Below are positions 1-64,000 of a stretch of 64,000 bases of DNA, piece after piece. Below the pieces are notes generated by a model. The model did not search any database and was not told the origin of the DNA. It was given only the letters and a program-made list of their open reading frames with translations. This DNA comes from an uncultured Oribacterium sp. (GTDB lineage Bacteria > Bacillota > Clostridia > Lachnospirales > Lachnospiraceae). The stretch lies in the NCBI GenBank assembly GCA_946413525.1, contig CAMKKZ010000010.1, forward strand, positions 62,001 through 126,000. The letters are read 5' to 3'. The position numbers and the translations under genes were made by a program. Numbering within the stretch: position 1 is the stretch's first letter; the number at the start of each line of letters is the position of its first letter.

Positions 1-982
1 AGATGATCTTTTCAGGGGGCTGTTTGAAGCCGCCCGCCGCATCGACGATTTCCTGGTAATTGGTGCCCAGAGGCACGCGGAAATTTCCCGGCTTTGCCAC
101 CGCATCGCCGGTCACCGTGAGAATTTTCCGCACCAGAGGCTTTGTCTCGCAGACCGCCTCATAAATCGCGACCATGGTATCGGCATTATCCACAATGACC
201 CCGGCATCCGCCGGCAGCATGGATGAATTGATCTTCCTCCCGGTCACGGCGTAGATCAACTGGCGCTCTCCCCCCTGGGGATACTTGGTCTTCAGGCTGA
301 GAACTTCAATCTTCTCTTCTTTCTCCACCATCCCGGTAAGCTTGCTGATCGCCTCCGGCTTGTTGTCCTCGATGCAGATCTTCCCAACGGCATTCGGGAA
401 GATGGACAGGACGACCTTCAGCCCGCCGATGATCTTCTCGGGCATTTCCATCATGTCGCGGTAGTCCGAGGTAAGGTACGGCTCACATTCCGCCGCATTC
501 ACCAGGAAATAATCAATCCGGCCTATGTCCTTCGGGGCAAGCTTGACGCTGGTGGGAAATCCTGCCCCGCCCAGGCCCACAATGCCTGCTTCCTTCACGA
601 TATTCACGATCTCTTCCCTGGAAAGCTTCTTGAAATCCCTTTTCGTCCCGAAGCCGGGGATCGCCTCGTACTGCTGGTCATTTTCAACAATGATGGAGTC
701 CATGATGGAACCACCCGCCGTCATCCTCTTCTCAATGCCCTTTACCGTGCCCGATACGGAACAGATAATGGGGGCGGACACGAATCCGCCCGCCTCTGCC
801 AGCTTCTGTCCTACCAGGACGCGGTCTCCTTTTGAAACCACAGGCTTTGCAGGGGCGCCGATATGCTGTGACAGCGGGTATACCATAAGTCCCTGGGGTT
901 TGATCTCAACGATTGGCTGGTTCATGGCCAGCTCTTTCCCGTCATAGGGATGGACGCCACCCTGAAAAGTGGAAACACCCAT
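1..982 (-). CDS. rnfC: Electron transport complex subunit RnfC (3' end outside window)
   Basis: The reading frame starts at an ATG ending at 982, behind a GGAGG site eight bases upstream, and stays open for 327 codons to the left edge. The start MGVSTFQGGVHPYDGKE and the following biotinyl/lipoyl-like stretch (KPVVSKGDRVLVGQKLAEAG, about residues 47-66) are typical of RnfC. RnfC is the NADH/FMN-binding peripheral subunit of the Rnf complex, which couples ferredoxin:NAD+ electron transfer to ion pumping across the membrane. The C-terminal part with the two 4Fe-4S motifs should lie to the left of the window. As rnfC is normally the first gene of rnfCDGEAB, the rest of the operon is expected leftwards. 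The promoter and a 190-base leader lie immediately upstream. Confidence 0.93.
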   Translation of the reverse strand, partial: MGVSTFQGGVHPYDGKELAMNQPIVEIKPQGLMVYPLSQHIGAPAKPVVSKGDRVLVGQKLAEAGGFVSAPIICSVSGTVKGIEKRMTAGGSIMDSIIVENDQQYEAIPGFGTKRDFKKLSREEIVNIVKEAGIVGLGGAGFPTSVKLAPKDIGRIDYFLVNAAECEPYLTSDYRDMMEMPEKIIGGLKVVLSIFPNAVGKICIEDNKPEAISKLTGMVEKEEKIEVLSLKTKYPQGGERQLIYAVTGRKINSSMLPADAGVIVDNADTMVAIYEAVCETKPLVRKILTVTGDAVAKPGNFRVPLGTNYQEIVDAAGGFKQPPEKII

Positions 983-1039
983 ATGTATACCTCCAAAAAT
1001 AATAGGTTTTGTCGCGCTCTAAGGAAAGGCACGTCAAAA

Positions 1040-1140
1040 TCCACCCGCGGCGGATAAACCCTCATTGCCAGGCGGCCGGCCCCGGCCAACGGGCGGGCCA
1101 ATGCCTTTCCCTCAGGGATTCGCCAAGTACGGTCAGGAAA
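1040..1140. repeat. Composite hairpin repeat in the rnfC leader
   Basis: Read on the minus strand this block shares the order TACTTGGCG-ATCCC-AGGGA, a GC-rich hairpin, then GGCAATGAGGG with the block at 3691-3830 (there TATTTGGCGCATCCC, a different hairpin, GGCAATGAGGG). The central hairpin here is a strong GGCCGGGGCCGGCC palindrome. It lies between the predicted rnf promoter and the rnfC start, so it would be transcribed as part of the 5' leader. Confidence 0.55.
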
Positions 1141-1174
1141 AGCCCTGAAAGCTTTCCATGACATATGATTCAGT

Positions 1175-1203
1175 ATTATATAAGATTTTCGTAATGAAAA
1201 CAA
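1175..1203 (-). promoter_or_regulatory. Predicted sigma-A promoter for rnfC
   Basis: On the minus strand there is a -35 element TTGTTT (1198-1203), a 17-base spacer and a perfect -10 TATAAT (1175-1180). It points at rnfC and would give a leader of about 185 bases. It lies in an AT-rich stretch, unlike the GC-rich leader that follows. Confidence 0.6.
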
Positions 1204-1262
1204 CAATAATTATTTCTGATTATTCCGAATCTTTTGTTTTGCTTTTCAGGCATCACCCCGCG

Positions 1263-2480
1263 TCAGGAGCGGCTCTTCCTGGCGTTCGGACATCTTTCGG
1301 AAAGGAAGCCGTAAACAAAATCGAAATCCTCGGCATCGGCGTAAACCTGGTTATGCTGCAGGCGGCCGTTCACCTTGATCAGGTTTGAGCGGGGAAACGC
1401 CTTGAGCTCGCGGACATTCACGAACTCCGAATACATCTCTGTTTCGGCGGAAGCCATACCAAGACCCACGGTCGAGAGGCTGCCGGAAGCCGCCCCCGCC
1501 ATCATCGTCAGGGCCGACAGAAGCTCAGCTTTTTCAGCCTGTTTTGGCATCTGCTTATGGTTTATGCCATTATCATCCATTTCAAACATGACGCAATACT
1601 TCCCGCCCATAATGGCCGCATATATCAGATAGCTGACCCCCGTGAGCACGGTCATGCCGATAACAAAATAAAGAAAAATCTTCAGAATCCCGAACGCGCC
1701 CTCCGGGCCTTCGCTGATAAGATTCAGAATCATAAGGAAAGCAAAGAGACCAAGAATAATAAAGAAAAAGATTTTCCAGATCAGAAGGAAAATGGCCGGA
1801 TTGGAATAAAGGCTCACTTCATAAATCCACCTGTACTTCCCATCCTCACAAAGGAAGATGTTCCTGCTGATCTGCTTTCCGGACCCGAACTGCCCTTTCT
1901 GAAAATGCCCGGGCTCGAACTGCCCGCTCTGAAAATTTCCGGGTCCGAACTGCCCGCCCTGAAAATTTCCGGGTCCGAACTGCCCGCTCTGGGAATTTCC
2001 GGGACCAAACGGCCCGCCCTGGGAATTTTCGGATCCGAACGGCCCGCCCTGGGAATTTCCGGACCCAAACGGCCCGCCCTGGGAATTTCCGGATCCGAAC
2101 GGCCCGCCTTGGGAATTTCCGGACCCAAACGGCCCGCCCTGGGAATTTCCGGACGCCTGTCCCGCGTCAGCCCGCGCGCCACCGGCAGAACCGCCCCCGC
2201 CATAAGCCTTGTCCTCTCGAAAGCCTTCCATGCCGCTTCCGCCCTGCCACATACCGGAAGCACCGTTAGGGAATCCTGCTGATACGGATTCATTGCCCGT
2301 GCCGTTCCGAGACCCTTCCATCCCATTTCCGCCCCGCTCTATCCCGGAACCTCTATTAGCGGGATCTATCGGATTACCGGCATTATAATTCATATCGGGG
2401 GGTGTATTTAAGGCCATGCCACAGTAAGGGCAGAATTTCGCGTTATCCTGTATTTGCTGTCCACAATTTTGACAATACAT
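1263..2480 (-). CDS. Zinc-ribbon membrane protein with a glycine-rich repeat linker
   Basis: The protein begins MYCQNCGQQIQDNAKFCPYCG, a four-cysteine zinc ribbon (CxxC ... CxxC) of the kind found at the start of many Clostridial membrane proteins. This start (2480) was chosen because AGGAGG lies eight bases upstream; an in-frame ATG six codons earlier overlaps that site. Residues of about 30-205 are a Gly/Asn/Gln-rich low-complexity linker that includes near-perfect ten-residue repeats of the type GNSQGGPFGS. Two hydrophobic segments follow (around FLLIWKIFFFIILGLFAFL and IFLYFVIGMTVLTGVSYLI), then a soluble C-terminal domain of about 120 residues that I do not recognise. Function is unknown. 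The gene is probably monocistronic, with its own promoter. Confidence 0.85.
   Translation of the reverse strand: MYCQNCGQQIQDNAKFCPYCGMALNTPPDMNYNAGNPIDPANRGSGIERGGNGMEGSRNGTGNESVSAGFPNGASGMWQGGSGMEGFREDKAYGGGGSAGGARADAGQASGNSQGGPFGSGNSQGGPFGSGNSQGGPFGSGNSQGGPFGSENSQGGPFGPGNSQSGQFGPGNFQGGQFGPGNFQSGQFEPGHFQKGQFGSGKQISRNIFLCEDGKYRWIYEVSLYSNPAIFLLIWKIFFFIILGLFAFLMILNLISEGPEGAFGILKIFLYFVIGMTVLTGVSYLIYAAIMGGKYCVMFEMDDNGINHKQMPKQAEKAELLSALTMMAGAASGSLSTVGLGMASAETEMYSEFVNVRELKAFPRSNLIKVNGRLQHNQVYADAEDFDFVYGFLSERCPNARKSRS
1905..2160 (-). repeat. 30-bp coding minisatellite in the zinc-ribbon gene
   Basis: A 30-bp unit is repeated head to tail about eight times with few changes; each unit encodes ten residues (GNSQGGPFGS, GNFQGGQFGP and similar). 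The unit length is a multiple of three, so copy-number changes keep the frame. The edge copies are more diverged than the central ones, as expected for growth from the middle. Confidence 0.85.
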
Positions 2481-2933
2481 GGTCATATCCTCCTTCAATG
2501 TCTATGCATGTATGGATTCTACACTCTCAAGTCCCTTGAATCAAGGCTTTTCAATACTTACATACTACGATTCTATATCCAATTCTATAATAGCAAAAGC
2601 GAGCTGCTCCTGATATGCGTTTATAAAATCCCCATAAAGACGCGTATAGGTCATATGCCTTTGTTTCCGCACTTTTTCAGGACCATACGTAGTTGCTCTT
2701 TTTCTCAATTCATCCGGTTCCGTATTTCCCGAAATTGAGTGTATCAGATAAGCAATTCTGAAAAATCATATTGATCTGACTGTCTGACTGAGTGCATAAG
2801 TAATCAAGATCATTGTTCGTTATATATTCCATATTTCATCCCCATAATTGGCAGGCATAGCATCATATCGAATTATATCGAGTCATACAAATCTTTTAAG
2901 CCGGAATATTTCCTTACGCAGCCCTGCGATAAT
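2481..2933. other. Non-coding AT-rich gap
   Basis: Apart from the promoter at its left end I see no gene, repeat or RNA structure here. Open frames in this stretch have no ribosome site and no recognisable protein sequence. Confidence 0.6.
2516..2544 (-). promoter_or_regulatory. Predicted promoter and palindrome upstream of the zinc-ribbon gene
   Basis: On the minus strand there is TTGATT (2539-2544), a 17-base spacer and TAGAAT (2516-2521), ending 35 bases before the chosen start codon. The -35 element sits inside a perfect 13-bp palindrome CCTTGAATCAAGG (2534-2546), which could be an operator; that is inference. Confidence 0.45.
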
Positions 2934-2966
2934 AAAAAAGAGACCGAAGTGATTCGATCTCTTTTT
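2934..2966. terminator. Bidirectional rho-independent terminator
   Basis: AAAAAGAGACCGAA pairs with TTCGATCTCTTTTT around a four-base loop, giving a stem with A/T runs at both ends. It lies 64 bases after the stop of the LUD-domain gene and probably ends the glmS-LUD transcript. Confidence 0.8.
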
Positions 2967-3029
2967 GTAACATTATTCTATAATATCAAGCCATATAATT
3001 GAAGCTGATAGGATTCTGTCAGGGTCCCA

Positions 3030-3668
3030 TCAGAAGCCAAGGAAGTCGTTTACAAGGATGATCTTGAAGCGCCCGGCATGCCTGGAAAAACGTGTAACCA
3101 GGAATTCACAGCAAATGGTATCGATGGATTTGCAGTTCGCGCAGGCTCCCGTCTTCTTGCAGGGCGTATCGATCCCGAAGCGCTGCGCATTGGCCGGAGC
3201 CGCGATATTCCGGGCGCGGGCAATGGCGGCATCCAGATCACCGGCCACCTTGTTCATGCCAATGACCATCAGGACATGGCGGGGACCATAGGCTATAGCC
3301 GAAACCCGGTTGGAATTGCCATCGATATTGACCAGGATTCCGTCCTCCGTCACCGCGTTGCTTGAAGCGATAAAGTAATCCGCGTCATAAGCAGCCAGTT
3401 CCGCGGCCCTTTTTTCCTCCGGCGTTTTGGCGGCTTCCCTGTTGACAAATTTATAATCTCCGGAAAGCAGCGCTTCCTTAAGACCGATTTCCTCAAAGGA
3501 AAAGCCTCCGCCCCAACTGACCTTTGCCCCCTTCGGAATCAATTCCAGGGCTTTGTCCAGGGCCTCCTCCTTTGTCTCCGCGTAAAACGCCTCCATATTT
3601 CTGGAAGCAAAGCCTTTGATCACCTTCTGCGCAAGCAGGCGATTCCTTTCTTTAAGAAAAGTATTCAT
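3030..3668 (-). CDS. LUD-domain (lactate utilisation LutC-like) protein
   Basis: A 212-residue protein starting MNTFLKERNRLLAQKVIKG; the start at 3668 has GGGAG eight bases upstream and matches the family's usual N-terminus. Family features are KGAKVSWGGGFSFEEIGL (around 48-65), the NAVTEDGILVNIDGNSNRV core (around 102-120) and a C-terminal cysteine set CKKTGACANCKSID. LUD proteins of this short type are common in Clostridia, usually alone. The founding LutC acts with Fe-S subunits in lactate oxidation, but no lutA or lutB is present here, so its substrate is unknown. It follows glmS after a repeat-filled gap and may be cotranscribed, ending at the terminator near 2950. Confidence 0.85.
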   Translation of the reverse strand: MNTFLKERNRLLAQKVIKGFASRNMEAFYAETKEEALDKALELIPKGAKVSWGGGFSFEEIGLKEALLSGDYKFVNREAAKTPEEKRAAELAAYDADYFIASSNAVTEDGILVNIDGNSNRVSAIAYGPRHVLMVIGMNKVAGDLDAAIARARNIAAPANAQRFGIDTPCKKTGACANCKSIDTICCEFLVTRFSRHAGRFKIILVNDFLGF

Positions 3669-3690
3669 ATGTTTTTCTCCCTTTTTCTTT

Positions 3691-3872
3691 GCAATGAGGG
3701 ATGCGTCCTGAAAAAATGTGTCTTCAGGCAAGTTTTGCCCGGACGCATCCCTCATTGCCGGATGGCTAGACTCAATCTGGCTTTGCCAGATTGAGTCATG
3801 TCCCTTTGGGATGCGCCAAATACGGTATAAACTATGACGGTATAAACTATGCCTGATGCATAGTTTATACCT
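3691..3872. repeat. Composite hairpin repeat between glmS and the LUD gene
   Basis: Three inverted repeats stand in a row: a perfect 18-bp pair GCAATGAGGGATGCGTCC (3691-3708 with 3741-3758), a hairpin formed by CTCAATCTGGC and its complement (about 3770-3796), and a TATAAACTATG palindrome (3841-3869). Pieces recur near 1040-1140, 19860-19990 and 54276-54360. The block abuts the glmS stop codon. Confidence 0.75.
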
Positions 3873-3877
3873 ACGGC

Positions 3878-6058
3878 TCATTCAACGGTCACGGATTTTG
3901 CCAGGTTCCTGGGCTTGTCGACATCCAGCCCCTTTGCGACACTGACATAGTAAGCAAAAAGCTGAAGGGGGATAATGGCCAGGCTCGTGGCGAACCAGGG
4001 ATTCGTTGAAGGGACATAAACCGTGAAGTTCGCCGTGTCCTCAATATTATAATTTCCATAACTGGTCAGCCCCATGAGATAGCCGCCCCGGCTCTTGACC
4101 TCCACCATGTTTGAAACGGTCTTTTCGAACAGATCCGGCTGGGTAAGGATGCCGATCACGAGGATTCCCTTCTCAATCAGGCTGATGGTGCCGTGCTTCA
4201 GCTCCCCGGCGGCATAGGCTTCGGAATGGATGTAGCTGATCTCCTTCAGCTTAAGGGACCCTTCCATGCCGATCGCGTAATCAATGCCCCGCCCAATGAA
4301 GAAGACATCCCTGGCATTGGCGTACTTTGCGGCAAACCACTGGATCCTTTCCTTGTCCTCCAGGACGCGCTCCATTTTTTCCGGCAGCTCCCAGAGATCC
4401 CGGAGCATTTCCTGATATTTTACCTCGTCAATGCAGTTCCGAACCCTTGCGAACTCTATGGCAAGGGCATATCCGGCAATCAACTGGGTACTGTAGGCCT
4501 TGGTGGTGGCCACCGCGATTTCCGGACCCGCAAGGGTGTAGAAAACATTATCCGCTTCCCGGGCAATGGAGGAGCCCACCACATTGACGATCCCCAGCGT
4601 ACGTATGCCCTGCCTCTTAGCCTCCCTGAGGGCGGCCAGGGAATCCGCGGTCTCCCCTGACTGGCTGATGATGATAGCAAGTCCGGATTCATCCAGGATG
4701 GGCTTTCTGTAACGGAATTCCGAGGCAAGCTCCACCCGGACCGGAATCCTCGCCATGCCCTCCAGGATATACTGCAAAGCCATGCCGACATGATAGGCGG
4801 AACCGCACGCGATAATATAGATCCGGCTGATGGACAAAAGATCCGATGAGGTAATGCCCGTTTCAGACAAGTCGAGACGGCGGCGCAGCTTGCCCGAGTG
4901 CTGTACATGCGAAGCAAAACCGCTGCCGCTGCCAAAAGACCGGCTGCCCGCGGCGCTGCTGCCCTCCTGTGAACCGACATTGGCAGAGCCGCCACCGCTT
5001 TCGGAAACAGACTCATGGACGGCAGAGGCGCCCATGGCAGAATCACCGTCCCCTTGTAAACGGACTCGAGAAGCGCTGCCGCCTTCGGAACCAGGCGTTT
5101 GGACGGCAGAGGCGCCCAGGGAAGGATCACTGCCCCCCGCCGCATTCACCGGCATTACAGACGCTTCCGCAAGAACTGCTTCCGTTACAGTATCTTTTGT
5201 TACAGCCGCTTCCGCTTCGGATATTTCATGGATAATGGAATGTACCATGTCCCTGACAGCCTTGGGCTGTTCGTGGATCTCCTTCATCATGAAGTGCTCA
5301 AAACCGCCCTTTTCGGCGGCCTCCGCCTCCATCCGGATCTCGACCAGCTCCTTCTCCACAGGCTCCCTGTCGATATTGAAGAACTCGGCCTTCCCCTTCG
5401 TGATATGGGCAATCTCCATATTCCCCACATAGTATACGTGCCGCGTATAATGAAGGATGGCAGGCACGTCAGAGGCCAGGAAGCTCTCCCCTCCTTCAAT
5501 GCCGATAATCATGGGGCTGTCCTTACGGATTGCGTAAATCTCGTCAGGACAATCCTCAAAAAGCACCGCCAGGGCATAGGATCCCCTGACCCTCATCATG
5601 GTGCGGGACAGCGCGTCAACGGGACCCTGCCGGTATTTCCGGTAATAATACTCCACAAGGTTTACCATGACCTCCGTGTCCGTCTGGGAATAAAAATGAT
5701 AGCCGTTTTTCTGAAGCTTCTCCCGGATTTCCTGATAATTCTCCACAATCCCATTATGCACCGCGACAACGGTACGGTCCATGGACAGATGGGGGTGGGC
5801 ATTATTCTCAGACGGTTCGCCATGGGTCGCCCAACGGGTATGCCCGATGCCACAGCAGCCCTTCAGGGTGCTTCCACCGTCCGTTTTTTCCCAAAGATTC
5901 CGGAGCCTCCCCATCGCCTTGACAAGCCGGATCTCCCCGTTCCCGTCCCGGACCGCCATTCCGGCCGAGTCATAGCCCCGGTACTCGAGCCGGGAAAGCC
6001 CCGAGAGCAGGATGGGAGCCGCCTGCTGCGCCCCGGTAAATCCAACAATTCCACACAT
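3878..6058 (-). CDS. glmS: Glutamine--fructose-6-phosphate aminotransferase with a low-complexity insertion
   Basis: GlmS makes glucosamine-6-phosphate from fructose-6-phosphate and glutamine, the entry step to UDP-GlcNAc and peptidoglycan. The N-terminal nucleophile cysteine (MCGIVGF), the GHTRWATHG and NGIVENY motifs of the class II glutaminase domain, the two SIS isomerase domains (GSAYHVGM, SQSGETADSL) and the C-terminus DKPRNLAKSVTVE are all present. The start has GGAGG eight bases upstream. It is 726 residues against about 610 usually. The excess is a Ser/Gly/Ala-rich insertion between the glutaminase and first SIS domain, roughly residues 275-390, with internal repeats such as MGASAVHESVS and LGASAVQTPGS. 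The insertion is in frame and lies in the natural inter-domain linker, so activity may be kept. No glmS ribozyme core was seen in the leader. Confidence 0.95.
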   Translation of the reverse strand: MCGIVGFTGAQQAAPILLSGLSRLEYRGYDSAGMAVRDGNGEIRLVKAMGRLRNLWEKTDGGSTLKGCCGIGHTRWATHGEPSENNAHPHLSMDRTVVAVHNGIVENYQEIREKLQKNGYHFYSQTDTEVMVNLVEYYYRKYRQGPVDALSRTMMRVRGSYALAVLFEDCPDEIYAIRKDSPMIIGIEGGESFLASDVPAILHYTRHVYYVGNMEIAHITKGKAEFFNIDREPVEKELVEIRMEAEAAEKGGFEHFMMKEIHEQPKAVRDMVHSIIHEISEAEAAVTKDTVTEAVLAEASVMPVNAAGGSDPSLGASAVQTPGSEGGSASRVRLQGDGDSAMGASAVHESVSESGGGSANVGSQEGSSAAGSRSFGSGSGFASHVQHSGKLRRRLDLSETGITSSDLLSISRIYIIACGSAYHVGMALQYILEGMARIPVRVELASEFRYRKPILDESGLAIIISQSGETADSLAALREAKRQGIRTLGIVNVVGSSIAREADNVFYTLAGPEIAVATTKAYSTQLIAGYALAIEFARVRNCIDEVKYQEMLRDLWELPEKMERVLEDKERIQWFAAKYANARDVFFIGRGIDYAIGMEGSLKLKEISYIHSEAYAAGELKHGTISLIEKGILVIGILTQPDLFEKTVSNMVEVKSRGGYLMGLTSYGNYNIEDTANFTVYVPSTNPWFATSLAIIPLQLFAYYVSVAKGLDVDKPRNLAKSVTVE

Positions 6059-6095
6059 AAACCGTACCTCCGCTCAATTCTGCCAAACCGCAGGT

Positions 6096-6124
6096 ATTAT
6101 ACCCGTTAGCGCTGACTTTGCCTA
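6096..6124 (-). promoter_or_regulatory. Possible promoter for glmS
   Basis: A perfect -10 TATAAT (6096-6101 on the minus strand) lies about 40 bases before the glmS start. The -35 position 17 bases upstream (TAGGCA) is weak. The remaining 5' region to 6363 holds only a repeat copy. Confidence 0.35.
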
Positions 6125-6200
6125 TGCCAATTTTACAGTTCTGTGAAACTCAGAAGGCTCTGCGCAGTAGTTTGGTATAGAATTACGTTAACGAGTATAA

Positions 6201-6288
6201 GTATGAAAAGCAAGCTTTTCATACTTCATTTGTGCCGCTGGCGCGACACAAATGGGACTCAACGCCTGCGGCATTAAGTCAAAGTATG
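6201..6288 (-). repeat. 87-bp dispersed element, copy A
   Basis: On the minus strand it runs from CATACTTTGACTTAATGCCG to GCTTGCTTTTCATAC and contains two hairpins (an AAGCTT-centred palindrome and a TTTGTG...CACAAA pair). Nearly identical sequence occurs at 55473-55559, where it interrupts a gene, and related copies lie at 13852-14019 and 44625-44686. Confidence 0.8.
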
Positions 6289-6363
6289 CATCAGGCATAG
6301 TAAATACCTGGTTTTTTCAATTTTAAATTCCCACATCGCGATCATTACCTGAAACAGGTTCGC

Positions 6364-7938
6364 TCAATCGGGAAGCTTTCCCTCCGCTTCCGTTCCCGCG
6401 GACTTGCCTTGCGCATCGGGAGAAGCGAAAGACCCGGAAGATGAGGTGACATCCTCTGTTCCCGAAGGAGGCACAGAATTGCCCGCATTCATTGGCATCC
6501 CGGTCGGTGGCATGGAATTACCCGCGCTCATCGGCGCTCCGGTCGGAGGCACGGAATTGCCCATATTCATCGGCGCTACGGTCGGAGGCATAGGGTTGCC
6601 CACGTTCATTGGCATTCCGGTTGGAGGCATGGGATTACCCGCGTTCATCGGCATCCCGGTCGGTGGCATGGAATTGCCCGCATTCATCGGCATCCCGGTC
6701 GGTGGCACGGGGTTGCCCGCATTCATCGGTGCTCCGGAAAAAGGCACGGAATTGCCCGCGTTCATCGGCATCCCGTCTGCCTGCCCGCCCTTTTTGTTAA
6801 ATATGCCCGGGAGCCATCCCGTCTTCTTTGAGGGACGCTGCATGGCCTTTTCCAGGGCAGCCTTTTCCTTCTGCTTCCTGAGCGCAAGCCTCACGCGAAG
6901 GAAAGAAATGAAACGCACGAGGAGGAAGATAAAGATTATCCAAAGGATGATCTGCGGTATATTGACAATCAGGAATACGGCCATATCCTCAATGCTTTCA
7001 CCGAGATCCTGCAGATTTTCACGGAAGCCCGTGGAAATCCTCTCCAGGAACCCGGTTTTTTCATTCGTGGAATAAATCATCTTTTCGCTAATGTCCATCG
7101 TGACCGTGGAATACTGCACCTGGTTATCATAAAGCCGCAGGTTCGATTCATAGGACTCCAGCTCATAGCGAATGTCGGAAAGCCGGGATTCCAGCGCAAT
7201 GACGGCATCCATGGACTCCGCCTGGGCGAGAAGCTCCAAAAGCCTTGTCTGTTCCGTCCGCAGGGTTTTCTTCCTGGCCTCCAGATCGGAATATTGCAGC
7301 GTCACGTCCTGGGTGTACTCATACTTCCTTGTAAGGTTCCCGGCCCCCTCTGCAAAGTCCAGAAACTGATCCAGCTTTGCCGAAGGCACCCTGAGGGTGA
7401 AATTGGCGTGCCGTCTGGAGCTCGTCTCCCTGTTGCCGCTGATATCGGACATTTCCACGTAACCGCCCAAGGCCTTTGTCTTCGCCTGCACATCCTCAAG
7501 GAATTCGTCAAAGTGATCCGATTCAAAGGAAAGATCCACATTCCGTATCAGCTTCCGATTATCCGGGACCTCCTCCGAGTCCACTTCCCCCTTGTTTACG
7601 GCTGTCAAGCCGTCCCTGGCCACGTCATCATAATCCGCGGCCTCCGCCACTGCCATCGCTCCCTCCGCCTCGATCGCGTCCTCATCATAATACGAATCGC
7701 CGGCGATGCCATAACTGCCGGCAGCAGGAGCAAAGCTTTTTGAGGACATCGCCGTCGTTTCCATGGCCGTTTCCGCCATCATGGGCTCCCTGGATCTGCT
7801 TCCGGAAGCCGATTTGCTCCCACAGCCCGTAAGGCTGAGCATCAAAAGAACGGACAAAACCGTGATCGGGGCCTTAATAAGGAAAGCCTCCCTGATTCCG
7901 CAACGGGTTTTACAATATGACTTTTTTTCGCGCAGCAT
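6364..7938 (-). CDS. DUF4349 lipoprotein with a C-terminal 13-residue repeat tail
   Basis: A 524-residue secreted lipoprotein. The start at 7938 has GGGGG six bases upstream. A signal peptide ends in the lipobox LTGC (about residues 36-39). The DUF4349 domain spans roughly residues 130-330, beginning RKLIRNVDLSFESDHFDEFL and containing a coiled coil (SDLEARKKTLRTEQTRLLEL), and ends at a transmembrane helix NIPQIILWIIFIFLL. The family is a membrane-anchored extracytoplasmic protein of unknown function. After a basic region come about eight copies of a Met/Asn/Pro-rich repeat (type MPMNAGNSMPPTG). The topology puts the repeat tail inside the cell if the lipid anchor is outside. Its neighbours give no functional clue. 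Confidence 0.87.
   Translation of the reverse strand: MLREKKSYCKTRCGIREAFLIKAPITVLSVLLMLSLTGCGSKSASGSRSREPMMAETAMETTAMSSKSFAPAAGSYGIAGDSYYDEDAIEAEGAMAVAEAADYDDVARDGLTAVNKGEVDSEEVPDNRKLIRNVDLSFESDHFDEFLEDVQAKTKALGGYVEMSDISGNRETSSRRHANFTLRVPSAKLDQFLDFAEGAGNLTRKYEYTQDVTLQYSDLEARKKTLRTEQTRLLELLAQAESMDAVIALESRLSDIRYELESYESNLRLYDNQVQYSTVTMDISEKMIYSTNEKTGFLERISTGFRENLQDLGESIEDMAVFLIVNIPQIILWIIFIFLLVRFISFLRVRLALRKQKEKAALEKAMQRPSKKTGWLPGIFNKKGGQADGMPMNAGNSVPFSGAPMNAGNPVPPTGMPMNAGNSMPPTGMPMNAGNPMPPTGMPMNVGNPMPPTVAPMNMGNSVPPTGAPMSAGNSMPPTGMPMNAGNSVPPSGTEDVTSSSGSFASPDAQGKSAGTEAEGKLPD
6475..6790 (-). repeat. 39-bp coding minisatellite in the DUF4349 gene
   Basis: About eight direct copies of a 39-bp unit encode 13 residues each (MPMNAGNPMPPTG and variants). 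Codon-level changes between copies are mostly single-base. The unit is a multiple of three. Confidence 0.85.
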
Positions 7939-7944
7939 GATAAT

Positions 7945-8212
7945 CCCCCTTTCCAATCATAGAATGCTGACACTGCGGCAGGTCTTGCGGCTGCCTGAGC
8001 AATAACAGCTATCTTTCAGTTATCATCACAGAATATCATGACGCAACGTCACAGCATCCCCTGTGCTGTGGATAAAAAACATCCTGGCTTGCCATGCTTT
8101 CCACAGTATACCAGCATTCCCTGTGTCATGAATAAATTGCGTCCTGACTTGCTATAGTCCACGGTATACCAGCTTTTCCTGTGCTGTAGATAGAGTATAA
8201 GATAATAAATAT
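7945..8212. repeat. Gap with degenerate 60-bp direct repeats
   Basis: Between the DUF4349 and FMN-binding genes there are about three imperfect copies of a roughly 60-bp unit marked by CCTGTGCTGTGGAT and CAGTATACCAGC (around 8055-8200). I see no gene. Confidence 0.5.
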
Positions 8213-8244
8213 GCCGCCCGAAAGGTGTTGCCCTATCGAGCGGC
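8213..8244 (-). terminator. Terminator-like hairpin after the FMN-binding gene
   Basis: GCCGCCCGAAAGG pairs with CCTATCGAGCGGC around a short loop. It sits 37 bases past the stop codon. The following T-rich stretch is weak, so efficiency is uncertain. Confidence 0.5.
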
Positions 8245-8280
8245 GTCTTTCACTGATTCAGATTCAGACTAAATAAACGT

Positions 8281-9684
8281 TCAGGCAGCCCTGGAGTAAC
8301 GGTTCAGATAAGCCGAAGCATTGGTCTTATAGGCTGCTTCAGTTTCTACCTCAGTTTCCGCCTCGCTCTCTTTCGCGGCATCCGCCGTCTTCTCCGTGCC
8401 GCTGTTGTATCTGTTAAGATACCTGGCGGCGTTCGTCATATCCTCATCTTCCGTAATAACAGATTCTTCCTCCGTCTCAGCTTCCATAGCCGAACCGTCT
8501 TCCGTCCCGGCCTCCATGGCTGAGCCGTCTTTCGTCTCATCTTCCGGTCCGGCGACTTCCCCGTCATCCTTCGCTTCGGATTCGGCCCCGGCGGCAAACT
8601 TTGACTCATCTATGCCCATTTCATCCAATGCGGCCTTCACTGCCGTACGGATCGCCTCAGAAGTGATCGTGGCGCCGGCCACGGCATCCACCTCGGTGCT
8701 CTGACTGTTCACGATTGCCGCGGGAATCTGATCGATGGCCATCGTGCCAATGCCTTCGGTCTCGCTATGCTCAGTTACGGTAACGGCATAAATCCCGTTC
8801 TCGTCAGCAGTAACCTCCACCTTCACATCCCCGTTAATGCCGGGACCAGCCGCTTCCGCCTTAAGCGCCGTGTCCGGAATCTCCGCAGCGGCCGTCGTTT
8901 CGGGAACCGCTTCTTCCTCCTTGGTGCTTACGGCAGGCTCTACGGCAAACTTCGCCGCGTCAATCCCCATTTCTTCCAATGCGGCCTTCACTGCCGTACG
9001 GATTGCCTCGGAGGTGATCGTAGCGCCGGCCACGGCATCCACCTTAGTGCTCTGGCTGTTCACGATTGCCGCGGGAATCTGGTCGACTGCCTTCGTGCCA
9101 ATCCCTTCGGTCTCATTATGCTCAGTCACGGAAATCGCGTAGATCCGATCCTCATCGGCAACGACCTCCACCTTCACATCCCCGTTAATGCCGGGACCTG
9201 CAGCCTCCGCCTTAAGCGCTGTTTCCGGAATCTCCGCGGCTGCCGTTGTTTCGGGAACCGGCTCTTCCTCGAGCTCGCCGAATTTCGAAGCGTCCAGACC
9301 GGCATTGTTCAATGCGTCGAGGACGGCGCGCTTGATGGCCGTCGAGGTCACAGTGGCGCCGGAAACCGCGTCAACATTCACGCTGTTCGCCTGGAAAATC
9401 AGCGGAGGGAGCTGCTCAACGGCCAGGGTGCCAATGCCTTCGGTCTCCCCCTGCTCCGTCACCTTGACGGAATACATCCTGTCCTGCGTCGCGATCACTT
9501 CCACAACGACCGGACCTTCCATACCCTGCGCCGACCCGGTAGCCGTTACCGCGTCCGCAGGTATCTCGCTTTTCTTCGTGCTGGAATCAGTTGCAAGGTC
9601 ATGAGAGCCGACTCCGGTCAGCACGGCCAGCAAAAGCCCGATGACAATCAGAAGATAGGGCCAGTTTCTCTGATTAAGATCCAT
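8281..9684 (-). CDS. Membrane-anchored protein with three tandem FMN-binding domains
   Basis: A 467-residue protein with an N-terminal membrane anchor (YLLIVIGLLLAVLTGVG, about 10-26). Three FMN_bind domains follow (about 55-125, 165-240 and 280-355). Each carries the flavinylation signature DAVSGATVTS or DAVAGATITS, in which the last threonine of the GAT motif is the residue ApbE esterifies with FMN in RnfG and NqrC. Acidic Thr/Glu/Ala linkers separate the domains, and two short YLNRY repeats end the protein. Chains of flavinylated domains outside the membrane are known to carry electrons in Gram-positive bacteria. A role in extracytoplasmic electron transfer, perhaps fed by Rnf, is inference. 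No apbE gene is in the window. Start: AGAGGAA six bases before ATG. Confidence 0.88.
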   Translation of the reverse strand: MDLNQRNWPYLLIVIGLLLAVLTGVGSHDLATDSSTKKSEIPADAVTATGSAQGMEGPVVVEVIATQDRMYSVKVTEQGETEGIGTLAVEQLPPLIFQANSVNVDAVSGATVTSTAIKRAVLDALNNAGLDASKFGELEEEPVPETTAAAEIPETALKAEAAGPGINGDVKVEVVADEDRIYAISVTEHNETEGIGTKAVDQIPAAIVNSQSTKVDAVAGATITSEAIRTAVKAALEEMGIDAAKFAVEPAVSTKEEEAVPETTAAAEIPDTALKAEAAGPGINGDVKVEVTADENGIYAVTVTEHSETEGIGTMAIDQIPAAIVNSQSTEVDAVAGATITSEAIRTAVKAALDEMGIDESKFAAGAESEAKDDGEVAGPEDETKDGSAMEAGTEDGSAMEAETEEESVITEDEDMTNAARYLNRYNSGTEKTADAAKESEAETEVETEAAYKTNASAYLNRYSRAA

Positions 9685-9896
9685 AAAAAGTTCCTCTCTC
9701 TTACTGTCGAAATGGTTTTCAGACCATTCCGATTCCTCACTAAGCGACGCGAATCCGCGTCATCAACGCTTCTCTATCAGATTGGTTTTTGAACCGCCCT
9801 GATTCCTGACAAAGCAGCTTGTTTCCGATAAAACAATGCTTCTTCACATCATTATCAGCATAATACCATAAATAAAGCCAAAATAGTATAGTGTTT
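9685..9896. repeat. Hairpin repeats between purL and the FMN-binding gene
   Basis: Two diverged copies of the hairpin family described at 17401-17740 lie in this gap (around 9700-9745 and 9772-9830), recognisable by GGTTTTTGAACCGCCCTGATT and TCCTGACAAAGCAGC. One copy ends directly before the ribosome site of the FMN-binding gene. Confidence 0.5.
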
Positions 9897-12800
9897 TCAG
9901 GAAAAATATTCCCTGGCGGAGCGGAACATCCTCATATCATAATTTCCCGGAACATTTTTAAAATTGCCGGGCCGGAAACGCTCCGCATGGCCCATCCTTC
10001 CAAGGATCCTGCCGTCTGCCGAGGTGATCCCCTCCACCGCGCAGAAGGAGCCATTGGGATTATAATCGATGTCCATGGAGGGATTTCCGGAAGGATCCGC
10101 ATACTGGGTCGCGATCTGCCCTTTTTCAAAAAGCGAATGCAGAAGCTCCTCATTACAGATGAATCGTCCCTCCCCATGGGATATCGCAACATTATAAAGC
10201 TCGCCCGGCTGCACATTCATAAGCCAGGGGCTTAGGTTTGACGTGATTCTGGTCCGCACGATTTTGGACTGGTGGCGCCCGATCAGATTATAGCCCAGGG
10301 TCGGGGAATCGGCATCCGCGTCGCGGATCTCCCCAAAGGGCACAAGGCCAAGCTTTATCAAGGCCTGGAAACCGTTGCAGATGCCCAGCATCAGGCCGTC
10401 CCGCCTGTCCAGAAGATCCATCGTGGCTTCCCTCACGGCGCCGTTCCGGAAAAAGGCGGTAATGAATTTGGCCGAGCCGTCCGGCTCGTCGCCCCCGGAA
10501 AAGCCCCCCGGAATAAAGATGATTTGCGCCTTCCTTATTCGTTCAGCCATTTCAGCGGCGGACTCCGCAATGTCCTTCTCGGTCCTGTTCCGGATCACGA
10601 AGGTATCCGGCACAAGCCCCGCCTCAAGGCAGGCCTTCGCGGAATCGTACTCACAATTCGTGCCCGGGAACACAGGAATCAGCACGAGCGGTTCCGGCAC
10701 GGAAAGCGCGGGGGCATACCATGCATCTGTGGAAAAACAGGGCATTGATAAATCATTATCCACTTTTGTTCCATGAGCGGACAGGGCATTTTCCCCATCT
10801 CCGTTGCCGGGAGCATCGTCCTTCCCGCCGCGGGGATAATTGTCCTCCTGAGGAACGCGGGTGGGGAAAACATCTTCCAGCCGGGACTCATAAATTGCTT
10901 CCAGCTCCGTTAACGCAATATTCTCCTCATTATACCTGATGCAGGGCTCCTGCGTAACCGTGCCGAGATCCGCCACGATCACGCCGGCCTCCCGGAGGCC
11001 CGGTTCCTGATAGATTCGATCCAGCGTTTCCGGCTCCCACAGCTCCAGGAGGAAGGATCCGTAATAAGGCCGGAAAATATCCTCCTTTGAGAGGCTGGGG
11101 GCGAAGCAGAAGCCAAGGGAATTGCCCAGGCATTGCTTCAAAACCGCTTCGGCAAGTCCTCCCCCCACAGGGGTGTAGACCGAAGCAAGCCTCTCCTCCC
11201 TGTTGAGACGGGAGATCAGGGAAAACATCGCAAGGAGGCTCTCCTTCGTTGGAATCGAATCCCGATAAGTGGGCCGGAGCCAGAGCGCCCTGTGCCCCGC
11301 GCCCTTGTACTCAGGAGACATGATGTGCTCCTGCCGTTCCGTCGTGATGGCAAAGGAGACCAGCGTGGGCGGCACGTCCATATCCTCAAAGCTTCCGGAC
11401 ATGGAATCCTTCCCCCCAATGGCGGCGACTCCCAGATCCATCTGGGCGGAAAAAGCCCCCAGCAGGGCGGACAGCGGCGCTCCCCAGCGGGAGGAATCCC
11501 GGCCGGGCTTTCCAAAATACTCCTGGAAGCTTAAATATACATCGGAAAAATCCGCTCCTGCCGCCACCAGCTTACAGACAGATTCCACCACGGAAAGATA
11601 GGCCCCCCGGAAGGGATCCTTTTCCATGAGATACGGGTTGAAGCCATAGGACATGACGGAAGCATCGGGAGTCAACTGTCGTTCCGAGGAAATCCTGGCG
11701 GCCATCGCCTGGATTGGCGTCCTCTGACGCTGTCCCCCGAAGGGCATCAGCAGCGTCCCGGCCCCGATCGTGGAATCAAAGCGTTCCGACAGCCCCCTCT
11801 GGGAGCAGACGTTCAGGTCGCCCGCGAGCCTTCTATAATTTTCCGTAAAGGACCCCCTGATTTCCGGTGAAAAATCCTCTCCCGTTGTCACAATGACGGA
11901 AATATGTTTTTCCGCGCCATTGGAATCCAGGAAATCCCTTGAAAGATCAACAATGGCCTTGCCCCGCCAGAGCATGACAAGACGTCTGTTGTCCGTGACG
12001 GTGGCCACATGGGTGGCTTCCAGGTTCTCCGCCGCCGCCAGCGCCAGGAAGCGATCCTTATCCTCCTGTGAAACCACGACGGCCATCCTTTCCTGGGACT
12101 CCGAGATGGCCAGCTCCGTCCCGTCCAGACCCTCATACTTCCTCGGCACAAGGTCCAGGTCTACGCGGAGCCCCTCCGCAAGCTCGCCGATGGCGACGGA
12201 AACGCCGCCGGCCCCAAAATCGTTGCATCTCCGGATCATCCGGGAAGCTTCCGGGTTACGGAAGAGCCTCTGCAGCTTCCTCTCCTCCGGGGCGTTCCCT
12301 TTCTGCACCTCCGCCCCGCAGCTATCCAGGGAGCGGATGTCATGAGCCTTCGAGGAACCCGTGGCGCCCCCGATCCCGTCCCTGCCGGTCCGTCCCCCAA
12401 GGAGGATGACCACGTCCCCGGCCTCCGGCTTCTCCCTCTTTACCTGGTCTGCCTTCACGGCGGCCACGACGGCGCCAATCTCCATTCGCTTTGCCGCGTA
12501 ACCGGGATGATAAATCTCCTCGACCAGGCCCGTGGCGAGGCCTACCTGATTGCCATAACAGGAATAACCCTCTGCCGCCGTAGTGACCAGCTTCCTCTGG
12601 GGCAGCTTCCCGGCCAGGGTTTCCTGCACCGGAACGGTAGGATCGGCAGCCCCGGTCAGCCGCATGGCGTGATAGACATAGGCCCTGCCGGACAAGGGAT
12701 CCCGAATGGCGCCGCCGATACACGTCGCCGCGCCCCCGAAGGGTTCGATCTCCGTAGGGTGATTGTGGGTCTCGTTCTTGAAAAGCAGAAGCCAGTCCTG

Positions 12801-13826
12801 CTCCTCGTCATCCATCTGCGCCCGGATCTTCACGGTGCAGGCATTGATCTCCTCGGACTCGTCCAGCTTGTCCAAAAGCCCCCGTTGCCGAAGGCATCTG
12901 GCGGCAATGGTCGCGAGATCCATAAGGTTTACGGGCTTATGCTCCCTGCCCGCCTCCTTCCTGGCATCCTGATACCTCGCCCAGGCTTCTTCCAGCCGCC
13001 GCCTTTCCGGCGAACCCTCAGAAGCTTTGAAATCCACCCGGTCGATGGTGGTAAGGAAGGTGGTATGACGGCAATGATCCGACCAATAGGTATCCGCCAC
13101 GCGGATTTCCGTCATGGTGGGGTTCCGCCCCTCTTCCCTGAAATACTTCTGGCAGAACTGTATATCCGGCAGATCCATGGCCAGGCCATTCGCCCTGAGG
13201 AAGCCCTCCAGCCCTTCCTCGTCCATGGTCAGAAAGCCCTCGACCGACCGGACGTCATCCGGTATCGTATAAGGCATGTCAAGGGTCTCCAGGGCGGAAA
13301 GGTCCGCTTCCCTTGCCTCCACGGGATTAATGACGAATTTTTTGATAATGTCGATTTCCCCGGAGGAAAGCTCCCCGTAGAGGAGATAAAGCCTGGCGGA
13401 CCGCACCCTTGGACGCGCGCCCTGTGTCAGGATCTGAATACACTGCTCCGCGGAATCCGCCCGCTGATCAAACTGTCCGGGCAGAAATTCCACGCAGAAA
13501 ACATGATCCGGATCCGCGATTCCTGTTTTCGCCGTATCACCGCTACCGGCCATTCCAATATCGGCCATCCCGGCCTTCGCCGCCTCAAGGCTGAAATACG
13601 TAAGATCAAGCTGCGGTTCAGACAGGACAAAGCGCACGGCTTCCCGGAAACGGGCATCCCCCTCTCCCGGATCTCCGATGGAAGGCTCCCATTCCACATC
13701 ATAACGGTTCAGCACGCGGATATCCCGGAGACCCTTTACAAGAAGAATATCCCTGATATCTTTCCGCAGCGCCTCCGCCTCATTTCGAAAGCCCTCCTTC
13801 TTTTCTACATAAACGCGATAAACCAT
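9897..13826 (-). CDS. purL: Phosphoribosylformylglycinamidine synthase, single-chain type
   Basis: PurL converts FGAR and glutamine to FGAM with ATP in purine synthesis. At 1,309 residues it is the large fused form. Visible hallmarks are the ATP-binding core KNETHNHPTEIEPFGGAAT (about 350-370), GGRTGRDGIGGATGSS, the second AIR-synthase-like half (GGKDSMSGSF), and a C-terminal class I glutaminase domain with the nucleophile cysteine in LGICNGFQALIKLG and the His/Glu pair in SHGEGRF. A short low-complexity stretch (about 1,010-1,035, GGKDDAPGNGDGENA) precedes the glutaminase domain. It is the last gene of the pur cluster. Clostridia often use separate purQ/purS/purL, so the fused form is worth noting. 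Confidence 0.96.
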   Translation of the reverse strand: MVYRVYVEKKEGFRNEAEALRKDIRDILLVKGLRDIRVLNRYDVEWEPSIGDPGEGDARFREAVRFVLSEPQLDLTYFSLEAAKAGMADIGMAGSGDTAKTGIADPDHVFCVEFLPGQFDQRADSAEQCIQILTQGARPRVRSARLYLLYGELSSGEIDIIKKFVINPVEAREADLSALETLDMPYTIPDDVRSVEGFLTMDEEGLEGFLRANGLAMDLPDIQFCQKYFREEGRNPTMTEIRVADTYWSDHCRHTTFLTTIDRVDFKASEGSPERRRLEEAWARYQDARKEAGREHKPVNLMDLATIAARCLRQRGLLDKLDESEEINACTVKIRAQMDDEEQDWLLLFKNETHNHPTEIEPFGGAATCIGGAIRDPLSGRAYVYHAMRLTGAADPTVPVQETLAGKLPQRKLVTTAAEGYSCYGNQVGLATGLVEEIYHPGYAAKRMEIGAVVAAVKADQVKREKPEAGDVVILLGGRTGRDGIGGATGSSKAHDIRSLDSCGAEVQKGNAPEERKLQRLFRNPEASRMIRRCNDFGAGGVSVAIGELAEGLRVDLDLVPRKYEGLDGTELAISESQERMAVVVSQEDKDRFLALAAAENLEATHVATVTDNRRLVMLWRGKAIVDLSRDFLDSNGAEKHISVIVTTGEDFSPEIRGSFTENYRRLAGDLNVCSQRGLSERFDSTIGAGTLLMPFGGQRQRTPIQAMAARISSERQLTPDASVMSYGFNPYLMEKDPFRGAYLSVVESVCKLVAAGADFSDVYLSFQEYFGKPGRDSSRWGAPLSALLGAFSAQMDLGVAAIGGKDSMSGSFEDMDVPPTLVSFAITTERQEHIMSPEYKGAGHRALWLRPTYRDSIPTKESLLAMFSLISRLNREERLASVYTPVGGGLAEAVLKQCLGNSLGFCFAPSLSKEDIFRPYYGSFLLELWEPETLDRIYQEPGLREAGVIVADLGTVTQEPCIRYNEENIALTELEAIYESRLEDVFPTRVPQEDNYPRGGKDDAPGNGDGENALSAHGTKVDNDLSMPCFSTDAWYAPALSVPEPLVLIPVFPGTNCEYDSAKACLEAGLVPDTFVIRNRTEKDIAESAAEMAERIRKAQIIFIPGGFSGGDEPDGSAKFITAFFRNGAVREATMDLLDRRDGLMLGICNGFQALIKLGLVPFGEIRDADADSPTLGYNLIGRHQSKIVRTRITSNLSPWLMNVQPGELYNVAISHGEGRFICNEELLHSLFEKGQIATQYADPSGNPSMDIDYNPNGSFCAVEGITSADGRILGRMGHAERFRPGNFKNVPGNYDMRMFRSAREYFS

Positions 13827-13851
13827 TTCAACCCTCTCTCCTTGCCTTTCC

Positions 13852-14019
13852 TTGACTCAATGCCGCAGGCGTTGACGTCCCATTTGTGACGCGCCAGCGA
13901 TACAAATGCAAGAATGAAAGGCTTACATTTCATACTATGACTTAATGCCGCAGGCATTGACATCCCATTCGTGTTGCGTCAGATACACAAATGTAGAATG
14001 AAAGGCTTGCATTTCATTC
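13852..14019 (+). repeat. Two tandem copies of the 87-bp dispersed element
   Basis: Copies at 13852-13935 and 13936-14019 lie head to tail between purD and purL, in the opposite orientation to copies A and B. They share TTAATGCCGCAGG, TGACATCCCATTCGTG and GAATGAAAGGCTTGCATTTC. The second copy ends in the purD stop codon. Confidence 0.75.
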
Positions 14020-15284
14020 TATATAAGGGCTTCCATGGCCCTCTTCCCGATGTCATGCCTCATGTGCATGTTTTCAAAATGAATTTTTGCCGCGTCGTCA
14101 TAGGCAAGACGGACGGCCTCAGGAAGCGTCCCTGCGGTACGAACAACGCCCAGAACCCGGCCTCCCTTTGTGAATAGCCTCCCGTCCTTCCTTTCCGCGC
14201 CGGCAACATAAACATTATCGCAATCCTCTATGCCGGTGATTTCATAACCCGATTTGTAGGACAGGGGGTAGCCCCCGGACGCAAGGACGACGCAGCACGC
14301 GGAATCCTTCTTCCATTTGACCGTAATGTCGGACAGCCTCCCCTCGGTGACAGCCTTCATTACAGTCAGAAGATCCGTTTCCAGAAGGGGAAGCACCACC
14401 TGCGCCTCCGGATCCCCGAAACGGCAGTTATATTCAATCACCTTTGGCCCGTCCTTCGTCAGCATCAGCCCGAAATAAAGGCATCCCCGGAATGTCCTCC
14501 CCTCCTTGTTCATGGCGGCGATGGTAGGCTTGAATATTTTCTCCATGCATTCCGCCGCCACCTCCTCCGTATAATAGGGGTTGGGCGCGATGGTTCCCAT
14601 TCCGCCCGTGTTGAGGCCCTTGTCACCATCCTCCGCCCGTTTATGATCCATGGAGGAAACCATGGGCACGATGGTCTTGCCGTCCGTAAAGCTGAGCACT
14701 GAAACCTCCGGGCCGCTCAGGAATTCCTCGACCACGATCTTGTTCCCGGACTCGCCAAACTTCTTCTCTTCCATAATGGTATGGACAGCGGAAACGGCCT
14801 CTTCCCTGCTTTCGGCAATCAAAACCCCTTTTCCGAGGGCAAGGCCGTCCGCTTTTAAGACAACCGGCAGCGGGCAGGTCTTGACATATTCCCTGGCAGA
14901 CTCCGCGTCAGTGAATATTTCGAAATGTGCCGTAGGTATGCCGTACTTTTTCATCAGGTTTTTCGCGAAAACCTTCGAGCCCTCGATCATGGCGGCGGCG
15001 GCCACCGGGCCGAAAACGGGAATGCCCTCTTTTTCCAGACGATCCGCCATCCCCATGACAAGGGGGTCGTCCGGGGCGACAACGACGTAATCCACCTTAT
15101 TCTTTAAACAGAACTCTGTCACCCCGTCCAAGTCCGTCGCCTTGATTTCGGGGACGCAGCGGGCATCCGCCGCAATGCCTCCATTCCCCGGAAGGGCATA
15201 TATTTCCTCAGCCAGGGAATTTTTTCTCAACGCCTTGATAATGGCATGCTCCCGGCCGCCCCCGCCAACTACTGCAATTTTCAT
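14019..15284 (-). CDS. purD: Phosphoribosylamine--glycine ligase
   Basis: PurD (GAR synthetase) joins glycine to phosphoribosylamine with ATP. The 421-residue protein starts MKIAVVGGGGREHAIIKAL at 15284, with GGGAGGTAGG directly upstream; open codons further upstream belong to a repeat. ATP-grasp features are visible (FGPVAAAAMIEGSKVFAKNL, PVVLKADGLALGKGV, EEFLSGPEVSVLSF, NTGGMGTIAPNPYYT and YNCRFGDPEAQVVLP). The length matches the family. It sits between purN and purL. Its ribosome site is at the edge of a hairpin repeat. Confidence 0.97.
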   Translation of the reverse strand: MKIAVVGGGGREHAIIKALRKNSLAEEIYALPGNGGIAADARCVPEIKATDLDGVTEFCLKNKVDYVVVAPDDPLVMGMADRLEKEGIPVFGPVAAAAMIEGSKVFAKNLMKKYGIPTAHFEIFTDAESAREYVKTCPLPVVLKADGLALGKGVLIAESREEAVSAVHTIMEEKKFGESGNKIVVEEFLSGPEVSVLSFTDGKTIVPMVSSMDHKRAEDGDKGLNTGGMGTIAPNPYYTEEVAAECMEKIFKPTIAAMNKEGRTFRGCLYFGLMLTKDGPKVIEYNCRFGDPEAQVVLPLLETDLLTVMKAVTEGRLSDITVKWKKDSACCVVLASGGYPLSYKSGYEITGIEDCDNVYVAGAERKDGRLFTKGGRVLGVVRTAGTLPEAVRLAYDDAAKIHFENMHMRHDIGKRAMEALI

Positions 15285-15291
15285 CCTACCT

Positions 15292-15400
15292 CCCCTGTCA
15301 AAGCGGTTTGGCCGCTTTGATTCCTGAAAAACAGCTACGGTAGCGCAAGCTATATGCTTCTCCATCGAAGTGGTTTTTGAAGCGCTTTCACGGCTGATAA
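15292..15400 (-). repeat. Hairpin repeat carrying the purD ribosome site
   Basis: On the minus strand TCAAAGCGG, a short loop and CCGCTTTGA form a perfect stem, followed at once by CAGGGGAGG, the purD Shine-Dalgarno. A second, more diverged copy (GAAGTGGTTTTTGAAGCGCTTTC) lies near 15366-15392. Confidence 0.65.
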
Positions 15401-15421
15401 TAGATGCTGTATCGCGATCTT

Positions 15422-16012
15422 TTACTGCTCATCCCTGATCTTTTTTGCCATCATTTCCGCGGCAAGGGGAAGAAGCTTCCATTCCGCCTCTTCCATGACC
15501 CGTTTCTGAAGAATTTCCGGGGTATCCCCTTCCCGCACTTCCACGGCCTTCTGCAGGAGGATCCGTCCTCCGTCCGGCACCTCATTCACAAGGTGCACTG
15601 TAGCCCCCGTTACCTTCACCCCATAATTCAGGGCTTCCTCGTGCACACGGAGACCGTAATATCCCTTGCCGCAGAAGCTTGGAATCAGGGATGGATGCAC
15701 GTTTATGATCCTGTTCGCGAAGCGGCTGGTGAAGCGCTCGGAAAGAATGGTCAGGAATCCAGCCAGGATAATGAGGCCTATTCCCCGCTCTTCAAGAACC
15801 CGGATCATCCTGTCTTCATCCTTATGGATGACCATGCTGTCGATGCCCGCGTCCGCAGCCCTCCGGAGGGCATAGACCCCCTCTCTGGAGGCGATAACCA
15901 GTGTGATTTCCCCATCAGGGATCTCCCCCCGCCTTTCCGCGTCAATCAAGGCCTGGAGATTTGTGCCGCCCCCGGAGACCAGCACCGCGATTCTTGTCTT
16001 CGCGCTTTTCAT
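15422..16012 (-). CDS. purN: Phosphoribosylglycinamide formyltransferase
   Basis: PurN transfers a formyl group from 10-formyl-THF to GAR. The 196-residue protein shows IAVLVSGGGTNLQALIDA at the N-terminus, the catalytic NVHPSLIPSFCGKGYYG segment (Asn and His of the active site, about 105-121), and HLVNEVPDGGRILLQ with the catalytic Asp region. The start has GAGGA four bases upstream. It is placed between purH and purD and is probably in one transcript with them. Confidence 0.95.
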   Translation of the reverse strand: MKSAKTRIAVLVSGGGTNLQALIDAERRGEIPDGEITLVIASREGVYALRRAADAGIDSMVIHKDEDRMIRVLEERGIGLIILAGFLTILSERFTSRFANRIINVHPSLIPSFCGKGYYGLRVHEEALNYGVKVTGATVHLVNEVPDGGRILLQKAVEVREGDTPEILQKRVMEEAEWKLLPLAAEMMAKKIRDEQ

Positions 16013-16030
16013 TCCTCTTCCTCTCTTTTC

Positions 16031-16172
16031 CTTCCTTGCTCTTCCTCTGTATTTGCTATTACTATGTATTTACTATTACTTTGTATTCGCTATTATTTTG
16101 TATTTGCTATTATTTTGTATTTGCTATTACTTTGTATCCGCTCTTCCTCTGTATTTGCTCTTACTTTGTTTT
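16031..16172. repeat. 17-bp intergenic minisatellite between purH and purN
   Basis: About eight head-to-tail copies of a 17-bp AT-rich unit, such as TGTATTTGCTATTACTT, with scattered substitutions. The unit length is not a multiple of three and the array is non-coding. It covers most of the 196-bp gap. Confidence 0.85.
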
Positions 16173-16208
16173 CTGCCATTCCGGCTGTCCCCGACCAATC
16201 TTCCGCCT

Positions 16209-17393
16209 TTAATGATGGAACAGCCTCATTCCCGTAAAGCACACCAGCATGCCGTATTTGTCCGCCGTTTCAATAACATTGTCGTCCCTTATGGATCCGC
16301 CCGGCTCCGCGACATAGGAAACGCCGGATTTCCGCGCCCTCTCTATATTATCCCCGAAGGGGAAGAAGGCGTCCGATGCAAGAGACACGCCGGAAAGGCC
16401 TGACAGGAAGCTTTTCTGTTCCTCCCGGAGGAAGGGGACGGGCCTTTCCGTGAAATATTGCTGCCATTTTCCCTCGGCAAGCACGTCCTCATATTCTTCT
16501 GAAAGATAAACGTCGATTACATTATCCCTGTCCGCGCGGCGCATGTCGGGCCGGAAGGGAAGGGAAAGCACCCTATCCGTCTGGCGGAGGTGCCAAAGGT
16601 CTGCCTTGTTCCCGGCAAGGCGCGTGCAATGAATCCTGGACTGCTGCCCGGCCCCCACGCCGATGGCCTGCCCGTCCTCCGCGTAACAGACGGAATTGGA
16701 CTGGGTATATTTCAGTGTGATCAATGCAACAGTGAGATCCAGCCTGGCCTCCGGGCTCAGGTTCTTGTTCATGGAAACGATATTCGCAAAGGCCTCATCC
16801 GTTACCCTGTACTCGTTCCTCCCCTGCTCAAATACCACGCCGTAGACCTGCTTCCGCTCGATTTCCTCCGGAACATAGTCCGGATCGATCTGTATAATGT
16901 TATAATTACCCTTTTTTTTGGACTTCAGGATTTCCAGAGCTTCATCGTCAAAAGAAGGGGCGATGACCCCGTCGGATACCTCCCTCTGAAGAATCCGAGC
17001 CGTCACCGCGTCGCACTTGTCGGAAAGGGCGGCAAAGTCTCCATAGCTTGACATACGGTCCGTGCCCCTGGCCCGGGCATAGGCTGATGCCAGCGGACTC
17101 TCGTCCAGCCCCTCAATGTCGTCCACAAAGCAGGCCTTCTTCAGCTTTTCGGGGAGAACCCTTCCGATGGCGGCGCTGGTAGGGGAAACATGCTTAAAGG
17201 ACGCGGCAGCCGGTTCGCCCACGGCCTCCTTCAGCTCTTTGACCAACTGCCAGGAATTAAAAGCGTCCAGAAAATTAATATATCCCGGACGGCCGTTCAG
17301 CACCCTGAAAGGAAGCTCCCTGCCCCCTTCCATATAGACCCTGGCCGGTTTCTGGTTCGGGTTGCAGCCATACTTCAAAGCAAATTCTTTCAT
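16209..17393 (-). CDS. purH: AICAR transformylase (stand-alone PurH-type formyltransferase)
   Basis: This 394-residue protein is the formyltransferase half only of PurH and lacks the N-terminal IMP cyclohydrolase (MGS-like) domain. It begins MKEFALKYGCNPNQKPARVY and contains the catalytic Lys-His in FKHVSPTSAAIG (about 66-77), GIRRN-like and SNSVCYAEDGQAIGVGAGQQ (about 234-253) substrate-binding segments, and a C-terminal TGMRLFHH. It formylates AICAR to FAICAR. The missing cyclohydrolase step is supplied by the PurO-type gene directly upstream. The start has GGGGAG seven bases upstream, at the edge of a repeat array. Confidence 0.93.
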   Translation of the reverse strand: MKEFALKYGCNPNQKPARVYMEGGRELPFRVLNGRPGYINFLDAFNSWQLVKELKEAVGEPAAASFKHVSPTSAAIGRVLPEKLKKACFVDDIEGLDESPLASAYARARGTDRMSSYGDFAALSDKCDAVTARILQREVSDGVIAPSFDDEALEILKSKKKGNYNIIQIDPDYVPEEIERKQVYGVVFEQGRNEYRVTDEAFANIVSMNKNLSPEARLDLTVALITLKYTQSNSVCYAEDGQAIGVGAGQQSRIHCTRLAGNKADLWHLRQTDRVLSLPFRPDMRRADRDNVIDVYLSEEYEDVLAEGKWQQYFTERPVPFLREEQKSFLSGLSGVSLASDAFFPFGDNIERARKSGVSYVAEPGGSIRDDNVIETADKYGMLVCFTGMRLFHH

Positions 17394-17400
17394 ATTCTTT

Positions 17401-17740
17401 CTCCCCTATCAGAGTGGTTTTATTGCCGCTCTGAATTCTGACATAGCGAACCGCCTGCGGGGCAAATCGGCCCCTCTATTAAAGTGGTTTTTGGCCGCTT
17501 TAATTCCTGACAAACAGCTTACGGTATCACAAGCTGTATGGCCCCTCTATTATAGTGGTTTTTGGCCGCTTTAATTCCTGACAAACAGCTTACGGTATCA
17601 CAAGCTGAATGGCCCCTCTATTAAAGTGGTTTCTGGCCACTCTGATCCCCGACAAACATCTTCGGTATCGCAACCACATGTCCCCCTATTGAAGTGGGTT
17701 TTGACCACTCGGATTTCATAACAAGCTTCATGAGCTGTAT
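17401..17740 (-). repeat. Tandem array of hairpin repeats between purO and purH
   Basis: Five copies of a unit of about 71 bp stand head to tail. Read on the minus strand each has TGTTTGTCAGGAATTAAAGC, then a stem TTAAAGCGG/CCACTTTAA around a loop of A residues, then TAGAGGGGC. The array covers the whole 334-bp gap and includes the last three codons of purO. The final copy supplies the GGGGAG ribosome site of purH. Single diverged copies occur upstream of several other genes in the window. Confidence 0.85.
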
Positions 17741-18549
17741 TTGTTCTTTACTATACTCCGGGCAGAACCCGTGTGGAGGTCCGTGAAGCGGACGTAGAGT
17801 GATATCTTGTTATCCGGATGAAGGCTGTCCCATATTTCGCTGACCAGGCCATCCATGTCATTCCCCAGCCTCACCCTCTCCGGCTCACCGGAAAAAGAGG
17901 GAATGGGATTTCCATCGCATTGATAGGTATGCAGAAAATGCCCTAGTCCTGGCTGCATGCGGTATGAAAAGGTATACCGGGCGCAGCACTGCCCTTCCGC
18001 GTCCTGCGCCTTCAGGATGGACAGCTTGTATCCGGCAGAGCCCACAAGGAAGCCGGCCTGACCCGCAGATACTTCGGTTTTTTGAGAGTCCGGACGGTCA
18101 AAGCCGGAGCCGCCAGATGAGAAATCCAAAATCCCGGAGATTCTGGGAGTCCAGTTTGGCGCGTCAGGCTCAAATTGCCTGCTCTCCAGAGCCTCCTCGA
18201 AGCTCCTGCCTTCTTTAAGGAATTGGAAAATCGTATCCGTCTGATCCCCATTTGTGATAATCTGCTTCTGATTTTCCAAAGAGGAGCCCCCGTCCTCATA
18301 AAGGCGGAAAGGAGAATAAATGATAAGGGAAGGATCCTGCACCTTGGTCTCATCCGCAGGATAAATTGTAAGCCTGTCCCTGCCGGGGCTTTCCGAAAAG
18401 ACCCTGTTGCGGGAATTCGCGGAGCGGCCCATGATAAAATAAATGATTATGGCATTAGCGCCATCCTCTGACTGGCCGATCACAATTCCCCTGCCGGGAT
18501 AAGCATTTGAACGAAGCAGGGAAGACAAGTCATTTATTTGATAGGACAT
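17728..18549 (-). CDS. purO: IMP cyclohydrolase, PurO type
   Basis: The 273-residue protein belongs to the archaeal-type IMP cyclohydrolase family (PF07826), here in a bacterium. It closes FAICAR to IMP. Recognisable are an N-terminal NAYPGRGIVIGQSEDG, YFIMGRSANSRNRVF (about 38-52), and the MQPGLGHFLHTYQCDGNPIPSFSGEP segment in two halves near 200-225. Its place directly before a stand-alone AICAR transformylase makes the pair equivalent to bifunctional PurH. The start has GGAG eight bases upstream. The last codons run into the hairpin array. Confidence 0.9.
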   Translation of the reverse strand: MSYQINDLSSLLRSNAYPGRGIVIGQSEDGANAIIIYFIMGRSANSRNRVFSESPGRDRLTIYPADETKVQDPSLIIYSPFRLYEDGGSSLENQKQIITNGDQTDTIFQFLKEGRSFEEALESRQFEPDAPNWTPRISGILDFSSGGSGFDRPDSQKTEVSAGQAGFLVGSAGYKLSILKAQDAEGQCCARYTFSYRMQPGLGHFLHTYQCDGNPIPSFSGEPERVRLGNDMDGLVSEIWDSLHPDNKISLYVRFTDLHTGSARSIVKNKYSS

Positions 18550-18686
18550 TATGGAAACTCCTTTCGCAAATGATAACGGTTCAGTGCCCTCTGGGTTCGC
18601 AAATTCTGTGAAAAATATCAGCGGAATTCTATCGGAATTCCCTCGGTACCGTCAACTCGATCGGTACCGTCACTTCCATCAATCTG

Positions 18687-19730
18687 TCACAAGAGGATCA
18701 GCTTTTCATCCGAGGATATAATTTCCCCCAGCCGATAGGCATCGACCCCGCCGCTTTGCAGGATGTCTATTGCTTCCTTTTCCATATCCGGAGGGACAAT
18801 GACGCACATGCCAACGCCCATATTAAAGGTATTGAACATATCGTGACCGGAAATGCCGCCCCGTTCCTGGATAAGGTGGAAAATCGCGGGAGTCCGCACG
18901 TCGGATGAAGAAATCCTCGCCCCCAGGCCATCGGGGATGGATCTGGGGATATTTTCAAAAAAGCCCCCGCCCGTAATGTGGCTGATGCCCCGGACGGGAA
19001 CAGCATCCAGAAGGGCCAGGACAGGCTTCACGTAGATCCTTGTGGGTTCCAGGAGCGTCTCCCCTATTCCCGCCATGCCCAGGGAAGGCTCCGGCCTCAT
19101 GGCCTCCTCCCTGCTCATATGGTCTATGTCAAAGATTTTCCTAACAAGAGAGAATCCATTGCTGTGCACGCCGCTCGAGGGCAGCGCGATGACAATGTCG
19201 CCGGCCCTCATTTTCCCATTGTCAATGATTCGTTCCTTCTCGACAATTCCAACCGCAAAGCCCGCCAGGTCAAATTCATCCTCCGGGTAAAAGCCAGGCA
19301 TTTCCGCCGTTTCCCCGCCCACCAGGGCCGCCCCGGCTTCAACGCAGCCCTCGGCTACGCCTTTCACAATTTCCGCTATGCGGTCGGGCAGATTTTTCCC
19401 GCAGGCAATATAATCCAGGAAAAAAAGGGGCCTCGCGCCGCAACAGATCACGTCGTTTACGCACATGGCCACGCAGTCGATTCCCACCGTGTCATACCGT
19501 TCCAGAAGGAAGGACAGCTTCAGCTTCGTGCCAACCCCGTCCGTCCCTGAGACAAGCACGGGCTTCCGATATCCCTCCGGAAGCTCGAAAAGGCCGCCGA
19601 ACCCGCCCAGTCCAGAACAGACCCCTTCCGTCATCGTCTTCGTTACATATTGCTTCATCAGCTCCACCGCCCGGTATCCCGCGGTAATGTCCACGCCTGC
19701 CGCCTTGTAGGCCTCACTCTGGCTCTTCAC
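18687..19730 (-). CDS. purM: Phosphoribosylformylglycinamidine cyclo-ligase
   Basis: PurM (AIR synthetase) makes AIR from FGAM with ATP. The 347-residue protein has VSGTDGVGTKLKLSF, the GIDCVAMCVNDVICCGARP core (about 83-101), LVGGETAEMPGFY (about 136-148), and THITGGGF-like SHITGGGFFENIPR. Length and order of motifs are normal. It lies between purE and purO, with a 137-bp gap to purO that has two short palindromes (around GGTACC and GAATTC). Confidence 0.97.
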   Translation of the reverse strand: MKSQSEAYKAAGVDITAGYRAVELMKQYVTKTMTEGVCSGLGGFGGLFELPEGYRKPVLVSGTDGVGTKLKLSFLLERYDTVGIDCVAMCVNDVICCGARPLFFLDYIACGKNLPDRIAEIVKGVAEGCVEAGAALVGGETAEMPGFYPEDEFDLAGFAVGIVEKERIIDNGKMRAGDIVIALPSSGVHSNGFSLVRKIFDIDHMSREEAMRPEPSLGMAGIGETLLEPTRIYVKPVLALLDAVPVRGISHITGGGFFENIPRSIPDGLGARISSSDVRTPAIFHLIQERGGISGHDMFNTFNMGVGMCVIVPPDMEKEAIDILQSGGVDAYRLGEIISSDEKLILL

Positions 19731-19859
19731 CCTTTTCCCCTTTCCTGATTACTATCTGCCTGCGTCATCATCCACTCAAACTTCATCCGCACAGCCAGGC
19801 TGAACAGATCGCCTGTCTCCTCCCTTTGTCATTGAATCAAAGCAGCCAAACCTGGTTTT

Positions 19860-19990
19860 TTCGCAGCACAAGGAATGCTGCGGAAAATCTTAACAAAACA
19901 TGCCTGAAGGCATATTTTGTTAAGACGCATCCCACTGGGATGCGCCAAATACGGTATAGGCTATGCTTGATGCATAGTTTATACCTACTC
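19860..19990. repeat. Composite hairpin repeat between purE and purM
   Basis: Contains the TGGGATGCGCCAAATACGGT segment and the TATAAACTATG palindrome seen at 3800-3872, preceded by its own hairpin (TTAACAAAACATGCC with its complement, about 19890-19922). Confidence 0.7.
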
Positions 19991-20005
19991 TAATAGGGGA
20001 GGGAA

Positions 20006-20494
20006 TCAGTAACGTCCCGCCATCGCCCGATCCTTTTCCAATATTTTCCGGCGGTTCTCCTCCCTTTCCTCCCTGAGCTTCTCGGAAAGCGCTTCCTCTT
20101 CGACCGCAAGGATCTCCACGGCCAAAAGCGCGGCATTCTTCCCCGCATTTATCCCCACCGAGGCAACAGGAATTCCGGGAGGCATCATGACGGTGGAAAG
20201 CAAGGCATCCATCCCCTCCAAAGCTTTCCCGGTGCAGGGGATGCCTATGACCGGAAGCGTGGTATTGGCCGCGAAGGCCCCGGCCAAATGGGCTGCCATG
20301 CCGGCAAAGCAAAGCAGGACTCCAAAGCCTTTCCCGCGCGCTTCCCGCGCGAAAGCCGCAGCCTCCTCCGGAGTCCTGTGGGCAGAATAAATATGCACTT
20401 CAAATGGCACGCCATAAACTTTCAGAACTTCAATCCCTTTTTCCGCTACAGGAAGGTCTGAATCACTTCCCATGATTACCGCGACTTTTTTCAT
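20006..20494 (-). CDS. purE: N5-carboxyaminoimidazole ribonucleotide mutase
   Basis: PurE class I rearranges N5-CAIR to CAIR. The 162-residue protein has the VAVIMGSDSDLPVAEKG nucleotide loop, the SAHRTPEEAAAFAREA helix with the catalytic His, and GIPCTGKALEGMDALLSTVMMPPGIPVASV. No purK is adjacent; it may lie elsewhere. Start: GAGGGGG four bases upstream. It is the first purine gene of this cluster in the direction of transcription and follows hslO by 58 bases. No guanine-riboswitch-like sequence was seen in that short gap. Confidence 0.96.
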   Translation of the reverse strand: MKKVAVIMGSDSDLPVAEKGIEVLKVYGVPFEVHIYSAHRTPEEAAAFAREARGKGFGVLLCFAGMAAHLAGAFAANTTLPVIGIPCTGKALEGMDALLSTVMMPPGIPVASVGINAGKNAALLAVEILAVEEEALSEKLREEREENRRKILEKDRAMAGRY

Positions 20495-20552
20495 TCATCC
20501 CCCTCAAGAAAGCCGTTTTTCACTTTCTTTTTCCTGACCTAAGACCTTTGCG

Positions 20553-21629
20553 TCATTGCGGGCCAAGCTCCGCGCGGAGGGCTTCCAGCTCCGCTATGGA
20601 AAACTGGTACTTCCTCCCGCAAAAACGGCATACCAGCTCCTGCGGCCGCTTCTCCCGCAGCATGGAGTCCAGCTCCTTCCTTCCCAGAAGCTTCAAGGCC
20701 CTTGAAAACCTGTCATGGCTGCATTCGCAATGATAACGCACGGGCTTCGTGCCAAGAATCCTGGGCGAAAGGCCCCGCATCGCGATCTCCAGCATTTCCT
20801 CCGGCGAGCTGCCCCTGGACAGAAGCTCCGTGACAGAAGGCATGCTGCGGATATTCTCCTCCAGACGGGTGACGGCCTCATCAGAAGCGCCGGGCATCAA
20901 CTGGATCAGGAAACCGCCGGCAGCCAGCACGCTATGCTCCTTCGAACTCACCAGAACGCCAAGACCCACTGAGGAGGGAACCTGCTCGGACTCGGCAAAA
21001 TAATGGGTCAGATCCTCCCCTATCTCCCCGCTGTAAATGGAAATGTTGCCGCTATAAGTATTCTCCCGGTCAAGATCCCGGATAACGGTTAGCGTCCCAT
21101 GACCAACGGCGGCGCCGACGTCCAGATGACCGTCCGGCTTCAGAGGGAGCAGCACCAATGGATTCTGCACCATGCCGCGCACATTTCCCTCATGGTCGGC
21201 GCTGACCACGAGGGGCCCGGCAGGGCCGTCCCCATCAAAGCGGATCGTCAGGAAAGCCCCGTCCTCCTTGAGCATGTCCCCCATCATAAGGGCGGCGGAA
21301 AGCGTCCTTCCCAGCGCCGCGGTCACGACATTGCTGGTTCCATGAATCCGCCTTGCCTCCTCCACAAGATTCCTGCTTGTCACAGAAAAAGCGCGGATGC
21401 CGCCGTCCCCGCCAAGCGCCCGCACCATATAATCATGCCCGCCAGGAACTTGCCCATCCGGCTCCCCGGGTATATTCCCATCATTTTCCTTCAAAATATC
21501 CTCTTTCAAAAATGAACCTTCCTCCAAAAAGCGATTATAAGCCCTCAATCCGAAATCATTGAATTCTGTGGTTGCCCGTCCGAAATTATTAAATCTAATG
21601 GTTGACTGTGGTTGCCCGTCCGAATTCAT
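20553..21629 (-). CDS. hslO: Redox-regulated chaperone Hsp33 with a repeat-derived N-terminal extension
   Basis: Hsp33 is a cytosolic holdase activated by oxidation of a zinc-bound cysteine cluster. The family core begins at Met68 (DYMVRALGGDGGIRAF, start 21428) and ends with the CxC...CxxC cluster (HCECS, CRFC, about 305-340). Also visible are TRNL and GTSNVVTAALGRTLSAALMM. The frame is open further upstream to an ATG at 21629, giving 358 residues instead of about 290. The extra 67 residues are partly translated from a tandem repeat (NSDGQPQSTIRFNNFGRATT). Neither start has a good Shine-Dalgarno; GGCGGG lies nine bases before the inner one. I consider the inner start at 21428 the likelier ancestral one. 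Confidence 0.88.
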   Translation of the reverse strand: MNSDGQPQSTIRFNNFGRATTEFNDFGLRAYNRFLEEGSFLKEDILKENDGNIPGEPDGQVPGGHDYMVRALGGDGGIRAFSVTSRNLVEEARRIHGTSNVVTAALGRTLSAALMMGDMLKEDGAFLTIRFDGDGPAGPLVVSADHEGNVRGMVQNPLVLLPLKPDGHLDVGAAVGHGTLTVIRDLDRENTYSGNISIYSGEIGEDLTHYFAESEQVPSSVGLGVLVSSKEHSVLAAGGFLIQLMPGASDEAVTRLEENIRSMPSVTELLSRGSSPEEMLEIAMRGLSPRILGTKPVRYHCECSHDRFSRALKLLGRKELDSMLREKRPQELVCRFCGRKYQFSIAELEALRAELGPQ

Positions 21630-21665
21630 TAATTCTTATGGTTGCCCGTCCGAAATCATTAACCC
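21535..21665. repeat. Tandem repeat at the 5' end of hslO
   Basis: About four copies of a roughly 35-bp unit containing GGTTGCCCGTCCGAA and AATTCATTAA-type AT stretches cover the gap upstream of hslO and run into its longest open frame. Confidence 0.7.
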
Positions 21666-21686
21666 CCGTGACGCCTTGTCCGGGAA

Positions 21687-22229
21687 TCATCGAGTTCCCG
21701 GCGCGTAACTGCTGAGGCCGGTTGACATCCCCTTGCTGTTGTCCGTGCTGTAATCATCGTCTTTCGTCACGTTTTTCACGCTGCGGACAGGGCTGGTTTT
21801 TCTCCTCCTGCTCTTCGACGAGCTGCTGGCTGAGGAATTATTTTGTTTTGATTTATTAGCTTCCGGATCGATCGTCCTGACAAGACTGCTTTCTGATAAG
21901 ACCTCGCCACCTGCCGTGCCGGGTTCCTGATAGCTCCCCATTGTCTGGACAACCCCGTCCACCACCCAGCAGCCATCCGCGTTAACATAATAGCCATCAG
22001 GCGTCCTGCAGTCCGATGCCATATTCCCATACTCATCGAAATAATAGCATTCCGAAATGCCGTCCCGGTTCCCGTCAATCCATACCCAGGCGTTCTCGGG
22101 CCACATTCTGTCATCAAAGTCATAACGCCAGTGTCCGTTGACCTGTATCCACTCACCAGCATCAGAAGGATAAGGAACGGCGGTACAAAACAAAAATGAA
22201 AGCAGCATGACGGTAATAATTCTATTCAT
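21687..22229 (-). CDS. Secreted cell-wall-binding-repeat protein, short
   Basis: A 180-residue secreted protein: signal peptide MNRIITVMLLSFLFCTAVP, then aromatic repeats of the choline-binding/cell-wall-binding type (GEWIQVNGHWRYDFDD, PDGYYVNADGCWVVDG), and a Ser/Lys-rich basic tail. The start at 22229 has GGAGGAAAGAGGG upstream. It is the third of three adjacent wall-binding proteins and lacks the N-terminal domain of the other two. It probably sits on the surface through teichoic-acid or glycan contact. The molecular role is unknown. Confidence 0.8.
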   Translation of the reverse strand: MNRIITVMLLSFLFCTAVPYPSDAGEWIQVNGHWRYDFDDRMWPENAWVWIDGNRDGISECYYFDEYGNMASDCRTPDGYYVNADGCWVVDGVVQTMGSYQEPGTAGGEVLSESSLVRTIDPEANKSKQNNSSASSSSKSRRRKTSPVRSVKNVTKDDDYSTDNSKGMSTGLSSYAPGTR

Positions 22230-22329
22230 CCCTCTTTCCTCCCTATCCTTTGACAAACCGGCTTTCCCATCAGAAATCAAAGAAAGCCGATCAGCCTGAC
22301 GCCATGAAACGAGCGAAAGTCGTCAACGC

Positions 22330-23613
22330 TTACTGCAGCAGGGCGCCGTCCGCGCCCACCGTGTAACCGTCCGGAGTGACACATCCGGAATACATTGCGC
22401 CGTAAGGTATCCCTCCCATATTTGACGCGTTAAGGCAGTACCATTTTCCTCCCACGTTCTGCCAGCCCGTAAGCATACGGCCATAAGACCCGTCATGCAC
22501 GGGGTTAAAGTAGTACCAGTAATCGGACAGGTAAAGCCATCCGACCGACATCCGGCCATCCGGCCCCATGAAATACCAGTCATTGTTCAGAGGGTTGACC
22601 CAGCCTTTAAGAAATGTGCCGTTCTGGACATAATACCAGTCCTCGCCGGACTGCTGCCAGTTTCCGGCATTGCTCACCGGGTTGTTCCCGGTAATGCCGG
22701 GTCCTCCGCTGATACCGGACACGGGCAAGCCGCTGTTTACCGTCATCCCATCGGTCACCACGCTGCCGGCCACATTAGGCACAGCCGTATTTGCGTTATC
22801 TACCGAGGATGTCGTGGAAACCCCGTTCAGCCTGCTGGTCGGTATGCGGAAGGAATACTCCTCATCATCAAATTCAGCATCAGGCGTCCCATCCTCCAGG
22901 ACATATTTCCCGTTCGAAAAATAGCCGGCATAGGCCCCGGTTCCTGACTTGGCCCTGACAGAAATATAATCAAAAGTCCGGTTATATGTCTCAAAATTTG
23001 AAATATCCACCCTGTTCGTATTGACGGATTTCTTCGAGCTTTTGATGTCTCCTTCCTTGTCATGATAATAAATGGCCACGTCATAGCCGCCGGCATATTC
23101 CACCTTGTCCCAGGTGTACGTATCCCCATTCCTCGTAATGCCCGTTACGTCAGGGAAAATATAATAGGGATACGCCTTTGCCTTCAGACGGATTTTCTCC
23201 TGGTTATGAAACAAAAGCTCAATCTCATAAGCCCCACGTACAGAAATGGGGCACTGGTCGGCAAAAACATAGCCGTCATATGGACGCAGTTCAATGGTAT
23301 AATAATATGCCTTCTTCGGAGTATTATGCTCGGAACTGGTGCTGTAGCTGTAAATTTCCCAGCTACTGTCATACATTTCAGGGTCAAAGGCCGTATAAAC
23401 CGTTCCCGGCTGCATATCCTCCGCGTCCTCCGCCCCCACATTCAGTTCCACAGACTGTATGACCGTTTCCGCCCTGGCCTCCATGCCGTTAAAAAAGGCT
23501 GAAAACAAAAACGCAAATACCAATGTCAAAACGGCAGTCGCGGACACCGGCAGAGCGAAAACATGCTTTTCATTAGCGGCACTCCTGCCGTCCGTAAGAA
23601 TTTTCTCCAACAT
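22330..23613 (-). CDS. Secreted cell-wall-binding-repeat protein, paralogue 1
   Basis: A 427-residue protein: a signal-anchor segment (ATAVLTLVFAFLFSAFF), a unique N-terminal domain of about 230 residues, a Ser/Gly/Asn linker, and C-terminal wall-binding repeats (GEDWYYVQNGTFLKGWV, NDWYFMGPDGRMSVGWL, YWYYFNPVHDGSYGRML, GKWYCLNAS). The unique domain is shared with the next gene (matching order VRGAYEIELLFH versus VRGAYEVALESR, and YPYYIFPDVTGI versus YPFYVIKNVKGL). The start at 23613 has GGGGGGAAG upstream. The pair lies directly downstream of pilO, suggesting a link to the pilus; that is inference from position only. Confidence 0.82.
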   Translation of the reverse strand: MLEKILTDGRSAANEKHVFALPVSATAVLTLVFAFLFSAFFNGMEARAETVIQSVELNVGAEDAEDMQPGTVYTAFDPEMYDSSWEIYSYSTSSEHNTPKKAYYYTIELRPYDGYVFADQCPISVRGAYEIELLFHNQEKIRLKAKAYPYYIFPDVTGITRNGDTYTWDKVEYAGGYDVAIYYHDKEGDIKSSKKSVNTNRVDISNFETYNRTFDYISVRAKSGTGAYAGYFSNGKYVLEDGTPDAEFDDEEYSFRIPTSRLNGVSTTSSVDNANTAVPNVAGSVVTDGMTVNSGLPVSGISGGPGITGNNPVSNAGNWQQSGEDWYYVQNGTFLKGWVNPLNNDWYFMGPDGRMSVGWLYLSDYWYYFNPVHDGSYGRMLTGWQNVGGKWYCLNASNMGGIPYGAMYSGCVTPDGYTVGADGALLQ

Positions 23614-23684
23614 TTCTCTTCCCCCCAATCTGCCACCCTGATTTTGTGACAAGCAGCGCGGCATCGCACGCTATAAAGATCCTG

Positions 23685-24884
23685 TCAATATCCAAGCCAG
23701 GCTCCGTCTGTCCCCACGTGATAACCGTCCAGGGTGGAGCCATTGGCGAACATTGCGCCGTAGGGCATGCCATTCCCATAGACCGGATTCAGGTAGTACC
23801 ATTTCCCTTTGATGTTCTGCCAGCCAATCGTTAGCTTGCCATAGCTTCCATCATGAATTGGATTCAGAAAAAACCAATACCCGTCCACAAGCTGCCAGCC
23901 TGACTGAAGGCTGCCGTCCTGGGGAGACAGGTAATACCACTCCCCCTCCGCGGGATTGATCCAGCCCTTTCTCTTGCTGCTGCCATTCATGAAATACCAA
24001 AGGCCGTCTGTCCCCGCGCTCCAAACGCCCTGGGTATATTTAGAGGATGTCCCATTATTATCCGTTCCCATGGAAGAATCCGGACCTATCTCCTCCGCCT
24101 CCCCCATCCCGGCTCCGCGGGATTCCCCGTTTGCAGCCTTCACAGTGGTCTCTGACGTGGCGATCGAGTTCGACCTCGCCGTAAGCACGCGGAAGGAATA
24201 GCCTATGTCGGCATTCTCCTCATCCACTTCCCCGTCTTCATCGACATACATCCCGGAAGCAATGTAATTCTGCCCCCTTTCCTTCGTATTCCTGCCACGT
24301 ACAGTGATCCGCAGGAACTGCCTGGAGGACGTGTTATAAGAGGAAACATCAATTTTACGGCTGGTCGTGGACTTTTTCGCCACCAACTCTTCGCCATCCT
24401 CATTTTCATAATAGATCAATACGTCATAGGTATCCGCGTTATCGACACGGTCCCACTTCCAACTGTTCCCATCCTCCTCCAGACCTTTTACATTTTTGAT
24501 GACATAAAACGGATAGGTCTTTACCTTAAGCTGCATGCGTTCCGGGCTCCTCGATTCAAGGGCCACCTCATAGGCGCCCCTGACTTCAACCGCGCAGCTG
24601 TCCGAAAACACGCTGCCCTCCTCCGGACGCACGTCAATGGAATAAGAATAAGGCTGGCCCACCACGCCGCTTCCGGCCCCCACCTGATAATCCGCCACAA
24701 AATACAGATTGTCATAGGTATTCGGTGCCCTGCCGCTGATCATGTCCCCCGCATGCAGCTCCTGCCCCTCATAGGGACCTATGTCCAGACGCACCGTCGT
24801 AATCGTGGACGCCCTGGCCGTAAGAGAAAAGGCCAGAGCGGAAAGGATACCTGCCGCGGCAGGAAGAAGAAAACGCTTTTTCAT
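23685..24884 (-). CDS. Secreted cell-wall-binding-repeat protein, paralogue 2
   Basis: A 399-residue paralogue of the protein encoded at 22330-23613, with a classical signal peptide (MKKRFLLPAAAGILSALAFS, cleaved near ARAS). The same unique domain covers roughly residues 27-240, with a repeated beta-sandwich look, followed by a linker and wall-binding repeats (DGLWYFMNGSSKRKGWI, GEWYYLSPQDGSLQSGW, YWFFLNPIHDGSYGKL, GKWYYLNPVYGNG). The start has AGAGG seven bases upstream. It follows pilO after 63 bases on the same strand, so cotranscription with the pilus genes is plausible. The unique domain is not one I can name. Confidence 0.83.
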   Translation of the reverse strand: MKKRFLLPAAAGILSALAFSLTARASTITTVRLDIGPYEGQELHAGDMISGRAPNTYDNLYFVADYQVGAGSGVVGQPYSYSIDVRPEEGSVFSDSCAVEVRGAYEVALESRSPERMQLKVKTYPFYVIKNVKGLEEDGNSWKWDRVDNADTYDVLIYYENEDGEELVAKKSTTSRKIDVSSYNTSSRQFLRITVRGRNTKERGQNYIASGMYVDEDGEVDEENADIGYSFRVLTARSNSIATSETTVKAANGESRGAGMGEAEEIGPDSSMGTDNNGTSSKYTQGVWSAGTDGLWYFMNGSSKRKGWINPAEGEWYYLSPQDGSLQSGWQLVDGYWFFLNPIHDGSYGKLTIGWQNIKGKWYYLNPVYGNGMPYGAMFANGSTLDGYHVGTDGAWLGY

Positions 24885-24947
24885 GAAAACACCTCTGTCA
24901 AAACGATGAAAACATAGGTTTATTTCGCGGCAACATTGTCCACGTCA

Positions 24948-25580
24948 TCAATTTTCTGCCGGAAGCTCCATGTCGGCCGTCCCTTCATAGGTTGTTTCAT
25001 AAAAAGTCGCCACAGCGTTCACCGTCACGGGATTTGTCAGGATGTCCCTTTCCTGATAATAATTCGCGGCGTCATTTCTGGACGGTTCCCTGGCAGTGGA
25101 AATGTTCACATCCCCGATCAGACACCGTATCTCGCTGTTTTCCAGCTTGCGCAGAATGTTTTCCGCGGATTCAAAGGACCCGGCGTCGAATCTCAGGGAA
25201 AAGTTCCTGCGCACCTGCTCCCCGTCCCGACTGATGCCGCTGAAGCCAATGTAATAATCATCCGCTTCCAGAAGCAGGGAATTCAGGAAATCATACTCCT
25301 CCTTTTTGGAGCTGTAGCTCGGCATACGGGCAGCCAACGACCCTCCCATCTCGGAATTTGAGGCGGCCAGCTCCTCCTGCATCCTGCGTATCTGCATTAG
25401 CTGTAGATTTGCCAGATCTATCTCGTCCTGCAATTCCAACTGCCTGTTTCTGGCAGCGGCAATATCCCGCCGAACCGGCTCATCCACAAATTTGTAATAT
25501 ACCAAAGCGAGCAGTATGAAGCTCAGCAGCAGGACCAGCATCTTTTCCCTGGTCGTGAGATTCCTGTTCAGAACATCCAT
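24948..25580 (-). CDS. pilO: Type IV pilus assembly protein PilO-like
   Basis: A 210-residue protein with a short cytosolic N-terminus, one transmembrane helix (KMLVLLLSFILLALVYYKF, about 13-31), a coiled coil (RNRQLELQDEIDLANLQLMQ) and a periplasmic-type ferredoxin-like domain. This is the PilO layout; PilO partners PilN to form the alignment complex between the PilM ring and the outer pilus. Two bases separate it from the end of pilN, and the GGAGGG ribosome site overlaps the pilN stop. Sequence identity in this family is low, so the assignment rests on layout and neighbours. Confidence 0.8.
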   Translation of the reverse strand: MDVLNRNLTTREKMLVLLLSFILLALVYYKFVDEPVRRDIAAARNRQLELQDEIDLANLQLMQIRRMQEELAASNSEMGGSLAARMPSYSSKKEEYDFLNSLLLEADDYYIGFSGISRDGEQVRRNFSLRFDAGSFESAENILRKLENSEIRCLIGDVNISTAREPSRNDAANYYQERDILTNPVTVNAVATFYETTYEGTADMELPAEN

Positions 25581-25582
25581 CT

Positions 25583-26197
25583 CTACCCTCCCGATTCCAC
25601 ATTCTCCAATCCACGGCCTCTTAAGTAAATCGTGATCTGCGCGGAAACATAATCAAACCCGGATAGCCTTTCCTGACGAGTCAGGGAATCTGTCTGCGCC
25701 ATGGCCACGCTGATCGTATCCACATAAGGATTCTCCTCAAGCCTCCGCACCATGTTGCTGATCGTTTTCAGATCAGGAGCGGAAACGGAAACGGATAGGC
25801 TGTTCCCGCTGACACGGAAGCTTTCTACCGCTCCAACGAGGGTCATCATCTCCCGCACGAGCTGGAAAATGTCCTGCCGGGGCCTCCGATGCTGCTCCTC
25901 CTCCGTCATCCCGGAAAGCGTGTAATGGTGGTAACGCCCCGTCACCTCCCCTTCCGAGTCAATCTCATTGTATAGGGCCTCCAGCGTTTCGGTCATCTGC
26001 TCTACCTTTCGGTTTTCGACTGATACCTGCTGGAGCCGGTCAATTACGAAGATTTTGGAAAAGAAGACCGCGCACAACACAATCAGAAGTATGAGTGGGA
26101 CAGCCAGAATCCAATTAATCTTCTCTTCATCCACAATGGCAAGGTTAATCCTTTTTCCATCATGTATTTCATTTCTCTTTATGCCAAATCTGCCCAT
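25583..26197 (-). CDS. pilN: Type IV pilus assembly protein PilN-like
   Basis: A 204-residue protein: short N-terminal cytosolic segment with the PilM-contacting motif region (KRINLAIVDEEKI; PilN proteins carry an INLLP-like motif here), one membrane helix (WILAVPLILLIVLCAVFF), a coiled coil (QVSVENRKVEQMTETLEALY), and an extracytoplasmic fold. The start at 26197 was taken because AGGAAA precedes it and the family N-terminus begins there. It sits between pilM and pilO as in other pilus operons. Confidence 0.8.
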   Translation of the reverse strand: MGRFGIKRNEIHDGKRINLAIVDEEKINWILAVPLILLIVLCAVFFSKIFVIDRLQQVSVENRKVEQMTETLEALYNEIDSEGEVTGRYHHYTLSGMTEEEQHRRPRQDIFQLVREMMTLVGAVESFRVSGNSLSVSVSAPDLKTISNMVRRLEENPYVDTISVAMAQTDSLTRQERLSGFDYVSAQITIYLRGRGLENVESGG

Positions 26198-26314
26198 TTT
26201 CCTATCTCCGACCTGCAGCCCATTCCGGTGCCATGAATCCTGTAGAAATAGCGGTAACAATTCAGAGGGTGCTGAATAGTTTCAAAACATTTGCCGATTA
26301 TGTGCCAAACCTGT

Positions 26315-27307
26315 CTAATTCCTGGTAATCCCGGCAGCCTGCACCGAAAGCCCTATTTTTTCCGCCCCGTTCCTGGGCGATTCAAAAAGCTCCCTTGCCG
26401 GTATCGTCTCGATGTTCAGACGTTCCCTGAGCATATCCACAAGGGCAGGTATCATGGATCCTCCCCCGCAGAGAAAGATCCGTGACAGCGAGACATCCGG
26501 ATTATTGAATTCAAAAAAATTCAGCGCGCGCTCTATTTCCGCCGTAATGTCCTCAAAAACATCTCTAAGGCCTGGTGATTCCGAACAGTTTTCATAATTC
26601 GTCTCCAGATAAGTCGCCGCAAGGTGCTCATCCACGCGGAATTCATCGGCCAGGTTTTCCACAGCCCTGGAAATGCCGCTGTCCAGGGTGTGCGTTGCCA
26701 CATAGTGGACGCCGCGGAACATGTAGAGCCTTGTATTCGCGAAGCCGATATCCGCAAAACAGCAGTCAGCGTCATCCGCCCCCACATCATGAAGTATTCC
26801 CTCGAAGGCGCAGGCGACAGGCGCTGCCATCACAAGCTGGAGGCCGGCATACCTTGCCAGGCTCCGAAGCTCCTCCAGCACCGCCCTCTGCATGGATACG
26901 GCCAGAAGGCGCATCCTCCCACTGCCCCTGTCGGCCTTCTCCCTGGCTACCAGCTCGTAATCGAATACATACTCCCTCAGCTCCCCCTGGATATAGTCCC
27001 GGAATTCAAAGGGAAGATTGTATTTCATCTGATCTTCCGACATCTTTGGCATATTCACATTTCGTATAATGATGGCATCGTCCGGAATGACAATGGCACA
27101 ATTCTTTGCCCTTATCCCGCTCTGCCGCAACGTTTCCTTCAGAAGATTCCCCAGCAGCGCGGGGGAGCTGACGCGTCCCGCCGTCAGAGAATTATCCGGC
27201 ATTTCCATCAATACCGTCCTTCTTACAGCCAGCCCCTTCATCAGGGCAAGCTTCATCTTGCTTCGCCCCAAATCAATTCCCAGGATTTCCTGCTTATTTC
27301 CTAGCAT
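26315..27307 (-). CDS. pilM: Type IV pilus assembly ATPase-fold protein PilM
   Basis: A 330-residue actin-like protein. The phosphate-binding loops are ILGIDLGRSKMKLALMKG (about 8-25) and CCFADIGFANTRLYMFRG (about 185-202), and the adenosine motif is FLCGGGSMIPALVDMLRERL (about 285-304). PilM forms a cytoplasmic ring that binds the N-terminus of PilN and links the motor to the alignment complex. The start has GAGGA six bases upstream. Upstream of it lies a 302-bp gap with a mobile repeat separating it from the prepilin peptidase gene. Confidence 0.9.
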   Translation of the reverse strand: MLGNKQEILGIDLGRSKMKLALMKGLAVRRTVLMEMPDNSLTAGRVSSPALLGNLLKETLRQSGIRAKNCAIVIPDDAIIIRNVNMPKMSEDQMKYNLPFEFRDYIQGELREYVFDYELVAREKADRGSGRMRLLAVSMQRAVLEELRSLARYAGLQLVMAAPVACAFEGILHDVGADDADCCFADIGFANTRLYMFRGVHYVATHTLDSGISRAVENLADEFRVDEHLAATYLETNYENCSESPGLRDVFEDITAEIERALNFFEFNNPDVSLSRIFLCGGGSMIPALVDMLRERLNIETIPARELFESPRNGAEKIGLSVQAAGITRN

Positions 27308-27436
27308 CGCCAGTCCTCACATAAACTCTGCAACATTAGATAACGATTCGCAACTGTCCGGCTCGTCCGGACAATTACAATGATTCAGCATCCCCTGATA
27401 TTCAAGGGCGGACAAGGCGCTGAATGGCCCCTTTTT
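27308..27436. other. Gap between pilM and the prepilin peptidase gene, left part
   Basis: No gene seen. Apart from the mobile repeat at 27437-27571 the 302-bp gap holds only a short CCGGCTCGTCCGG palindrome near 27359. A pilin gene, which might be expected at this place, is not present. Confidence 0.55.
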
Positions 27437-27571
27437 GTAACTATTCAGTTAGCACCTCGCGCTTGCCGCGAGGTGCGTATGAAAGCGTCGAAAAGCCTGC
27501 CTCGGGCGTACTCGGAATGCGCGTAAGCGCCACGCCCGAGGCGTAACTGTTCAGCTTGACTGAACAGTTAC
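27437..27571. mobile_element. 135-bp non-autonomous element with GTAA ends, copy 1
   Basis: The ends are inverted repeats GTAACTATTCAG and CTGAACAGTTAC, and the element is flanked by a perfect 8-bp direct repeat CCCTTTTT (27429-27436 and 27572-27579). Inside are a CCTCGCGCTTGCCGCGAGG hairpin and a GCCTCGGGCGT/ACGCCCGAGGC stem. Nothing is encoded. GTAA termini plus 8-bp target duplications are features of the IS66 family, so it may be a MITE moved by an IS66 transposase (inference). Confidence 0.8.
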
Positions 27572-27609
27572 CCCTTTTTTCTTAATGATTCCAGCTCAAA
27601 CAGCAGGCA

Positions 27610-28389
27610 TCAAAGGACGGATAAGTACCATGAAGCGATCTGTTCTCCAAACAAAAGCATAAAGTAGCCTGAAGCCGCAAGACAGGGGCCAAAGGGTATA
27701 TGCTTTCCAAAGCCGCGCCGCAGAAAAATGACGTATATAAGCCCCAAAAGGCAGGCCACGAAAATATAGAAGAGCATGCCTACGTACCCCAGATACAAGG
27801 CCATGACAGACATCAGCTTGACATCCCCCCCTCCCAGGCTCCTCTTCCCACTCAGCCAGTCCATGAAAAGGGACATCAGCAATATCACCGCGCAGTACAC
27901 GAACATACATAAGACTCTGGAAAGGATCAGCTTCCAGTCCCCGTAAATAAAAGGCGATGTCACCAGAAACGCAAGAAGGGCAAGGAGAACACAGCCATCA
28001 GGAATCCTGTAGCACTCCAGATCTACGAGGGCAAGACAGAAGAGACAGCCCGTCAGAAAAAGATTTCGGAAAAATACCAGGGACAGGCCGAAACGGAGGT
28101 AGAGTCCCAAACAGAGAAGCGCAAAGACCGCTTCCGACAGGGGGTACCTCGCCGGGATACGCGCGTTACAATACCTGCAGTGCCCTCGCAGCATGAAATA
28201 ACTCAGCAGCGGAACAAGATCAAACATTGACAGGATATGCCCGCAATGGGGGCAACGGCTCCTCCCATGCACGAAATCCTCCCTGCGGGCAATCCTGTAC
28301 GCCGCGCAATGAAGGAAGGAGCCAAGGAACGTGCCAAAAATCAAAGTCATAAAGCCGATAAAAAACCCTATCCAATTCATAAGCCCCAT
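27610..28389 (-). CDS. pilD: Prepilin peptidase / N-methyltransferase
   Basis: A 259-residue polytopic membrane enzyme that cleaves the leader of type IV prepilins and methylates the new N-terminus. It has the N-terminal GTFLGSFLHCAAYRIARRED segment, two zinc-binding CxxC pairs (CPHCGH and CRYCNARI), the first catalytic Asp region (ALVDLECYRIPD, about 126-137) and the second Asp in LGGGDVKLM (about 188-196). At least six hydrophobic segments follow. It is placed between pilC and pilM and completes the assembly machinery. The ribosome site is weak (GGCAGGG). Confidence 0.93.
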   Translation of the reverse strand: MGLMNWIGFFIGFMTLIFGTFLGSFLHCAAYRIARREDFVHGRSRCPHCGHILSMFDLVPLLSYFMLRGHCRYCNARIPARYPLSEAVFALLCLGLYLRFGLSLVFFRNLFLTGCLFCLALVDLECYRIPDGCVLLALLAFLVTSPFIYGDWKLILSRVLCMFVYCAVILLMSLFMDWLSGKRSLGGGDVKLMSVMALYLGYVGMLFYIFVACLLGLIYVIFLRRGFGKHIPFGPCLAASGYFMLLFGEQIASWYLSVL

Positions 28390-28457
28390 ACCCTGCCATT
28401 AGAAATACAACCATTACAAATAAAGATGAAGACAAATATGCAAATATTAAATGAAAA

Positions 28458-29672
28458 TTACATGTAACTATACATGCTGAACATTGACATATAGACCGAT
28501 ATCACGATAAAGCCGGCCACTATCGCGATGAAAACCAAAAGAGAGGGTTCCAGCATGGCCAACGCGTTCTGCACGGCAAGCTCCAGCTCGGAATCATAAT
28601 ACTCAGCGACCGTCTCCAGCGTCTCCTTCATTTCACCTGTCTCTTCTCCCACGCCCACCATGTCCGTCAGTATGTCCGGAAGGCATTTCGCTTCCCGCAT
28701 GCTATCGGAAACCGTATGTCCCTCCTCTATCCTCCCGGCCATGCTCTCCACCGACTGACGGATCCAAAAGTTTTCCATTACCCGGCCGGTAATGCTCACG
28801 GCCTTTGTCAGTGGGATGCCTGACTCCACCATGGTGGCCATCGTGTTGGCAAACTGGCTGGCGGCATTCAGCTCCGCAATATTCCCAAGGACGGGAATCC
28901 GAAGCTGAATCTTGGCGAGACGGATACGGCCGTTATCCGTTGCCCCATAAAGTTTCAGGAATAAAGTCAGTGCAACCCCTCCTATCGCGATGAAGGGGAG
29001 GGCCACTTTCATGAAATTGGAAAATCCAATCAACATCCTTGTCATCAGGGGAAGTTCTCCACCAAAGCTGTCGAATATCTGGATGAAGCTGGGCACAACG
29101 GCCACCATGAGAACTACCAGGACAACAGCGGCTACGAGCAGCACAAAGAGGGGATAGGTCATGGCGGAGCGTACCTTCCCACTCATTTTCGTCTGTTTGT
29201 CAAAATGCCTGTAAACTGAGGCGAAGGCTTCCGGAAGCTTCCCGGATTCCTCGCCGGCCCGCAGGGTCTCCACAAAGGTCTGGGGAAACATCCCGCCCCC
29301 TTCGTCATCAAAGGAAGATGACAGGGATCGTCCCGCCTCCACATCCTCGGCCACGCGGAACAGGATCTCCCGGATCTTCTTGTCCGTGGTCTTGTCCGCA
29401 ATCAACTTGACAGCCCGGGCAATGGGGATGCCGGCTTTTAAGATCGTGGCAAACTGACTGCACATCAGGACGAAGGCCTTGGTATTCAGCCTCTTCCCCC
29501 CGATCTCCATGGAAAGGATTCCTCCCCCCTGGAAGCCGACCTTTTTCAGTTTCAGGATGACGTCATATTTCTCTTTAATCCGAGATGTGGCGTCCATCTC
29601 ATTGAAGCCCTCCTGGATGCCGCGCACCTTCTTTCCGTCCCTGGCCAGGGCGACATAACGAAAGCTCGTCAT
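28458..29672 (-). CDS. pilC: Type IV pilus inner-membrane platform protein PilC
   Basis: A 404-residue protein with two T2SS-F domains. It shows the FVLMCSQFATILKAGIPIARAVKLI start of domain one (in two parts, about 66-92) and the matching AASQFANTMATMVESGIPLT of domain two (about 275-294), plus three membrane helices (VLLVAAVVLVVLMVAVVP, FIAIGGVALTLFLKL, LLVFIAIVAGFIVISVYM). It anchors the PilB and PilT motors to the membrane. GGGGGG lies ten bases before the start. The spacing of 24 bases to pilT implies one transcript. Confidence 0.94.
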   Translation of the reverse strand: MTSFRYVALARDGKKVRGIQEGFNEMDATSRIKEKYDVILKLKKVGFQGGGILSMEIGGKRLNTKAFVLMCSQFATILKAGIPIARAVKLIADKTTDKKIREILFRVAEDVEAGRSLSSSFDDEGGGMFPQTFVETLRAGEESGKLPEAFASVYRHFDKQTKMSGKVRSAMTYPLFVLLVAAVVLVVLMVAVVPSFIQIFDSFGGELPLMTRMLIGFSNFMKVALPFIAIGGVALTLFLKLYGATDNGRIRLAKIQLRIPVLGNIAELNAASQFANTMATMVESGIPLTKAVSITGRVMENFWIRQSVESMAGRIEEGHTVSDSMREAKCLPDILTDMVGVGEETGEMKETLETVAEYYDSELELAVQNALAMLEPSLLVFIAIVAGFIVISVYMSMFSMYSYM

Positions 29673-29696
29673 CAGCCTACCCCCCTTGATGAATTA

Positions 29697-30740
29697 TCAC
29701 GTATTCTGCCTGACATAATCCTTGTTCGTAGCGTAATACAGCGCGTTATTCTTGCTGATCTGCCCGCCCTTGCAGAGCTGGACAAGAGCCTGATCCATAG
29801 TCTGACCTCCGATTGCCTGGCTCGTGGCCACCGCATTGGCAATCTGCGGCGTGTTGCCTGTCCGGATCAGGTTCCGAATGGCATCCGTCACGATCATCAG
29901 TTCGCAGGCCAGCGCCCTGCCCCCTCCCCTCTTCGGGACCAACTGCTGGGTCAGCACCGCCGAAAGGCACATGGAAAGCTGCAGTCGGATCTGGGGCTGC
30001 ATCCCTTCCTGGAAAACCTGCACCATACGATCCACTGAATCAGCCGCGGAACCGGTATGCAGCGTGCCGAAGACCAGGTGCCCTGTTTCCGCCGCGGTAA
30101 TGGCGGTCTCTATGGTATCATGGTCACGCATCTCGCCGATCAGGATCACGTCCGGATCCTCCCGGAGGGAAGCGCGCAGTCCCATGGCGAAGCTGGTGGT
30201 ATCCTTCCCCACCTCGCGCTGGTTTATGGCGCATTTGTCCGGCTTGTAGATATACTCCACAGGATCCTCCAGCGTCACGATATGTTTTCTGTAGGTATGA
30301 TTTATCTTGTCCAGCATGGCCGCAAGGGTCGTCGACTTTCCGGAACCCGTCTCCCCCGTCACCAGCACGATCCCCTTGTGGAGCGTGGTCAGCTCCTTCA
30401 CCACCGGGGGAAGACCCAGCGTATTCATGTCCGGAATATCCTCCCGGAGCAGCCGGAGGGCAACTGAGGGCACATCCTGCGCTTTGAAGATATGTATCCT
30501 GCAGCGGGTCCCGGCCAGGCTGGCCGCCGCGTCCAGCTCCCCCGTGCTTTCCAGCACAGGATAATCCTTCCCTGATAGCTGCTTTGCCAGGGCAAAGCAG
30601 TCATCGCCGGAAAACGGGGGCAGGGACATGTCCCGGAGCTCGCCATCCAGACGGTATTTCGGCGGGAAACCACAGATAATGTGAATGTCCGAAGCCCCGT
30701 CAGCCCTTGCCATCCTCACGATTTCGTTAACATCAATCAT
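29697..30740 (-). CDS. pilT: Type IV pilus retraction ATPase PilT
   Basis: A 347-residue hexameric ATPase that depolymerises pili. It has the N-terminal ADGASDIHIICGFPPKYRLDG in two parts, Walker A GETGSGKSTTLAAMLD (about 129-144), the VTLEDPVEYIY Asp box, Walker B DVILIGEMRD with the downstream ETGHLVFGTLHT His box, and the family AIRNLIRTG motif near 300. The AIRNLI motif separates PilT from PilB. Presence of PilT indicates pili meant for retraction (twitching or DNA uptake). Confidence 0.95.
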   Translation of the reverse strand: MIDVNEIVRMARADGASDIHIICGFPPKYRLDGELRDMSLPPFSGDDCFALAKQLSGKDYPVLESTGELDAAASLAGTRCRIHIFKAQDVPSVALRLLREDIPDMNTLGLPPVVKELTTLHKGIVLVTGETGSGKSTTLAAMLDKINHTYRKHIVTLEDPVEYIYKPDKCAINQREVGKDTTSFAMGLRASLREDPDVILIGEMRDHDTIETAITAAETGHLVFGTLHTGSAADSVDRMVQVFQEGMQPQIRLQLSMCLSAVLTQQLVPKRGGGRALACELMIVTDAIRNLIRTGNTPQIANAVATSQAIGGQTMDQALVQLCKGGQISKNNALYYATNKDYVRQNT

Positions 30741-30744
30741 TTGC

Positions 30745-30830
30745 TTCTCTCTCTTTTATCAGATTGGGGTTTGACCGCTCCGAGCCCTGACATAGCGAAG
30801 CGCTTGCGGGGCTGGTCGGCAATTGCAATC
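30745..30830 (-). repeat. Hairpin repeat between pilB and pilT
   Basis: A diverged copy of the hairpin family of 17401-17740: TCAGATTGGGGTTTGACCGC with CTCCGAGCCCTGACATAGCG, then GCGGGGC-type sequence. It lies just upstream of the pilT ribosome site. Confidence 0.55.
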
Positions 30831-30831
30831 C

Positions 30832-32583
30832 CTAAGGCTGCTTATTGGTCGTTTTGCCGGCGGAAAATTCATTGCTCCACTCGTCCTCGTTTATAACTCT
30901 CAGAACTTCAAAGCTCGTCGTTATGCCTTCCTTCAAGAGCCTCATGGCGCTTTCGTGTATGGTCACAAAATCGCTATCCGGCTGCCTGAGGTAAGCCTCG
31001 ATCTCATCACGGCCCCGCCGGTGGTAGATCATCTGGCGCATGGTCTGGTTGAGCGACAGGATCTCGAAAATACCGATTCTTCCCTTATACCCCATATTAT
31101 AGCACCTGGGGCAGCCCTTGCCAAAATAAAAGCGGATTTTTTCGGGCGGATCAGAGATGCCCAGCCTGTCCAGTTCATCCTGCCTGGGCTGGTATTCCTC
31201 CCTGCAGTAGGGGCAGACCCTCCGCACCAGGCGCTGGCTGATCACCCCGCGGAGCGTGCTTGAAATAAGGTAGGGCTCCACCCCGATGTCCTCCAGTCGC
31301 TCGATGGCGCCGACCGCGTCATTGGTATGGATAGTGGACAGGACGAAGCGTCCCGTCAGCGCCGCGCGCATCGCGATCTCCGCCGTCTCCCCGTCTCGGA
31401 TCTCTCCGATGGAAACGATGTCGGGATCCTGCCTGAGGATGGCGCGCAGGCCGTTCGCGAAGGTCATATTGACCTTGGGATTGATCTGCACCTGGTTCAC
31501 GCCGTCCAGATTATATTCAACCGGATCCTCCAGCGTGACAAGGTTTACATCCCGGGTGTTCAGCTCCGCAATCATGGTATACATCGTCGTGGATTTTCCG
31601 CTGCCGGTGGGACCGACGATCAGGAGCACGCCATTCGGATAATGAATCAGCCGGTTGTATTTTTTGAGGTCATCGTCCCGAAGCCCCAGGGTCTCCTTGC
31701 CGATGATGGCGGCATCCTTGTCAAGTAACCTCGCAACGATCTTCTCCCCATAGGCAGTGGGCAGCGTGCTGATACGGAGGTCGATGTTCCTGTCCTTCAT
31801 CCGGACCTCGAAACGTCCGTCCTGGGGTATCCGCCTCTCCGTCACGTCCATGCCGGACATGGTCTTGATCCTGGCAATGACGGCGGCCTGGCTCTCCTTC
31901 GGGATGGAAAGCACGTCGTGGAGGACGCCGTCCACCCTCAGGCGCACCCCGAGCATCTCCTCCCTCGGCTCAATATGTATGTCGCTGGCCCTCTCGGTCA
32001 CGGCCCTCTCAATAATGTTATTGACCAGCCGCACCGTAGGGGCGCTGCTGGAATCCTCCACCCCAAGCTCATTGGTAATGAAGGCGGCATTGTCCCTGCC
32101 GGATGCCTGTTCGGCGTTCTCCTGCCTCATCTCCTCGATGGCGCGGGCCGCCCCTTCGCTGCCATAAAGAAGCTGCACCGCCCTGTCCACCGCGCTGCTG
32201 GTGGCGATCATGGGGACGATCCTGCGCCTGGTGACCTTGCGGAGCTCCTCTACCGCGTAATAATTCAGGGGGTCGCTCATGGCCACAAACAGGGAATCCT
32301 TTGTGGAACGCACGGGCACGATGCCATACTGCTTCGCGATATTCTTCGGAACCGTTTCGGAAAGATGGGGAGGAATGTTGAGCACGTCAAGATCGACATA
32401 ATCCATATGGAGCTGAATAGCAAGCGTCGTCGCCAGATTCTCCTCGGTAATGATCCCCCTCCGGATCATGATTTCACCAATCTGGCCGCCCTCCTTCCTC
32501 TGGATGTCCAGAGCCTGCTTAAGCTGTTCCTCCGTAATGGTCCCATTCTCTATCAGAAGGTCGCCGATCCTCTTTCTTGCCAT
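30832..32583 (-). CDS. pilB: Type IV pilus extension ATPase PilB
   Basis: A 583-residue GspE/PilB ATPase powering pilus extension. The N-terminal T2SSE_N (MshEN-like) domain is visible (IGDLLIENGTITEEQLKQAL). Walker A is VGPTGSGKSTTMY (about 330-342), the Asp box VNLVTLEDPVEYNLDG, Walker B DIVSIGEIRDGETAE, and a four-cysteine zinc motif CPYCREEYQP...CPRCYNMG (about 470-520). The start at 32583 has GGGGGAAGAAAGG upstream. First gene of the pilus set in transcription order. The 110 bp upstream contain a GGCGGATGC hairpin (32638-32660). Confidence 0.95.
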   Translation of the reverse strand: MARKRIGDLLIENGTITEEQLKQALDIQRKEGGQIGEIMIRRGIITEENLATTLAIQLHMDYVDLDVLNIPPHLSETVPKNIAKQYGIVPVRSTKDSLFVAMSDPLNYYAVEELRKVTRRRIVPMIATSSAVDRAVQLLYGSEGAARAIEEMRQENAEQASGRDNAAFITNELGVEDSSSAPTVRLVNNIIERAVTERASDIHIEPREEMLGVRLRVDGVLHDVLSIPKESQAAVIARIKTMSGMDVTERRIPQDGRFEVRMKDRNIDLRISTLPTAYGEKIVARLLDKDAAIIGKETLGLRDDDLKKYNRLIHYPNGVLLIVGPTGSGKSTTMYTMIAELNTRDVNLVTLEDPVEYNLDGVNQVQINPKVNMTFANGLRAILRQDPDIVSIGEIRDGETAEIAMRAALTGRFVLSTIHTNDAVGAIERLEDIGVEPYLISSTLRGVISQRLVRRVCPYCREEYQPRQDELDRLGISDPPEKIRFYFGKGCPRCYNMGYKGRIGIFEILSLNQTMRQMIYHRRGRDEIEAYLRQPDSDFVTIHESAMRLLKEGITTSFEVLRVINEDEWSNEFSAGKTTNKQP

Positions 32584-32729
32584 CCTTTCTTCCCCCTTAT
32601 TAATCTGAGCAGTCTCCAACCGCCCTGCTTCCCTGACGGCGGATGCTCACCGCATCCGCCCCTGATTCTATGTCAAAACAGACTTTGGCCCGCTTCAAGG
32701 AAATGTAGCTATAAACTATGCTCGCGGGA

Positions 32730-35700
32730 TTATTTGACCGTGATGGTGCACCGGGCAGTCTTGCCGCTGCCATCCTTCGCTTTCGCGGTGATGACGGTCT
32801 TGCCGGCCTTCTTCGCCGTTACCAGACCGTTAGAGTTCACCGTGGCTACGGATTTCCTGCTGCTCTTCCAGGCGATTTTCTTGTAAGACGCCTTGGCCGG
32901 GGTCACGCTCACCCTGAGCCGTACGGTATTTTTGCTGCTGTTCCCGGCATAAATGGTAGCCGCGCTCTTGTTCATCTTCAGCTTCGTGACAAGATACGGC
33001 CTTACCGTGATGGTGCATCGCGCCTTTACGCCGCTGCCATCCTTTGCCGTCGCCGTAATCACGGTCTTGCCGGCCTTCTTCGCCGTCACCAGGCCTTGGG
33101 AATTAACCGTGGCCACGGCCTTTTTGCTGCTCTTCCAGGTCACGGCCTGATTGGAGGCAATGGCCGGGGTCACTGAAACGGAAAGCTGCAGGGTCTTCAG
33201 TTTGCTCTGCCTCAGGGAAATAGAGGCGGAACTCTTGCTCATCTCAAGTCCTGTCACAAGGACCGGGCTGACCGTGATGACGCACTTTGCGGATACGCCG
33301 CTTCCGTCCTTTGCCTTTGCCGTGATCACGGCCTTGCCGGCCTTCTTTGCCGTCACCTTCCCTGTCTGGGATACGGTCGCCACGCTCTTTTTGCTGCTCG
33401 TCCAGGTAAGTTCCTGGTCGGTTGCGCTCGAAGGAAGTATGGTGGCACTGAGCTGCACCGTCTTTTTCTTTTTCTGATCCAGCTTGAGCGTGGCCTTCTG
33501 CCGGTTAAGGCTTATGCTCTGCACGAGAACCGGCCCGGTCCTCGTGACCGTCACCACGCAGCTTGCCGAAATATAGCTTCCGTCCAATGTTCCCGCGGTG
33601 ATGGTGGTCCTGCCGCTTCTCAATGCCGTGATTACGCCGGTCGAGCTGACCGTGGCTACGTTACTGTTGCTGCTCCCCCATGTAAGCTTTTTAAAGCTCG
33701 CGTTCGAGGGCGTGAAGCTGGCCTCTATCGATGCTGTCTTTCCCGCGGCAATACGAAGATCTTCAAGGCTCAGGGATTTGACGGCGTGGTAAGGCGAAAT
33801 CCGGAAGCTCCTGGCCTGGCCGGTGGGGAGCTTTTGGTATTTCGTGAACGTGCTGCCGCTCACGTAACAAAACATCGCCGGAAGGTCGATGGAGAGATAA
33901 GACGCTACATTCGTGGGAACATAGATGTTCTCAAGAGCCTTGTCCGAACCCAGCATATTCTCCGCGGAATTGCAATAGGCCATGTCCAGCTTGCTAAGAT
34001 TCAGTGTATTCAGCTTCGGGCAGTTGGCGATCATCCAGTCCATATTGGTATAGCAGCTTCCGTTCCTTTTGCCCAGATTCAGCGTTGATAATTTATCGCA
34101 TTTGTAAAACATGCAGTACATCGTGGTAGCGGACGACATCGAAAGCGAGGAAAGATCCAAGCTGGTCAGCGAGTCGCAGCCGGAGAACATCCATTTGAAG
34201 TTCGTGACGGACGCCGTGTTGAAGTTCTTGAGCGAAACAGTCTTCAGCGCGTCGCACTCATAGAACATGGAGTCAAGGCTGGTCACCTTCGTCGTCACGA
34301 AATTCTTGATGACAGGGCTGGACAGGGAGCTGCAATTTCCGAACATCCAGCCCATGTCCGTAACCATGCTTGTATCAAATCCTGACAAATCCAGCTTATT
34401 CAGGCTGACGTCATTATAAAATATGGCATACATGTTGCTGGTCCCGGAGGTGTCCAGATGAGGCAGCAGGCTCGACATATCCGTCAAGGACTTGAGGTTA
34501 CTGAACATGAAGGACGCGTCGCTGTTGACCTTGAGCTTTGACGATTCAGACCAGATCAGGATCGTCCCATTACTCCCCTTTTTGAGATAGACGGGGTAGC
34601 CGTCCTGCTGAATCTCCGTCCCTCCGTACATGGCCGCGGAATCCCATTTGATGGTCTTGATAATGCTGTCCTCATCCTGACTGGTTTTTGACCAGTTGCC
34701 GGACGCGACGCACTTAAGGTTCGCGTTAAAGGTGCCCCCGTCCGGGAGCGTGGAAACAGCATTCCCCGCATGAAGGACGCGGCTCACCGTCTTGCCGCAA
34801 ATGGTGCAGGTATACCTGGCCTGGCCGTCCTCGTCTCCCGCTTCCTTCAGCACCGTGAGATTCCAGTCATGAACATGGCCGGAAGCCTCCTCCTCGTCAT
34901 CCAGCAGATCCGTAAGGATCGGCAGTCCCCATCCGTAATATTCATCCCTTCCGCTGTCCCCAAGGTCAATGCAGATCTCCTTCAGGGCCGCCTTCACCTT
35001 CGCCACGTTGTAATTCGGGTGCAGGAGCTTAATGTAGGCTCCCGCCGCAGCCATGTAAGGTGCGGATAATGAGGTTCCGCTAGTGCCCTCGCTATAGCCG
35101 CCATACAGGTTGGCCGTGGTAATTCTCGTGCCGGGAGCGCAAAAGTCAATCCCGTAGCATCCGTCATGGTCCGTGCCGTAATTGGAATAAGACGCTATCC
35201 CATCGTCATCATCCAGGGCTGAAACTGTAAGGGTCCACTTGCTGTTCGCAGGGTAAGCCCTGGCCACGTCCACGCCATTATTCCCCGCGGACGCGAAGCA
35301 GGGAATGCCTGCCTCGTTCAGCTTCCTGAAAGCATAATCATAGGAAGTAACGTTGGAAGCGGCCTCATTATAAAGTGCGCTGAAGCTCATGTTCACGCAG
35401 GACACATCCTGCTCCAGGGCATACAGCAGGGCATTCGTGATCCGAAGGTCCGTGGTGAATCTGTTCGCCTTGCAGACCTTCAGTGAAAGGATTTCCACGT
35501 TGTCCGGTGTTGCGTCAACAATGATGCCGGAAACAGAGGTGCCGTGCCCCATGTCATCATCCACATCTGAATTCCCGTCATAGAAATTGTAGCTTTCATC
35601 GGAAATGCGGTCTTCAAAGAGAGGATGGGAAAGGTTGATGCCGGAATCGAGTACGGCCACGGTCACCTGGCCGGAAAGCCTATCGCTTTCCATCCCGCTG

Positions 35701-37589
35701 AAAAGGACAGAGCTCTTCAGGTAATCCATGCCCATCCGGCTGGTTCCCCAGCCAATGGCCTCGTAGTCGTATCCCGACTGCTCCACGTACATCTTCTCGT
35801 CTTCTATTTCAAGATCGGAAAGGCCGTCGGCCTTGACATCGATCCCACTTTCGCTCTTTCCATTGGTTTCAAGGAAGGAATTAGTAATGCTTTCCCGCTT
35901 CTCCGGCACGACAACCCCGGGGTATACGGGATACGGCGTTTCCGGGGCATCGTCAAAATCCAGGATGACGGCAGCATCCGGCCAGCATTCCTCCTGGGAA
36001 TAGCTTTTCCGAAGAAACTCATATGCCTCCCGTGCCTTTTCCGGGGAGCTGTACTGCAGTACATATTCCCGGAAAGCCGGGTAGGAAATGACCTGCTCCG
36101 CTCCGTGCCCCTCCGGCTCCCTGTCGTCAAAAACCACAAGACGGGCACTCTGAAAACGGGCGTCCCCGCCCTCTTCATCTTCTTCCCCCATCAGGGACGC
36201 GGAATAGAAAGCTTCCTCCGGATCAAAGCCCTGTCCCTCGTCCAGCCTCTCCACCTGGGCAAAAAGCTCGTCAAGGCCGCCGGCCACATGCCGCTCCGGC
36301 TCCGTGACAATGGATTCCGATTCCGAAATGACCTGTTCCGATGTGGCTTCAGTGGAAGCCTGCTCACTGGCAAACTGTTCCGAATCAGTCCCTTCCGCGG
36401 TATTTTGTTCTGATTCTGCTTCTTCCGCGGTGATTTGCTCTGATTCTGCTTCTTCCGCGGTAATCTGCTCTGATTCTGTTTCTTCCGCGATATCTTGTTC
36501 CGACGCGACCTGTTCAGAAGTGAACGGCTGCTCTGACGAATCTGTTCCCGAAGCAGCATCCGAATCGGAATCCGATCCAATGACAGCCAAATCTTCTGTT
36601 TCTGCTACAGCCTCAGCTTCGGCATCAAACATAGCTTCGGCATCCGCACCATATTCGGCTTCGGCTACTGTCTCATTTGCAGAATCAGCCTCCGTTCCTT
36701 CTCCATATCCAAAATCGTCTTCTGTTCCTTCTCCCTTTTCGAAATCAGCCTCAGCTTCTTCTCCGTTTCCAAGATCAGTCTCTGTTTCTTCTCCATTTTC
36801 AAAATCATCCCCTGCTTCTTCTCCATTTTCGGGATCAGCTTCAGCTTCCTCTCCGTTTTCAAAATCAAACTCTGCTTCTGTATCGGCCACCGTGATAGGT
36901 TCCGTATCTTCATCAGTAATGGTTTCGGATTCCGTTTCTGTTAAAGCCTCAGCCAGCTTTTCGTCTTCAGTCAGAGCATCGTCTGCATCATCTGCTTCTT
37001 CCTGAATCTGTACCATTGAATCATGTGATTCTATATCGAATTCAGCATCAGCATCAATATCAGCCTGAACGTCTTGCGTTATGGCCGCTGCCTCCACATC
37101 AGCCTCTTCTTCCGAAATCGGGGCAGTCTCCACACCTGCTTCCCCTTCCCGCAGGATGCTAATGCTGTCTTCAGCCGTTTCCCCATCCTGGATCAGATCC
37201 GATTCATCGGTGTTTGATTCCTCTTCCTCCATCATGGCTGGGGAATCTGCCTCCTTATCAGAATCAGCATCCGTATTAATATCAGTATCGGTATCTGTAT
37301 CAGTATCAGCATCAATATCAATATCTGTATCCGCGGCAAGAACAATATCCGTATCTGAATCAGTATCGATGTCCGCATCCGCATCCGTATCTGCATCATT
37401 ACCGATGTCCGCGTCCGCATTCGAGTCGATTTCGGTTTCATCTTCCTGAATGGAATGGGTCACTTCCGAATCTGAATTAATACCTGCAGATGTATCCTCA
37501 AAGGCAAATGCTACTGAGCCGAAAAACAAGCAAAGAGCCAGCAGCAAGGAGCCTGATCTTTGTATAAAAGCAAATTTCTTTCGCATCAT
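32730..37589 (-). CDS. Giant secreted subtilase with BspA-like and Big_2 domains
   Basis: A 1,619-residue exported S8 serine protease. The start at 37589 has AGGAGG six bases upstream; a signal peptide follows (SGSLLLALCLFFGSVAFA). Residues of about 30-400 are an acidic low-complexity region made of several nested repeats. The catalytic triad is visible as VAVLDSGINLSHPLF (Asp), GHGTSVSGIIVD (His) and GTSGTSLSAPYMAAAG (Ser), with the oxyanion Asn in SAGNNG. Then come a CTICGKTV cysteine pair, a BspA/DUF285-type repeat region (SMFYECDALKTVSLKNFN, WMFSGCDSLTSLDLSSL) and four Big_2 Ig-like domains (KKAGKTVITAKAKDGSG). A wall or matrix protease is likely; no sortase motif is seen. It lies downstream of a small membrane protein and upstream of nothing in the pilus set. 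Confidence 0.92.
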   Translation of the reverse strand: MMRKKFAFIQRSGSLLLALCLFFGSVAFAFEDTSAGINSDSEVTHSIQEDETEIDSNADADIGNDADTDADADIDTDSDTDIVLAADTDIDIDADTDTDTDTDINTDADSDKEADSPAMMEEEESNTDESDLIQDGETAEDSISILREGEAGVETAPISEEEADVEAAAITQDVQADIDADAEFDIESHDSMVQIQEEADDADDALTEDEKLAEALTETESETITDEDTEPITVADTEAEFDFENGEEAEADPENGEEAGDDFENGEETETDLGNGEEAEADFEKGEGTEDDFGYGEGTEADSANETVAEAEYGADAEAMFDAEAEAVAETEDLAVIGSDSDSDAASGTDSSEQPFTSEQVASEQDIAEETESEQITAEEAESEQITAEEAESEQNTAEGTDSEQFASEQASTEATSEQVISESESIVTEPERHVAGGLDELFAQVERLDEGQGFDPEEAFYSASLMGEEDEEGGDARFQSARLVVFDDREPEGHGAEQVISYPAFREYVLQYSSPEKAREAYEFLRKSYSQEECWPDAAVILDFDDAPETPYPVYPGVVVPEKRESITNSFLETNGKSESGIDVKADGLSDLEIEDEKMYVEQSGYDYEAIGWGTSRMGMDYLKSSVLFSGMESDRLSGQVTVAVLDSGINLSHPLFEDRISDESYNFYDGNSDVDDDMGHGTSVSGIIVDATPDNVEILSLKVCKANRFTTDLRITNALLYALEQDVSCVNMSFSALYNEAASNVTSYDYAFRKLNEAGIPCFASAGNNGVDVARAYPANSKWTLTVSALDDDDGIASYSNYGTDHDGCYGIDFCAPGTRITTANLYGGYSEGTSGTSLSAPYMAAAGAYIKLLHPNYNVAKVKAALKEICIDLGDSGRDEYYGWGLPILTDLLDDEEEASGHVHDWNLTVLKEAGDEDGQARYTCTICGKTVSRVLHAGNAVSTLPDGGTFNANLKCVASGNWSKTSQDEDSIIKTIKWDSAAMYGGTEIQQDGYPVYLKKGSNGTILIWSESSKLKVNSDASFMFSNLKSLTDMSSLLPHLDTSGTSNMYAIFYNDVSLNKLDLSGFDTSMVTDMGWMFGNCSSLSSPVIKNFVTTKVTSLDSMFYECDALKTVSLKNFNTASVTNFKWMFSGCDSLTSLDLSSLSMSSATTMYCMFYKCDKLSTLNLGKRNGSCYTNMDWMIANCPKLNTLNLSKLDMAYCNSAENMLGSDKALENIYVPTNVASYLSIDLPAMFCYVSGSTFTKYQKLPTGQARSFRISPYHAVKSLSLEDLRIAAGKTASIEASFTPSNASFKKLTWGSSNSNVATVSSTGVITALRSGRTTITAGTLDGSYISASCVVTVTRTGPVLVQSISLNRQKATLKLDQKKKKTVQLSATILPSSATDQELTWTSSKKSVATVSQTGKVTAKKAGKAVITAKAKDGSGVSAKCVITVSPVLVTGLEMSKSSASISLRQSKLKTLQLSVSVTPAIASNQAVTWKSSKKAVATVNSQGLVTAKKAGKTVITATAKDGSGVKARCTITVRPYLVTKLKMNKSAATIYAGNSSKNTVRLRVSVTPAKASYKKIAWKSSRKSVATVNSNGLVTAKKAGKTVITAKAKDGSGKTARCTITVK
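36380..37445 (-). repeat. Nested coding repeats in the subtilase N-terminal region
   Basis: Three repeat types follow one another: DTDTD/DADAD stretches encoded by GATACxGAT-like 6-bp units (about 37230-37440), a block with NGEEAEADFENGEE-type units of about 33 bp (36660-36895), and SEQITAEEAE units of 30 bp (36380-36510). All are multiples of three. Confidence 0.8.
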
Positions 37590-37639
37590 TTGCAGCCTCC
37601 TATTGTAATATTCATGTACGACAAATCCCATACTAACGC

Positions 37640-37690
37640 TTTGATTCTATTTCTGATTCCCTATTCCCTATTCTCTATTCCCTATTCATT
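37640..37690. repeat. Short tandem repeat before the subtilase gene
   Basis: About four copies of a 7-bp unit CCCTATT/CTCTATT lie between the subtilase and the upstream small gene and overlap the stop of the latter. Confidence 0.65.
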
Positions 37691-38101
37691 TTCTTTTGCC
37701 AGATATTCAAGCAGTTCATCCTTTGATAACCATGAAAAGTCAAAACTCAGCTCATCCCCGTGAAAAAAGAAAACCAGGAATTTCCCCCTGTGTTCCCTCT
37801 CCAAACCATATGCCTTGATTGACAATCTGCGAAGGCCATTGGGCTGCATGTTTCCTACATCTACAAACTTTTTATGCTCCGCATCATAAGCCATGACCGC
37901 GTGGCCATCAAAATCTATCAAATGCAGCGTGGCCAGATCTGAAGCAGCGTTCTCAAACTCCATGTCAAGGTACTGGGAAGTACGCGGCTTGTAATTGGAA
38001 ATATGCGGTAGAGCAATCAAGATCAACATGGTGGCGATGCAAATTATAAGAAGAACGACGATTGAAAGGATGCCTGCATCCGTCTTCAGCCGATAACCCA
38101 T
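37682..38101 (-). CDS. Small single-pass membrane protein, unknown function
   Basis: A 139-residue protein with a short positive N-terminus, one hydrophobic segment (ILSIVVLLIICIATMLILIAL, about 11-31) and a soluble domain of about 100 residues. The soluble part contains ENAASDLATLH and AVMAYDAEHKKFVDV. The layout resembles a pilin-like or pseudopilin protein, but there is no clear prepilin cleavage site (no Gly followed by a Phe-rich helix with Glu5), so I do not assign it. It has its own predicted promoter and precedes the subtilase by about 90 bases. Confidence 0.7.
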   Translation of the reverse strand: MGYRLKTDAGILSIVVLLIICIATMLILIALPHISNYKPRTSQYLDMEFENAASDLATLHLIDFDGHAVMAYDAEHKKFVDVGNMQPNGLRRLSIKAYGLEREHRGKFLVFFFHGDELSFDFSWLSKDELLEYLAKENE

Positions 38102-38173
38102 AATTCTTCACCCATTTTTAAACGTTCAGAAGCCTTTGTCAGGGATCCAAAAGTCATAATTATAGATAATGAC

Positions 38174-38202
38174 AGTATACCTTTAGTCCTTTTGTTTTTC
38201 AA
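38174..38202 (-). promoter_or_regulatory. Predicted promoter for the small membrane protein
   Basis: On the minus strand TTGAAA (38197-38202), a 17-base spacer and TATACT (38174-38179), ending about 70 bases before the start codon. It may also serve the subtilase gene. Confidence 0.6.
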
Positions 38203-38280
38203 TAGCCATCCTCCAAAATCATCAAAAAAGAGCCGGCAGCTGCACTGTCAGCCCTTATTGGCGATTCTCATTTTCGGATT

Positions 38281-38505
38281 TTCACTTTCTTCCCCGTGAA
38301 GACCAGGGAACAGACGGATGACTCCACAAAAGGACTTCTGTGCGTACTTCTCACCCGTTCTGTCCAGGGAGCAGACTTTCTAACCCCTGCTAGAGAGAAT
38401 CGTTATCGCTTCTCCCCCCTGCTGTCCAGGGAGCAGACGGATGGGCACGGGCAAAGTGCTTGTCCATACAGTTCTTCTCCGTGCCGTCCAGAGATCAAGC
38501 GTTTC
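38281..38505. repeat. Degenerate 60-bp repeats in the gap after the ATPase-LDH fusion
   Basis: Four imperfect copies of a unit with the core GTCCAGGGAGCAGACGGATG occur at about 38306, 38365, 38422 and 38486. Spacers between cores differ in length and the cores diverge, so this is not a CRISPR array. No gene is visible. Confidence 0.6.
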
Positions 38506-38509
38506 CTTA

Positions 38510-38588
38510 GTTCAGTCTGACCATGTCAATCAGCAGTTCGGTCTGACCATGTCAATCAGCAGTTCGGTCTGACCATGTCAATCAGCGC
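38510..38588. repeat. Three 26-bp tandem copies at the end of the fusion gene
   Basis: Three nearly identical copies of a 26-bp unit (core TCTGACCATGTCAATCAGCA) abut each other and end next to the stop codon of the ATPase-LDH fusion. Confidence 0.85.
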
Positions 38589-38590
38589 GT

Positions 38591-39997
38591 TCAGAAGCAC
38601 CTCTCTTTTCTTTCCCTTCTGCATTCTTCGATTTTGCCACAGCGATAACACAGTTCATTGTTGCAAATACCATCATTCGTGAAATACGAACAGATATTGT
38701 CCACGGTAGTCTCGGCGATATTATTCAAGGCTTCCTCCGTCAGGAAGGCCTGGTGTGATGTCACGATGACATTCGGCATGGAAATAAGGCGTGACAGGAG
38801 TTCGTCATTCAGGATGTGCCCGGAACGATCTTCAAAGAAAATATCCGCCTCCTCCTCATACACGTCAAGGCACGCCGCCCCGATTTTCCGCTGCCGAATG
38901 CCGTTTAATAATGCTTCCGCGTCAATCAGGCCACCTCTTGAAGTATTAAGAATGACCAGCAGCGCGAGTACATCGTCCCTTGTCCTGAAGCTTTCAAGGT
39001 CATTCTGGAAACGGGATGTATTCACCAAAGCCTCCTCACCGATAATCAGCCCGGCAACCGTCTCCTGAAGACCGTCAAAATCCAAACTTATGTAATCCGT
39101 CAGTGCCTCCTGAGCCGAGGTTTTTCCCCAGAAAGAACGGCAGACCCCCTCGCTGCAAGCCCTCATCAACGAATAGGGATTATAAATTCCATTTCGTCCG
39201 GAAAGAGTGTAGCCATCATACCAGGATCTGAGCTCCTCAAAATCCATCCCGTTTTTCACGCAAAGTCTTCTGGCCTCCTCTTCCGTAAATCCGGCGTATT
39301 CCACAAACTCTCCCGGATGAAGCATGGTATATTCATCAAAATCGGAAATGGCCGACTGCGTGCCATCCTTCCTGATCGGAAGGATTCCCGTCATATAAGC
39401 TGCTGCCACGACCCTCGGTGTGAAATTGCCGTTCTTGAACCATCCCCTGAGCAGGTTCAGGTAGGCATCCTGTGCCTCTTTGTCACGTTTCGCCTCCCGG
39501 ATTACGGCATCCCACTCATCGATAAGGAAAATGAATGGCTTGCCATCCTGCCGCTCCGTACAATGAATAAGAAAGTCATTTAAGCTGCAACCCGCCGGAG
39601 GAGCAAAACCCATGGCGGATAAATCCCTCCAGATCGCGCCTTCAATCATGGCGGGAATATCCTTCATCGAGCCATTATGTTTCTTGATATCTGAGGTGAA
39701 AGCGGTAATGTCGATGGAAATGACATTATAGCTGTTCATATACTCTCTGTAATCCCCGCTTCCGGCAATGGCCATGTCCCTGAACAATCCATAAGAATCA
39801 CAGGAACAGTCATAAAAAGCCGTGAGCATCCTGACCGCGTAAGACTTCCCGAAACGGCGCGGCCGACTGACACAGACCAGCTTATTCCTCCGGCTGATTC
39901 TCCGATTAATGAGCTCTGCCAGGCCTGTTTTGTCCACGTAATCCGCATCCGCAATCTCAGCAAAAGCCCTGTTACCCAGATTTACATAAATCCCCAT
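38591..39997 (-). CDS. Chimeric protein: AAA-ATPase N-terminus fused to the C-terminal part of D-lactate dehydrogenase
   Basis: Residues 1 to about 348 match the AAA-ATPase family whose full-length relative is encoded at 44805-46472: VDKTGLAELINRRI, Walker-like SRPRRFGKS (about 43-51), FLIDEWDAV (Walker B-type), and the WYDGY motif (about 258-262). At LLVILNTSRGG the protein switches to a fermentative D-lactate dehydrogenase (LdhA) C-terminus: NTSRGGLIDAEALLNGIRQ, KIGAACLDVYEEEADIFFED and VTSHQAFLTEEALNNIAETT, which includes the catalytic His. The ATPase has lost its PD-(D/E)XK nuclease domain, and the dehydrogenase has lost its N-terminal substrate domain and the first part of the Rossmann fold. 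Neither activity should be complete. The tail NNELCYRCGKIEECRRERKE is Cys-rich. The frame is fully open for 468 residues. Confidence 0.85.
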   Translation of the reverse strand: MGIYVNLGNRAFAEIADADYVDKTGLAELINRRISRRNKLVCVSRPRRFGKSYAVRMLTAFYDCSCDSYGLFRDMAIAGSGDYREYMNSYNVISIDITAFTSDIKKHNGSMKDIPAMIEGAIWRDLSAMGFAPPAGCSLNDFLIHCTERQDGKPFIFLIDEWDAVIREAKRDKEAQDAYLNLLRGWFKNGNFTPRVVAAAYMTGILPIRKDGTQSAISDFDEYTMLHPGEFVEYAGFTEEEARRLCVKNGMDFEELRSWYDGYTLSGRNGIYNPYSLMRACSEGVCRSFWGKTSAQEALTDYISLDFDGLQETVAGLIIGEEALVNTSRFQNDLESFRTRDDVLALLVILNTSRGGLIDAEALLNGIRQRKIGAACLDVYEEEADIFFEDRSGHILNDELLSRLISMPNVIVTSHQAFLTEEALNNIAETTVDNICSYFTNDGICNNELCYRCGKIEECRRERKERCF

Positions 39998-40112
39998 TCA
40001 AGCCCTCTTTCCTTGATTTCACGCCCCCGGAGCCCCCTGTCCATCATGACCGGCGATTTCGGTGAGAAGTCATCCATCTCCAGATATTCCAGTCCTATAA
40101 GAGAAAAAATAT
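39998..40112. other. Gap upstream of the fusion gene
   Basis: The 507-bp gap from 39998 to 40504 holds two mobile repeats (40113-40306 and 40316-40450). The rest, including this part, shows no gene. Confidence 0.5.
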
Positions 40113-40306
40113 CCACCTGTACGGTTGAATGGCCTAAAGGCCATTCTGAATACCCCTAAATTCGCAAAACCGCCCGCTTCGCGTGCTTAAAGATTTGCTT
40201 CGCAAATCGTTTTGCTCATTTAGGGGTAGGTTGCTCATCCAAAGCGATATTTTGATTACGGTAAACCGTATCAAAATATCGCTTTGGATGGCAACCGTAC
40301 AGGTGG
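40113..40306. mobile_element. 194-bp palindromic MITE, copy 1
   Basis: Perfect 15-bp terminal inverted repeats CCACCTGTACGGTTG / CAACCGTACAGGTGG bound the element, and an 8-bp direct repeat AAAAATAT flanks it (40105-40112 and 40307-40314). Inside, two long stems can form: ACCCCTAAAT with its partner around a GC-rich loop, and CATCCAAAGCGATATTTTGA with its complement. It encodes no protein. A same-length copy in inverse orientation is at 51865-52058. Confidence 0.9.
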
Positions 40307-40315
40307 AAAAATATT

Positions 40316-40450
40316 GTGAATATTCAGTTAGCACCTCGCGCTTGCCGCGAGCTGCGTATGAAAGCGTTGAAAAGCACGCCTCGGGCGTACTAGGAATGCA
40401 CGTAAGCGCCACATCCGAGGCGTAACTGTTCAGCTTGACTGAACAGTTAC
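40316..40450. mobile_element. 135-bp non-autonomous element with GTAA ends, copy 2
   Basis: About 90% identical to 27437-27571 and of the same length. The right end CTGAACAGTTAC is intact; the left end has diverged (GTGAATATTCAG). It begins two bases after the target duplication of the neighbouring MITE. No clean flanking duplication is left, so it is probably older than copy 1. Confidence 0.75.
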
Positions 40451-40504
40451 GAAATTATTGAAATTGAGTATCCATTTTCACCCAGTTCCCGGTTCAACAG
40501 TACA

Positions 40505-41188
40505 TCATTCATGGGATTCCTTCTCCCCCTGACCTTCATCTTCCGTGCTGCCGCTTTCCATGTTCCTCCGAAAAGCGGGCAGGAGTATCAGCGCGTTCAT
40601 ATAGGTCATGGAAGGAAGCCCGAGAAGAAAGATAAGGGGTGAAAAAAATGGCATGATATAAAGCCCTGCAAGGAACAAAAGGGCAAAGGCCGCATCCATA
40701 ACAAGGATCAATATCGTCCTCCCAAGGCAGCGAAGGGAAAGGAAGGCGGAATTCATCAGCGTCCTGGCGATGGTGTTCTCATACCTTGAAAGCAGCGGCC
40801 ATACATAGAGGAACACAAAGCCCCACAGCAAAATGAAGGCGCCGGTCACGGACAACAGAGCGATCCGAATGCCGGACCCCGCCGGGAAGGCCTTGCTGAA
40901 ATAATAAAAATCAAAGGTAAACAGCCCCCCCAGGAGGAAAAGGATGAGCCAAATGACGGTGGCCTGGCGGAAGTTCTGCCGGAAGCTCTTGAAAAACATG
41001 CGGATCATACCATTATCCTCATCCAGGATGATCTTTATCATGCAGTAATAGAGGGCCGTCGTGGACGCCCCGAAACTTATGACCGGAAGGCTGCAAAGCA
41101 TCCAGAGGAAATTCAAAAGCATGAGATCCCCCAGGCGGCCCATGAAGCGCCAGAAGGGGCTGTCATAATTAAACATGGAACGGAACAT
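40505..41188 (-). CDS. YesL-family (DUF624) membrane protein
   Basis: A 227-residue polytopic protein with the family start FNYDSPFWRFMGRLGDLMLLN (in parts) and the LWMLCSLPVISFGASTTALYY segment typical of YesL. Five to six hydrophobic segments are visible. The start at 41188 has GGAGG seven bases upstream. YesL proteins often accompany carbohydrate ABC transporters; here there is none, and the upstream gene is a BCCT transporter 145 bp away. The role is unknown. Confidence 0.88.
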   Translation of the reverse strand: MFRSMFNYDSPFWRFMGRLGDLMLLNFLWMLCSLPVISFGASTTALYYCMIKIILDEDNGMIRMFFKSFRQNFRQATVIWLILFLLGGLFTFDFYYFSKAFPAGSGIRIALLSVTGAFILLWGFVFLYVWPLLSRYENTIARTLMNSAFLSLRCLGRTILILVMDAAFALLFLAGLYIMPFFSPLIFLLGLPSMTYMNALILLPAFRRNMESGSTEDEGQGEKESHE

Positions 41189-41333
41189 ATCCTCACCTCC
41201 AAATTGTCCTTCCGCCCGGCCCCTCAACGGCTGGCTTTTCAGGCGGCGCAGGAGCCATCGCCGTGTATGCCTTCCGCCTGGCCAACTGTCAAAGGATCAA
41301 TCCCCGCGGCTCCAGGGCACAGGCCTTGCCGCG

Positions 41334-43193
41334 TCACCCTTCCCCATAGGCCCTTTCCCAGTTTTCAATCAGATTCTCAATGGCATCGTCCGACATGGAG
41401 TCTGACATGTCCAAATCTTCTTTTTTTCCGGCATCATCCGACCTGCTGACAGCCGCCGCTTTCCCTGCAGCATCTGTCTTGGAAGAAGCGTTGCTTTCGT
41501 TATCAGCTTTGGAAGAAGCATTGCTTTCATTATCCGCCTTGGAAGAAGCGTTGCTTTCATTATCTGCCTTAAAAGAAGCATTGCTTTCATTATCCGCCTT
41601 GGAAGAAGCAACTGGCCCGCCCACATGACCGACTTTTTCCAGGTCGTCGCCCTCTCCCTCTTTTTCAAGATACTGCCCCGCATCCTTCAAGAAGCTGGCC
41701 ACGATGAGCAGCATGACGAAGCCTATGGGGAAGGCGGCGATAATGGAGACGGACTGGAGGTTCGCCATCGAGCTCTCCGAAAAGACCAGCGCCACGGGCA
41801 GGAGGATCAGAAGCACGGACCAGAAAGCCTTGACCCCTGCGGCAGGCTCCTCATCCTCTGCCAGATCCTGATAAGTATATTGGGATGCCACCAGCGCGAT
41901 GGAATCAAAGGATGTGGCATAAAACGCGATCATGGACAAAGACATGACCAGAAGGACCAGGGAGGAAAGAGGCAGCGTCCGTAAGATTGCTATGATGGTT
42001 TCATACATATTCCCAGCCGCATGATAAATCCCCACAACGTCCAGCTTTCCGAGAACCTGAAGCCCCAAGCCGTAATTCCCAAGGACAATGAAGCTGATGA
42101 CCGTGCTTCCCATGCCGAAGACATAGCCTCCCAGAATCGTCTGGCGGACCGTCCTCCCCCGGGAAATGCTGCCAATGAAGAAGGGCGCGGCAACGCACCA
42201 GACCATCCAGTAGGCCCAGAAGAAAATCGTCCAGTTCTGGGCGAAGCCCGTTTCCCTGAGGGGATCCGTATAAGTGGCCAGGGTGAAGAAGTTCTGGCAG
42301 AGCCTCCCCAGCGCCGAAAAGCCCGTGTCAAGGATATACCGCGCCTCGCCGCCGAAAAGCAGCACGTAGGCAAGGAGCCCGTAAAAAAGGTAGGTGCAGG
42401 CATTGGCTAGGATGGAGACGCCCCGCATCCCCTTCATGACGGAATAAGTATAGATCAGGCATGTGACGATGAGGATCAGCACGGTCAGGGCGCGCTCAGA
42501 CATAGGAATGTTGAAAAGCGTCCGGAACACTTCCGCAAGAAGCGGCGTAGCGACGGAAAAAGTGGTCGCGGTCCCGGCCAGAAGGGCGAACACAGCCAGG
42601 AGGTCCACAAGCCTCCCGGCAAACCCCTCCGTCCCTTTTCCCAAAAGCGGCCGACAGGCCTCGGAATATTTCTGACGGCTCCGCTTCCGGACATGGAGCA
42701 TGAAGCCGAACGCCACGGCCAGCACAAGGTAAAAGGCCCAGGGGATCGGCCCCCAATGGAAAAGGGTAAACGTGCTTGCCCAGTCCTGCACCGGGCCCAT
42801 GCCCAGCACCCGGGGTTCCTCCGCATAGGAAATCCATTCGCAGAGGGAGTAGAAAAGGATGTCCGCGGCAAGGCCTGCCGTAAACATCATGGAACCCCAA
42901 GAAAAGAAACTGTACTTCGGCTTCTCTTCCCTCCCCCCAAGCCTGATTTCCCCGAACCGGGAAAAGCAGAGGAAAAGGGAAAGCAGGAAGAAGAACAGCC
43001 CAATCACAAGGTAATAAAGCCCGAACGCATCCCCAAGGAAGCTCCTGACCGCAGAAAGGACTTCATTGGATCTGTCCGGCTGCAGAAAAAAGAAGAAGCA
43101 CATAAAGAGGATCAGGAGAAATGGCAGCAACGTGACAAAAAAATCAATACGCTTATTATCGGATTCGAATGGTTGAAAGTGTTTTTTGTTCAT
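41334..43193 (-). CDS. BCCT-family betaine/carnitine/choline transporter with a repeat tail
   Basis: A 619-residue transporter of the betaine-choline-carnitine family. The substrate-site helix is recognisable (FWAYWMVWCVAAPFFIGSIS, then RGRTVRQTILGG, about 310-345). About twelve membrane helices can be traced. The start at 43193 has GGAG seven bases upstream and a strong promoter. It likely imports a quaternary ammonium compound for osmoprotection or methylamine metabolism; substrate is not predictable. The cytosolic C-terminal tail of about 110 residues contains five copies of a ten-residue repeat (SSKADNESNA) and ends in an acidic segment. Such tails act as osmosensors in some BCCT carriers; here the repeats make that uncertain. 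Confidence 0.92.
   Translation of the reverse strand: MNKKHFQPFESDNKRIDFFVTLLPFLLILFMCFFFFLQPDRSNEVLSAVRSFLGDAFGLYYLVIGLFFFLLSLFLCFSRFGEIRLGGREEKPKYSFFSWGSMMFTAGLAADILFYSLCEWISYAEEPRVLGMGPVQDWASTFTLFHWGPIPWAFYLVLAVAFGFMLHVRKRSRQKYSEACRPLLGKGTEGFAGRLVDLLAVFALLAGTATTFSVATPLLAEVFRTLFNIPMSERALTVLILIVTCLIYTYSVMKGMRGVSILANACTYLFYGLLAYVLLFGGEARYILDTGFSALGRLCQNFFTLATYTDPLRETGFAQNWTIFFWAYWMVWCVAAPFFIGSISRGRTVRQTILGGYVFGMGSTVISFIVLGNYGLGLQVLGKLDVVGIYHAAGNMYETIIAILRTLPLSSLVLLVMSLSMIAFYATSFDSIALVASQYTYQDLAEDEEPAAGVKAFWSVLLILLPVALVFSESSMANLQSVSIIAAFPIGFVMLLIVASFLKDAGQYLEKEGEGDDLEKVGHVGGPVASSKADNESNASFKADNESNASSKADNESNASSKADNESNASSKTDAAGKAAAVSRSDDAGKKEDLDMSDSMSDDAIENLIENWERAYGEG
41475..41612 (-). repeat. 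30-bp coding minisatellite in the BCCT gene
   Basis: Five direct copies of a 30-bp unit encode SSKADNESNA-type decapeptides in the transporter's C-terminal tail. Unit length keeps the frame. Confidence 0.85.
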
Positions 43194-43222
43194 TTTTGCA
43201 CTCCTTAACTTGATTTTTGAAC

Positions 43223-43251
43223 AATATAACACTCATCTCATCCCATGTCAA
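43223..43251 (-). promoter_or_regulatory. Strong sigma-A promoter for the BCCT transporter
   Basis: On the minus strand a perfect -35 TTGACA (43246-43251), a 17-base spacer and TATATT (43223-43228). The start codon follows about 30 bases after the -10, giving a very short leader. Confidence 0.75.
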
Positions 43252-43354
43252 GCCATTTCCGATTCCCAAATCCATCTCTATAGTTCTATAGGGCAACCCT
43301 GATTTCGTGGGTTTTTAGCTATTTTAATTCCTGACAAACAGCCGCGGTATCGCC

Positions 43355-43579
43355 TCAGCCAAGTTCCTCCGAAAGCAGGTCCTTGAGCTTGCCCAGCTCC
43401 TCCGCCGTAAGGGTGACTCCCTTGCCCATTTTCTCATGTTCCGGATCCCACTCGCGAATGTCATATTTCGGCGCGCCATCATTCCAGGACACAAGGTTCA
43501 GCTCTTTCGTCCACCCCTTCGCGTTCTCGGAAAGCACGCCAATCTCCTTCTTGATTTCAAACTTAAATTCCTTTGCCAT
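43355..43579 (-). CDS. YdbC/PC4-type single-stranded DNA-binding protein
   Basis: A 74-residue protein beginning MAKEFKFEIKKEIGVLSENA and containing the GWTKELNLVSWNDGAPKYDI core followed by REWDPEHEKMGKGVTL. This is the YdbC family, a bacterial fold related to the human transcription cofactor PC4 that binds single-stranded DNA. The start at 43579 has AGGAGG seven bases upstream. It follows corA by 19 bases and is probably cotranscribed with it, though no functional link is known. Confidence 0.88.
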   Translation of the reverse strand: MAKEFKFEIKKEIGVLSENAKGWTKELNLVSWNDGAPKYDIREWDPEHEKMGKGVTLTAEELGKLKDLLSEELG

Positions 43580-43598
43580 AATAATACCTCCTGAATAA

Positions 43599-44591
43599 TT
43601 ACAACCACTTTTTACGTTTGGACCAAAGTACGCCACCAATCAGGATGGCCAGGCTGAGCAGGATCACCATGGGATAGCCGAATTTCCATTTCAATTCCGG
43701 CATATAAACAAAGTTCATTCCATACCAACCCGCAATCAAGGTCAGCGGCATGAAGATCGCCGTGATGACCGTCAGCAAGGTCATGATGCGGTTCATCCGG
43801 ATTTCGAGCTGCGTTGAAAAAAATTCCTGTAGCTGCACCGAATAATCCCTCAATGATTTCACCTGATCCATGAGCCTTGTCACCCTGTCCGTGAAAAGCC
43901 TGAAATAACGAAGATTCTTCTCCTTGAAAAAGCCATTCTCATTTTCCTCCAGCTCCTGCCCGAAATCGATAAGCTGCTCATAATGAATCCGAAGCTCCAT
44001 GAGGAAGCTCCGCATTTCATTAAGCCTTTCAGGATATTTATCCATTCTCCCGGTGAGGATCTCTTCCTCAATCCTTCCAAGCTCCTGCTCCATCCCCACC
44101 AGCATCTTGAGATCTTCCGAAATGAGCAGTTCCAGGAAATCATACAGGAACCGTTCCAAAGACGGCATCTTCCATCGCCTGGTCTGCCTGATTTCCTCCA
44201 CCATCCCGGCCGCAAAATCCTCTTCCTCAATGAAGATGATCCCGTTTTCGTCCAGTGCAAAGGAAGACCACCGGGGCGGCGCAATGATGGACAGCCCCTT
44301 ATTAGGGGAAACGCAATGATCCATCTCTCCATCCCCGCCGCAAAGAAAGCTCCTCCCCTTGCGGGAAGGAACAGAGAAACTGCCGGTCAGGGAATCGAAA
44401 TTGACAATGGCCTTCGTCTCCAGAACATCAGAAGGATCCATATCCATGTCAATCACCATGTCAAATCCCTCCTTCCCGGCTTCCCAGTCAGAAAGATTCA
44501 TGATGATAACATAAGGGGGATCGCCCGGCTTCCGGCCTCGGATGTCCTCCATGGAACAGGGCGTAAGCGTCTCATTAATCAGATAATACAT
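43599..44591 (-). CDS. corA: CorA-family divalent cation transporter
   Basis: A 330-residue protein with a long cytosolic N-terminal domain, a helical stalk (EFFSTQLEIRMNRIMTLLTV) and two C-terminal membrane helices. The signature YGMNFVYMPELKW, holding the GMN selectivity filter, joins them (about 292-304). CorA pentamers import Mg2+ (some export or carry Co2+ or Ni2+). The start at 44591 has AAAGGAC five bases upstream. A partial copy of the 87-bp element lies directly upstream. Confidence 0.93.
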   Translation of the reverse strand: MYYLINETLTPCSMEDIRGRKPGDPPYVIIMNLSDWEAGKEGFDMVIDMDMDPSDVLETKAIVNFDSLTGSFSVPSRKGRSFLCGGDGEMDHCVSPNKGLSIIAPPRWSSFALDENGIIFIEEEDFAAGMVEEIRQTRRWKMPSLERFLYDFLELLISEDLKMLVGMEQELGRIEEEILTGRMDKYPERLNEMRSFLMELRIHYEQLIDFGQELEENENGFFKEKNLRYFRLFTDRVTRLMDQVKSLRDYSVQLQEFFSTQLEIRMNRIMTLLTVITAIFMPLTLIAGWYGMNFVYMPELKWKFGYPMVILLSLAILIGGVLWSKRKKWL

Positions 44592-44624
44592 AGCATGTCC
44601 TTTCAATGTTCCTTTCCCAATCTG

Positions 44625-44686
44625 AAGTATAAAAGGCTGGCGCGACACAAATGGGACTCAATGCCTGCGGCATCAAGTCAAAGTAT
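44625..44686 (-). repeat. 87-bp dispersed element, partial copy
   Basis: Shares GACACAAATGGGACTCAATG and CTGCGGCATCAAGTCAAAGT with copies A and B but lacks the AAGCTT hairpin at one end. It lies upstream of corA in the same orientation as copy A. Confidence 0.7.
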
Positions 44687-44804
44687 ATCATAAATACGGC
44701 ATTATTTAATATCTAAATATGTTTTCTGATATTCGAATCAGGAATGCCAACGCAATCCCCTTCAAGAGTTCCGCCTGCGCAAAAGCAAATAACCTCAGCA
44801 ACAG

Positions 44805-46472
44805 TCATTTCAGTTTGAGCCTGACCTTCTTCTGGAAGAATGCCGCCCCATAGCAGATTATTTCCTCATATCCTTTCAACCCTTCGGCGTATTTTTCCTT
44901 ATTAATCTGTTTGATTGCTTCCTGGCAATCCCTGTCCATATCCGATTCCTTATCCGACTTTTTCGCTTCTATGATGATCGCGCGTCTTTTTTTCCTGTCC
45001 TTAAGCAGGATATCCGGCCTTCCAAGCCCTTTCTCCTTGTTGGAATCAACGCTGTATCCTCTTCCGACAAACACCCCGGCGAGAAACGCGTGATAGTAGT
45101 CCTCGTGATAATCGTTATAGCTGATCGTATCCCACAGAAGTCCCGAGATGATCTCCGTGGCGCGGTCTTCTCTCTTTTCCCAGAGAGCATTGAACAATTC
45201 CCTTACCGTTTCATCACTTACAGTGTCCGTGAAGAAACGGACTACGGCCTCCTCAAATATTGACGAAATCTCCTTGTTGGGGATCTTTAACGAAACCCTC
45301 TCCCCTTCTTCCTCCGCGTCCGCTTTCGTAATGTATCCCGTCATCAGAAGCACGCTCCACAGGTTATCCTCCGTAAAGTGCAGCGTGTCATAGGTTAGTT
45401 CATCTGAAATCGTCTGCACGATGGTCCCGCCGTTCAGCAAGGTCTCGAACTTGTCAGAAACGTCAAAGTCTGTGCGTTTTACAAAATTAAGAAGGATTCC
45501 GTTGTGACTGGTATTTTTCCAGTAATTCTTAGGCTTGGCGTCTCTTCGTTTCCTAAGCGCGGAAAGGTAGCTGATCACATCCCAGGGACAATATACATGG
45601 CTGTTGCCAAAAACATACCCGTCATACCACTCCCTGATCGTTTCAGCCATCTCCGTTCTGTCTGCCGCTTCAAGAATGGCATCAATCTCCTTCTTTGAAA
45701 ACCCAAAATACTGTGAAAAATCTTCATCAAGTACTGAATACGACGCGAAATTATTCGTACCGGTAAAAATGCTTTCTTTGGCAATCCGAAGACATCCCGT
45801 AATAACGGCAAACTTCAAGAATTCATTATCCTTAAGGGCCGTGCTCAAAATCCCCTTAATAACATCCAGCATTTTGGAATAATAATCATTCTTCGCGCTA
45901 TTCTTTTCGCTCGCCCTTGCCAGAGGGACATCGTACTCATCGATTAAGAGGATGACTTTCTTTCCATATATGGCGTTCATCATACGCATGATTGTCTTAA
46001 GCGAATTTTTTACATCTGCGTATGTGCTTTTCCCTGACTGAAATCTTTCAAAGGTCTCCCTGTCATATTTGTTTGCCTGTTCAACGCCCAACAAATCTGA
46101 TAATTCCTTGCTAATATCTGCAAGCCGGACCTTGAGCATTTCATATGCGCCTTCAAAGCTTTCTCCTTCAACATCCTTAAAGGAAACAAACAGCACCGGA
46201 TACTGATTCATCCACTCCCTGCAAAAATCATTATGTTCCGTTATGGCAAGCCCCTCAAATATGCTCTCGCTGTTCTTTCGTATGCTGAAGAAGTTTTCCA
46301 ACATGCTCATCATGAGTGTTTTCCCAAACCTGCGGGGCCTGGTAAAGAGAGTGACCTCGTTATCCATATCGTTAACAAGTTCATAAATCAGTTCCGTCTT
46401 ATCAACATAGTAATCACCCGATTCTCTGAGCGCCGCAAAATCAGATTTTCCAACACCCACCTTGAAACCCAT
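44805..46472 (-). CDS. AAA-ATPase with C-terminal PD-(D/E)XK nuclease domain
   Basis: A 555-residue protein of the AAA-ATPase-like/DUF1703 family that is expanded in Clostridia and Bacteroidetes. The N-terminal half has YVDKTELIYELVND, TRPRRFGKTLMMSML (Walker A-like), VILLIDEYDVPL (Walker B) and EWYDGYVFG. The C-terminal half has the nuclease motif GRPDILLKDRKKRRAIIIEAK (in parts: Asp and the E-x-K of the active site, about 490-510). Cellular role is unknown; a mobile or defence function has been suggested for the family. The start has AGGAGG seven bases upstream. It provides the full-length reference for the chimera at 38591-39997. Confidence 0.9.
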   Translation of the reverse strand: MGFKVGVGKSDFAALRESGDYYVDKTELIYELVNDMDNEVTLFTRPRRFGKTLMMSMLENFFSIRKNSESIFEGLAITEHNDFCREWMNQYPVLFVSFKDVEGESFEGAYEMLKVRLADISKELSDLLGVEQANKYDRETFERFQSGKSTYADVKNSLKTIMRMMNAIYGKKVILLIDEYDVPLARASEKNSAKNDYYSKMLDVIKGILSTALKDNEFLKFAVITGCLRIAKESIFTGTNNFASYSVLDEDFSQYFGFSKKEIDAILEAADRTEMAETIREWYDGYVFGNSHVYCPWDVISYLSALRKRRDAKPKNYWKNTSHNGILLNFVKRTDFDVSDKFETLLNGGTIVQTISDELTYDTLHFTEDNLWSVLLMTGYITKADAEEEGERVSLKIPNKEISSIFEEAVVRFFTDTVSDETVRELFNALWEKREDRATEIISGLLWDTISYNDYHEDYYHAFLAGVFVGRGYSVDSNKEKGLGRPDILLKDRKKRRAIIIEAKKSDKESDMDRDCQEAIKQINKEKYAEGLKGYEEIICYGAAFFQKKVRLKLK

Positions 46473-46584
46473 TTGTGGGCCTCCTTTCTATGGATCTTCC
46501 CTACCCTGCGCCACCCATAAATATATCCATATCAAGCTTGCAATTCGAGAAATTTGGATAATATTATTGTTCTTTTGTCTTTAT

Positions 46585-46700
46585 CTCCCCTATCAGAGTG
46601 GGTTTTGGCCACTCTGAGTTCATGACAAACCGATGCGGTATCGCATCATTAAGGCTCCCCTATTAGAGTGGGTTTTTGCTACTCTAATGTCGACTGAAAG
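46585..46700 (-). repeat. Two hairpin repeats upstream of the AAA-ATPase gene
   Basis: Two head-to-tail copies of the hairpin family of 17401-17740 (CTCCCCTATCAGAGTGGGTT and CTCCCCTATTAGAGTGGGTT, each followed by the complementary arm). Confidence 0.75.
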
Positions 46701-46716
46701 CTGGGGATAACAAATT

Positions 46717-47940
46717 TTATGGTTTTTCACGTTCCATGTATTCGATCATGGACTCCGCCGCCACCTTCGCGTCGGCAACCGCATGGACGACAGTCATGGA
46801 GCCGTGCACCACGTCTCCTGCCGCAAAAACGCCCTCCCGCGTCGTCATCTGCTTCTCATCCGTGATCAGGAGGCCCTTTTCATTGCCCTCAAGGCCCGCC
46901 GTGGTCAGAATCAGCTTGTTCTTAGGCCCCTGGCTGATTGCGATGATCGTGGAATCCGCGCGGACCAGTTCTTCCCTTCCCTCGCTGCCTGTCACGGCGC
47001 CGTTCTCATCCATCTTGTAAACCTCGAAAACAGGCCCTTCCTCCGTGAAGCGCCGTATGCCCCGGCCAAAAATGAACTCGGCGCCGTCCAGCTTCGTATA
47101 TTCCCTCTCCACCTGGCTTGCGGCAATGCGGCTGCTCCTCGCAAAAAGCATGACTCGGCGCGCCCCATGCCGGAACGCCGTCCTGGCCACGTCCATGGCC
47201 ACGTTCCCCATCCCTATGACAGCAACGCTCTCTCCCAGATCATAAGCGGAGGGGTTGGCAAGGTATGAGATGCCGAAATGTACATTGGCAAGGCTCTCCC
47301 CCTGGAGGCCAAGGGTCTTCGGACGCCAGGTTCCCGTGCCGATGAACACGGAAGCATATCCGTCCCGGAACAGATCGTCAATGTGGAGCGCTCCTCCCAG
47401 CCCCGTGTTCGGGCGGATGCGGATCCCCATTTCCAGAAGCCGCTTTTTGTAACGGTCAAGGATCGTCTTCGGCAGGCGAAAATCAGGGATCCCATATTGA
47501 AGCATACCGCCGATCTTCTCCTTCTCATCGAAAATTGTGACTGGGTATCCTTTTTCGGCAAGCTTGATGGCAACAGTCATGCCGGCCGGACCGCTGCCGA
47601 TGACAGCCGCCATCTTGTCCTTCGGCTCCGGCCTCCTGACGATCATCCGGTCCAGATAGGTATCGGATACATATTGCTCGATCTCATAAAAGCGGATCGG
47701 GTGACCCTTATGATTCAGAACGCAATGGCCGGTACACTGCGCCGCATGATCACAGACAATCGCGCAAAATACGGACATCGGGTTATTCTCAAAAAGGACG
47801 GCCCCGGCCTCCATTAGCTTTTGTTCCTTGAACATCCGGATCAGCTCCGGAATCCTGGTATGCACGGGACAGGCCTCCATACATTTCGGATTTTTACAGT
47901 TCAGACAGCGGTTTGCTTCGTTTATCATATGCAGTGCCAT
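46717..47940 (-). CDS. GltD-like NAD(P)H-dependent Fe-S flavoprotein
   Basis: A 407-residue protein. The N-terminal cysteine-rich domain (CLNCKNPKCMEACPVHTRIP, about 13-32) would bind Fe-S clusters as in glutamate synthase small subunit and NfnB/SudB-type oxidoreductases. Two Rossmann sites follow: FAD (AAVIGSGPAGMTVAIKLAEK, about 111-130) and NAD(P)H (VAVIGMGNVAMDVARTAFR, about 240-258), plus the VFAAGDVVHGSMTVVHAVAD FAD motif near the C-terminus. No gltA-like large subunit is adjacent. It is the last gene of the surface-sugar operon, 11 bases after the glycosyltransferase gene. AAGGAG lies seven bases before the start. Substrate unknown. Confidence 0.87.
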   Translation of the reverse strand: MALHMINEANRCLNCKNPKCMEACPVHTRIPELIRMFKEQKLMEAGAVLFENNPMSVFCAIVCDHAAQCTGHCVLNHKGHPIRFYEIEQYVSDTYLDRMIVRRPEPKDKMAAVIGSGPAGMTVAIKLAEKGYPVTIFDEKEKIGGMLQYGIPDFRLPKTILDRYKKRLLEMGIRIRPNTGLGGALHIDDLFRDGYASVFIGTGTWRPKTLGLQGESLANVHFGISYLANPSAYDLGESVAVIGMGNVAMDVARTAFRHGARRVMLFARSSRIAASQVEREYTKLDGAEFIFGRGIRRFTEEGPVFEVYKMDENGAVTGSEGREELVRADSTIIAISQGPKNKLILTTAGLEGNEKGLLITDEKQMTTREGVFAAGDVVHGSMTVVHAVADAKVAAESMIEYMEREKP

Positions 47941-47951
47941 AAAAAAGCTCC

Positions 47952-49055
47952 TTATTGTTCTCCGGCTTCCCGGTAATTCAAAGCCTCATCTACGATATAG
48001 ATCGGCCTGTCCTTGCCCTCCTCAAACATGACGGCGATATACTGCCCGATAATGCCTATGACAAAAAACAGCATGGCAAACATGAAGCAGTTCAGGATGA
48101 CAATGGTGGCATAACCGGAAGGCGCCCCTTCCCTGGTGAGCAGGGTGTACAATAGCAGCAAAAAGCCCAAAAGCCCGCTGAAAAGTCCCATGACGATCCC
48201 CAGCTTCAGCGGCAGGTTGGAAAAGCAAAGGATAATGTTGATGGAAAAGGCAAAGAGCTTGCGGATGGAATAATGGCTGTGCCCGGCAAACCTGGCAGCC
48301 GCCTCGTAGGAAAGGACCGTGCTTCGAAAGCCAACCTCCTGCACATAGCCCCTGAGGTAACGCACCCTCTCCCGGTAGTTCCTCCGCAGCACCTTCCCCA
48401 CCCTCCTGGAGATGGCAAAAAAATCAGAGGCGTTCGGCTCAAAACGAACGGAGGAGAGACGGTTCAGCACCCAGTAAAAGGCTCCGGATGTGACATTTCG
48501 AACAATACCCGCGCTTTTGTTCGACTTCCTTGCCATGGAAATCACTTCGTACCCTTCGGAAAGCTTCTCGGCAATCGGTCCGAGGCATTCCGGCGGATGC
48601 TGGAGATCCGCGTCCATAAAGACCAGCCCATCGCCGCCGGCATGATCCAGCCCGCAGGTCATGGCTGCCTCATGACCGAAATTCCTGGAAAGAAAAAAGC
48701 ATCTTACGTGCTCCGGATCCTCCGCTGAAAGACTGCGGAGAATTTCCCCCGTTCGGTCTTTTGACCCGTCATTTACAAAGACTAACTCATAATCCCATCC
48801 TGCCCGGTCGAGCAGCCTGCCCTGCCTTGATGCCTCCTCGTAAAACTTCCTGATGCCAGCCTCCTCATTGAAGGCGGAAACCACCACGCTCAGCAGCTTC
48901 CTGCCGGAAGGCTCTCTACCGTCCGCCTTCCGTGCCGTTTCTATTTCCGCTTCCATTTCTTTTTCCATTCCCCTTTTTATTTCCCTTTTTAATTTCTTTT
49001 TAATTCCTTTTAAATTTCCCCTGTTATCGTAACTTCCTGCCACTTTAATCGCCAT
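47952..49055 (-). CDS. Membrane-associated family 2 glycosyltransferase (GtrB/DPM-like)
   Basis: The catalytic GT-A domain starts near residue 55 (LLSVVVSAFNEEAGIRKFYEE) and shows the DGSKDRTGEIL and FMDADLQHPPECL (DxD-type) motifs. Two C-terminal membrane helices follow (IVMGLFSGLLGFLLLLYTLL, MFAMLFFVIGIIGQYIAVMF). Proteins of this type load a sugar onto undecaprenyl phosphate. The frame opens at an ATG without ribosome site (49055); the first 50 residues are Lys/Glu-rich and encoded by an A-rich 12-bp-like repeat. A more plausible start is Met31 (48965) or Met35. It lies between licD and the GltD-like gene. Confidence 0.85.
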   Translation of the reverse strand: MAIKVAGSYDNRGNLKGIKKKLKREIKRGMEKEMEAEIETARKADGREPSGRKLLSVVVSAFNEEAGIRKFYEEASRQGRLLDRAGWDYELVFVNDGSKDRTGEILRSLSAEDPEHVRCFFLSRNFGHEAAMTCGLDHAGGDGLVFMDADLQHPPECLGPIAEKLSEGYEVISMARKSNKSAGIVRNVTSGAFYWVLNRLSSVRFEPNASDFFAISRRVGKVLRRNYRERVRYLRGYVQEVGFRSTVLSYEAAARFAGHSHYSIRKLFAFSINIILCFSNLPLKLGIVMGLFSGLLGFLLLLYTLLTREGAPSGYATIVILNCFMFAMLFFVIGIIGQYIAVMFEEGKDRPIYIVDEALNYREAGEQ

Positions 49056-49141
49056 GGAAACGCTGATTCAAGCGTTTCCGGCGCCGAAAACTCACCATGC
49101 AGCGGCAAATGTCCTGTGTGTTTTCGTGATAATCACCCTTC

Positions 49142-50008
49142 TTATTTGTCCAGCACTTCGATCTCCCTCCCGCTGTGCGAGGGCACCCGCTCTTCCTCCG
49201 GAGGGAGTCTCATATAGTCCCCGTACAGCATGGTCAGCACCTTATCCCAGTCTTTGGGACCCAGGAAGCTCTCCCCCTCAAAAGGAAACTCGATGGCCGG
49301 CTCCTCCCATGCATTATCCGCAACGCAATACTGAAAATCAGGCTGGTAATTTGAGAAAAACGATTTCTCCGTAATATGCCCCGTGCGGTTCACCTGGTCC
49401 GTATATTTCCTGGCCCATTTTTCCTGCAGCCGAAAAATTAGCGGCATGGGGATGAGGCGTCCAACGCCGGACAGCACGCCCACCTCCAGCTTCTGGAGGC
49501 CCTTGTATTTTTTAAAATCAATTTTTCTGCGGTGCCCCATTCCGAGGCCAAAGGCAATCTGCTGCTTCAGCCTGCAGATCCTGCTGCCGATGGCCGAATC
49601 GGGGAGCCTGTCGATAATGAACAGGTCAACCCACAGGTGGTTAAGCTTCCCCTCATAAAAGTCCTGATCCGGGTCATTCCCGGAATACCTCCTGGAATTC
49701 CTGTAAATTATCCTGGGGACAAAATCATAAAAGGCCTTCCCTCCCCGGTAACTGTCCGGCATGATAAGCTCCATCTTTTCCGGCAGCTCCCCGGGGCAGA
49801 CGCGGCGGAAAGCCTCGAATTCCTCCCTCCGAAAGACCACGTCGGCATCGTCATCCCATGGAATGAAGCCCTTGTGCCTTACTGCCCCCAGGAGCGTCCC
49901 GGAATCGAGCATATAGACAATATTGTGCCGACGGCAGATCCCGTCAATGGCACGGAGAATATCAAGATTTGCCTCATGAACCTTCCGAAGGTCAAAGCTT
50001 TCTCCCAT
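49142..50008 (-). CDS. licD: LicD-family phosphotransferase
   Basis: A 288-residue protein of the LicD family (nucleotidyltransferase fold), which transfers phosphocholine or similar groups to surface glycans. The hallmark is YMLDSGTLLGAVRHKGFIPWDDDADV (in two halves, about 32-57) with the metal-binding DDD. The start overlaps the rfbH stop (TAATG), so it is translationally coupled to rfbH. GAGAGGG precedes the start. The wall-binding proteins at 21.7-24.9 kb would be compatible with phosphocholine-decorated polymers, but that link is inference. Confidence 0.9.
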   Translation of the reverse strand: MGESFDLRKVHEANLDILRAIDGICRRHNIVYMLDSGTLLGAVRHKGFIPWDDDADVVFRREEFEAFRRVCPGELPEKMELIMPDSYRGGKAFYDFVPRIIYRNSRRYSGNDPDQDFYEGKLNHLWVDLFIIDRLPDSAIGSRICRLKQQIAFGLGMGHRRKIDFKKYKGLQKLEVGVLSGVGRLIPMPLIFRLQEKWARKYTDQVNRTGHITEKSFFSNYQPDFQYCVADNAWEEPAIEFPFEGESFLGPKDWDKVLTMLYGDYMRLPPEEERVPSHSGREIEVLDK

Positions 50009-51618
50009 TACCCTCTCAGTCCTCCCTTATTCGCGCATTCCCTTCCTGCCTCAAGAATCATTTCCGCCATATACGAAAGCTTCTCGTCCGTCATGCCGGG
50101 ATACAGCCCCACCCAGAAACCGTCCTGCATGACCCGGTCAGTATTCTCAAGTCTGCCGATCGTCCGATAACCCTCCCCGCTCCTCCTAAGTTCGTCAAAG
50201 CAGGGGTGCTTAAGGAGGTTCCCGGCAAAAAGCATCCTGGTCTGTATGCCCCGCTCCTCCAGAAAACGGACAATGCGCTCCCTTTCACCCGGCTGCCGCA
50301 CGACCATCAGGAAGCCGAACCAACTGGGATTTGAGCGGGCTTCTGCTTCCGGGAGAAGGAAGTCCTTCTCCGCCCCGCCTTCCAGGAGCCGCTCCTTCAG
50401 GAAAGCGAAATTATGCCTCCTCCTCTCGGTAAAGCCGGGGAGCTTATTGAGCTGCGCGCATCCGATGGCGGCCTGCATGTCCGTCGCCTTCAGGTTGTAG
50501 CCGAAGTGGGAATATACATATTTGTGGTCATAGCCCCGGGGCAGCTCACCATACTGCCCGTCAAAACGGTGGCCGCAGGTGCCGTCATGCCCCGGCGGGC
50601 ACCAGCAGTCGCGCCCCCAGTCCCGTATGGAGCGCATGATGCGGTTAAGGAGGGGATTACTGGTATATACGGCGCCGCCCTCCCCCATGGTCATATGATG
50701 AGGGGGATAGAAGGAGCTGGTGCCGATATCGCCGAAGCTGCCGGTAAGCCTCTCCTCCCCTTGCAGCGTGTACAAGCTGCCCAGCGCGTCACAGTTGTCC
50801 TCCACCAGCCAAAGGTCATGCTTTTCGCAAAACGCCTTTACTGCCGAAAGGTCAAAGGGGTTACCCAGGGTATGCGCGGCCATCACGGCCTTTGTTCTCC
50901 CGGAAAGCGCTTCCTCCAGCATCGAAACATCCATATTGCAGGAGGGAAGCTCCACATCAAGGAAAACCGGCACGGCCCCGTACTGCAGTATCGGCGTCAC
51001 GGTCGTGGGAAAGCCCGCGGCCACGGTAATAACCTCATCGCCCCGGCGTATCCTGCGCTCCCCCAATAAAGGGGAGGTCAATGCCGAAAAGGCCAGGAGG
51101 TTCGCGCTGGATCCGGAATTTACCAGGCTTGCGAAACGCACACCCAGGTAGTCCGCAAGGCTCTTTTCAAATTCCTCCGTATAGCGACCCGCCGTAAGCC
51201 AGAATTCCAGGGCGGAATCCACCAGGCTCACCATCTCCTCCCTGTCATACATGCGGGAGGCATAGGGGATGCGGTCTCCCGGTTGAAAAGGAACATTCCC
51301 TTCCCGAAACCTTTTGCAGTAAGCCGCCGTCAAAGCAAGAATCTGACTTCTGGCTTCCTTTTCATCCTTCCATTTTTCCGAAAAAACGCCATCCGAAAGA
51401 TCCCAATCCGGAGCCTGACCATCGATTCTTCCATCCGTTTCCTGTCCGCCGGGATCTTGCGCCGCGAACTCATTCGCTTCCTCCCCGCCACGATCCCGCG
51501 TTTCCTTTTCGCTCATTTCCTCCCTGCTCCGGATCTGCATCACGTTTTCGCTCATTTCCTCCCCGCCATGACCCTGCATCATAGTTTCGCTCATTTCCTC
51601 CCCATCCCGGCTTTGCAC
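50008..51618 (-). CDS. rfbH: CDP-4-dehydro-6-deoxyglucose 3-dehydrase (E1) with a repeat N-terminal extension
   Basis: RfbH removes the C3 hydroxyl of CDP-4-keto-6-deoxyglucose in 3,6-dideoxyhexose synthesis. It has the DegT/DnrJ aminotransferase fold, but the PLP lysine is replaced by His in FYPPHHMTMGEGGAV, the mark of the dehydrase. The 2Fe-2S cysteines are visible as DCWCPPGHDGTC (C-x-C-x7-C) with a further Cys in EDNCDALGS. The family core begins near residue 85 (VFSEKWKDEKEARSQILAL). Before it lie about five 13-residue repeats (GEEMSENVMQIRS type) that come from a minisatellite reaching far upstream. The first usable start is a GTG at 51618; several ATGs inside repeats are alternatives. 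Normal family length is about 440, here 536. Confidence 0.9.
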   Translation of the reverse strand: MQSRDGEEMSETMMQGHGGEEMSENVMQIRSREEMSEKETRDRGGEEANEFAAQDPGGQETDGRIDGQAPDWDLSDGVFSEKWKDEKEARSQILALTAAYCKRFREGNVPFQPGDRIPYASRMYDREEMVSLVDSALEFWLTAGRYTEEFEKSLADYLGVRFASLVNSGSSANLLAFSALTSPLLGERRIRRGDEVITVAAGFPTTVTPILQYGAVPVFLDVELPSCNMDVSMLEEALSGRTKAVMAAHTLGNPFDLSAVKAFCEKHDLWLVEDNCDALGSLYTLQGEERLTGSFGDIGTSSFYPPHHMTMGEGGAVYTSNPLLNRIMRSIRDWGRDCWCPPGHDGTCGHRFDGQYGELPRGYDHKYVYSHFGYNLKATDMQAAIGCAQLNKLPGFTERRRHNFAFLKERLLEGGAEKDFLLPEAEARSNPSWFGFLMVVRQPGERERIVRFLEERGIQTRMLFAGNLLKHPCFDELRRSGEGYRTIGRLENTDRVMQDGFWVGLYPGMTDEKLSYMAEMILEAGRECANKGGLRG

Positions 51619-51835
51619 CGCATTTTCGCTAATTTCTTCCCATCCGGGTCCTGCGCCGCTTCTACACTCATTTCAGGCCCGGACCGTGCAGCGTTTTCAC
51701 TCGTTTCCTCTCCGGCCCGGACCGTGTGGCGTTTTCACTCGTTTCCTCTCCGGCCCGAATCCGCGCCGCATTTTCGTTTATTTCGTCCCGTCCCAGCCCA
51801 CATCGTCTTTTCCCTGATTTTCCCCTTCCGTCCAG
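51460..51835 (-). repeat. 39- to 45-bp minisatellite spanning the rfbH 5' end
   Basis: Nine or so degenerate copies of a unit with the core GGAGGAAATGAGCGAAAA (minus strand) run from upstream non-coding DNA into the rfbH frame. Copies inside the frame are 39 bp (13 codons). Each core has GGAGG followed after two bases by ATG, so every copy resembles a weak translation start. Confidence 0.8.
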
Positions 51836-51864
51836 GCTTTGCATCCTTGTCCCGCCAATTTTAT

Positions 51865-52058
51865 CCACCTGTACGGTTGCCATCCAAAGCGATATTTTGA
51901 TACGGTTTACCGTAATCAAAATATCGCTTTGGATGAGCAACCTACCCCTAAATGAGCAAAACGATTTGCGAAGCAAATCTTTAAGCACGCGAAGCGGGCG
52001 GTTTTGCGAATTTAGGGGTATTCAGAATGGCCTTTAGGCCATTCAACCGTACAGGTGG
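51865..52058. mobile_element. 194-bp palindromic MITE, copy 2, between rfbG and rfbH
   Basis: Identical in length and nearly identical in sequence to 40113-40306, but inverted. The 15-bp terminal repeats are perfect and the flanking 8-bp duplication AATTTTAT (51857-51864 and 52059-52066) is perfect and different from that of copy 1. It separates rfbG from rfbH inside the operon. Confidence 0.92.
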
Positions 52059-52091
52059 AATTTTATTTCGTATCCTGCCCCTTTGCCGCAT

Positions 52092-53237
52092 TCAAACCCA
52101 ATCCCGATTCGAATCATCACCGCAAAGATAGTCGTGAATCTGCCGTCTGCTCATCTCCAGCATATCCTCTCCACGGAAATATGCCTGATACCATAGAACC
52201 GTTTCCCGCACAGCCTTCTCCGCATGCCATAAAGGCTTCCAGGAAAAACAGCGTTTCAGCCTCCCCGTATCGAGGCGCAGGAAAGAGGCCTCATGCGGCG
52301 CGCCCTTTTCGGAAAGATTATCCCATGACGCGTCGCCTCCCCAGCATTTCACAAATAAGTCCGCCAGATCCCCTGTGCTCAAAGCATCCTCCTCCTCCGG
52401 CCCGACGTTATAGCTCCCCTGAAGGCGCGGATCCTCTTTCTGCCTCGCGGCAATCATAAGATAGGCAGCCAATGGCTCAAGGACATGCTGGTAAGGCCTT
52501 GTGGAATGGGGGTTTCGAACCGGGATGGGCTCATGCATTGAGGCGCTCCGCACGCAATCGGGGATAATGCGATCCTTCGCGAAATCACCGCCTCCGATCA
52601 CATTCCCGGCCCGGGCCGTGGAAATCAGCGGAAAAAGCCGCTCGGAACGCTCGGAAGCATCCGTATTCTCCGCCCTGTCTTCCTGCCCGGACAAATGGAA
52701 AAAGGACCTTTGATAACAATGCGTCACCAGCTCGGAGCAGGACTTGGAGTTGGAATAGGGATCGAAGCCATCCAGCCGTTCCCCTTCCGAAAAAGCGTGA
52801 TCCGGATCATCCGGGTTCTCATAGACCTTGTCCGTGGTCACATTCAAAAAGCTGCAGCCGCTGTCCATCTGCCGCAGGCATTCCAGGATGTTCACCGTCC
52901 CCATGACATTAGTTTCATAGGTTTCCCGTGGATATCTGTAAGATGTCCGGACGATGGGCTGCGCAGCCAGATGGAAAACATAATCAGGGGAAGCCTCCCT
53001 GAAGAAGGACAGCAGATGCCCGTAATCCCTCACATCTCCCGTTTCGGAACGCAGCATCCCGGAAAGTCCCAGAATGTTGAAAAGTGAGGGATCCGTCGGC
53101 GGCTCCAGAGCATAAGCATACACCTCGGCGCCCAGTAAATGCAGCATAAGGGCAAGCCAGCTCCCCTTGAAGCCGGTATGCCCCGTCACAAAGACCCTTT
53201 TCCCGCTGTAAGCCTTTTGAAAATCCTCAAAGCGCAT
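52092..53237 (-). CDS. rfbG: CDP-glucose 4,6-dehydratase
   Basis: A 381-residue short-chain dehydrogenase/reductase that turns CDP-glucose into CDP-4-keto-6-deoxyglucose. The NAD motif is GKRVFVTGHTGFKGSWLALM, and the catalytic YxxxK is in DPYSNSKSCSELV. RTSYRYPRETYETNVMGT and YQHVLEPLAAYLM are family segments. I start it at the ATG at 53237 (MRFEDFQKAYSG), six bases after the rfbF stop; an in-frame ATG at 53249 would overlap rfbF. It is the second step after RfbF. The next gene, rfbH, is 470 bp away because of inserted repeats. Confidence 0.93.
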   Translation of the reverse strand: MRFEDFQKAYSGKRVFVTGHTGFKGSWLALMLHLLGAEVYAYALEPPTDPSLFNILGLSGMLRSETGDVRDYGHLLSFFREASPDYVFHLAAQPIVRTSYRYPRETYETNVMGTVNILECLRQMDSGCSFLNVTTDKVYENPDDPDHAFSEGERLDGFDPYSNSKSCSELVTHCYQRSFFHLSGQEDRAENTDASERSERLFPLISTARAGNVIGGGDFAKDRIIPDCVRSASMHEPIPVRNPHSTRPYQHVLEPLAAYLMIAARQKEDPRLQGSYNVGPEEEDALSTGDLADLFVKCWGGDASWDNLSEKGAPHEASFLRLDTGRLKRCFSWKPLWHAEKAVRETVLWYQAYFRGEDMLEMSRRQIHDYLCGDDSNRDWV

Positions 53238-53242
53238 AAAAA

Positions 53243-54016
53243 TCACCATATCTTCCAGGGGGCATGGCCGCTGGCCCAGAGCTCCTCCAGCAGCTTTTTC
53301 TCCCTCTGGGTGTCCATGCACTGCCAGAATCCGCCATGATAATAGCTCATCAGTTCCCCGTCCCGCGACAGTCCCCGCATGGCTTCCTGCTCCAGAATGC
53401 TGTAGTCGTCATCTGTCAGGTAATTGAAAATGCCCGGATTGAAAATCATGAAGCCCCCGTTGATGATGGCTCCATCATTCTCTTCCTTTTCCCGGAAGGC
53501 GATCACCCTTCCATCCTCGCCTATTTCCAGCACGCCCTTCTGCTGCGCAATATTCACCGTTGTCAAAGTGGCGATTTTTCCGTGGCTTTTGTGGAAAGCA
53601 AGGAGGGCGTTTAGATCCACATCGGACACCCCGTCCCCATAGGTCAGCATGAAAGGTTCTTCCCCAAGATATTTCCGAACCCGCCTCACCCTGCCGCCGG
53701 TCATGGTGTGAAGCCCTGTGTCCACCACCGTCACGCGCCAATCCTCTGATGAGCTGCTGAGCACCTCCATCCCGTTGTTGGACATGTCAAAGGTGACATC
53801 TGCGTTGTGCAAAAAATAGTTGGCAAAAAACTCCTTGATCACATACTGTTTGTATCCCGCAAGGATGACAAAGTCCTTGAAGCCATAATAGGAATAATGT
53901 TTCATGATATGCCACATTATCGGCATATCTCCGATCTCAATCATGGGTTTGGGTCTAAGATGCGACTCCTCGGAAATCCTTGTCCCCAGCCCACCGGCAA
54001 GGATAGCAACCTTCAT
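53243..54016 (-). CDS. rfbF: Glucose-1-phosphate cytidylyltransferase
   Basis: A 257-residue nucleotidyltransferase making CDP-glucose from CTP and glucose-1-phosphate. The N-terminal signature is AGGLGTRISEESHLRPKPMI with the catalytic Arg/Lys, followed by YYGFKDFVILAGYKQYVIKE; LTYGDGVSDVDLNALLAF holds the metal-binding Asp. The C-terminus FWQCMDTQREKKLLEELWASG is typical of RfbF rather than RmlA. AGGGGGA precedes the start. It heads the rfbF-rfbG-rfbH operon. No clear promoter was found in the repeat-rich sequence upstream. Confidence 0.95.
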   Translation of the reverse strand: MKVAILAGGLGTRISEESHLRPKPMIEIGDMPIMWHIMKHYSYYGFKDFVILAGYKQYVIKEFFANYFLHNADVTFDMSNNGMEVLSSSSEDWRVTVVDTGLHTMTGGRVRRVRKYLGEEPFMLTYGDGVSDVDLNALLAFHKSHGKIATLTTVNIAQQKGVLEIGEDGRVIAFREKEENDGAIINGGFMIFNPGIFNYLTDDDYSILEQEAMRGLSRDGELMSYYHGGFWQCMDTQREKKLLEELWASGHAPWKIW

Positions 54017-54051
54017 ACAAATCCCCCTGAATCGTCAAAAGCCCATCCGCA

Positions 54052-54271
54052 GCATTAACTGCTCAGGTTCCCTAAGCAGTTAATGCAAAAGACGCAGCGC
54101 TCACGCGTATTCCCATGCGTCTTTTGCTGGTTTTCTGCTTTTTTGTCCGCCGCTTGCATCAAGTGTAAGCGGCTGCGTGAATAGTAACCCGCAGCATTCA
54201 TTAATCTGCGGATATCTGTCAGGAATCAATTATGCATCATTAGGAAATGCTGATTTAAGCAGCATTTCCTT
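54052..54271. repeat. Cluster of strong hairpins upstream of rfbF
   Basis: Four inverted repeats follow each other: GCATTAACTGCT with its complement (54052-54086), GCAAAAGACGCA with its complement (54085-54127), CCGCTTGCA with TGTAAGCGG (about 54150-54175), and AGGAAATGCTGATT with its complement (54242-54270). The last also occurs at 56096-56134. They could form a structured leader for rfbF or be a stack of palindromic elements. Confidence 0.6.
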
Positions 54272-54275
54272 AACG

Positions 54276-54795
54276 TCTCCCGCAGGGACATGTCTTGATC
54301 CGGCAAAGCCAGATTGAGACCAGCCACCCATCAATGCGGGAGCAGCCCTGAAAAATATGCGTCCAGGCATTATTGTCAGAATCTGCTGTTTACACACGAG
54401 TATAGCAAGATTCCTTTTCTTTGGCAATGATAATCCTTTCCTCGCCCGCGAGCATTCCTTTTCCGCATTCCTTTTTCCATCAAAATATGAGCCTTCAGAT
54501 TTGCATGAATAATAATTTCACCTTGTTCCGCAGGGCAAAAAACAGCGAAATACGCAAAATACTCCATCAGAAGACGTTCAACGGCAGATGGATAGATATT
54601 TCACCTTGTTCTGCAGGGCAAAAAACAGATCTATACAAAAAATCCGCTGACCGTTTCGTTTCCAACAAAGATGAAAGGTGGAATGAAACCATCAGCGGAT
54701 TTGTTATTATCATTTTCTTTCTGGAAAAATACATTTCCCGGCCAACTTATGGCCGAAGCCCCTCTTGCCTCCTCGCCCTTCTTGATCCTCCCGTA
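54276..54795. other. Gene-free stretch with relics of repeats
   Basis: Starts with fragments of the composite hairpin repeat (CAAAGCCAGATTGAG, near 54310). A 31-bp direct repeat occurs at 54514-54544 and 54598-54628 (core CACCTTGTTCCGCAGGGCAA, one mismatch). An imperfect 25-bp inverted repeat spans 54640-54702 (AAATCCGCTGA with its complement). No gene is recognisable. Confidence 0.55.
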
Positions 54796-55681
54796 TTAAA
54801 GTGGTTTTTTGGCCGCTTTAATTCCTGACAAACATCTGAAGTGCGGACGCATTTGCAGCACCATGATATCGGCACGCTGCTGCGCAATTTCCCCCTGCTG
54901 CCGGGCAATCTCCCGCTGATGGATCAAATCCTGCTGGATCTGATCGGCCAGGATAATGATATACATAGAAGACGCGCAGATAATAACGCAGAAGCTGAAG
55001 ATTGAAAATGCGGATATAAAAAAATGGAGGAATATCGCTAAGGTCATCGGTCCCAGACTCACGAGGAAGGAATGATAATACTTTTCGGATAAGCGGCTCC
55101 GCCAGTGGATCACGCCGCCCAGGATAAGAAGGGTCATCGCGAATAAGAAAGCCGTCATCAGGCGGTACAGGGGGCCGCGGCAGAATTGATTTTCCTGAGA
55201 GTGATAATAAAACAAGCTTGTGAACGGGGTCATGTTCAGCATAATAAATAATCCAGCCCACAGCGCGATCTCAAGGTGAAAAAGCCTGCTGCGCCACGGA
55301 CTCTCCCCGCTGCAGTGGATCAGATAAGCAAGCAGTGCCGGGATCAGAATTGAAATGAGCAGTGTATCGAAATAATAGATGATATCAAGTATCACCCGCG
55401 TATCCGGACGATCTTTGATGACGTTTTCAAACAGGAGGAGGCCGATGTACAGTAAGAGAATAGTAAAAAAAGCATGAAAAGCAAGCTTTTCATACTTCAT
55501 TTGTGCCGCTGGCGCGACACAAATGGGACTCAACGCCTGCGGCATCAAGTCAAAGGATGAAAAAGCGCCTGCTCCATCGGTCAACGATGGGCACGAAGAC
55601 GGCAAGGCCAAGACCCATCAGAAGCAGCATCAGCATGGCGCCCGTAAATAAAAAAGAGATGTGAGACATTATGGTGTTCAT
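54796..55681 (-). pseudogene. Sensor histidine kinase, interrupted and truncated
   Basis: The ATG at 55681 overlaps the response-regulator stop (ATGA) and gives MNTIMSHISFLFTGAMLMLL, a membrane start typical of LytS-type kinases in this group, but it stops within the 87-bp repeat at 55473-55559. Beyond the repeat a second frame continues the protein (FFTILLLYIGLLLFENVIKD, several membrane helices, then a coiled coil ending LQMRPHF). RPHF is where the phosphoacceptor His of the H-box lies; the expected IYN continuation is replaced by codons from a hairpin repeat (GIKAAKKPL). Thus the gene lost its catalytic domain and is split by an insertion. It cannot make a working kinase. Confidence 0.85.
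55473..55559 (-). mobile_element. 87-bp dispersed element inserted in the kinase gene, copy B
   Basis: Nearly identical to 6201-6288. A 6-bp direct repeat AAAAAG flanks it (55467-55472 and 55560-55565), as expected for a target duplication. It interrupts the kinase coding sequence between RRFF and FFTILL, which proves that this repeat moves. Confidence 0.8.
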
Positions 55682-56010
55682 TTGCTTTCACCACCGGCAC
55701 ATTCCATCGAAAACGGATGACGCAGCTTTTTAAGCTGCTGTCTTACGTCCTCCGGAGTCATCGGCTTGACCATGAAGCCGACGGCTTCGGTTTTCCATGC
55801 CTCGAGGGCGTAGTCGGTGTAGGCAGTCAGAAAGATGACGTTTGTACAGGGATTAATATCAAGCAGCGCGCGGCAAAGCTCAAGTCCGCTGCCCGTTCCC
55901 AATTCAATATCCAGGACCGCCAGCGCGACACGGTTCATTTTCGCGTATTCAACAGCTTCCAAAGGCTTGAAAAATCCCGTTATCGAGGTGCCCGGCATTA
56001 CATCCCCCAA
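55678..56010 (-). pseudogene. Response regulator receiver domain, N-terminally truncated
   Basis: The frame encodes 110 residues of a CheY-like receiver: VALAVLDIELGTGSGLELC with the phosphoacceptor Asp, VIFLTAYTDYALEAW with the conserved Thr, and GFMVKPMTPEDV with the conserved Lys. The first beta strand with the acidic pair (VDDE) is missing and an in-frame TGA lies eight codons upstream of the TTG used as start. There is no output domain. Overlapping the upstream sequence in another frame is a short peptide FWENLRKLRTEKGLTI, like the start of a helix-turn-helix regulator. With the broken kinase downstream it forms a dead two-component pair. Confidence 0.75.
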
Positions 56011-56095
56011 TAGTAAGCCCTTTTTCCGTTCTCAGTTTTCGCAGGTTTTCCCAAAAAGCGTATTCACGCGGCGCGCCCCCCTGATTGAATTTCAC

Positions 56096-56134
56096 TTATA
56101 AGGAAATGCTGATTAAATCAACATTTCCTTATAA
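56096..56134. repeat. Perfect-type palindrome, second copy
   Basis: TTATAAGGAAATGCTGATT pairs with its complement (one mismatch), forming a 19-bp stem. The core is the same as in the hairpin at 54242-54270. Confidence 0.7.
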
Positions 56135-56149
56135 AGCAGATTTCTCATG

Positions 56150-56290
56150 CTGCAGGCCTATGCTACAGAAGCATGCAGCAGACCCATGCTACAGGATCAT
56201 GCTGCAAGCTTATGACGCAGACTCTTGCTGCAGGATCATGCTGCAAGCTTATGACGCGGGATCATGCCGCAGGCATAAGAATTTTCCCCC
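56150..56290. repeat. Minisatellite at the 3' end of the HAD phosphatase gene
   Basis: Two to three copies of a unit of about 39 bp (core CAGGATCATGCTGCAAGCTT, then ATGACGC) plus shorter degenerate ones. It includes the last codons (MPAA) and stop of the phosphatase gene. Confidence 0.75.
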
Positions 56291-57929
56291 AGTCGGCTGA
56301 ATTCAAAAAATCCTCAAGGTATGGGGCGTTCTGGAAAAGTTCAACGAAGATATTGATAATCTCGTCAATCTCCACGCTCACATCCTCCACAGCCTTGTAT
56401 GAAGTCTTTTCCACATCTTCCCCATAAATAGTCGCGAAATCATCCTTCATGGAAACTGTGTAAAAACCCCTTTCCTCGCAGGACTCCCGGAGGGAATCCG
56501 CCTTGTTCAAATTGCCGTATTCCCTTTCCATATCGTCGCAAAGCAGGAAGTAGGCCCGGCCTTCGTACTTTTCATTTCCCACCGCGTACTGGGCCATGGC
56601 GATGTCGTCGGCGGAATTCCCAAAGGCAAGGATAGGAACCTTTCCGATCTCATTAATAATGCCGGTAACCTTGTTTGTCTTCTTGTTCTTTGTCAGGAGC
56701 TCCCCGGTCATGACGATCTTGTCATCCGGCAAAAGATTGTAATCGGCCCCGGATGAGCCTTCCTGCTTTGTCGCGGCCATGCCGTAGGTGCTGCCGATAA
56801 TGTGATCGGCCGGGATCCATTTATCAAGCTTGCCCGTAACGGCCTCCCTCAGGAGATTCCTTTCGGAACCGCTGCTGATGTAAATGGAGAAACCGTTTTC
56901 TGACAAATACTCCACCAGAGATACCATCGGCAGGTAGAAGCCGTCCTCATAGGTCATTCCGTCAAATCCGTTTACGGGATTTCCCATGAATTCCCTCACA
57001 TACGCGCGATATTCGTCTATCGTCATTCCCTCGAAAACCCTGGCAGCAGGCTTTGACCCGCTTGGCGTCTCCCGGCCGTTAGCACCGTTGATCACGATGT
57101 CCTCAAGCTCAGCCGCAAGCTCCCGTATCTCTTCCGGCGCCTCATAGGAATCATCATGAAGCGCGCGATGCAGGAAAAGCGTACGATCGAAATACGTAGG
57201 GAACAATTCCCCGAATAATGTACCGTCAAAGTCAAAGACGACAATCCTGTCCTCCTCAGGGACAAAGCTTTCCGAAGACTCATCCGTGATCTCTGATACG
57301 TACTCCTCGATGGACTGGCGGGCGGCGGAATCCTCCGCCCAGTACATCAGGGCGGCCTCAGACTCAGCCACAGAATCAGACTCAGCTTCCGTACCGGATC
57401 CCTGTCCTACAGTCTCAGTCTCCGCATCGGCATCCTGCCCCGCAGTCTCCGCATCTATATTCTGCCCTGCATCACCAGCACTAGCATCCTGTCCCACGGC
57501 TTCAGCATCGGCATCCTGCCCTGCAGGCTCAATATCGGCATCCTGCCCCGCAGGCTCCGCATCCACGTCCTGTCCTGCAGTCTCAGACGCCTCCAAAGAC
57601 TCGGCCGCTGCTTCCGTCTCATTTGCAGCCAGCTCATCGGCATTCTCTGCCTCAGATTCCTCCGGCGCTGCTTCTGCCTCATCGACTGCGGACTCCTCTG
57701 CCGCCGCTTCCCCATCAACACCCATTGTCTCGTCCGCCGCTGCTTCTGCCTCGGCTCCTTTGGACTCGTCCATCGCTGCTTTCTCATCAGTGACCGCAGA
57801 TTCATCAGCCACTACTTCCGTCTCCTCCGCTACAGTGGCGGCTGCCAATGGCATGGCATTGAAGAGCAAAGCCCCTGCTGTCAAAAAGGCAACCATCGTT
57901 CTCAAAAGCATATCATGAGTCTTTCTCAT
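56262..57929 (-). CDS. Secreted HAD-superfamily phosphatase with an acidic repeat linker
   Basis: A 555-residue exported protein. The start at 57929 has GGGAGG nine bases upstream; the signal peptide is MLLRTMVAFLTAGALLFNAM with cleavage near PLAAA. Residues of about 35-225 are an Ala/Glu/Asp-rich low-complexity linker with about eight ten-residue repeats (AGQDADAEPA type). The HAD domain follows: motif I VVFDFDGTLFG, motif II YISSGSERNL, motif III Lys in TKNKKTNKV, motif IV FGNSADDIAMAQYA. Secreted HAD enzymes of this form are acid phosphatase-like; substrate unknown. It stands alone with its own promoter. Confidence 0.88.
   Translation of the reverse strand: MRKTHDMLLRTMVAFLTAGALLFNAMPLAAATVAEETEVVADESAVTDEKAAMDESKGAEAEAAADETMGVDGEAAAEESAVDEAEAAPEESEAENADELAANETEAAAESLEASETAGQDVDAEPAGQDADIEPAGQDADAEAVGQDASAGDAGQNIDAETAGQDADAETETVGQGSGTEAESDSVAESEAALMYWAEDSAARQSIEEYVSEITDESSESFVPEEDRIVVFDFDGTLFGELFPTYFDRTLFLHRALHDDSYEAPEEIRELAAELEDIVINGANGRETPSGSKPAARVFEGMTIDEYRAYVREFMGNPVNGFDGMTYEDGFYLPMVSLVEYLSENGFSIYISSGSERNLLREAVTGKLDKWIPADHIIGSTYGMAATKQEGSSGADYNLLPDDKIVMTGELLTKNKKTNKVTGIINEIGKVPILAFGNSADDIAMAQYAVGNEKYEGRAYFLLCDDMEREYGNLNKADSLRESCEERGFYTVSMKDDFATIYGEDVEKTSYKAVEDVSVEIDEIINIFVELFQNAPYLEDFLNSADWGKILMPAA
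57420..57620 (-). repeat. 30-bp coding repeats in the HAD phosphatase linker
   Basis: About seven diverged copies of a 30-bp unit encode AGQDADAEPA-type decapeptides with changing Asp/Glu content. Confidence 0.75.
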
Positions 57930-58049
57930 TGATAACATCCTCCCGCTTTTCTCAGACCCAAATATCCCCAATCAAGCATGCTGGCAGGAAATCAGGGTCA
58001 AATACAATGTAAATGCAGCATAGTAGCCATAAAAGCATAACTGTTATTT

Positions 58050-58078
58050 ATTTTAACCGCCTTTTTCTTCCATTGCAA
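58050..58078 (-). promoter_or_regulatory. Predicted promoter for the HAD phosphatase gene
   Basis: On the minus strand TTGCAA (58073-58078), a 17-base spacer and TAAAAT (58050-58055), about 120 bases before the start codon. Confidence 0.4.
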
Positions 58079-58199
58079 TATTATCTTCCTGATATCGTTT
58101 CTGTTTATGCCTCCACACCTGTGTTACAGAAAAAATTCTTCCTCGTATTTTCCCCAGGTGCTTTAAATCAATCTTTTTTGTTAATGTGGGGATTTGCCT

Positions 58200-58738
58200 T
58201 GACCCGCCCGCGGGTCGTGGATAATGATACGTTCACGGTCCATGCGCTTGCCTCTGCAAAAGACTTCCTGAGTGGCACGGATCTGGAAAGCTATGGAGAT
58301 TACGACATTGACCGCACGATCGTCAAAACAGAGAGTAATGGGCAGATCGTAACTATCTACTTTGACGAGTCTGAGGGCGCGACGCTGGCGTACACGTCCG
58401 GTTCGAGAAACTATCCCGCCGATCTGACCTATACCGTCACCCAGAACAAGCCCTTAAAGCTGACGGCACAGGATGGAACGGTCTTGAACGAAGATTATAT
58501 GGCGGAGTATGTATGCGACAATACGGTGCAGGATGCGGAAACCGCGAAATTCCAGTCTGTGATCGTTGAGGACGGTATAAATTATCAGTTTTATGACGCG
58601 GGCACGGACAAACTGGTCGTCTGGTTTCACGGCAATGGCGAAGGCGATTTGCTCAAATCCGGCAACAACGTCGCCCAAATCTTGGCGAATCGCGGTACTG
58701 TTGCTGTTGACTGGGCGGCAGGCTTTGTGAACGAATGA
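58200..58738 (+). pseudogene. Remnant of a secreted alpha/beta hydrolase (esterase-like)
   Basis: The only plus-strand protein-like sequence. It encodes TFTVHALASAKDFLSGTDLE, a middle domain, and KLVVWFHGNGEGDLLKSGNN, the HGNG-type oxyanion loop at the start of an alpha/beta hydrolase fold. The family sequence breaks off after ANRGTVA, well before the catalytic Ser, Asp and His, and ends at a stop 13 codons later. No signal peptide or ribosome site is in frame; the open frame extends upstream to 58013 through unrelated codons. It is a fragment left by deletion on both sides. Confidence 0.75.
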
Positions 58739-58755
58739 AAACTGCCTTTTCGCAA

Positions 58756-58804
58756 TGCGGGCTCCCCTCCGGACCATTTTCATCTGGCCGGAGGGGGGCC
58801 CGCA
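58756..58804. other. Long GC-rich hairpin
   Basis: TGCGGGCTCCCCTCCGG pairs with CCGGAGGGGGGCCCGCA around a 14-base loop. No T-run follows on either strand, so it may be a palindromic element rather than a terminator. Confidence 0.5.
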
Positions 58805-58824
58805 GTGATTCGTCCAAGTTAATT

Positions 58825-58848
58825 GTGTCACCAGCGGTGACACTTTTT
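58825..58848 (+). terminator. Rho-independent terminator reading rightwards
   Basis: GTGTCACC-AGC-GGTGACAC forms a perfect eight-base-pair stem followed by TTTTT on the plus strand. It would have ended the transcript of the plus-strand hydrolase. Confidence 0.75.
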
Positions 58849-58876
58849 GAAGTCCATGAGTTTCACGGATTCAGGT

Positions 58877-59122
58877 TTAATAAAGTTCTCTCTCGTCAAC
58901 GCATTCGGTTTTGATCTTTCCAACAAGAAAAGTAAGCGCATCAAGAACTCTGGGACGAATATCTCCGCCGATCATTACATACATAATGTCCTCTCCCACC
59001 TTAAGCATTCCTTCATTCAGCCATACACAAACATAGTAAATGCCTTCTAAAGCTTTCGTCTCTTTAATAGCTTCCGCTACTTTTGCTAAAGTGAACCCCT
59101 GATGCCCATGAGAATTCCTTTC
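58877..59122 (-). pseudogene. Remnant of a MoaE-like molybdenum cofactor gene
   Basis: The minus strand encodes KVAEAIKETKALEGIYYVCV, WLNEGMLKVGEDIMYVMIGG and DIRPRVLDALTFLVGKIKTE, ending at a TAA. This is the C-terminal two thirds of the MoaE-like molybdopterin-synthase family found in Clostridia. The N-terminal third is absent: upstream codons run into unrelated sequence with no start and a stop at 59123-59125. A separate short frame MKRRFKEENLLVAALTEMVF lies further upstream (about 59200 leftwards) and I cannot assign it. Confidence 0.65.
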
Positions 59123-59270
59123 TTACCCCGCAGCTTTCTCAAACACCATTTCTGTCAACGCTGCCACGAGCAGGTTTTCCTCCTTAAACCTCCGCTTCAT
59201 AGGATAGACCGCTCTTGACTTTATTCTGTAAAAAATTCCTGTCCGGAACCCTTACGTTCATTTTTCGTTT

Positions 59271-60371
59271 TTAAGGCTTTGATATATAAGAATATATTGT
59301 TTCTCGGCTTCGCCATAATTGATTATTATAAAGATCCTGATATGTTTCCTTTATTACGTTGCCATAAATATCATATTCCCATATGGTTGTTTCTAACGAG
59401 TTTTCTCCGGTAATAGATTGCTTAATAACATTTCCATTATTATCATATTCCCAGGTCGTATTTTGGAAGGTCGTACGTATAATGTTTCCGGCTTCATTAT
59501 ATTCATAAATATAAGGAAAGCCATACTTCGAAATAATTCTTCCGTTGTCATAAACATAAGATATCTCATAATTGCCAGGGGATCCCGCGCGGTTCTCAGA
59601 TTTTTCCCAAATCAAATTTCCCTGTTCATCATATGAATATCTATGAGTTCCCGTAATTACTCCTTGATCTTCTGTGTCCACAGAAATCAATCTTCCAGCA
59701 TCGTCATAGAAATAACGGCGCAAGAATGAACCATTGGCCAAGCACACAATATGCCCAGACGCATCATAATCATATCTTTCTTCGGCAATTTGTATATCGC
59801 CATTGTTTTTCTGATAAGTACTCATCACTTTGACAGGTAATCCCATGCCGTTAAGCTCGTAGTTATAATCATACGTACTTGAATAATTTTCATTTGCCAG
59901 GACTCTGCCGGAATCGTTTTCCTCATTCGTCACTCTTGTACTGTTTTCATCCGTCTTAATTTGTTTGATCAGGCCGGAATCTGTATACGCAAAAAGTTGA
60001 TTGGCATTTTTTATATCTTTTACTGATAATGGAATATTTGTTTGACCATCATAAGATGGATAAGCGTGTTCTTTTTTTCTTCTAAGAGAAGATAATTGTC
60101 CATTATTGCTGTATTGCGCGTAATATTCCGTAGCTTCGGTCTCGTCGTTACTTTTAGATAATTCCATGCAAAATGCCAGAAGGAAGTGATCGGAATCATA
60201 AAATCGTGGTTTGGAAATATAAAATGATAAATCCTGATTTAAATATTCATAAAGCGAAAAGCCTTGTATTCTACTTGATTTCAGACTCGGACCTTCTTCG
60301 GCATATACGGGGATAGAGAATAACATTATCAAAGCACTCAATATAAGAATTAAAAAATTTCGCTTATTCAC
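59271..60371 (-). CDS. Secreted YD-repeat (RHS-like) protein
   Basis: A 366-residue protein with a signal peptide (FLILILSALIMLFSIPVYA) and, from about residue 160 on, a series of YD/RHS-type repeats (YDYDASGHIVCL, FYDDAGRLISVDT, YSYDEQGNLIWEK, YEYNEAGNIIRTT, WEYDNNGNVIKQ, WEYDIYGNVIKET). The N-terminal 150 residues are unlike anything I recognise. The length is short for RHS proteins and there is no toxin-like tip, so it is more likely a surface or sugar-binding protein. It starts with GTG; GGAGG lies six bases upstream. AT content is higher than in most of the window, which fits recent acquisition. Confidence 0.83.
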   Translation of the reverse strand: MNKRNFLILILSALIMLFSIPVYAEEGPSLKSSRIQGFSLYEYLNQDLSFYISKPRFYDSDHFLLAFCMELSKSNDETEATEYYAQYSNNGQLSSLRRKKEHAYPSYDGQTNIPLSVKDIKNANQLFAYTDSGLIKQIKTDENSTRVTNEENDSGRVLANENYSSTYDYNYELNGMGLPVKVMSTYQKNNGDIQIAEERYDYDASGHIVCLANGSFLRRYFYDDAGRLISVDTEDQGVITGTHRYSYDEQGNLIWEKSENRAGSPGNYEISYVYDNGRIISKYGFPYIYEYNEAGNIIRTTFQNTTWEYDNNGNVIKQSITGENSLETTIWEYDIYGNVIKETYQDLYNNQLWRSRETIYSYISKP

Positions 60372-60445
60372 TTTTCACCTCCGCTTGTACTTCATCATAC
60401 AATTCTATACTCACGATCGGAAAGATTTGCTTTTACGATCATGCA

Positions 60446-60504
60446 TACGTCCACGCCCGTGTCCATCATGTCCACAGATACCGCAATGCGCGGATATTTT
60501 TGAA
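60446..60504 (-). repeat. 59-bp duplicate of an internal hsdR segment
   Basis: Identical except for one base to 62964-63022 inside hsdR (the segment encoding IAVSVDMMDTGVDV). Flanking sequence is unrelated. It lies in the gap between the PIN toxin and the YD-repeat gene. Confidence 0.85.
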
Positions 60505-60624
60505 ATATGTGCTCTTATAACAACCTGGGCTTGAATTGTCCGTTGTTTAATCAACGTTTTCCGGTGAAATCAGATGTTGGATTTTGCAATCTGATTATTT
60601 GCTGCCAACAGCATCATTAAGAAA

Positions 60625-60653
60625 CAGGTGCGGCAATCGAATTACCACACCTG
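60625..60653 (-). terminator. Terminator overlapping the PIN toxin stop codon
   Basis: CAGGTGTGG and CCGCACCTG form a nine-base-pair stem (one G-U) around the stop codon, followed by TTTCTT on the minus strand. Confidence 0.6.
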
Positions 60654-61013
60654 CTTAACCTCATTGTATTTTTGAATGTTTTTATCGTCGGTTAAAAGCG
60701 TTAAATCATTTTCTCGTGCTGTTGCCATAATGAGCCTGTCAAAGGTGTCTCCGTGAATATATGGTAGAATCTGGATGGTATCGAAATATCTGCTTTCAAT
60801 AGGGAGAACAGTAATGCCATCCTCTTCACATATCTTAATAAGATCTGCTGTGCTTTCTTCAAGATCAAGTTTATGAATTGTCTTTTTTATGGCGATTTCC
60901 CAAAGAGTAGTTAGGCTGAGAAATAAACGACTCTCGCCACTAATAACTTCTCCTGCTTTTTGTGATAAGCGGGGACTATCCTCCAAATACCAGAGAAAAG
61001 TGCAGGTATCCAT
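60642..61013 (-). CDS. PIN-domain toxin of a VapC-like type II toxin-antitoxin module
   Basis: A PIN-fold RNase toxin of about 123 residues. The first acidic residue is in MDTCTFLWYLEDS, followed by SLTTLWEIAIKK (Glu), HGDTFDRLIMATARENDLTL and LTDDKNI (Asp residues) forming the metal site. Family members begin one or two strands earlier in a frame that here is out of register: the ATG with correct spacing to AAGGAG (61021-61023, in TAATG with the antitoxin stop) reads another frame. Translation must begin at TTG (61016) or ATG (61013), 15-18 bases after AAGGAG. So a frame-shifting indel just after the original start is likely, though the catalytic residues are all kept. Confidence 0.8.
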   Translation of the reverse strand: MDTCTFLWYLEDSPRLSQKAGEVISGESRLFLSLTTLWEIAIKKTIHKLDLEESTADLIKICEEDGITVLPIESRYFDTIQILPYIHGDTFDRLIMATARENDLTLLTDDKNIQKYNEVKQVW

Positions 61014-61022
61014 CAAAATACA

Positions 61023-61241
61023 TTAGATATACTCCTTAAACTCTGCTGGTGTTTCATTAAAATCTTCTGCCATACGTATCTTTCCTTTTAATCGCCCAAA
61101 TCTACGAACAGATATCGTCTTGGCCGCCTCAACAACAGGATCTGGAGTATCATTCAAAAAGCGTGCAAATTAAATCAATGAAGGAAGTTTGCTTTCAGGT
61201 AGTACCTGAATGGCTTGAACAGCTTGCTGTTGTAGCGTCAT
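61023..61241 (-). pseudogene. Antitoxin (DUF2281/VapB-like) gene with an in-frame stop codon
   Basis: From the ATG at 61241 (AGAAAGGA upstream) the frame reads MTLQQQAVQAIQVLPESKLP, then SLI, then TAA (61170-61172), then FARFLNDTPDPVVEAAKTIS and on to GRLKGKIRMAEDFNETPAEF-KEYI and a final stop. The second half is plainly the C-terminus of the same antitoxin, whose last part wraps the toxin. A single C-to-T change (CAA to TAA) would explain the stop. Inside the second half ATG (AEDFNETP...) follows AAAGGAAAG by six bases, so a short C-terminal peptide might still be made. Confidence 0.75.
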
Positions 61242-61307
61242 ACGAATCATCCTTTCTCTGTCATGCAGATTTACATGTTTGGCTCTTTTGAGTCAAATCT
61301 TAATGAT

Positions 61308-61336
61308 ATTATAACATCTCAACCAGAATGATGCCA
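61308..61336 (-). promoter_or_regulatory. Possible promoter for the toxin-antitoxin module
   Basis: A perfect -10 TATAAT (61308-61313, minus strand) with a weak -35 TGGCAT 17 bases upstream, about 65 bases before the antitoxin start. Confidence 0.4.
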
Positions 61337-61410
61337 TACTCAACTAAAAATAAACCTAAATTCACGGGTATATTTTCTAACTACATTTACTCATCTGTCA
61401 GAGTGGGTTT

Positions 61411-61653
61411 TCACTGCTCTGAATTCAGACATAGCGAACCACCCGCGAGACAAATCGGCTCATCTGTCGCAGCAGGAATCGAATCAGAAATGATCCAGGA
61501 TTCCTTCTGGCGGACAAAACTGATTGGATAATTGATATTCAGCTTTTTATAATATTGATTTGCATTACTTTGTCCTTCATAAGTGACAATGCGTTCCGCA
61601 AACACCTTGCACTTTTGGTTTCTTAAAGCTCTAATAAATTTATTCTGTTTCAT
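61411..61653 (-). CDS. Small protein coupled to hsdR, tail derived from a repeat
   Basis: An 80-residue frame whose ATG overlaps the hsdR stop (TAATG). The first 60 residues (MKQNKFIRALRNQKCKVFAE, then ERIVTYEGQSNANQYYKKLN) look like a genuine basic protein; I do not recognise the family. The last 17 residues (DEPICLAGGSLCLNSEQ) are translated from a copy of the hairpin repeat (61390-61455), so the original C-terminus was probably cut off there. Confidence 0.5.
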   Translation of the reverse strand: MKQNKFIRALRNQKCKVFAERIVTYEGQSNANQYYKKLNINYPISFVRQKESWIISDSIPAATDEPICLAGGSLCLNSEQ

Positions 61654-64000
61654 TAAGCTCTAATTCTCAACGCATTCTCCGTCACGTCCTTGATCGCTGT
61701 CATGATCTCCATGCGTTTCCTGCTGTCAAACAGCCTGGTGAAGCTTGCCGGCTTGTCGAAGGGTGGTTTCTGGAGGACTGCAGCGTTTTCCATATAGCCG
61801 TTGTTCTCAATGTAGTTGATGATTTTGATTACGTAGGCGATTTGTCTCTGGTTCAGCGAGGAATCATTAATAAACTGAGAGAATGCGGACATGGCTGCGT
61901 CATGATCCATCTTCCCGATTCTCCTGACCAAAAGCCCAAACGGTGTATCCCCAAATGCCTCCCTGTAATCTTCTTTTTTGCCCAGTTCCTGTGTCAGTAT
62001 CCGTTCCAGCTCCCCATAATCCGCTGCGGAAAGCGGCTGGTTGTGCGTCAGTTTATAAATGGAAACATCGCTCCTGTGTTCAATGATGTAACGGTTCACC
62101 TTTTGTTCGTAAATTTCAAAGTCATAGGCCTGTTCCATCCCCTTGCCTTCGTCATGATCCGTTGCCTCATCAGTGAGATTGGTAAAGATAATTGCTTTCT
62201 CGCCATCTTCCACGATGTGCTTGATAAGGGAGCGCAGTTCTTTTCTGGTCGTTTCAAAGAGCAGGATGTCATTTGCGGACCAATACTCCTCCGCGAACAC
62301 CTTCCTTATCGCCTCTTTCTTTTCCAGGACCTGCGGCATGTTGGAACGGTCAAGACGCTGGACGATTGTATAAAGTCGTTTCCGGTAATAATTGAATGAC
62401 GGCGTTGCTTCAAGATGCGCGATAATTATGCCGTACATTAATGAATCAAATTGCTTTGCGTAGAGATCCGGATCATCCATGCTGACAATGGGCGCAATAT
62501 GCTCTATCAGCTCGGCGCTGTCCTTTTCGCTGATCGTCGCGAAGGCTTCTGGCTTTTTGTATTTCTCCACATACCTTGCCTTCATTTTCACAGCAATCAG
62601 GTCCATCTGCAGATCGTTAACCTGCCTGCAGCACTCGTCCACGATTTCCTGTCTCCAGCTTTTATATTCCTCAGAGGCGAATTTTCCATCCTGCAGCATC
62701 ACCGCAATTCGTATCCGCCTTTCAAATATCCTTTCTGTCAGACTTTTTGTTTCCTTCGAATCAAAGCCGTTTTTGTGCTGCCGGAAGAATTCAAAATTCC
62801 CACAGTAGTCAAAGATAAGGAAACGTCTTTTTCCGTCATATTCCCCGTCTATCAGATCAACGCAGGAGATTTCCGGGCACAGCCTTGTCCCCCTCCCTAT
62901 CATCTGCCAGAACTTGATTTTTGAGCGCACCTTTTTAAAGAAAACCAGGTTCACGCAGGAACGTACGTCCACGCCCGTGTCCATCATGTCCACAGATACC
63001 GCGATGCGCGGATATTTTTGAAGCTTGAACTTTTTGATCAATTCATGCGCGTAACTATCCTCGCAAACAACCCTCTCGATGAAGCCGCTTCCGACCTTTG
63101 GATATAATTTGGAAAACCGTTCAACGATATATTCCGCATGCTTTTTGTTTTGGGCGAAGATAATCGTTTTCCCAATCAGGTCGCCCCCTTCTTCCTTGAT
63201 GCCGCGGCGCATCAGGTCTTCAATGACTATATCCACCGTTTGCTCATTAAAAACATAATCGTTTAATGCCTGCGAAGGAATGTAATCCGGTCTCGGCCCG
63301 TCCTCAAAGATCGTGAAGTCATCATCGAACCGTTCCTTGTCACTTTCAGAAAGTTCGTCATATGTAATGCCATCATCCAGAAACTTCGTCCCGACCTCGT
63401 AGTTATAGTATGGAACCAGCACATGGTCCTTTTCGACTGCCGTTTCATAATCATAGGCATAAGTCGGTACGCCGTCCTCCAGTTCGAAGAAATCATACGT
63501 GTTCCTGTCAACGGACTGCCTCGGCGTTGCGGTAAGCCCAACCAATATCGCGTCAAAATAATCGAATATCGTTCGGTACTTTTTGAAAATGCTCCTGTGG
63601 CTCTCGTCCACAATGATCAGGTCGAAATGTGCCGGCTGGTATAGGCGCTGCCCGTCATCCGTCCGGCAGTCATCAATCGCGTTCAGCATGGTTGGATATG
63701 TCGAAAAAACGATGCGCGCGTTTTTGTCGATCTTGTTGCCGCACAGATTACATGGCGACAAATCGGGCAGATATTTCTTGAAGTCTTCCATGGCCTGTTC
63801 AACAAGCGCGGTCCTGTCCGCAAGGAATAATATATTGGTGATATACCCTCCCCTGCTAAGCACATCGACAAGGCTGGAAGCCGTCCTTGTCTTTCCTGTT
63901 CCTGTCGCCATGACAAGGAGATGCTTGCGGACGCCGTTTTCAATTTGGTCGCATACGGCTCGTATGGCTTCCTTCTGGTAGTACCTGTCCGTGATCTCAT
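61653..64000 (-). CDS. hsdR: Type I restriction enzyme subunit R (5' end outside window)
   Basis: The frame is open to the right edge and encodes 782 residues of the translocase part of HsdR: ITDRYYQKEAIRAVCDQIEN, Walker A VMATGTGKTRTA, LIIVDESHRSI (DEAD-box), LVGLTATP, and the second RecA domain with VDMMDTGVDV and QMIGRGTRLCPE (motif VI). The C-terminal helical domain (EcoEI R_C type) follows. The N-terminal nuclease domain with its PD-(D/E)XK motif, and the hsdM and hsdS genes, lie beyond the window. HsdR uses ATP to pull DNA toward the bound HsdMS complex and cuts it. Confidence 0.95.
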   Translation of the reverse strand, partial: EITDRYYQKEAIRAVCDQIENGVRKHLLVMATGTGKTRTASSLVDVLSRGGYITNILFLADRTALVEQAMEDFKKYLPDLSPCNLCGNKIDKNARIVFSTYPTMLNAIDDCRTDDGQRLYQPAHFDLIIVDESHRSIFKKYRTIFDYFDAILVGLTATPRQSVDRNTYDFFELEDGVPTYAYDYETAVEKDHVLVPYYNYEVGTKFLDDGITYDELSESDKERFDDDFTIFEDGPRPDYIPSQALNDYVFNEQTVDIVIEDLMRRGIKEEGGDLIGKTIIFAQNKKHAEYIVERFSKLYPKVGSGFIERVVCEDSYAHELIKKFKLQKYPRIAVSVDMMDTGVDVRSCVNLVFFKKVRSKIKFWQMIGRGTRLCPEISCVDLIDGEYDGKRRFLIFDYCGNFEFFRQHKNGFDSKETKSLTERIFERRIRIAVMLQDGKFASEEYKSWRQEIVDECCRQVNDLQMDLIAVKMKARYVEKYKKPEAFATISEKDSAELIEHIAPIVSMDDPDLYAKQFDSLMYGIIIAHLEATPSFNYYRKRLYTIVQRLDRSNMPQVLEKKEAIRKVFAEEYWSANDILLFETTRKELRSLIKHIVEDGEKAIIFTNLTDEATDHDEGKGMEQAYDFEIYEQKVNRYIIEHRSDVSIYKLTHNQPLSAADYGELERILTQELGKKEDYREAFGDTPFGLLVRRIGKMDHDAAMSAFSQFINDSSLNQRQIAYVIKIINYIENNGYMENAAVLQKPPFDKPASFTRLFDSRKRMEIMTAIKDVTENALRIRA

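Follow-up and report, generated by a model that had tools for sequence, protein, structure and literature searches.

The window analysed here, the whole stretch of 64,000 nucleotides from one contig of an uncultured Oribacterium sp., holds an open reading frame in which the front of an ATPase runs into the end of a D-lactate dehydrogenase (LDH). The question raised by this locus is whether the organism carries such a gene or the assembly has made it and, in the first case, how two genes came to share one frame.

The chimeric reading frame and its joint

The frame lies at 38591..39997 on the minus strand, begins with ATG and has 468 codons, so that the coordinates, strand and length given in the original prediction were correct. 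A plausible ribosome-binding site, AAGGAAAGAGG, was recognised by eye directly 5' of the ATG, while a promoter and terminator scan of 38000-40600 gave nothing beyond consensus matches and no terminator-like site directly after the stop. Residues 1 to ~346 (38957..39997, minus strand) form a DUF1703-type AAA+ ATPase part, identified by PF09820 and by similarity to paralogs. The Pfam match to PF09820 covers residues 9-212 (E 7e-25; 88.4 bits against a cut-off of 26.1), the Walker A (RPRRFGKS) and Walker B (DEWD) motifs are present, and the family resemblance extends past this match to about residue 346. PF08011 (PDDEXK_9) has no Pfam match in the fusion, which therefore lacks the nuclease domain, as had been claimed together with the in-frame chimera itself.

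The remainder (38591..38956, minus strand) is the 3' end of a D-lactate dehydrogenase gene, recognised by Pfam, NCBIfam and blastn and running to its natural stop. PF02826 (2-Hacid_dh_C) matches residues 348-417 (E 3e-12; 46.7 bits against a cut-off of 25.1), only over profile positions 122-178 of 178, and the matches of the NCBIfam D-LDH models mostly begin at ~345-348. Intact LDH relatives have ~345 residues and similarity begins at about residue 221-225 of these; what had been described as the back half of LdhA is actually its last ~121 residues. The NAD-binding GxGxxG half and the N-terminal domain are absent, which amounts to ~220 N-terminal residues, the substrate domain and the NAD motif GTGKIG included. 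The tail keeps the LDH motifs NTSRG (Arg354), DVYEEE (Glu381-383) and SHQAF (His415), whose named residues we take to be the catalytic ones. Identity as VanH was rejected, the best NCBIfam VanH model scoring 78.2 bits, far too low against its cut-off of 540. Both halves thus resemble known families far beyond chance.

The joint had been placed at about 38940-38958, and the place agrees, but its true span is narrower. The blastn rows on the LDH side (87 rows in all) mostly start from the stop (38591) and reach 38956-38958 at most, and only two ATPase rows reach the joint, L107 from 38957 and L105 from 38954, so that it can be set at 38954..38958 on the minus strand. When the DNAs are placed side by side, at most a few bases are common to both sides. 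Three 26-bp tandem copies do follow directly after the stop (38509..38586), as had been noticed, but they are ~370 bp away from the joint and therefore do not mark it; the tandem repeat was rejected as the cause of the join because of the same distance.

Relatives of the two parts

Some match to the fusion is found in 11 of the 17 genus genomes, its own included, and several of them, e.g. G008, G014 and G015, match both halves at separate places; none of the 16 other genus genomes has a place that matches both. A search of genome_contigs confirmed 235 stretches, of which the best 79 loci were kept (11 on the ATPase side and 68 on the LDH side), and the fusion was not seen in these best 79, two LDH loci and one ATPase locus having been viewed residue by residue. 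Among the loci kept, the ATPase-side relatives (L101-L109) are 52-58% identical, and the closest rows matching residues 347-468 are 82-89% identical to the tail. Alignments of some LDH loci to query residues 187-346 were considered as a second fusion, but the two viewed, L112 and L145, are ordinary LDHs with chance similarity. Matches to 575 plasmid records were all below 60% identity, the best, with 45% over residues 1-350, being that to a plasmid of Ruminococcus albus; five records (H2-H6) span at least 80% of the query at 22-25% identity. One scan of viral_contigs found no relatives. The ATPase-LDH pairing was not found by title or abstract start in open-access papers, in agreement with its supposed novelty.

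The LDH tail has matches at E<=0.001 in 293 of 397 family genomes, many of them distant, and this ldhA type was otherwise seen in the genus only in G015, as a 50% relative, and in G008, as a remnant of 18 end residues. The tails of 82-89% identity (within L112-L179) sit in records labelled Clostridia, Lachnospiraceae, Spirochaetales, Treponema, Blautia and others. Tails spread across such differently labelled records suggest transfer or mixed bins, and the LDH gene may have passed between lineages.

The own genome (4.02 Mb in 70 contigs) is put at 93.5% complete. An intact ldhA and an intact ATPase gene mapping to the two halves were sought there, and the outcome did not contradict the prediction. 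The LDH query finds the fusion tail and one distant dehydrogenase on contig C7 (30%), with no LDH front at E<=10. The nuclease-half query gives 17 matches, paralogs or paralog remnants, and no clear orphan half, the exception being an unplaced 59-residue fragment at C3:141871 (41%). This absence of an LDH front and of a clear orphan nuclease half fits a deletion, a rearrangement, or a misjoin whose leftovers were left unbinned.

The ATPase part, in turn, belongs to an expanded family. PF09820 has 50 matches in the own genome, of which, by table count, 37 lie in frames that reach 500 aa and 13 in frames that do not; three of the 13 are at contig ends and one is the fusion. The nearest paralog is on contig C26 (57% over residues 1-350). 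The intact gene at 44805..46472 (minus strand), which had been proposed as the full-length reference, does carry both PF09820 and PF08011 by Pfam, although it is only distantly paralogous to the fusion (27% over 151-391, 41% over 1-96). Low-identity ATPase matches beyond residue 350 occur on C41 and C2 of the own genome and on C2 of G015; the protein on C41, when read, proved to be an ordinary DUF1703 protein. Three remnants with internal deletions are also present: C38 has residues 1-89 followed by 399-529, C6 has 1-86 followed by 458-527, and C15 has 1-100 followed by 252-377; neither of the last two gaps shifts the frame, but C6 meets a stop shortly afterwards. DUF1703 copy number is reported as below 4 in most species and at least 10 in 9.8%, and frequent recombination is described for the Cardinium DUF1703 paralogs (PMC6387759). 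Given the remnants, the 50 matches and the recombination in Cardinium, it is nothing unusual here for these genes to break and join. Defence proteins for which PF09820 is given include RdrA of RADAR, PARIS and Old-tin (PMC10952713), but neither the fusion nor the 44805-46472 paralog matched any family among the PADLOC defence models at E<=0.01.

Neighbourhood and origin of the join

A MITE-like repeat of ~200 bp (family A) lies at 40112..40314, ~115 bp upstream of the start codon of the fusion, and again at 51860-52059. It has ~16-bp terminal inverted repeats (TCCACCTGTACGGTTG), a fold z of -16 and, by eye, flanking A/T-rich direct repeats. The own genome has 33 near-full copies, 28 of them at least 99% identical, and the 16 other genus genomes have no match, so that the copies look like a recent burst. 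A second dispersed repeat of ~140 bp (family B), at ~40307-40452 and 27435-27571, abuts family A and has at least 8 copies elsewhere (87-94%). Recombination through the MITE-like repeats was rejected as the origin of the join, as the joint lies outside any such repeat.

The fusion lies near a DUF624 gene (40505-41227) and a BCCT transporter gene (41334-43232), which occur together in 9 of the 9 loci fetched (9 of the 16 other genus genomes) and are adjacent in 8. A further 24 window genes were tested, none of which is near this pair in those nine loci, so that the ancestral ldhA site was not found, and the nine loci contain no ldhA. The flanks of four ldhA relatives, conversely, hold no relative of the fusion's ATPase; window similarity beyond the ldhA gene was found neither in these four by tblastx nor in the LDH loci by blastn, at the DNA level only. 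With no such ATPase beside ldhA and no ldhA beside BCCT-DUF624 in these loci, no ancestral arrangement was found from which a simple deletion would give the fusion.

The account that we favour, and think probable, is a recent illegitimate join of a DUF1703 ATPase front to the last third of ldhA, with the frame kept by luck. A deletion, or a rearrangement of another kind, would have connected the beginning of one of this genome's numerous DUF1703 ATPase genes with the final third of ldhA, the two sides sharing a few bases at most where they meet. The frame would have been kept across the join by chance, for which the prior in a random join is about 1/3. The event would be the organism's own and not a product of assembly, and it would be of recent date. 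The product, if made from the start of the ATPase gene, would consist of an AAA+ module and a helical linker leading into an incomplete Rossmann/catalytic tail. Neither nuclease nor dehydrogenase activity is expected from the sequence, because the PD-(D/E)XK domain and the NAD-binding half are lacking; folding and ATP binding may be retained by the ATPase module. In favour of this account are the lack of any one place with both halves in the other genomes and loci compared, the lack of an LDH front and of a clear orphan nuclease half in the own genome, the internally deleted copies of the family, the unchanged invariant columns and the pN/pS of the tail, the repeats on either side of the joint, the similar GC3 of the two parts and the recombination reported in Cardinium. 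Against it are the scarcity of this ldhA type in the genus, the missing ancestral arrangement, the rather high median pN of the tail and the breaks of ldhA close to the same residues in other records, which may reflect an assembly effect.

A serious rival, though in our estimate a less likely one, is an assembly or library chimera in which the ATPase gene was joined to an ldhA fragment that belongs to a different part of the genome or to some other organism present in the sample. The fusion is seen in one genome only, and the strongest doubt comes from other records in which ldhA-type genes are broken within ~17 residues of the same place. In L175, a roe deer MAG, such a gene gives way inside the contig to unrelated DNA, at residue 215 of the LDH; a 43% relative on contig C77 of G015 is broken at 211, and contig starts cut ldhA-type genes at 208 (L144) and 221 (G142:C56). 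Other breaks lie elsewhere, at 142 in L135 (contig start) and in G008:C42, which keeps residues 328-345 only, this set of broken records being small and picked by eye. In a comparison of LDH loci, the LDH front is in frame in 68 of 71 (59 by motif and 9 by frames of 345-391 aa), two of the remaining three begin at a contig start and L175 is the one cut inside its contig; such cuts are thus rare but occur in these records. By locus, the ldhA-type breaks ~17 residues or less from that of the fusion are at L175 2027, L180 1430, L144 2 and L183 3, inside contigs or at contig starts.

The own assembly also breaks at repeats, as four of its contigs end inside the MITE-like repeat, but the joint is outside repeats and shares at most a few bases. 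A misjoin within the genome should have left an LDH front and a nuclease half, and at 93.5% completeness there is no front and no clear orphan half, although short leftovers may be unbinned. Repeats of the own genome also flank the joint on both sides (40112 and 51860 for family A, 40307 and 27435 for family B). The two parts agree in GC3 (0.578 and 0.562), and in a contamination check GC3 and codon scores did not set the tail apart from the window genes, both being weak tests, as the LDH relatives span 0.34-0.93.

It had also been suggested that the fusion may be a retained chimera. In that case it would be under selection, and the LDH tail, whose last segment is Cys-rich, would act as a C-terminal module newly gained by the ATPase. 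The open 468-codon frame, its plausible ribosome-binding site and the state of the tail speak in favour. Among 71 tails compared (L071 was dropped for a gap), 63 LDH columns are invariant, and the fusion changes 0 of the 63, with no stop or frameshift; a tail that keeps them all may be young, artefactual or constrained. Its median pN/pS is 0.097 (71 pairs) vs 0.088 for other tails (2465 of 2485 pairs, those with pS above 0.45), of whose pairs 35% reach at least 0.097, so that the fusion is within the spread of intact genes; its median pN is rather high, 61st of 72 in rising order. With synonymous sites near saturation (0.80-0.92 for the nearest LDH tails), pN/pS shows only that nearly all of the tail's history was under constraint. 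The ATPase part, compared without L107 (which starts at residue 22), differs from the family in 8 of 93 columns that are otherwise invariant, the second highest among 13 sequences after the distant L003 (10 of 95), which is a slight hint of looser constraint. In a shallow AlphaFold2 model of the fusion (22 rows), nearly all of residues 287-428 have pLDDT below 50, whereas in a control model of intact LDH (14 rows) the start of the same tail has ~69-77, then 28-52 at its residues 251-300; both models are weak, and the low confidence in the fusion is only a hint. Since only one genome was seen to have the fusion and the cuts fall inside both domains, retention is very unlikely.

About as unlikely is that the ATPase gene moved into ldhA with a mobile element, the tail being the disrupted target: the family is expanded in this genome, has relatives on plasmids and is adjoined here by a fresh MITE-like element, but no LDH front was found across the ATPase or elsewhere in the genome, the breaks seen in other records are some residues apart, which does not suit a single insertion site, and the viral_contigs scan was without a relative. 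A similarly small chance is given to a very young chimeric gene, in which the expanded and recombining DUF1703 family would have picked up the end of a foreign gene and which, if expressed, would gain a new partner or location from its Cys-rich LDH tail.

If the recent join in the organism is real, it offers a clean example of an expanded ATPase/nuclease family decaying by joins that can keep the frame, and annotation pipelines would report such chimeric ORFs as novel domain pairings. Should it stem from the assembly instead, it cautions against taking single-genome domain fusions as biology.

Comparison with known proteins

The DUF1703 proteins (PF09820 plus PF08011) are the closest counterpart of the front part, as the fusion shares with them the N-terminal AAA+ module, the Walker A and Walker B motifs and the sequence up to the helical linker. 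The unusual RPRRFGKS form of Walker A is among the motifs described for the family (PMC1913061). These proteins carry a PD-(D/E)XK nuclease domain, whereas the fusion ends in an LDH tail. With the fermentative D-lactate dehydrogenases and D-isomer 2-hydroxyacid dehydrogenases (PF02826; e.g. PDB 5z20, 5z21 and 1j4a) it has in common the last ~121 residues to the natural stop, but not the first ~220, which hold the substrate domain and the NAD motif GTGKIG. The DUF1703 remnants on C38, C6 and C15 resemble the fusion in that an ATPase front is joined to a distant piece; in them, however, the second piece comes from the same gene family, while in the fusion it comes from ldhA.
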